Origin: Saccoglossus kowalevskii
Taxonomy: Eukaryota; Hemichordata; Enteropneusta; Harrimaniidae
DNA: 22,951 nt
Assembly (NCBI RefSeq): GCF_000003605.2
Contig: NW_003123429.1
Span: 65,276 to 88,226 of the forward strand
Reading direction: 5' to 3'
Below are positions 1 through 22,951 of the stretch, one piece after another. Positions within the stretch are counted from its first letter, which is position 1; each line of letters opens with the position of its first letter. The notes under the pieces were generated by a model. It saw only the letters and a program-made list of their open reading frames with translations, was not told the DNA's origin and ran no database searches. A program made the position numbers and the translations under genes.

Positions 1-280
1 AAATGCTTGATTTTGATGATTTTTAGCACAAAAATGGCCACCATTCGACCATCTTGAATCAGATCGTGAAACAAATTGATGTGCATATGTATAATATCAT
101 GTATGATGTATGTGTGAAGTTTGATTGTGATTGGTCCAGGCATTTCTAAGATACAGGTCCAAATGCACGCATGCACACACACACGCACGGACGGACACAC
201 GGAGGTCAAAACAAAAGTCCCTGTTTTCGGACTGCGTCCGAAAGGGGACTAAAAACTAATAAATAAATAAATAAATATAA
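1..280 (+). repeat. Family A interspersed repeat, 3' part with terminal hairpin and AATA tail
   Basis: The segment shares long stretches with 14590-14815, including the words ATGGCCACCATTCGACCATC, TGAATCAGAT and GTGAAACAAATTGATGTG. It then runs through a CA/ACGG-rich patch (166-202) into a stem-loop at 216-250. The inner stem pairs TTTCGGAC (225-232) with GTCCGAAA (236-243) around the loop TGC; the outer stem pairs AGTCCC (216-221) with GGGACT (245-250). AAAAAC follows, then a short (AATA)n tail to about 277. The left end lies outside the window. The hairpin plus simple-repeat tail suggests a retroposed element (SINE-like, or the 3' end of a LINE), but a Helitron-type end is also possible. 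The family name is mine. Confidence 0.7.
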
Positions 281-284
281 CATT

Positions 285-440
285 TTGTTTTAATATTATC
301 ATTTATGCAATGTACTTATTTTACTTTTGTCTCAACTGAATTTTCTGTTTTTACTTTTTTATTATTATGATTTTATTCTTTATTGTAATTTTATATATAT
401 CTCAATAGAGATTTGATAATAATAAAGTTATTATTATTAC
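285..440 (+). repeat. LINE-like AT-rich 3' end with ATT-repeat tail
   Basis: A T-rich stretch ends in AATAAAGTTATTATTATTA. The same ending recurs at 15717-15735. A polyadenylation-like AATAAA joined to an (ATT)n tail is typical of CR1/L2-type LINE 3' termini in invertebrates. No reading frame is left, so the assignment rests on the shared terminus and is moderate at best. Confidence 0.4.
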
Positions 441-1649
441 AAATCAGATAATGGTAGACTCTTCATAGGTAGAGAGTAAGGCATCTACATCTCCTAAGTA
501 AACAAATGGTGTCACGATGGCCCACCCTGTGTTTAGAGAACCGATTTTACTGTTGGAACTTTTTAACATAACAAAGTGACCTGAATAAATTAGCTGTTCG
601 ATACGCCATCTTGTTGAAGTTAGCATCCACTTTCTGTGAAATTACTGAGTTTTGCCACCTATTGTTCAGAATGTATTAGTCTTCATAGATCAGACACCTG
701 TACATGTATGCAGTGTGATCAAAATGGTATACATTCGGTAATTATCTGTTTATCCACATGCAGTCAAATACACAACCGTTTCATGGCGTTTTTACAGAAC
801 AAGCTAAAAATCTAGACATGAATCGCACTTACCTGACTTTTTCCTTTGCTTATACCCATACTGATGTAAAAAAGACTCTGTTTGATGGTAATTGTTTTGA
901 AGATAATGATACATTACTTTACTCGCTGCTAGGATGTTATCGAATGAAACTTCGTCATCTCTCAATTCAATTATTTTGCATCTCAGATCGTTCTATATGT
1001 TTAACAAAAAAACAAAAAAACAAAAAAATCTTACAAAAAACATCTCTAATAGATTCATAGATAAACCAAAAATATGGAAATCTAACATTGATACATCTGT
1101 CTTGATAATGCTACCTGATACTGCATACACATGTTTGTATCATTTTCTATACAAGCCAGTATTTATCATGTTTATAATCATATAAGATTATGGAAAGAAC
1201 AAAAAATGCAGTTTGTTTTGTGTAATTGCTGACATGCACTAATAACATAATCCATGGGTACATTAGATTATACTTGCTATATACTAGACAAGAGTTGTAT
1301 AAACATGTTAAATTCCTACTTTGTATGATCTGCATAAAACCTCTAACTGACTCCTGTGAGCATTATCACGGCTTTGGGGTGTGTATACGTATTAGTTTAT
1401 AAAAAATCATTTCTAACAGAACCATTTTAAAATTTTGCAAAAAAATATAATAATTATGTGGGTACATTTCGAAAAAGACGACAAATTTTGAATTTGTAAT
1501 TCAAATAGTTAAAACTATCAGTTGATGGTTTTATGTATAGTTTGACAATGCTATCTATACTTGTCTACTGTGCTATCTAACAATAGTCAATACATCTCTA
1601 ATACAGGTACCTACATGTACCAATAAACCCATATTCCATCATATTGCAG
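441..1649. other. No gene recognised; AT-rich spacer
   Basis: An open frame of 60 codons on the minus strand (444-626) begins at an ATG near 626 and overlaps, in another frame, an ATGGCG flanked as AACAAGATGGCG, which is YY1-like. Its product resembles nothing I know. A plus-strand frame at 758-1060 runs into an A-rich tract with three copies of CAAAAAAA (about 1005-1027) and looks like chance. I see no repeat family, RNA gene or convincing splice pair in the rest. Confidence 0.3.
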
Positions 1650-1862
1650 TTAGTCTGTTGCCATTTTCTCTTTGTAACTCACATTAATATTCTTTACTTC
1701 CTTCAGCATATCTCTGAGTGTCAGTTCTGCTGATACATTAGATGAATCCCTTTCTGAACATGGTTTTTCTATGATTGCTTGTAACTCCACACTTTGTTTC
1801 TTCACATCTATTGCTATTCGACGAAGTCGGGCAAACAAATTCTCATCTTTTCTGTTATTCAT
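1650..1862 (-). CDS. Candidate small coiled-coil protein or first coding exon
   Basis: The frame opens at an ATG at 1862 (the codon context before it is AAT) and runs 70 codons to a stop at 1650. The product begins MNNRKDENLF, is hydrophilic and has a heptad-like pattern of Leu, Ile and Val between charged residues, as in a helical or coiled-coil protein. It has no signal peptide or membrane segment. After exactly 60 codons a consensus splice donor, GTGAGT (1682-1677), falls between codons, so the last ten codons may be intron. About 80 bases upstream of the ATG is a YY1-like site (1942-1952), common near transcription starts. The codon pattern looks more like coding DNA than the neighbouring open frames do. 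I do not recognise the family. It could still be a chance frame. Confidence 0.35.
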   Translation of the reverse strand: MNNRKDENLFARLRRIAIDVKKQSVELQAIIEKPCSERDSSNVSAELTLRDMLKEVKNINVSYKEKMATD

Positions 1863-1941
1863 ATTCTGTGAGATCAATGAGCACTGGTTCTAGAATTTAT
1901 CAAATACGAAACAGAATAATAGAACAAGCAGCCTCTCGGCT

Positions 1942-1952
1942 AAGATGGCTGC
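1942..1952. promoter_or_regulatory. YY1-like motif, possible transcription start region
   Basis: AAGATGGCTGC on the plus strand (GCAGCCATCTT on the minus) matches the YY1 core found at or just downstream of many animal transcription starts. It lies ~80 bases upstream of the ATG at 1862 on the minus strand. On the plus strand the same ATG opens only a 13-codon frame, so the minus-strand use is more likely. Motif match only. Confidence 0.3.
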
Positions 1953-1970
1953 GCTGCTAGCAATGCACAT

Positions 1971-3100
1971 TCAATTAAAGAACTGAAAATATTAGAAAAT
2001 GAACAAATCTGTGAGAGGTTTATCTGAGACACCTACATGTAACATCAAAGCAATCGTACTTTTCAGTTTTCAACAAGAAGTCAAAAATATCACTTTTTAC
2101 CAAAAGTTACAAAAATATTCATCAAAATTAGAGAATTAAAGATACCATCAAGAAATGAGCAGGTCTACCTGAGGTACCTACCGTATATGTATTGTAGTTT
2201 TTAAGAAGAAGTCAAAAAAGTAAAAAGTTGACACATACGATGAAAGACACCGAGTGATAATCACTCATACATGTATGACAAGTGCTGTCAACAGCGAAGC
2301 TAAAAAAAAAGCAAACAACTTACTACTTTATATATGTAATTGCCTACCCTAAATTTCATGTCAACTTGGCTCACCCCTTGTATAACACCCCAAATTATAC
2401 TGAATCCCTGTCTATTGTGACTATCGTGAATGGGTGTGAACAGGTAAACTACAGATCAACATGATCTGTTGACTGTTTCAAAAAGCATTAAATACTTCTT
2501 CCACATTTTTCAAAAATTATAAATTGTCATGTTTTAGAAAACCTCAACATGCATTGTATCACCATAGGCGGCGGGTCCTCGGTATTAGGCACTCTATGAA
2601 TAAGGTATTTCCAGAGGTCAGGGTTCATTTTTTATAGGCAGTCTCGCCTGCAGTTGAATAAATTTTGCCTTGAATAAATGTTTACAGTAGTTCTTTCTTT
2701 CAGTTTTTTAGACAAGATGTACTGTAAAATGAAGCTCAACACATTTTCGATACAACTATCTGGTCTTGACAAATCAATATAAAGATAACTCCATCCTAAA
2801 AATAAACAGCTTGGAGGGTGTGAACGAGATCGGTTTAAATTGTTGTTTTTATGCAAATTCCTGCGGTCATCCTGGGACACACTGTCTATTGTCTAGACTT
2901 CGAAACAGCAAAATTGGGTTTTATGTGGCCGATTTCGGGTGGTTTGGGTTGACCAAGGTTTGACCAAAATGTTTGAATATGAGATCACCCCTTAGCATCT
3001 ACAGTGATATTAAGTATAATATCTTTATTCAATAAGTAATAAGTTAATATTGAGTCATCTAAATAATATGCAATTCTGCAGACTTGATGATAAGTATCAG
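1971..3100. other. No gene recognised; AT-rich spacer
   Basis: Short frames at 2282-2464 (+), 2632-2880 (-) and 2766-2963 (+) overlap one another and show no motif I know. Two copies of TACATGTA (2034-2041, 2268-2275) are present. I see no RNA gene or transposon end. Confidence 0.3.
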
Positions 3101-3660
3101 ATGTAGTTATGTATACCAATTCTGGTGAGTTGTCGTATAATACAAATATTCTTCTATATTAATGCTACATTCACACAACAGCATTTTATCAGAGACCTGC
3201 ACACAAATGTACGGCTCAAGCCAGTAAAAATGGCCAAGTATACACATTCGGCTCGGGCCAAGTTCAGCTCCACTCCACACACAAAGGGGAAAACGACACA
3301 AGGGTAAAAATGACAAGGAAAACTTATGTCGGTTACCGCACCACTGCAACAACCCAAGCCAGAAACCCGGACAAGAAAAGGCAGGTTATGCAGGCAGAGT
3401 CGCTAAACTTCATCCCCGTCGATGTGGAGAATGGTCATGTGGTTTGTGACGCAAGGAAAAAGAATCTTGGGGTCATGGGGCTCCCCCTGACCTAGAGTCT
3501 ATCTTTCCATCATTGGCAGAATCGCTGATTAATGCCTACAGTTCAAAATGGTCATTTTGACTGACCGGAGTCTATGGTGGGTAATTGAACGTAGTGAATA
3601 GAAGAAATAATACTTATTAATAACACTTATATTTTATATATATATTCTATCATTTGTAAA
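3101..3660. other. Unresolved, less AT-rich segment
   Basis: From about 3170 to 3490 the base composition is more balanced than its surroundings and all plus-strand frames are open for part of it, including a 61-codon frame from an ATG at 3310 to a stop at 3495. None of the products shows a recognisable motif, and frames on both strands overlap. It may be a decayed element or an exon; the sequence does not decide. Confidence 0.25.
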
Positions 3661-3685
3661 TATGGGTGATGGTCTGGACTTATTT

Positions 3686-3708
3686 GGGGAGGGAGGGGGT
3701 GGAATGGG
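3686..3708 (+). other. Potential G-quadruplex motif
   Basis: Four G-runs of three or more (GGGG, GGG, GGGGG, GGG) with short spacers lie within 23 bases on the plus strand, fitting the usual G-quadruplex pattern. The surroundings are AT-rich, so the patch stands out. No gene is evident nearby. Confidence 0.45.
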
Positions 3709-3904
3709 TGTCATTTATATTGAAACAAACTGATGTGCATCATCAACCAAATATATTGAATATCACATTCTTGTCTGTTGTTGACCAATTATTAAGTGTC
3801 TGCGAAATTTGTTCAAATCACAAACTAAAATGATGTGTACTTATAACTCAATATGTATGATCATCACACCAACTTTGATCAAAATCATCCGAGTCATGTC
3901 TGAG

Positions 3905-4007
3905 AAACAGCTGCTGACACTTAAAAATGATGATTTCGTGCTTTTTCATCAAAATTTACCGCTGGCCAGCCGAATTGAATTGCATTACAAAAAACAGCTG
4001 CTGACAC
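3905..4007. repeat. 16-bp direct repeat AAACAGCTGCTGACAC, 71 bp apart
   Basis: AAACAGCTGCTGACAC occurs at 3905-3920 and again, identical, at 3992-4007. The repeat contains CAGCTG, a palindromic E-box. The 71-bp spacer shows no terminal inverted repeats. It may be a local duplication or part of an unknown repeat. Confidence 0.6.
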
Positions 4008-4166
4008 ATTTGAATATAAAAAATAGCAAATTTTACGTCCAAAATGGGACCTTCTAATTAACACGTGGGACAGGCATGGGACTGTTTGGACACGCACAGG
4101 GGCGAACAGGGGGAAATACAGCAGCAACCCTTGTAATGTATGTTTGTTTTTGCTCAAGTCCGCCAT
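3921..4166 (-). CDS. Unidentified 81-codon frame with ATGGCGG start
   Basis: A frame opens at ATG 4166, in the context AACATGGCGGAC, which matches both a Kozak start and a YY1-like core. It runs to a stop at 3921 and ends in the 16-bp direct-repeat zone. The product begins MADLSKNKHT, has mid-length hydrophobic stretches (LLLYFPLF and later VSAAVFC) and no known domain. An open extension of 34 codons precedes the ATG. The start context favours a first exon; the lack of any family match and the overlap with a repeat argue against it. Confidence 0.2.
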   Translation of the reverse strand: MADLSKNKHTLQGLLLYFPLFAPVRVQTVPCLSHVLIRRSHFGRKICYFLYSNVSAAVFCNAIQFGWPAVNFDEKARNHHF

Positions 4167-4269
4167 GTTGTTTCGTAATGTTTGTTGGCGTTCAACAATA
4201 AGATAATACCATTCGATCCATAGGGGTGACAATGCTACGTATTTCAAATGATGTTGAAATACATACAAA

Positions 4270-5200
4270 CGTGTAAAGATTCTGTCGAAATTAACTAAAG
4301 TATAACATGCCAGTTAAAAAGACATGTCTATTTACATTGAAATCAGCATTGTATGAATGTCGAAATGTATATTTATTTTTGTTGCAGAACAAGTTTGTAC
4401 AAACAATATTGTTTAATAAAATTCATTTAAAAATATGAAAGACGTCTGTTATGTGGAAACTATTCACTTCATGTAAAACTTTATAAAGCATCGTTTTCTG
4501 ATTGTTATGCTATGTTATATAATGGATTTAGGAGCTCTGTGGTTATGTAGTCAAAATAATGTTACAATATTAAAATGAACAACCACTTAGCCATAGTACA
4601 TATCAAGATAAAACATAATTTGTCTAAAATCAAGTGTTACCAAAGAAGTGAGATTGTCACAAAATGTAGCAAATCGTTTTCAAAACAAATATTTTTGATA
4701 GTGCCACTAAGAAAGTCTCGCTATATTGCAACGTTCATTAAGACTTGGGAGTTTACTGCCTGTCTCCCTGTATGAATCTAGTTTGTAAAACATGTATTAA
4801 ATAGACAACCCGCCCTTGTAGGAAAATATGTTTAATCAAAATTAGTCAAAGCTTATTAACTGGGCTTGGGATCTCTCCATCGTGTCAAGTGGTAATTCAA
4901 TCGCAAACATGAACTCGTATAGCGGGCGATGAACTGAACTTGACCTTTCGTTTGTTAGGTCCAAGGCATTATGATGCGTCTCTTTATTATTATCACTATT
5001 TTCAGGGATTAGTACCATTCATGTCGCAAGTAATTTAATGATTTCATCACGTAATCGCAGAAAAAAAGTGTGCACAGGGATTGTGGTCTGTGTTACGGCC
5101 CAGGCTGTTACAAGTTGATCTGGGGATCTTGGGTTATCAGCTTGTAAATAATCTACTGTAACCATACACCGCACAAACAAACTAAAATGGGTTGCATAAT
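4270..5200. other. No gene recognised; AT-rich spacer
   Basis: A 66-codon plus-strand frame at 4575-4775 has no recognisable feature. I see no repeat copy, RNA gene or splice-bounded exon here. The segment ends at the left flank (GCATAAT, 5194-5200) of the 1.1-kb TIR element. Confidence 0.3.
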
Positions 5201-5967
5201 CTCAGACTAGTAATACAACAGACTTGCAACGCCTTTTGTTTAAGGTGTTAATCGGCTTAATTGTATATGCTATGTGTGCTACGCACAGTAGCATTGGCAT
5301 AGACACCGTCGAAGTTTACCAAACACCTGATATTCTGCATACTTCGCACTTCTTTAGAAATTGTGTATTTCTTCGTAAAACAAATCCAGGAGATGCGTTC
5401 TGGACATTTTGACCTTTACATTTGTGTATGAATTTTAAGAATCGACAAGTAACTGAATGTCTTAGTGTTTACCTCAAATAGTTTTTGAATATATAATGAG
5501 CAACTTTGAAACGATATTTCTCGCTGTTGCGGATTTTGCGGAAGGTTTCCAATATTTTTTCTGAGAGAGCATATCACTGCGTTTTGAGCGATCATACCAC
5601 TTTGTGTGTTACCCGTTTTGTCTTTGTGTTCCGGGTTACCGAAACATGGGATAGCTAGTGTCGTGTACATGATATCTCTCAGCGTAATCCGGTTAACAGT
5701 AAAAACAGGAGATGTGTTATTTTTGACACTTTCGACTTCATAGTAAGCGATCTACGCGTTGTTCAGTGACTGTTTCAATAGTCTATTGTGTGTCAGTATT
5801 ATTGCTATTTCGAGTTTCACTGATTTTGTTTGACTTCCGTCATAGTTTTGTGAAAAAATAACCCAGTATATTTCTATTTATTCCTAATTTCAGGAAATGG
5901 AAAACACAAGATCGCTCAGCAGTTGCCGGTCTAGGACTGCCAAGTTCTTCAGATTGTCAAATTGTCA

Positions 5968-6162
5968 TTATCTGTCATTGTCAAAATGTTCTCCTAAAAT
6001 AGCATCCCAGTCATAATTATCGTCCTCAGATTCGCCAAACTTTTCTGTAAATGCCATTTTCAAAGTTAATTGACAACTACTGTCATCTATGCCACTTTCT
6101 GTGTTTATGTCTCGCGGTGCATCGCGATAGTTGGTTGTAATACAAGTATGAATAGATCTCAC
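5968..6162 (-). CDS. Acidic open frame inside the TIR element
   Basis: A minus-strand frame is open from 6162 to a stop at 5968. The first in-frame ATG is at 6057, in the context AAAATGGC, giving a 29-residue product that is rich in Asp and Glu (SEDDNYDWD) and ends HFDNDR. The upstream open part (DAPRDINTESGIDDSS) is also acidic. The composition looks like real coding sequence, perhaps an exon or the acidic N-terminal stretch of a transposase, but there is no catalytic motif. It lies wholly within the element at 5201-6310, so it is more likely a remnant of that element's gene than a host gene. Confidence 0.25.
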   Translation of the reverse strand: MRSIHTCITTNYRDAPRDINTESGIDDSSCQLTLKMAFTEKFGESEDDNYDWDAILGEHFDNDR

Positions 6163-6179
6163 GTTATTTTGTGAGATCT
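6154..6179. repeat. Perfect 9-bp inverted repeat (AGATCTCAC/GTGAGATCT)
   Basis: AGATCTCAC (6154-6162) and GTGAGATCT (6171-6179) flank the 8-base spacer GTTATTTT. It lies about 130 bp inside the right end of the TIR element and could be a subterminal protein-binding site or a hairpin. No further pairing extends outward. Confidence 0.6.
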
Positions 6180-6310
6180 GATGAAAATCTAGTTGCTCAG
6201 CAACGTTTACTTGGTACGATAAGAACTGATAACCTAAACAAACGTGGCACGCATTACTTCAAAAGAAAACGCCGCGTTGCGAGTCTGTTGTATTACTATA
6301 CTAGTCTGAG

Positions 6311-7430
6311 GCATTATATAGCATGGACATACTAATACAGGATGAAGCACGGTGTTAAGAGGATTAAATAAGCACTCAAGAAAGTTTACTTTTGGTGTTA
6401 TAATGTTATATATAATAAACATTCAGAAAAAAAACATGATAAAAACAAGATCAAAATAATTGGATGAGTCTTGATTAAAAGAGGTGTGTACATCGCGTGA
6501 AAAATTTTATATTTCATACTATTTACCAATTTCAATGCTACTCAAAAACAATGACTGACAAGCATGCGCAGTTTCCCCCACGTGACAGGTGACCTTTCAA
6601 ACATGGAAATAAATCATATTGTCAGAAGTTTGTTGATGATCGAGAAGTTACAGTAATTTCTTGTTGGTTTTTGAAATTTTTACTTAAATTTTTTATCGTA
6701 TGATAATTCAACTATACCTTGATTTGCGACAAACAAGTTTAACATCAGAATCAAATTTTTATTATTCCTGTTTTTCACCATGGTCAACGTTAGTGATAAC
6801 ACAAGACAGCAGGTTTCAAACACGCTGTCAACTTTTTGTTAATTTGTTTTCACTTTCAGCTGTAATGAGCTCCACTACGTGTGACATCACCTTTGTTTAG
6901 GGAAAAATGTCACATGATGATCCAAATGTGCCGAACTGCCAAACGCACTATGTAAACAGATTTAGGGATCAACTGGCTATGCGATTACGATCTTAAGCGT
7001 AATTAGAAGTAAACATCAATGTTTATTTATTACTTCAAAATAATTCTCGTCAAAACACGTAGATCAAAGCAAATTGGTCAGTGGTTCATCCTGTGTTAGT
7101 ACGTCCATGAATATAGAAATACATGGTGGCATATATCATGTCATAAATTTATTCAAGACCTTTTTTTTTATCTACAACAGCATTGTCTAAGGAACAACTT
7201 GCCCTGGTTATGTAAAAGTTTTCCCATATCTTCAGCTCCAAACCAAACAAATGACAACATTTTTTTTCCAAATTACACAAGTTTATCATATTTGGTATGT
7301 CATGTTTATTAAAAAACAGTAACCGTGGTTGAACTTAATTATGGACAGTGTACTTTTCCTCCTTTGTTGTAGTTGTACAATAGAGTGTCAATCACAGCTA
7401 AATATGTATGTGAAATATGTGAACGACCAC
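6311..7430. other. No gene recognised; one promoter-like cluster
   Basis: AT-rich sequence with no recognisable frame. The only notable point is a cluster of known factor-type motifs at 6562-6596, given separately. A 66-codon plus frame at 6700-6900 has no recognisable features. Confidence 0.3.
6562..6605 (+). promoter_or_regulatory. NRF1-like and E-box motif cluster upstream of an ATG
   Basis: GCATGCGCA (6562-6570, half of an NRF1-type site), CACGTGAC (6579-6586, a USF/MiT-type E-box) and AGGTGACCTTT (nuclear-receptor-like) lie within 35 bases. An ATG follows at 6603 and opens 17 codons. In AT-rich DNA this density is unusual and resembles a housekeeping promoter. No splice donor of good quality follows, so a gene is not established. 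Confidence 0.25.
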
Positions 7431-7488
7431 TCAGGTAACTCTCCAGGGACCGGGTGCCCAAGAGTAGACCCCCAAAATCTAGGTAGGC

Positions 7489-8095
7489 TTACCCCCCGGT
7501 ACTATCATTCGAGGCAGGGTGGTTTTGCTTGCCCCGCCCATAACAGACAAACAAGCGTTTCTCACTGCCCCAAGACACCTTGGTGAATTCGAAGTACCAG
7601 CTCAAAGCTCGAACAGGACATAGAATCCATTCCTGACAGTCTTCCAAACCCACTAGTGAGTTCATGAAAGAGGCACATTCGTCACTGAAGGACATTGTCC
7701 CTATCTCTGAACGCCGGCTACCTGACACCAGAGCCAATCCATAGGCTCGGAGGGGGGGTGTCGTAATGCTGCTAGAACCAACGACAATTTCCAGTGTGGA
7801 GAATTTGTTAGCCCCTTGGCATGCGGCCTCTTCGAGCGGAAAGACTAAAACAGTTGTGCATAATTTAACTCGAGGCCAGTTTCAGTCCAGCAGACCAAAC
7901 TGGGAACTAAACCTACTGATATCCAAGAATCGTCGATAGATTTTCCACGATCAAAAAATACAAAAAAACAACTACCTCGCTAATAGTGAGACGAAGATGA
8001 TCAATCTCCCTTCCGTTACACCAATCAATGTAGAGTCTCCAACTGGGCGTCCGCAGCACTGCGTATCCTCGGAAGGTGGTGAGCCATAGCTCCAC
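7489..8095 (-). pseudogene. Tyrosine recombinase remnant of the DIRS-like element
   Basis: In one frame the N-terminal core-binding part reads WRLYIDWCNGREIDHLR and continues as a helical stretch to a stop near 7913. A second frame adds a block with PHWKLSLVLAALRHPP and EPM, typical of the linker before the catalytic domain. The third segment (7737-7489) holds LALVSGSRRSEIG, which is box I of the recombinase with its catalytic Arg, then CPVRALSWYFE and LFVCYGRGKQ. The box II His-x-x-Arg and the nucleophilic Tyr are absent because the frame ends at 7489. About 20 residues normally found between EPM and LALVSG are missing. Frame changes and the lost C-terminus make this a pseudogene. In intact relatives the enzyme integrates circular cDNA. 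Confidence 0.75.
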
Positions 8096-8099
8096 TCAG

Positions 8100-8290
8100 T
8101 TCCAGTCACCAAAGGAGAATCTCCTCCGCTGGCTTCAACAACGTGGGGGGAAACACGCCCAACCCCCCCAACCCCCAACCCCCATAGCTGTATGACACTA
8201 CAGAGGTGTTGTCTGTTTCAAGCAGGACTGTGGTGGAGTCAGCGAGGGAGTCGTCGGACCTAGAGGCACTCCATTCTTCAAGTTCCGGGT
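8100..8290 (-). pseudogene. RNase H remnant of the DIRS-like element
   Basis: Minus-strand frames just after the reverse transcriptase show LETD followed by GGWG, matching the first catalytic Asp block of retroelement RNase H (usually TDAS..GWG). A shifted frame then gives PAEE and LELS, matching the Glu block. The second Asp block (DN) is missing and the sequence passes at once into the recombinase. A C-rich tract at 8157-8183 lies inside. The match is by short motifs across frames and is less certain than the recombinase. Confidence 0.5.
8157..8183 (-). other. Potential G-quadruplex on the minus strand
   Basis: The plus strand has four C-runs (3, 7, 5 and 5) separated by AA, so the minus strand carries G-runs separated by TT. 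This fits a stable G-quadruplex pattern. It lies within the RNase H remnant and probably arose or expanded after the element died. Confidence 0.5.
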
Positions 8291-8800
8291 GTCCTAAGGG
8301 AGGGCCGCCAGGACTTGGTCTGACAAGTGAACCCTAAACACCTGGTTCCCCATGTGGGCCTAGCGGCCCAACAGGCACCTCTGAATTCGATGAAGCCAAG
8401 GGGCTGCTGATGGGGAACCAGACGACGAACTGAAGTCATACAGCTAATAAGACGCATCAGTTCGCGCAAAGGAGCCGATCCCGTCAACCAGAGTTGGCTG
8501 TAGAGCACCAAAAAGGAGTCGCACCACGCCTGAGAGTGGTGGACAACCCCTTGTTCCGTTTCGAACTGCATATCCAAAAAAAACTAGGTTGCGGAATGGT
8601 ACGAGGTTAGACTTCATAATATTAGCATGGGAGTTATTGCCTGAGCCATCCTGCGGTTTTGATGCGAACTGTCGGCAAATAGCCCTGGCCAACAAGAATG
8701 ATTGCTTCAATGAATATGTTGATCCTGAGCAACCACCAATAGAGCTCGCCGACCACAAACGAACCAGCCACTCACCCAAGGCCCTCTCCGCACTAGGATA
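8278..8800 (-). pseudogene. Reverse transcriptase remnant (DIRS-type)
   Basis: From 8779 one frame begins LGEWLVR, a mutated form of the YLDDWL motif that carries the catalytic Asp pair; both Asp are lost here. The same frame continues with FLLARAICRQFAS and then KSNLVPFRNLVFFG, the thumb-proximal block with the usual KS.L.P....FG pattern. At an A8 run (8576-8583) the frame shifts, and the second frame continues MQFETEQG, then LMRLISCMTSVRRLVP, a block highly typical of DIRS polymerases just before RNase H. The fingers and most of the palm are absent. Order and motifs support DIRS-type RT strongly; activity is impossible. Confidence 0.75.
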
Positions 8801-8999
8801 GGAGCAGACTCAGTATTGCCTCTCGCTCAACCGAAACTGCTCCTTGTCAAGAGGGCAGTCTGGACTTGCAGGATGTCGCATATAGCAACTTTCTGTGCAA
8901 AACGGTCCAACTTCCCAGGGATCGTGGTTCGTTGCTTAGCACTCAGCCGGGTGAGCTGACGATTTAACCAAGGAGACCTATTTTACAAAGTTGATGGGT

Positions 9000-9404
9000 T
9001 TAAGTTCTGCCGCAGCGCCTGATGCACTTAAAGGCTCTGGTGCCGGTCAAATGACCATGCAACATGGCCTTCCCGATCCGCATAACCCGCCTTAAAAAAG
9101 GCACGAGTATCGGGATCGGGGCAGGGAGCCTGTGAAGAAGGCTGTGGCACCGCATGGGACCCATTGACGGTTTCCGTAGCCCGATGGGGTATAATCCCCC
9201 CAATGGGAGACATGGGACAAGACCGACCCAATCCAGGATCAGTCTTCTCGTCCTTGTCTCCCAAAGGGTACCAGTCACCCCCTCCATCGCCCTCTGAGCC
9301 CCTTCCACAACCTGGGTCACACGAGGTGCCCAGGGGAGTTGGCCAATAGGCATGGACTCCATGTCAGCAGAGGTGGGATCACCCCCGGCCCCACACAAAA
9401 ACAA
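9000..9404 (-). pseudogene. Possible gag-like frame of the DIRS-like element
   Basis: A 134-codon frame beginning MFLCGAGGDP lies where gag should be, upstream of the reverse transcriptase. A second minus frame (9264-9028) overlaps it and looks equally protein-like, so the true gag may be split between them by a frameshift. Neither shows a CCHC zinc knuckle. A third minus-strand frame continues below 9000 to a stop at about 8830 (LTRLSAKQRTTIPGKLDRFA). The label rests on position and composition only. Confidence 0.3.
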
Positions 9405-9550
9405 AGTCTTGCACCAAATTCTGCCCAGTTCACAAGCTGCGTCCGTATAATGGTTGGCTTGGTAGCCTGGTCAGCCCGAGCCTGAGGGTGGTGTGGGGAA
9501 TTCGGAAGAGGACGCGTAAGGTGATCCGTTCCAGGGAGAGGACCCCCTTC

Positions 9551-9649
9551 TATAAAAGAAGTGGACGCTCCCTTTCCTATTTAGGGTTCTGCCCAGCCTG
9601 ATTTGAGTGCCGGTCGCTAATTAATATTCATGAGCTAATTAATATTCAT
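9551..9649. promoter_or_regulatory. TATA box and 18-bp tandem duplication near the retroelement end
   Basis: TATAAAAG lies at 9551-9558 on the plus strand. GCTAATTAATATTCAT occurs at 9616-9631 and again at 9634-9649, an 18-bp period. The segment separates the DIRS-like block from the retropepsin-like block. It may be part of a terminal repeat carrying a promoter. The direction is uncertain because the TATA box points away from the element's genes. Confidence 0.35.
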
Positions 9650-10251
9650 TCAGACTGCGTGGTACCAATGAAGTCTCGGTGGATTGAACCGGTTCAGTCC
9701 TTAAGGGCCGTACTGAATTCACCACGGTACTCTGTGTCGATGTCAGCACCCTAGTGGGATTATGCTGTTTACTGACATCGATAACCATTGTGACTGGCAA
9801 CTCCGATTTGCCAGCAAAAGCAGTGGAACGGTGTTTGCCCACCTCGGTAACATTGAACGGGGAAACGTAACTCCACATTGAGAGAAAATCCCGGCACTGG
9901 TGTTTCCAAGTTATCGACCGACATCCCCATCACCTCCAAGAATGGTTTCAAAGGTCTTGTCTCAATCATCAATCCCGCTACATACAGCAGGTACTCCACC
10001 GTGACAACTCTTGATTTTTCACAGTCCACGATAGAAGGCAACCCCACCTCAAGGGGATACCACGAACGCGAATGCCACAGATCGCAAATTCCATTGAGGC
10101 AAAATCCTGTGTCCCATTTGCGACTATAACAATATGACAACACATGTTTGGCTCTCAAAATTGCAGCTCTAAGTGGCAAGATGAACGAATCTAATGTGCC
10201 GAATTTAGTCGGCACGATCTTAGCATTTTTAATGATTAAAGCATGATGCAC
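9639..10251 (-). pseudogene. Retropepsin-like region of a Gypsy-type retrotransposon, frameshifted
   Basis: A 160-codon frame (10251-9769) contains SIVDCEK at the place of a retropepsin active site. The usual Asp-Thr/Ser-Gly is degraded to Asp-Cys-Glu. It is followed by SRVVTVEYLL, then RPLKPFLEVMG and PGFSLNVELRFP. That order matches the beta-strand spacing of Gypsy-type aspartic proteases, where the later block is usually LEVxGAxG...PxxGYxE. Near 9855 the match seems to move to an overlapping frame (9878-9639), which gives ELPVTMVIDV and ends at the 18-bp tandem repeat. No reverse transcriptase of the same element follows; the DIRS-like block does. I rate this as plausible, not proven. Confidence 0.4.
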
Positions 10252-10962
10252 TCGAAGAAAAGATATGAAAAGTGATAGTGAAAATTCACCACGCCAAAAA
10301 TAGGAATCAAGGCGAATATAAACTGGGCTGTTGATTCAACAAAAAAACAGGTAAAAAAATAGGGCCCCTAATAAGGAAAGCCTTTCCCGTAATGACGTTG
10401 ATTGTCAGAGTCGATCACCACTAGATTTCTAGAGAGGCTCAGTCAGAAAACTGTAATCTGCATCTTTTTTGTCCGATAAATCCTGCAGAAGCAAAATTAC
10501 ATAACCATTTGGCAGTGGAACAAAATAAGAATTAAGGAACTGGCAGGCTTCTGGTGCGTGATCGCCCTGTGGGTGACCCCTTAGGCGAGGCCTTTTTTCT
10601 AGAGAATGCTACCCTATGGTGTTTCTTTTGCACCGGGTATATTCTCTAGTAGTTCCGTTTGGGGGCTGTAATCTGTAATTAAGCCTAACGAGTAATAAAT
10701 GAAATTTATTATTTCCACAGATTTTCTGGTAGGTCATGTACAATGAAAGTTCCATGTACAATAAAAAACAATTTTTACACTTTATGATATATTTTGTGTT
10801 TAAAAATCATATTGGAAATTCAATGAGGAAAATGCTTTATACAAAATATAAGATCTTTGTACAAATCATCGACGAATAAAACAGCTGTTTACATTTTAAA
10901 CCTTGCCCATGTCTACAAAAAGAGAATAAAAACAATGTATTACAGCCTACAAAAATAACCCC
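10252..10962. other. No gene recognised; contains a structured hairpin
   Basis: The segment between the retropepsin-like block and the minisatellite is moderately AT-rich. It has no recognisable frame. The only structure I see is the hairpin at 10599-10649 and a smaller stem just before it (TCGCC 10562-10566 with GGCGA 10584-10588). Confidence 0.35.
10599..10649. repeat. Multi-tier hairpin, 9+4+4 bp stems
   Basis: CTAGAGAAT (10599-10607) pairs with ATTCTCTAG (10641-10649). ACCC (10611-10614) pairs with GGGT (10635-10638). GGTG (10618-10621) pairs with CACC (10631-10634). Internal loops are small (GCT/AT, and a TAT bulge) and the apical loop is 9 bases. Pairing is continuous enough to suggest a folded RNA or a cruciform transposon terminus. 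No tRNA, snRNA or microRNA identity is evident. Confidence 0.6.
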
Positions 10963-11305
10963 TCTGTACCATACACAAGATTTACCGTACTCTGTACCAT
11001 ACACAAGATTTACCGTACTCTGTACCATACACAAGATTTACCGTACTCTGTACCATACACAAGATTTACCGTACTCTGTACCATACACAAGATTTACCGT
11101 ACTCTGTACCATACACAAGATTTACCGTACTCTGTACCATACACAAGATTTACCGTACTCTGTACCATACACAAGATTTACCGTACTCTGTACCATACAC
11201 AAGATTTACCGTACTCTGTACCATACACAAGATTTACCGTACTCTGTACCATACACAAGATTTACCGTACTCTGTACCATACACAAGATTTACCGTACTC
11301 TGTAC
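10963..11305 (+). repeat. 28-bp minisatellite, 12 identical copies plus 7 bases
   Basis: The unit begins TCTGTACCATACACAAGA and ends TTTACCGTAC. Twelve copies run without any visible substitution from 10963 to 11298, then a partial copy (TCTGTAC) to 11305. Each unit contains GTAC twice. Complete identity among copies points to recent expansion or to homogenisation by unequal exchange. As 28 is not a multiple of three, the array does not encode a repeating peptide. Confidence 0.97.
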
Positions 11306-11469
11306 TGTACAAACGAATAGGGAAATATCGTACACGACTTACTCTAAATTACAACATACTACGCATCCTAGATACAAACTTGCACTGCAACAGAAAATAC
11401 AAAGATGTTACTTGTCTGAGGATATTCTTAGGATACCGATTTCATTGCACGAGTATGTAGCATTGTAGC

Positions 11470-11572
11470 ATCGGGTGTGCGGGCGGGCGGGCGGGCGGGC
11501 GGGCGGATAGACAAACATACCCCAAATTAATAGTCTCCTATTTCAGACTTTGTCCAAAACTGGGACTAAAAA
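11470..11572 (+). repeat. Family A 3' end with (GGGC)n expansion
   Basis: GGGC repeats occupy 11481-11506, at the same place relative to the terminal hairpin as the ACGG patch in the copy at 1-280. The hairpin then follows in degraded form (AGTCTCC near 11532, GGGACT at 11562-11567), then AAAAAC. The upstream monomers are not recognisable here. The G-runs fit a G-quadruplex. The copy ends directly against a LINE ORF2 fragment, so it may have inserted into that LINE or been cut off by rearrangement. Confidence 0.6.
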
Positions 11573-11573
11573 C

Positions 11574-11940
11574 ATTGAACTTCGCAAATCCTTAAAGTTT
11601 AGACTTTGCAACCACTGTTCGAAAATTGAAACAGGCCAGCATATGAGAATGAATATTAAAGACAGAATCTGCAATATGTGCGACAATGACCATGTTGAAG
11701 ATGAACAACATTTTGCCTTGAATTGTACTCATTACAATGAAATAAGGCTAAAACTTTACATTGTAGATGTAGCTAATAATTGTATAGCAAATTTTGACAA
11801 ACTTTCATATTATAATCAATTAATGTAAATTTCTTTAGCAAAATATTTAAACAAGCCATGCATGGCACAGTCCTCATTAGTTATCAAATTTAAGATATAT
11901 AGTTTTGTTTATAGTAATATAGTTGGAACATAAACATGTC
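11574..11940 (+). pseudogene. LINE ORF2 C-terminal zinc-finger fragment
   Basis: The frame reads RLCNHCSKIETGQHMR, then RICNMCDND, VEDEQHFALNC and YNEIRLKL. This is the cysteine/histidine motif (C-x2-C ... H-x4-C) found after the reverse transcriptase domain in many CR1/L2/Jockey-type LINEs. It continues FDKLSYYNQLM to a stop at 11826-11828. Past that stop the same frame resumes SLAKYLNK, the usual tail of these proteins, so the stop is a mutation and not the natural end. Upstream endonuclease and reverse transcriptase domains are missing; family A sequence abuts instead. The ATG at 11550 is not a natural start. Confidence 0.7.
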
Positions 11941-12034
11941 AGAAGTAAGGATCTAGAAGATGATGCTTCCATGATGATTTTTTAACATTAAAACGATTGA
12001 CATTTTGTATCTGATCGTACTTGTCTATATAAAG

Positions 12035-12436
12035 AAATATTGCTCTGGAACAGCATTAATTAAAACAAAATGGCCACCAGTTGGCTATTTTGAATACATC
12101 TATTTTTCTATAACCTGATTAGACGAATATTTTAAATTTGAACATAATCAGTCAAAGCATATCAGAGATATGGGTCTAGAAGCACATTCATTAAAACAAA
12201 ATGGCTGCCAGTCAGGAACTCTTAATCTTTGAAGAATGTACCAAGTTTGAACAAAATCCATCCATAAACGCCAAGATCCAGTTCTGAAATGCCAGAAAAG
12301 CTTGATTTTTGATAAATTTTTAGAACAAAAATGGCTGCCATTTGGAATCAGATGGTCAAACCAATATATCTATGTCACGATGTATACCGGTAATGAATAT
12401 ATAAAATTTGAACCTAATCAGTTAAAGCATGGCAGA
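12035..12436 (+). repeat. Family A copy, three ~130-bp monomers
   Basis: Monomers begin with AAAACAAAATGGC-type sequence at about 12063, 12194 and 12320, a spacing of about 130 bp. They share words with 14482-14620, such as GCATTAATTAAAACAAAATG and TTTGAACAAAATCCATCC. The first monomer carries the palindrome AAAATGGCC...GGCTATTTT. There is no terminal hairpin; the copy stops at about 12436 where a LINE 5' end starts. Confidence 0.7.
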
Positions 12437-13130
12437 GAGGGGGTGTCGAGAGGGTGAGGTGAATGGCGGACGTGTTGGTAAAAACAACAAAATCTGCTGT
12501 GTTATGTCATGAAGTACTCAGACTGTGGCAGTAATAGGAATGTTCGATTGAGCCAGGATTCCTACCTGTGACGAGTTAGTGAGATAATGTCTAATTTAAA
12601 ATCCTTATGCCAGAAAGTTGATAAAATTGATGAATTGCAAAAAGCTGTAGAATTTATGGGAAAATTATTTGAAGAAACAATTTATTAACCAAGCAACTTG
12701 AATAAGCTCAGAGAACCTTAATCAACACGCAAAAAGAGCTCCGCAACCTACAACAATATTCCAGACGTAACAATCTTGAGATTCATGGAATTCCTGAACA
12801 ACAACAAGAAAATACTGATGTCATTGTTGCGTCAGTTGCTAAAACTACTGGAGTGGATATATCTGAGCACGACATAGATACATTAGTTACCGCTTGCCAT
12901 CAACAGAAAAATCATCACAACCCTTCTTCTATAAAGTTTTTACATAGGACTGTCAGAAACAAGATATACAATGCAAGAAACACATAAAAAATAAATCCAC
13001 CAAAGACCTGAAAATTGACAATAAGATGAACACCTGAAACTTTATAAATGAAAACCAAAGGCAAATGAAAAGAAAAGGTTATGCAAATGGAAATTTATTT
13101 AGACAGTTAAGGGGACTACAATGTAGGTCA
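12437..13130 (+). pseudogene. LINE 5' end with broken ORF1
   Basis: A short GC-richer leader holds a YY1-like AATGGCGGA (12462-12470). ORF1 starts at ATG 12587 with a helical, charged N-terminus (KVDKIDELQKAVEF) and hits a stop after 33 codons. After frame changes, the segment 12706-12984 is open for 93 codons and includes ELRNLQQYSRRNNLEIHGIP, then GVDIS, DIDTL, SIKFLHRTVRNKIYNAR. This is the RNA-binding ORF1 domain (Transposase_22/RRM-like) found in many invertebrate LINEs. Later frames keep KSTKDLKID and GYANGNLF. ORF1 proteins coat the LINE RNA and act as chaperones in the cytoplasmic particle. Several stops and shifts show the copy is dead. Confidence 0.75.
12462..12470 (+). promoter_or_regulatory. 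YY1-like site in the LINE 5' leader
   Basis: AATGGCGGA lies ~25 bases from the apparent 5' end of the LINE and 117 bases before the ORF1 ATG. A YY1 site near the 5' end is known to position transcription starts in mammalian L1. Its presence here suggests a similar arrangement, by analogy only. Confidence 0.35.
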
Positions 13131-13283
13131 GTCAGTGTCTAGCGGTAATTTGTCAATTCATGTTGCTCAACTTATAGTTTCACGATACAATTTTAAATTT
13201 GCTGCAGTCAAACACTGGAATTCACCTCAAAAATATCAACAGAAACAAATTTGAATATGAAATGAAACATTTGCTTTGTTAAA
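13131..13283 (+). pseudogene. Possible LINE ORF2 C-terminal tail
   Basis: Right after the ORF1 remnant, a frame from 13138 reads LSIHVAQLIVSRYNFKFAAV and then KHWNSPQK. After a one-step frame change in an A-rich run it reads NINRNKFEYEMKHLLC to a stop at 13280-13282. The pattern of hydrophobic-x-W-N-x-x-P, a short spacer, F-x-x-x-x-K and a Leu-rich end is the usual C-terminus of CR1/L2-type ORF2 proteins. If right, almost all of ORF2 has been deleted between ORF1 and this tail. Confidence 0.4.
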
Positions 13284-14457
13284 TTCCTTGAATACTTCCA
13301 CTTCTCTGCATATTTTTCTTTTCTGTTGCATATAAATTTATAGTACCAGTAGTTTGTTTATAATAATATTACTGTATTTGTCTTCAATTATGCGCCACTT
13401 TGTTACACTTTCATTTAGTGGTGGAGCTTATTTGTGGTTAAATTTGGGCAACTTTGTTTCAAATGGCACTTATTTCAAGCACTTCAAGTTCCAGTACTGG
13501 TAACTGTGTTTCATCAAGCCATTGTTCTTGCTCCATTCTTGGCAATATTTTACATTACAGTCTGACACTTAGTCACTGTAGCATTTATTTTAAATACTAA
13601 GTAAATGACCTGTTTTCAGACAGTCTAGAAAGTTATACAAAAATTATCATCCTTTAGAAAACATTCACATTTTGCCCTATGATCAACAGAAAAATAAAAC
13701 AAACACAAATGCATCGCTTAGTAGTACATGATCACGATAGCCAAATCTGGTCATGCTGCATTCCACAGTTACGATTATTACTCCGTAGTAATTATAATAA
13801 AGTACAAAAAATAAAATGCAAGTAAAATTCAACTTAATTTCATCGTAAGCGAATGATTCCGGTCGTATGTAAACATTTGATGCGATACGATATCCGCCAT
13901 GCTTCCTGTGTCGAAGTTGATCTGAAACATGTTCTTTGACCTGATACATGTAGGTCAAGTCGTTAATCATCCAATCAAAATGCTGGATGATGCCAACGTG
14001 ACCGATTTCTTAAAAATTGTTAGAAACAAAACCTAATTTCTCGCACAAAAGCCCATCGTACAGTAACAGTGAGAGTAACTGTAACAGTAACTGTGATCGC
14101 GTCTCCGCCGACTGCAATTTGCGATCATTACGTGGCAAAATTTCAACTCTGTCTGGCGCTTAATTGGGGTGTAAAATACAATATTTTCGTGGCACTGGTG
14201 CCTAATTGAAGACAAATACGGTATACATAATATTTTTATCTTTATATCTAAATCTTATAGATTACTGTTCGTTATGTAAATAGTAATTTTTCTTTCCTTT
14301 ACCAGTCAATTTCTACTTGGCAGTCTGGGCCATGGACTGGAATAGTCCATAAGGCTATTTCCATGGTCCACACCAGAATTATTACCATTAAGTTCAGTAA
14401 ATATGGTCATTTTGGTGAAATAAATAATATAAAATAATAAATAAATAAATAGATAGA
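13284..14457. other. No gene established; CpG-bearing patch with ATGGCGG
   Basis: AT-rich DNA with a less AT-rich patch at about 13850-14160. On the minus strand this patch has CAGGAAGCATGGCGG (ETS-like GGAAG next to an ATGGCGG start) opening a 23-codon frame near 13902. A different 95-codon minus frame (13683-13970) overlaps it. The patch may be a promoter, but no donor or protein family supports it. Imperfect repeats of AACTGT lie at about 14060-14100, and an imperfect hairpin with CCATGG arms at about 14328-14370. Confidence 0.25.
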
Positions 14458-14815
14458 TGTGGCACTAGAACTGCATTAATTAAAACAAAATGACCGCCAG
14501 TCGGCCATTTTAAATCCAATCTGAAAAATAAAATGATGTGCAACAAGGTCCCATAATGTCCAACGTATATACAAAGATTGAACAAAATCCATCCATAAAT
14601 GCTTGATTTTGATGATTTTTTAGCAACCATTCGACCATCTTGAATCAGATTGTGAAACAAATTGATGTGAATACATGTATGTATAATATTATGTATGATG
14701 CATACATGTGAAGTTTGATTGTCCAGGCATGTCTAAAATGGACATATGAACGCACAAGGGTCAATCCATAAGTCCTCGTTTTCGAACTGCATCCGAAACA
14801 ATGACTAAAAACTGT
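14458..14815 (+). repeat. Family A copy with two monomers and degraded terminal hairpin
   Basis: It begins with GCACTAGAACTGCATTAATT, matching the start of the copy at 12035. One monomer starts at 14482 with AAAATGACC...GGCCATTTT, a near-perfect palindrome. A second begins near 14590 and matches 1-250 closely. The terminal hairpin is present but mutated (AGTCCTC near 14771 to ATGACT near 14805) and is followed by AAAAAC. The ACGG-rich patch of the first copy is lost. Confidence 0.7.
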
Positions 14816-15048
14816 TTTAATATAATTAAACACATTACTTGTATACAAATTATTATCACTTTTTTTTCAACGAATTTCAATAATGTGCATTTGTAGTTTC
14901 AATACTATTTTAGTTTCAATATCTTTGAATTATGATTTTTTTTTCATGTAGTTATTTTTCCTTTACTAATATCTGTTTTGAAACCCTTTTCATCACCTTC
15001 AAGGAATGTTATGTGTTTATAAATAAATAAATATTGTTGAAAACTAAA
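14816..15048 (+). repeat. LINE-like AT-rich 3' end
   Basis: A T-rich stretch ends in TTATAAATAAATAAATATTG, a simple-repeat tail like that of retroposed elements. No coding remains. It sits between a family A copy and the putative solo LTR. The assignment is by composition and tail only. Confidence 0.25.
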
Positions 15049-15469
15049 TGTCGCCACCACAGGAATAACTAGGGGAAGGGAAGGTTCAAATCTTCTCAGT
15101 CACTGAAGTGAAAACTGAAACGAACACGTCATGAAAACTAGAACTCAATCTCGTTTATTCTTCAACAACAACAAAATACAGATGTTAACTCGTAAACAAC
15201 TGAAAAGCAACTGCTCAAAACAAGTGCAAAAACATACAATGTTGCCATAGATCGCGCCAAGTAACAATTTGTAGGGCGGGAGGCGTTCTCATTGCCCGAC
15301 TACGAATATGGTGTTTACTCAGACGTTCAAAACAAATATTGGCCAAATTAAAACTGGGTGTGCTAGTTTCTCATAGCATTACATGCAAAAAATGAACTAC
15401 GAAAAAAACATGGTTATGAATAAAGATCAATAATTCAAATGAATCTCCCCACAAACTTCGAGAATCACA
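15049..15469 (-). mobile_element. Putative solo LTR of a Gypsy-like retrotransposon
   Basis: Read on the minus strand, the segment starts TGTGATTC and ends GGTGGCGACA, with the TG...CA ends normal for LTRs. AATAAA lies at 15159-15154, followed by about 105 bases to the end, consistent with an R-U5 arrangement. The plus-strand flanks are CTAAA (15044-15048) and CTAAA (15471-15475), a 5-bp target duplication with one extra base at one edge. No primer-binding site or internal region follows, so it would be a solo LTR left by recombination between two LTRs. Confidence 0.5.
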
Positions 15470-15639
15470 TCTAAAATCTAAATTGTGATTACATACCACC
15501 AATTCATTGATTGAAATTACTAAATTACATTTTATTGCTGTCAACTAATAGAACTATTTCTAAGGATGCAATAAATTCATTATTAAATTAGTAATTAATT
15601 TATTTTTTCTTTTATTTTACTTAAATTTTATCTCTTTTG

Positions 15640-15738
15640 TATTGTATGTTTTTTGTATTTCTTTGTATTTATGTTCTTTACCATACAAAAACCCTCTGAA
15701 GGTTTTTAGTAGTGTAATAAAGTTATTATTATTATTAA
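15640..15738 (+). repeat. LINE-like 3' end with ATT-repeat tail
   Basis: T-rich sequence containing a small hairpin (AAAACCCTC/GAAGGTTTTT region, 15688-15709) and ending in AATAAAGTTATTATTATTA, the same end as at 418-439. CR1/L2-type LINEs often end this way. The tail is the insertion site of the MITE that follows. Confidence 0.45.
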
Positions 15739-16164
15739 GGCCAGACTTTTTTTATTCCTTGTTTCTCGGGTTTTTATAAGACAATTTTTTCAAGGAGGGT
15801 GGAACAAAAATAAAATTAATTCTTTTTTTTCATTAGATTTGTGTGATTCTCAAAGAATTGTAAGTGAGATCATTGATCGGAGAAAAGAAATGAAATAAAA
15901 TTTTATTCCATGTATAACCTTGTTTCTCATCTGCGCGAGACTTTGGTACTTTGATCATGCTACTCTCACGAAAATGCAACTTGGATTTGTTATGTGGCAG
16001 GCAGGGAAAAAATGAAGATAAAAATAATATTTTTTAGCAATTTTTTGTGCTTACAAGTAGGCGGGTGCGAGAAATTACGCTGAAATAAAATTTAATTTTT
16101 ATTTTATTTTCGGCTTCTGTTCATTCGGCGGGTTTGCGAAACAAGGGATAATAAAAGTCTGGCC
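15739..16164. mobile_element. 426-bp MITE with GGCCAGAC TIRs
   Basis: The left end begins GGCCAGACTTTTTTTATTCC and continues TTGTTTCTCGGG. The right end, read on the other strand, begins GGCCAGACTTTTATTATCCC and continues TTGTTTCGC. The TIRs span about 30-37 bp with a few mismatches. Flanks TATTATTAA (15730-15738) and TAATATTAA (16165-16173) match at 8 of 9 positions, a possible 8-9 bp target duplication, though both are low-complexity. Inside, further TTTCTCGCACCCGCC-like words near the right end repeat part of the TIR as subterminal motifs. No coding frame is present. The superfamily is uncertain (hAT- or Merlin-like by duplication length). Confidence 0.75.
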
Positions 16165-16770
16165 TAATATTAACCACAACAGACATTCAGTCATAGTTCT
16201 TACATTGCTGCCATTATTAATGTTGAGTTGTTTTATATTGATTACTGTGAAGTACTTTATATTTTCTCTCGGATTTTATTTTCGCTGAAGGAATGAATTT
16301 ATAGAAAATAAAATTCAGTGAAAATATTCTTTATCCTAATATTTTACATTCAACCGCCTGTGATTCAACTCCTCAAAAATAAACTCCATACAAAACAGTC
16401 AAAATGTCTTTGCAGCTAAAATTAATTCCAGCTAAAATATGTTACAGTAAAGACACTAACAAATTAATGGAAAATTAGGGGGGGTAAAGTGAATCAAATG
16501 CCGCAATGCAAAGTAAAGTAGGCCAGAGGGACTGTCGACAGTACAGGGGCACAGTCGCTCTATAGAAAGACTGTGGCAGGGGGGAAGTGCAGCCAGTCTT
16601 CTCAATGGTTTAAAAAACAAAGAACTCACCTAAATGTATCGGAGCTACGAATATTAGACACGAAAACGATGTACACAGTTATTCTTAACTGGGATAAATT
16701 TTCAACCACAGCATCATGGCAATGATCGATAGTGGTAAAGTCTGTATTTTCTGAAATTAACAGTGTAATT
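16165..16770. other. No gene established; possible minus-strand exon
   Basis: AT-rich, then a G-rich patch at 16475-16580. On the minus strand a good acceptor (TTAATTTCAG, about 16752-16761) and donor (AG then GTGAGT, 16628-16623) bound a segment of about 125 bases. One frame of that segment is fully open and includes DHCHDAVVENLSQLR. The boundaries make an exon possible, but no family match supports it. Confidence 0.25.
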
Positions 16771-17674
16771 TAAAATGGCCGCTAAAGTATTTTCGACCTC
16801 GTTCCAGTTTACACAACAAGGAAAACCAGTGACTATGTGAATGTTTTACGTTATGTTACCCAAAGCTCGTTTCTCCCATATAAAGTGGTTTGATTTGCAA
16901 TATGCACGTATATATATATATATATATATATTAGGTAGAATTATGTAAAACGTAAATGTGAACGAGGTGATGACGTCAGCTTGACACCCGCCTAAACTTT
17001 GAACCGAAGTTTAGTGATACCTTGCTCGTTGAAATGTACCGCAAAGTGTTATTTTTTATAGTAACCCATCGTTGTCGTTGATGATTTGTTTGTGCATTCG
17101 AAACTTTCTCTTGGGTGTATTGCTGATTTTTTTTTTATTATTATTATTGACGTTTTTGGAAACAGTTGCATGCTGGGTAGTGTATGTGATTTCGCCGACC
17201 ACTGAAGGATTTCTGAAATCGACACCAAGGCTGAGGGGGAAATATGACATGAATCTGAAAGAAAAGTCACGATTTGTGTGTTTTGACAACACGAAAATAT
17301 GAAAGAACAAGGAGACGATAAACGAGGTAGGTTAACCCTTGACTGAATAGCAGTTATTTTGTTTTTGTGAAAGCATCGCAGAAGCTCGGGGTGTTGCCGT
17401 GTATAAGTGCAACGACGACTGGCTTAGTGCCATTGCTAAAGTCGTTGCATGTAAAAAGCCTACGATATTTTTCAACTCGCTGACAAATCTAAACAGTATT
17501 ACTGTTTCACGGGCGGATGTTCAGCAATATATGCGTACATTGACGGCGATGTAGGCTATCCTGGAAAGCTAATAATGGGATTACTACTTTCCAAGTTTCG
17601 TGAGACTACGCAGTCAGTGGTCGCTCGTCATTTAATGCAGGTCAAAGTGACAAATCTTTGCCTTTAGTGCTACG
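16771..17674 (+). promoter_or_regulatory. Candidate promoter and 5' exon region of a plus-strand gene
   Basis: CpG is much commoner here than in the surrounding DNA, especially at 17370-17674. AAAATGGCCGC (16773-16783) is YY1-like. TGACGTCA (16971-16978) is a perfect cAMP-response element. A (TA)11 run lies at 16909-16930. An ATG at 17299 opens nine codons (MKEQGDDKR) to a donor GTAGGT at 17327. At 17675 a near-ideal donor, GTAAGTAT, ends an exon-like segment in which two plus frames are open for about 65-70 codons (one includes YYCFTGGCSAIYAYIDGDVG, the other CNDDWLSAIAKVVACKK). Neither frame reaches the donor without a stop, so the exon may be untranslated, or there may be a frameshift or a small intron. 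I do not recognise the product. Confidence 0.4.
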
Positions 17675-20232
17675 GTAAGTATATAAAATCACATTAGAGC
17701 AAAAATTAGATCAACTGTCTACAAATTACATGTATATCAAAAAATGGTTTGTCGTTTAAATTTTATTGAAATTTTCTCACATATTTTAAAGTGTGGTTGT
17801 TAATTTTCACTAATAATGTATTTCAGGGGTGAATGCTTATAAAATAGTAGAAATTAAATGTACATGTACATATGGAAGTCTAGGTGACCACACGAGTGTT
17901 GATTGATTTATTGACCAAGAGTGGTCAGCTTTTTTCTGATTCGCAATTGAATACTGAAATTTTCACCTTTCATTTAGGGTAAAATTGATCAATTTTAATC
18001 ACTTGTTTTATTTTTTCCAAATTATTGTCCAAAACATATAATAAAACTGAAAACATTTATTTTATTTTCCTATTGGTAGTGATGACAAGATACATATTAA
18101 AATAGTGGCATAAAAAGAGAAAATTAATATCTGCTTCTAGCTTCAATGATCACTTTGATAGAAGTGCACATTCATAAAATATATTCAATGGTATTATTTC
18201 TAAAGAAAAATAAACATGTACAGTGACTTATTTTAAGGATGTTTGAACCAAATTGTTAAATACATTTTTCAGGTATATGTCAAATTATTGATACTTTTGC
18301 ATCAGAATACATGTTATGGGAAAAAAAATATGGGGTAACCAGCCAGAGTAAGAAACTATGGGAGTCCAAAAAATGTAGGGTAACCAGCCCAAGTAAGGAA
18401 ATGATGTTTTTGTCAGCTTACTGTGGTTTTGCAAATTTGTTTCTGTGCAATATGTTTTCCATCATACTAAGAAATTTGGCTGAAAACATGATACATTGTA
18501 ATTGTCATTTATTTAATTTGCAGTATGTACAATAAATAAACTTATTAGGCAATAAAGCTTTTGATTTTGGCCGATGCATTTTACAGTCAGGACCCAGTCC
18601 TATTGAAGCCTCAACCCCGAGATCTTATTGAAGCCAAACTTAGCTCAAGTCAAACACATTTACACAACAATTTTTGAGCTTCAGTAAAATCCTGTTGTGT
18701 AAATGAAGTAATTGTCGATTGATAAATAACAGAGAAATCCTTGAATCATGTTAAAGAACCACAGTACATGATAACATTTTGTGTAAATCAGTTGACCCAT
18801 ATCAAACATGGTGCATTGCAAAGACTGCTCTTACTATTATTGTGCCTTTCAATGAGCTAAGATTCTGTATTTACATGTATGTGTCAAATTGTGTTCTCAG
18901 ATAATTTTATTTCTGGATGGTGTGCATTATAAATTATCAGATTCTAGTGCTAAATAAACATTTTTACCTCATTTATTGTAATGGTTCTACTTATCCCATT
19001 AGTTCATGACTTAAGTGCAGCATGATTGTTCAAATCCTGTCAAATATTTGAGCTGTTGTTCAAGTTTTGTGGTTAATGATTACTTTTGAGTGGAAAAAGC
19101 TCTAAGTCCTCCACTTCAGGTTATCCACTGAATATCTATAGTTTTTTTGTCTCAAGTGAGGCCAGAAGCCTTGTCCATATTGTATATAATGTACATGGTC
19201 TCATAACTACAACTGATCAGTACTGTGATATCCCCACATACTCTTGGTCACTGTGAACCAGCTACATATACTGCATACATGTAAATCTTGAAATTCATAG
19301 TAGTCTCCTCAATGCTTAACATGATTGAGCATTGACTATATATTGCTATCTTGAATGTTGTAGCTGAGTGTGATCTGATCATAATAAAATATTGCAAAAT
19401 CACTCGGCCAAACTTAAATCAGAGCAATATTATTTCGGCACTGCACTTTACTTATGCTTGGTCTCAGGTTTCAATAAATTTAATTTATTTTTCTTAATCT
19501 ATCGTGTGCTAAACCAAGCAGGGACATTATATGGTATGTTCATTGTCTGATAGTCGCCCAATACACAGTACTACCATTCAATAAATTCACTTGTTGTATC
19601 AGTCTTTTCTGCTCTAAATATTATAATTCATCATTTTTATTCACCTATAGGCAAATTTTGTATCGTTTTGGAAATCTGTTGTGTGTTGTCTGGTTTATCT
19701 TACAATTTTTGGTAACCTGGTAGTAACGCATTATAGCCGATGGCATCCACTACGCCTAACATTGTTACATCGCAGTCCAATTGTGACGTACATGCTAATA
19801 GCCTTTGTCAAGACAAAACAAAACTATTTAAATTGAAAGCATGAAAGTGAATAGTGTTGACTCTGCAGTTTAGTTTCATGAAGGTTTTCCTTTGATCACT
19901 TGAATGTTTTAAGGGTGTATGTATGAGAGTAAGCTCAGTAAAAGGGCATGAAACCAACTCTTTCAAGACTTAGTTTTAAAAAGATAAAAATGTTATTATA
20001 CTTAATACATGTACATATAACTACTTAATGAAACTTATTTTCGCTAAAAACCACCTCCCTCATAATTTGTTGTGAATATCATTACTTCCAACTTTAGTGT
20101 GCAAAATGTAGGCTCATTTAAGACTTTTTTTCGATGATAAACAAAAGTTTACTATTTTTATTGTACAGACTTTAATTAATTATTAGCTGTGGTTTATTTT
20201 TCTCATTTTGCTGATAAATTAAAAGTGAATAT
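17675..20232. other. No gene recognised; possible intron
   Basis: About 2.5 kb of AT-rich DNA after the strong donor at 17675. It holds a 45-bp imperfect tandem duplication (18334-18410) inside a short open frame, a 13-bp perfect inverted repeat (18657-18705) and five TACATGTA words. I see no exon with convincing borders. If the gene model is right, this is part of a first intron. Confidence 0.35.
18657..18705. repeat. Perfect 13-bp inverted repeat
   Basis: CATTTACACAACA (18657-18669) and TGTTGTGTAAATG (18693-18705) are exact reverse complements separated by 23 bases. Just upstream, TATTGAAGCC occurs twice (18601-18610 and 18626-18635). No other arm extends the stem. Confidence 0.8.
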
Positions 20233-20377
20233 CAGTGTTCGAAATTAACTGAAAATCATAACAGGCCCGAAGGACCTATGTCAAATTAAAACTGTAGGTC
20301 TTTCTAGCGAACTGTAGGCCCTGATATTTAACAAACAAAGACTACAAGCTTGCAATTTCAAAACCTTTATTTACTAA

Positions 20378-21183
20378 TCAATCAGATATATTATCTGCAG
20401 CCTCAAATAGGTCATCATCACTTTTTTCATCGTCACTAACTCATCAAAATCTTCAGAAAAAAACATGATTTGCAGAACGGATATAAATGATTTCGTTTTC
20501 AATAACTGAAACATCTGTCGAACCATCACTTATCAGTGTGAAAAACTTGTAATTATTTCACTTCCACAGCAATATTATTTTGTTCAACTTGACTGACACA
20601 AATTCCATGCATCATTGCGGTAAGTTTCACCAAGTGTGAGCCCTTTTTTCCTCATTAAGATTCGCCATCCACACAAAATCAGAAAATGGTTTATTATTCT
20701 TGGCTATTGCATGTGCATCGCGGAACAGACGGTCGAGCTTATCAAACACTGCAGCATTCATTCATCAGCAGTTTCAGCTACACTCTTTCAAGAACGATTC
20801 GTCATGTGAATTACAGCTTGATTATGACCATCGGATCTCTGGTGATCAACAAGAGTAGAGTGTTTGAAATAATTAGTCCCCACCACAAATGGCCCTTTTG
20901 AATAATTCTGAAAACCAGAACACAGCTTGTCGGGCAGCTTACTAACCGACAGCTGGCCGTAGGATCCTCGACAAGGCCGGCAATACATCACCTTGTTGTT
21001 GTTATCAAAAAGTAACCAGTCTTTAAACTCCGCCTGCCAGCTAATTTGGAATGTGCATGGTTTACGCCTAGACCGTTCGTATTCTTGCTGTTTGTCACGC
21101 CTTTTTTGTGTAGTTTTCACACGTTTAGCTGTAGGCTCCTGACAGTTTACTTTAAATATCGCCACATACTTCGATGTAGACAT
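20378..21183 (-). pseudogene. Broken hAT transposase, ZNF862/C17orf113-like family
   Basis: The likely start is ATG 21183 (MSTSKYVAIF), after a CCAAT and YY1-like leader; an upstream in-frame ATG at 21288 also exists. A basic stretch (KTTQKRRDKQQEYERSRR) may be a nuclear signal. It is followed by W-x3-F-x2-WL, then MYCRPC, then FVVGTNYFKHSTLVDH and H: a C-x2-C ... H-x5-H finger typical of the N-terminus of this hAT group. The frame stops at 20788. Shifted frames continue KLDRLFRDAHAIAKNNKPFS, GETYRND and then ISDGSTDVSVIENEIIYIR, which holds the first catalytic Asp of the RNase-H-like core. An acidic tail (SDDEKSDDDLFEAADNISD) ends at 20378, with AATAAA at 20371-20366. Most of the catalytic core and the dimerisation domain are deleted. 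Confidence 0.9.
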
Positions 21184-21214
21184 AACTCTGCAACTATTGA
21201 TACCAGCGTGTTCG

Positions 21215-21264
21215 ATGCAAATCAAAGATGGCGGAACATAAAATGTAAGCGCGAATTCTATTGG
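21215..21264 (-). promoter_or_regulatory. hAT internal promoter motifs: CCAAT, YY1-like, octamer
   Basis: On the minus strand, in transcription order, there is CCAAT (21264-21260), CCGCCATCTTTG (21234-21223, a YY1 core) and ATTTGCAT (21222-21215, an octamer motif), then the ATG at 21183. The order and spacing resemble a TATA-less animal promoter where YY1 marks the start of transcription. Motif evidence only. Confidence 0.4.
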
Positions 21265-21518
21265 TTTGAATCGGAGGCTTGATGCCATTTGTTGATCAAA
21301 CGTGCAAGAAAACGCAATTTTGAAACAATTCTGGAGTTACTAGCGATATTTATTATATATTTGGTTTTACAATCATATTAAACAATGGAACGTTTTTTTT
21401 AAATATAAATTTATGGTCGGTCACAAGGACTGATGGTTTTTCACAGCTCTCGGCCCTTCACACCCACTGTCGGCGTGAGGCCGACGGACCGACGTTAATT
21501 TCGAACACTGGTGAATAT

Positions 21519-22223
21519 ACATTGTTAATCATTGAATGTTTTCTTCACAACTGTCAATTTAAGATCTGATGAACACCAAATCAACTAATATTAAACACTT
21601 TTGTCCTCAATTATACCAAATGAAGATTTGTAAATCATGATAGGCACATCAGATCAGTGGTTCAAGTTACCTGTATCACTTGTTTTCTGCGTTTTTTTTT
21701 ATATTAGGAGCTAGATAAAAATTGCTGGTTACTTAGCGCTATCATAACACATGGTTAACAGTTACCCTGCAGACAGTTCCATTGAAATCCGAGAGAACAA
21801 TAGAAACTTTGTCTATTGTACTATATCATGACAAACTTTAATATACCTATTCAAACAGAAAACAATTGATTGTTTTGGTGCATACTTGTAATGCTTTTGG
21901 TTTTATAAAATATCGGTAATCAAAGAATTTGACCTTTACCATTTGTCATTGTGAGTTTTTGTCTCTTGCCTTGTCAAAATAATATTATTTTAATAATGTA
22001 ACTGCTAAGAATTTATGTGATTACTTTCAGAATGTGAAATTTTCACTAATACAAAATGTTGTCACTTGCAAAAAATGTCTATTGAGTTAAATATATTTAA
22101 CTTTGAACAGGTTTTTCTTAATTATCCTTCATGAAACATAAATACATTAAATTATGGGAGAAGAGGATTTGACTTGTATTTTTTTTATGATCTGAAATAA
22201 ACACATAATTTTTTTTTTTTTAG
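21519..22223. other. No gene recognised; AT-rich spacer
   Basis: Between the hAT target duplication and the acceptor at 22223 I see only AT-rich DNA with short frames, no repeat family member and no RNA gene. Confidence 0.35.
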
Positions 22224-22322
22224 TTTCAGGAAAGAAATTTTTATACACCGGCCCCAAGCAAAAAAGATCAGAGTCTGGTGACCAATGGAATAGTTTCACA
22301 CCAAGAAAAACACTTGACACAG
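22224..22322 (+). CDS. Candidate internal coding exon
   Basis: A long T-run ends in TTTTTAG (to 22223), a good acceptor, with a second acceptor (TTTCAG) ending at 22229. The segment ends CACAG before GTGGGA, a fair donor at 22323. Its length is 99 or 93 bases, both multiples of three. Two frames are open throughout: one reads SGKKFLYTGPKQKRSESGD, the other NFYTPAPSKKDQSLVTNG and continues past the donor to a stop near 22424. The first looks more protein-like but I recognise neither. It could be the next exon of the gene whose 5' end may lie at 16771-17674, in which case the hAT element sits in the intron. Confidence 0.3.
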
Positions 22323-22444
22323 GTGGGATCTTGCTGTATTCATAATATTTGTTGGCAGTCCAAAGACTTATTGCATCTGAAAAGGCTTGAAATACAGTGC
22401 ACACCACAAAGGAGTAAATGTAATAAATAAATGACTACCTGTGC

Positions 22445-22560
22445 CAATCAGTCACATGATTTTGAAAACTAAGAACTAATGCTCGCTATCTGATTCAAGA
22501 TGGATGATTGGTGGCCATTTTATGTCAATCAGCAACTTGATCTTACTTGTGGTCTATTTC
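22445..22560 (-). repeat. Family A copy, minus strand, degraded
   Basis: Read on the minus strand, AAAATGGCCACCAATCATCC followed by ATCTTGAATCAGAT matches the monomer core of family A. Only part of one monomer is clear. It supports the idea that the family is dispersed in both orientations. Confidence 0.5.
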
Positions 22561-22951
22561 GTTCAAACTCTTGGGTCTTTGATGCATGTCATTTTTACCT
22601 TGCCCGTACCATCAAAGATGGAAGGGAAAGGTATATTAAGGGGAAAATTTTGTCCGGCGTTGTCGTCATTGTTGTTGTCGTCGTCGTCGTTAATAATTGT
22701 TATTGTATGCATAATAACTTTACTAATTCTATTCCAAACTTTATCAAACTTGGTCACCTTATTCATCAGTATAAAGTCTTCCCTGAGTTTGAACAACAGA
22801 TGTCCTGTATGAAAATATCATGCAAAAATTGAGAAAATCTGATAAAATATTTTGACTGTTTCTACCTGACTGATCACTGGTGATACACATCAAAGGTCAC
22901 TGATCTCAGTGGAAATATGGGCATTGTTGTATGTGTTCAATGAAGCAAATG
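22561..22951. other. No gene recognised; GTT/GTC microsatellite
   Basis: An interrupted GTT/GTC trinucleotide run at about 22656-22690 gives a poly-Val stretch in one plus-strand frame and poly-Asp/Asn in the opposite strand. The frames across it (22500-22832 plus, 22563-22796 minus) are best explained by the microsatellite. The rest holds nothing I can name. Confidence 0.5.

Follow-up and report, generated by a model that had tools for sequence, protein, structure and literature searches.

A transposon copy whose ends are perfect and whose gene is in ruins raises a question of order, namely whether the element decayed where it stands or was already defective when it moved. We address this question for an hAT element of 1278 bp from the hemichordate Saccoglossus kowalevskii, which lies in a stretch of 22,951 nucleotides (C1616:65276-88226 within the 572-Mb genome assembly; "the window" hereafter means this whole stretch). 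Its ends and target duplication are exact, it belongs to a family, and the same deletions occur at independent sites. The reading that we favour, with a probability of about 0.9, is that this is a non-autonomous hAT element, the internally deleted descendant of a longer hAT element with a C17orf113-type zinc finger, and that the broken form moved in trans.

Ends and target duplication

The element spans 20233-21510 of the window and carries its gene on the minus strand, with the 5' end of the gene at 21510. An initial annotation of this DNA had described a complete insertion with exact 17-bp terminal inverted repeats (TIRs) and an exact 8-bp target duplication, which is borne out with 0 mismatches at both coordinates:

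20225..20232, plus strand: left target-site duplication, GTGAATAT (base-by-base comparison)
20233..21510, minus strand: whole hAT element, 1278 bp (ends and genome matches)
20233..20249, plus strand: 17-bp TIR at the 3' end of the gene (pattern search)
21494..21510, minus strand: 17-bp TIR at the 5' end of the gene (pattern search)
21511..21518, plus strand: right target-site duplication, GTGAATAT (base-by-base comparison)

The TIR, CAGTGTTCGAAATTAAC, agrees between the two ends in 17/17 bp. When up to 3 mismatches were allowed it had two matches in the window, both of them the ends of the element (0.09 expected), and two matches arose in 1/100 shuffled windows. By itself GTGAATAT is unremarkable, with a third copy at 20072 and 1.41 expected in the window; it is its placement against both TIRs, not its mere presence, that is remarkable. 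Compared base by base, direct identity ends after exactly 8 bp and inverted identity after exactly 17 bp, so the TIRs do not run on into the flanks. Nor are the 8-bp flanks part of a larger duplication: the 1001 bp to the left of the element match themselves alone, with no second, empty copy of this flank in the assembly, and the 500 bp on either side match the flanks of none of the 17 further two-ended copies described below.

Gene remnant

The assignment to hAT, also made in the initial annotation, is backed by the 8-bp duplications, the TIRs, a PF25431 zinc finger and pieces of a related transposase. The features inside the element are given below with reference to two further copies of the family, L004 and L034, and to L069, a relative in the same genome.

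20788..21288, minus strand: open frame of 166 aa that includes the zinc finger of the transposase (ORF and Pfam)
20806..20925, minus strand: best-scoring zf-C17orf113 stretch, residues 122-161 (PF25431)
21150..21154, minus strand: 5 extra bp that alter the frame, missing in L004 (copy alignment)
21280..21283, minus strand: site of ~107 bp missing from the 5' part, as in L004 (comparison with 16 shorter copies)
20627..20761, minus strand: transposase fragment in a different frame, MNAAVFDKLDRLFRDAHAIAKNNKPFSDFVWMANLNEE.. and MNAAVFDKLDRLF..NLNEE (translation, search)
20453..20557, minus strand: piece of transposase containing ISDGSTD, which we read as the first catalytic motif (alignment to ISDGATD of L069)
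20457..20475, minus strand: internal deletion junction (approximate), from the catalytic region to the C-terminal acidic tail (common to L004 and L034)
20378..20440, minus strand: C-terminal acidic tail, ..SDDEKSDDDLFEAADNISD stop and ..SDDDLFEAADNISD-stop (translation, alignment)
20366..20371, minus strand: AATAAA, a possible poly(A) signal directly past the stop (read by eye from the sequence)

The 166-aa frame matches PF25431 (zf-C17orf113) with an E-value of 8.4e-10 and 38.8 bits, the cut-off being 29.5, and its first ~46 residues are probably a leader translated by chance. L004 matches residues 1-48 and 47-165 of this frame as two separate frames, because the window copy has 5 extra bases at 21150-21154. 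Ten aligned copies are readable at this point; the bases are present in the window copy and, as a variant, in the shorter copy L012, and are missing in the other 8. We dropped the idea that they are private to the window copy given the variant in L012, which, with the nearest relative L004 lacking them, may reflect chance or exchange between copies.

The relative L069 has an open frame of 403 aa that matches PF25431 (E 1.5e-13) and, at E 0.0013 and below the family cut-off, DUF4371 (PF14291). The pieces of the window copy, interrupted by stops and frame changes, align with L069 through ISDG[SA]TD. In the window copy ISDGSTD leads straight into the tail, and most of the catalytic region has therefore been lost together with the sequence downstream of it; we take the ISDG[SA]TD region and the part lost after it to be the catalytic part of the transposase. 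An hAT transposase comprises a zinc finger, a DDE-type catalytic domain and a dimerisation domain; here the zinc finger is matched by PF25431, the first catalytic motif is placed by the alignment to L069, and the remainder is deleted. Six other pieces compared with Pfam had no match, and part of the apparent decay of the gene could reflect introns or assembly errors. A TRAP-delta match of the 166-aa frame (E 0.0077, under the family cut-off) was taken as chance.

Copies of the family in the genome

Searching the genome with the element gave at least 67 matches, which we grouped into at least 26 places including the window; copy counts are lower bounds, and the 25 places besides the window were retrieved for comparison. 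Both ends are present at 18/26 places. A perfect 8-bp duplication flanks 13 of these 18 two-ended copies, and all 13 sequences are different; two copies (L011 and L031) have a 7/8 duplication and three (L012, L013 and L021) no recognisable one. In this count L024, with a 2-bp gap within one end, reveals its duplication only after a shift, and for L025 the outer ends were used. Across the genome there are 34 occurrences of the exact TIR, all of them within 23 of the 26 places, and 0 of the reversed control.

Besides the window copy and L004, the two-ended places (16) hold shorter forms with other internal deletions, and 9/16 have an identical 15-letter marker adjoining one of their deletions. 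These shorter deletion forms have spread too. Their lengths lie between 526 bp (L023) and 984 bp, with the exceptions of L015 (1432 bp) and of L012 and L025 (1065 and 1266 bp by their outer, doubled ends). L015 (1501-2932) contains a 451-bp insertion with inverted-repeat-like ends and AGCT at both borders, missing in the related copy L017, which is possibly a small transposon nested inside the family copy. L012 (1415-2479), with its doubled end, sits without a duplication in a repeat array of units ~53 bp apart, and L025 (1501-2766), also with a doubled end, has a perfect duplication at its outer ends.

The target preference of the Ac group is nTnnnnAn. The 8-bp sites of the present family lean in a similar direction, T at position 2 and A at position 7 being commonest with 13/26 counts each (both strands of 13 sites, a small sample with no background control).

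Movement of the deleted form

The closest copy, L004 (on C2223), differs from the window copy at 38 of 1254 aligned sites (97.0% identity), and by gaps besides. It has a target-site duplication of its own, GTGTCCAG, and is flanked by sequence unrelated to the flanks of the window copy. It has the internal deletion junction of the window copy, with 3 substitutions in the 35 bases around it, and the ~107-bp 5' segment, held whole or in part by the 16 shorter two-ended copies, is gone from both. A third copy, L034 (on C1416), crosses the same junction in 98/108 bases; it is damaged, with N directly past the junction region, and is without a second end. The same deletions at unrelated sites with different duplications argue that the broken form itself transposed. 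The element thus kept its ends without a functional transposase, and the same deleted form stands at independent sites, as is expected of a non-autonomous element. These sequence comparisons place the breakage before the movement and support transposition in trans after loss of the gene.

Damage has also accumulated since. A 12-bp stretch that includes part of ISDGSTD is missing from L004, and this loss, together with the 5 extra bp of the window copy, implies that some decay postdates the split of the two copies or was exchanged between copies. When substitutions were polarised, only columns covered by five or more of the 16 shorter copies being counted, 12 changes fell on the window branch, 10 on the L004 branch and 0 were ambiguous in 764 columns (positions 540-770 excluded). 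The corresponding figures for a wider column set that includes the middle were 12, 12 and 1 of 878. The change per branch is ~1.6% for the window copy and ~1.3% for L004. Seemingly "shared" columns at element positions ~620-758 (gene direction) were discarded as noise, unrelated bases being aligned there.

We propose the following outline. An ancestor lost the middle of its gene, from past the first catalytic motif to the acidic C-terminal tail, as well as ~107 bp near its 5' end, perhaps through interrupted gap repair. The deleted form, which kept both ends, was then mobilised by transposase made elsewhere, presumably by the full-length parent, and its landing at GTGAATAT created the 8-bp duplication. 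The insertion in the window would be no older than the split from L004 (~1.3-1.6% per branch), unless L004 alone moved.

Source of the transposase

No full-length copy of the family was found in the readable sequence of the assembly. Protein searches gave 33 matches with the zinc-finger frame (best 40 candidates scored) and 5 with the catalytic piece (best 8 candidates scored), and yielded no helper among these, the matches being known copies and more distant relatives. Long frames at C1916 (688 and 744 aa) and C651 (684 aa) were rejected as helpers, as they consist mostly of N runs translated as X. As these searches turned up neither a full-length nor an intact helper, it is the shared damage that carries the trans step.

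The copies might instead have been moved by the transposase of another hAT family. The failure to find a full-length parent would fit such cross-mobilisation, as would the confinement of the 34 exact TIRs to the 26 known places, and the genome is rich in relatives of the same type, with 39 PF25431 matches (38 above the cut-off) and 67 matches to L069. However, stops interrupt 6 of the former and 35 of the latter, the remnant gene indicates a parent of the same family, and the fetched stretches of four relatives (L065, L066, L068 and L069) displayed no end pair like that of the family, although the first three contain long N runs. On balance we consider a foreign transposase unlikely and prefer the full-length parent as helper. 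One of these relatives, L065 (3307-4561), has ends CAGTGTAGGAAATT and is apparently internally deleted too, comprising a zinc-finger part and an acidic C-terminal part.

Among the eight incomplete copies of the family, five (L019, L026, L027, L030 and L034) have an N run within ~160 bp of the match; in L032 and L033 the N run is farther off, and L020 has no second end in the readable sequence. A full-length copy could be hidden in the N beside such copies, and a helper, as the initial annotation suggested, may survive. We give rather little credence to the tentative idea that the species retains a full-length, working C17orf113-type helper, either in stretches left unread in the assembly or in individuals other than the one sequenced, and that the deleted copies are still being mobilised by it.

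Alternative histories

A different account would have an autonomous copy insert into the window and break in place, while a deleted sister copy served as template for gap repair or gene conversion in L004 and L034, which would thereby have gained the same deletion. Perfect ends do not speak against it as strongly as the initial annotation had supposed. All 25 site pairs of the TIRs and duplication would match with a probability of 0.49, 0.22 and 0.08 at 1.4%, 3% and 5% change per copy, so perfect ends beside a decayed gene are a weak argument, given a 22% chance of survival even at 3%. Hence that part of the earlier case for movement in trans after breakage proves little, whereas the movement itself finds its support in the deletion junction common to L004 and L034. 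The 5 extra bp found as a variant in L012 and missing in L004 may moreover hint at the exchange between copies that this account needs. Against it, the window copy and L004 have two separate deletions in common at unrelated sites, and conversion would need to have transferred both; shorter deletion forms, too, stand at many sites, each with its own duplication. We regard decay in place as very improbable. Multiplication by segmental duplication rather than transposition, for which one might cite the 3/18 two-ended copies without a recognisable duplication and L012 with its doubled end in a repeat array, is practically ruled out by the 13 different perfect duplications, and is rejected for the window copy by its unmatched flanks and unique left flank.

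Other features of the window and outside searches

Away from the element, 7489-10335 (minus strand) is G+C-rich (0.53 at 8001-10000), and its broken frames are, by eye, reminiscent of a DIRS-type retroelement; five pieces of it had no Pfam match at E 0.1. Frames at 11511-11828 and 12706-12987 (plus strand) look by eye like parts of LINE-type elements, with Pfam matches below cut-offs only. At 10962-11305 a 28-bp unit is repeated perfectly, in tandem, 12.3 times, and dispersed related repeats (AAAATGGCCACC.. and similar) occur in both orientations at 31-87, 12026-12098, 14446-14518, 14623-14673 and 22483-22529. Two inverted pairs, 5208-5232/6274-6298 (25 nt, 96%) and 15738-15765/16138-16165 (28 nt, 93% complementary), are possibly the ends of other DNA transposons. 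The window had no Rfam match at gathering scores.

No relative of the 166-aa frame was found in phage records, viral contigs or prokaryote genome contigs, and the best matches among solved-structure sequences reached only E 0.57, and 0.3 and 0.94. Two viral contigs contain the TIR, each a single time; we took both as chance, the L002 site, which was the one inspected, being a lone match. In the open-licence papers searched the 16- and 13-letter parts of the TIR are absent, a 12-letter part occurs in one paper on biocontrol of plant disease, and no description of this hAT family was among the matches listed. The names C17orf113, ZNF862 and KIAA1586 have 0 occurrences each in the available part of PMC10641963.

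Comparison with known systems

The 8-bp duplication and the TIRs of 17/17 bp agree with hAT elements, for which the available part of PMC3942097 gives TIRs of 10-25 bp. At 1278 bp, with coding remnants and at least 26 places, the element does not qualify as a MITE, which would be short, non-coding and present in high copy number; the 526-bp copy L023 comes nearer. It is ordinary in kind, a common hAT type, and the case for it is well supported. On a small scale it illustrates cleanly how a transposon spread once its enzyme was gone, and the order of events can be read from the deletions that independent insertions have in common. The C17orf113-type hAT elements gain a family with it. To our knowledge, few animal hAT systems are known to be active; a live helper, if found, would add one to them, and otherwise the result is routine annotation.

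Among C17orf113-type hAT transposases (PF25431; DUF4371, PF14291), which have a link to ZNF862, the zinc finger is alike in the window copy and L069, the window copy keeping the N-terminal part and the tail alone. Ds of maize consists of deleted Ac-like copies that are moved by the Ac transposase and make 8-bp duplications. Our family resembles it in its deleted copies and 8-bp duplications and differs in that its transposase probably belongs to another branch, and in that helper activity is known for Ac.

Within animals, the available part of a bivalve survey (PMC10294476) describes hAT elements in all genomes analysed, with many non-autonomous copies. In the Drosophila element BuT2 (hAT, Tip group), according to the available part of PMC3942097, MITE-like copies, 24 of them in D. 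willistoni, keep their ends and have differing target-site duplications, and an origin by deletion and movement in trans are inferred there. For BuT2 a complete element is known whose transposase is putatively functional, whereas no full-length parent was found for the present family, and the two likely belong to different transposase branches, judged from PF25431. Deleted copies with kept ends, differing duplications, a modest copy number and movement in trans are the points of likeness, and, on the parts of the papers available for comparison, BuT2 with its MITE-like copies is the nearest described case.
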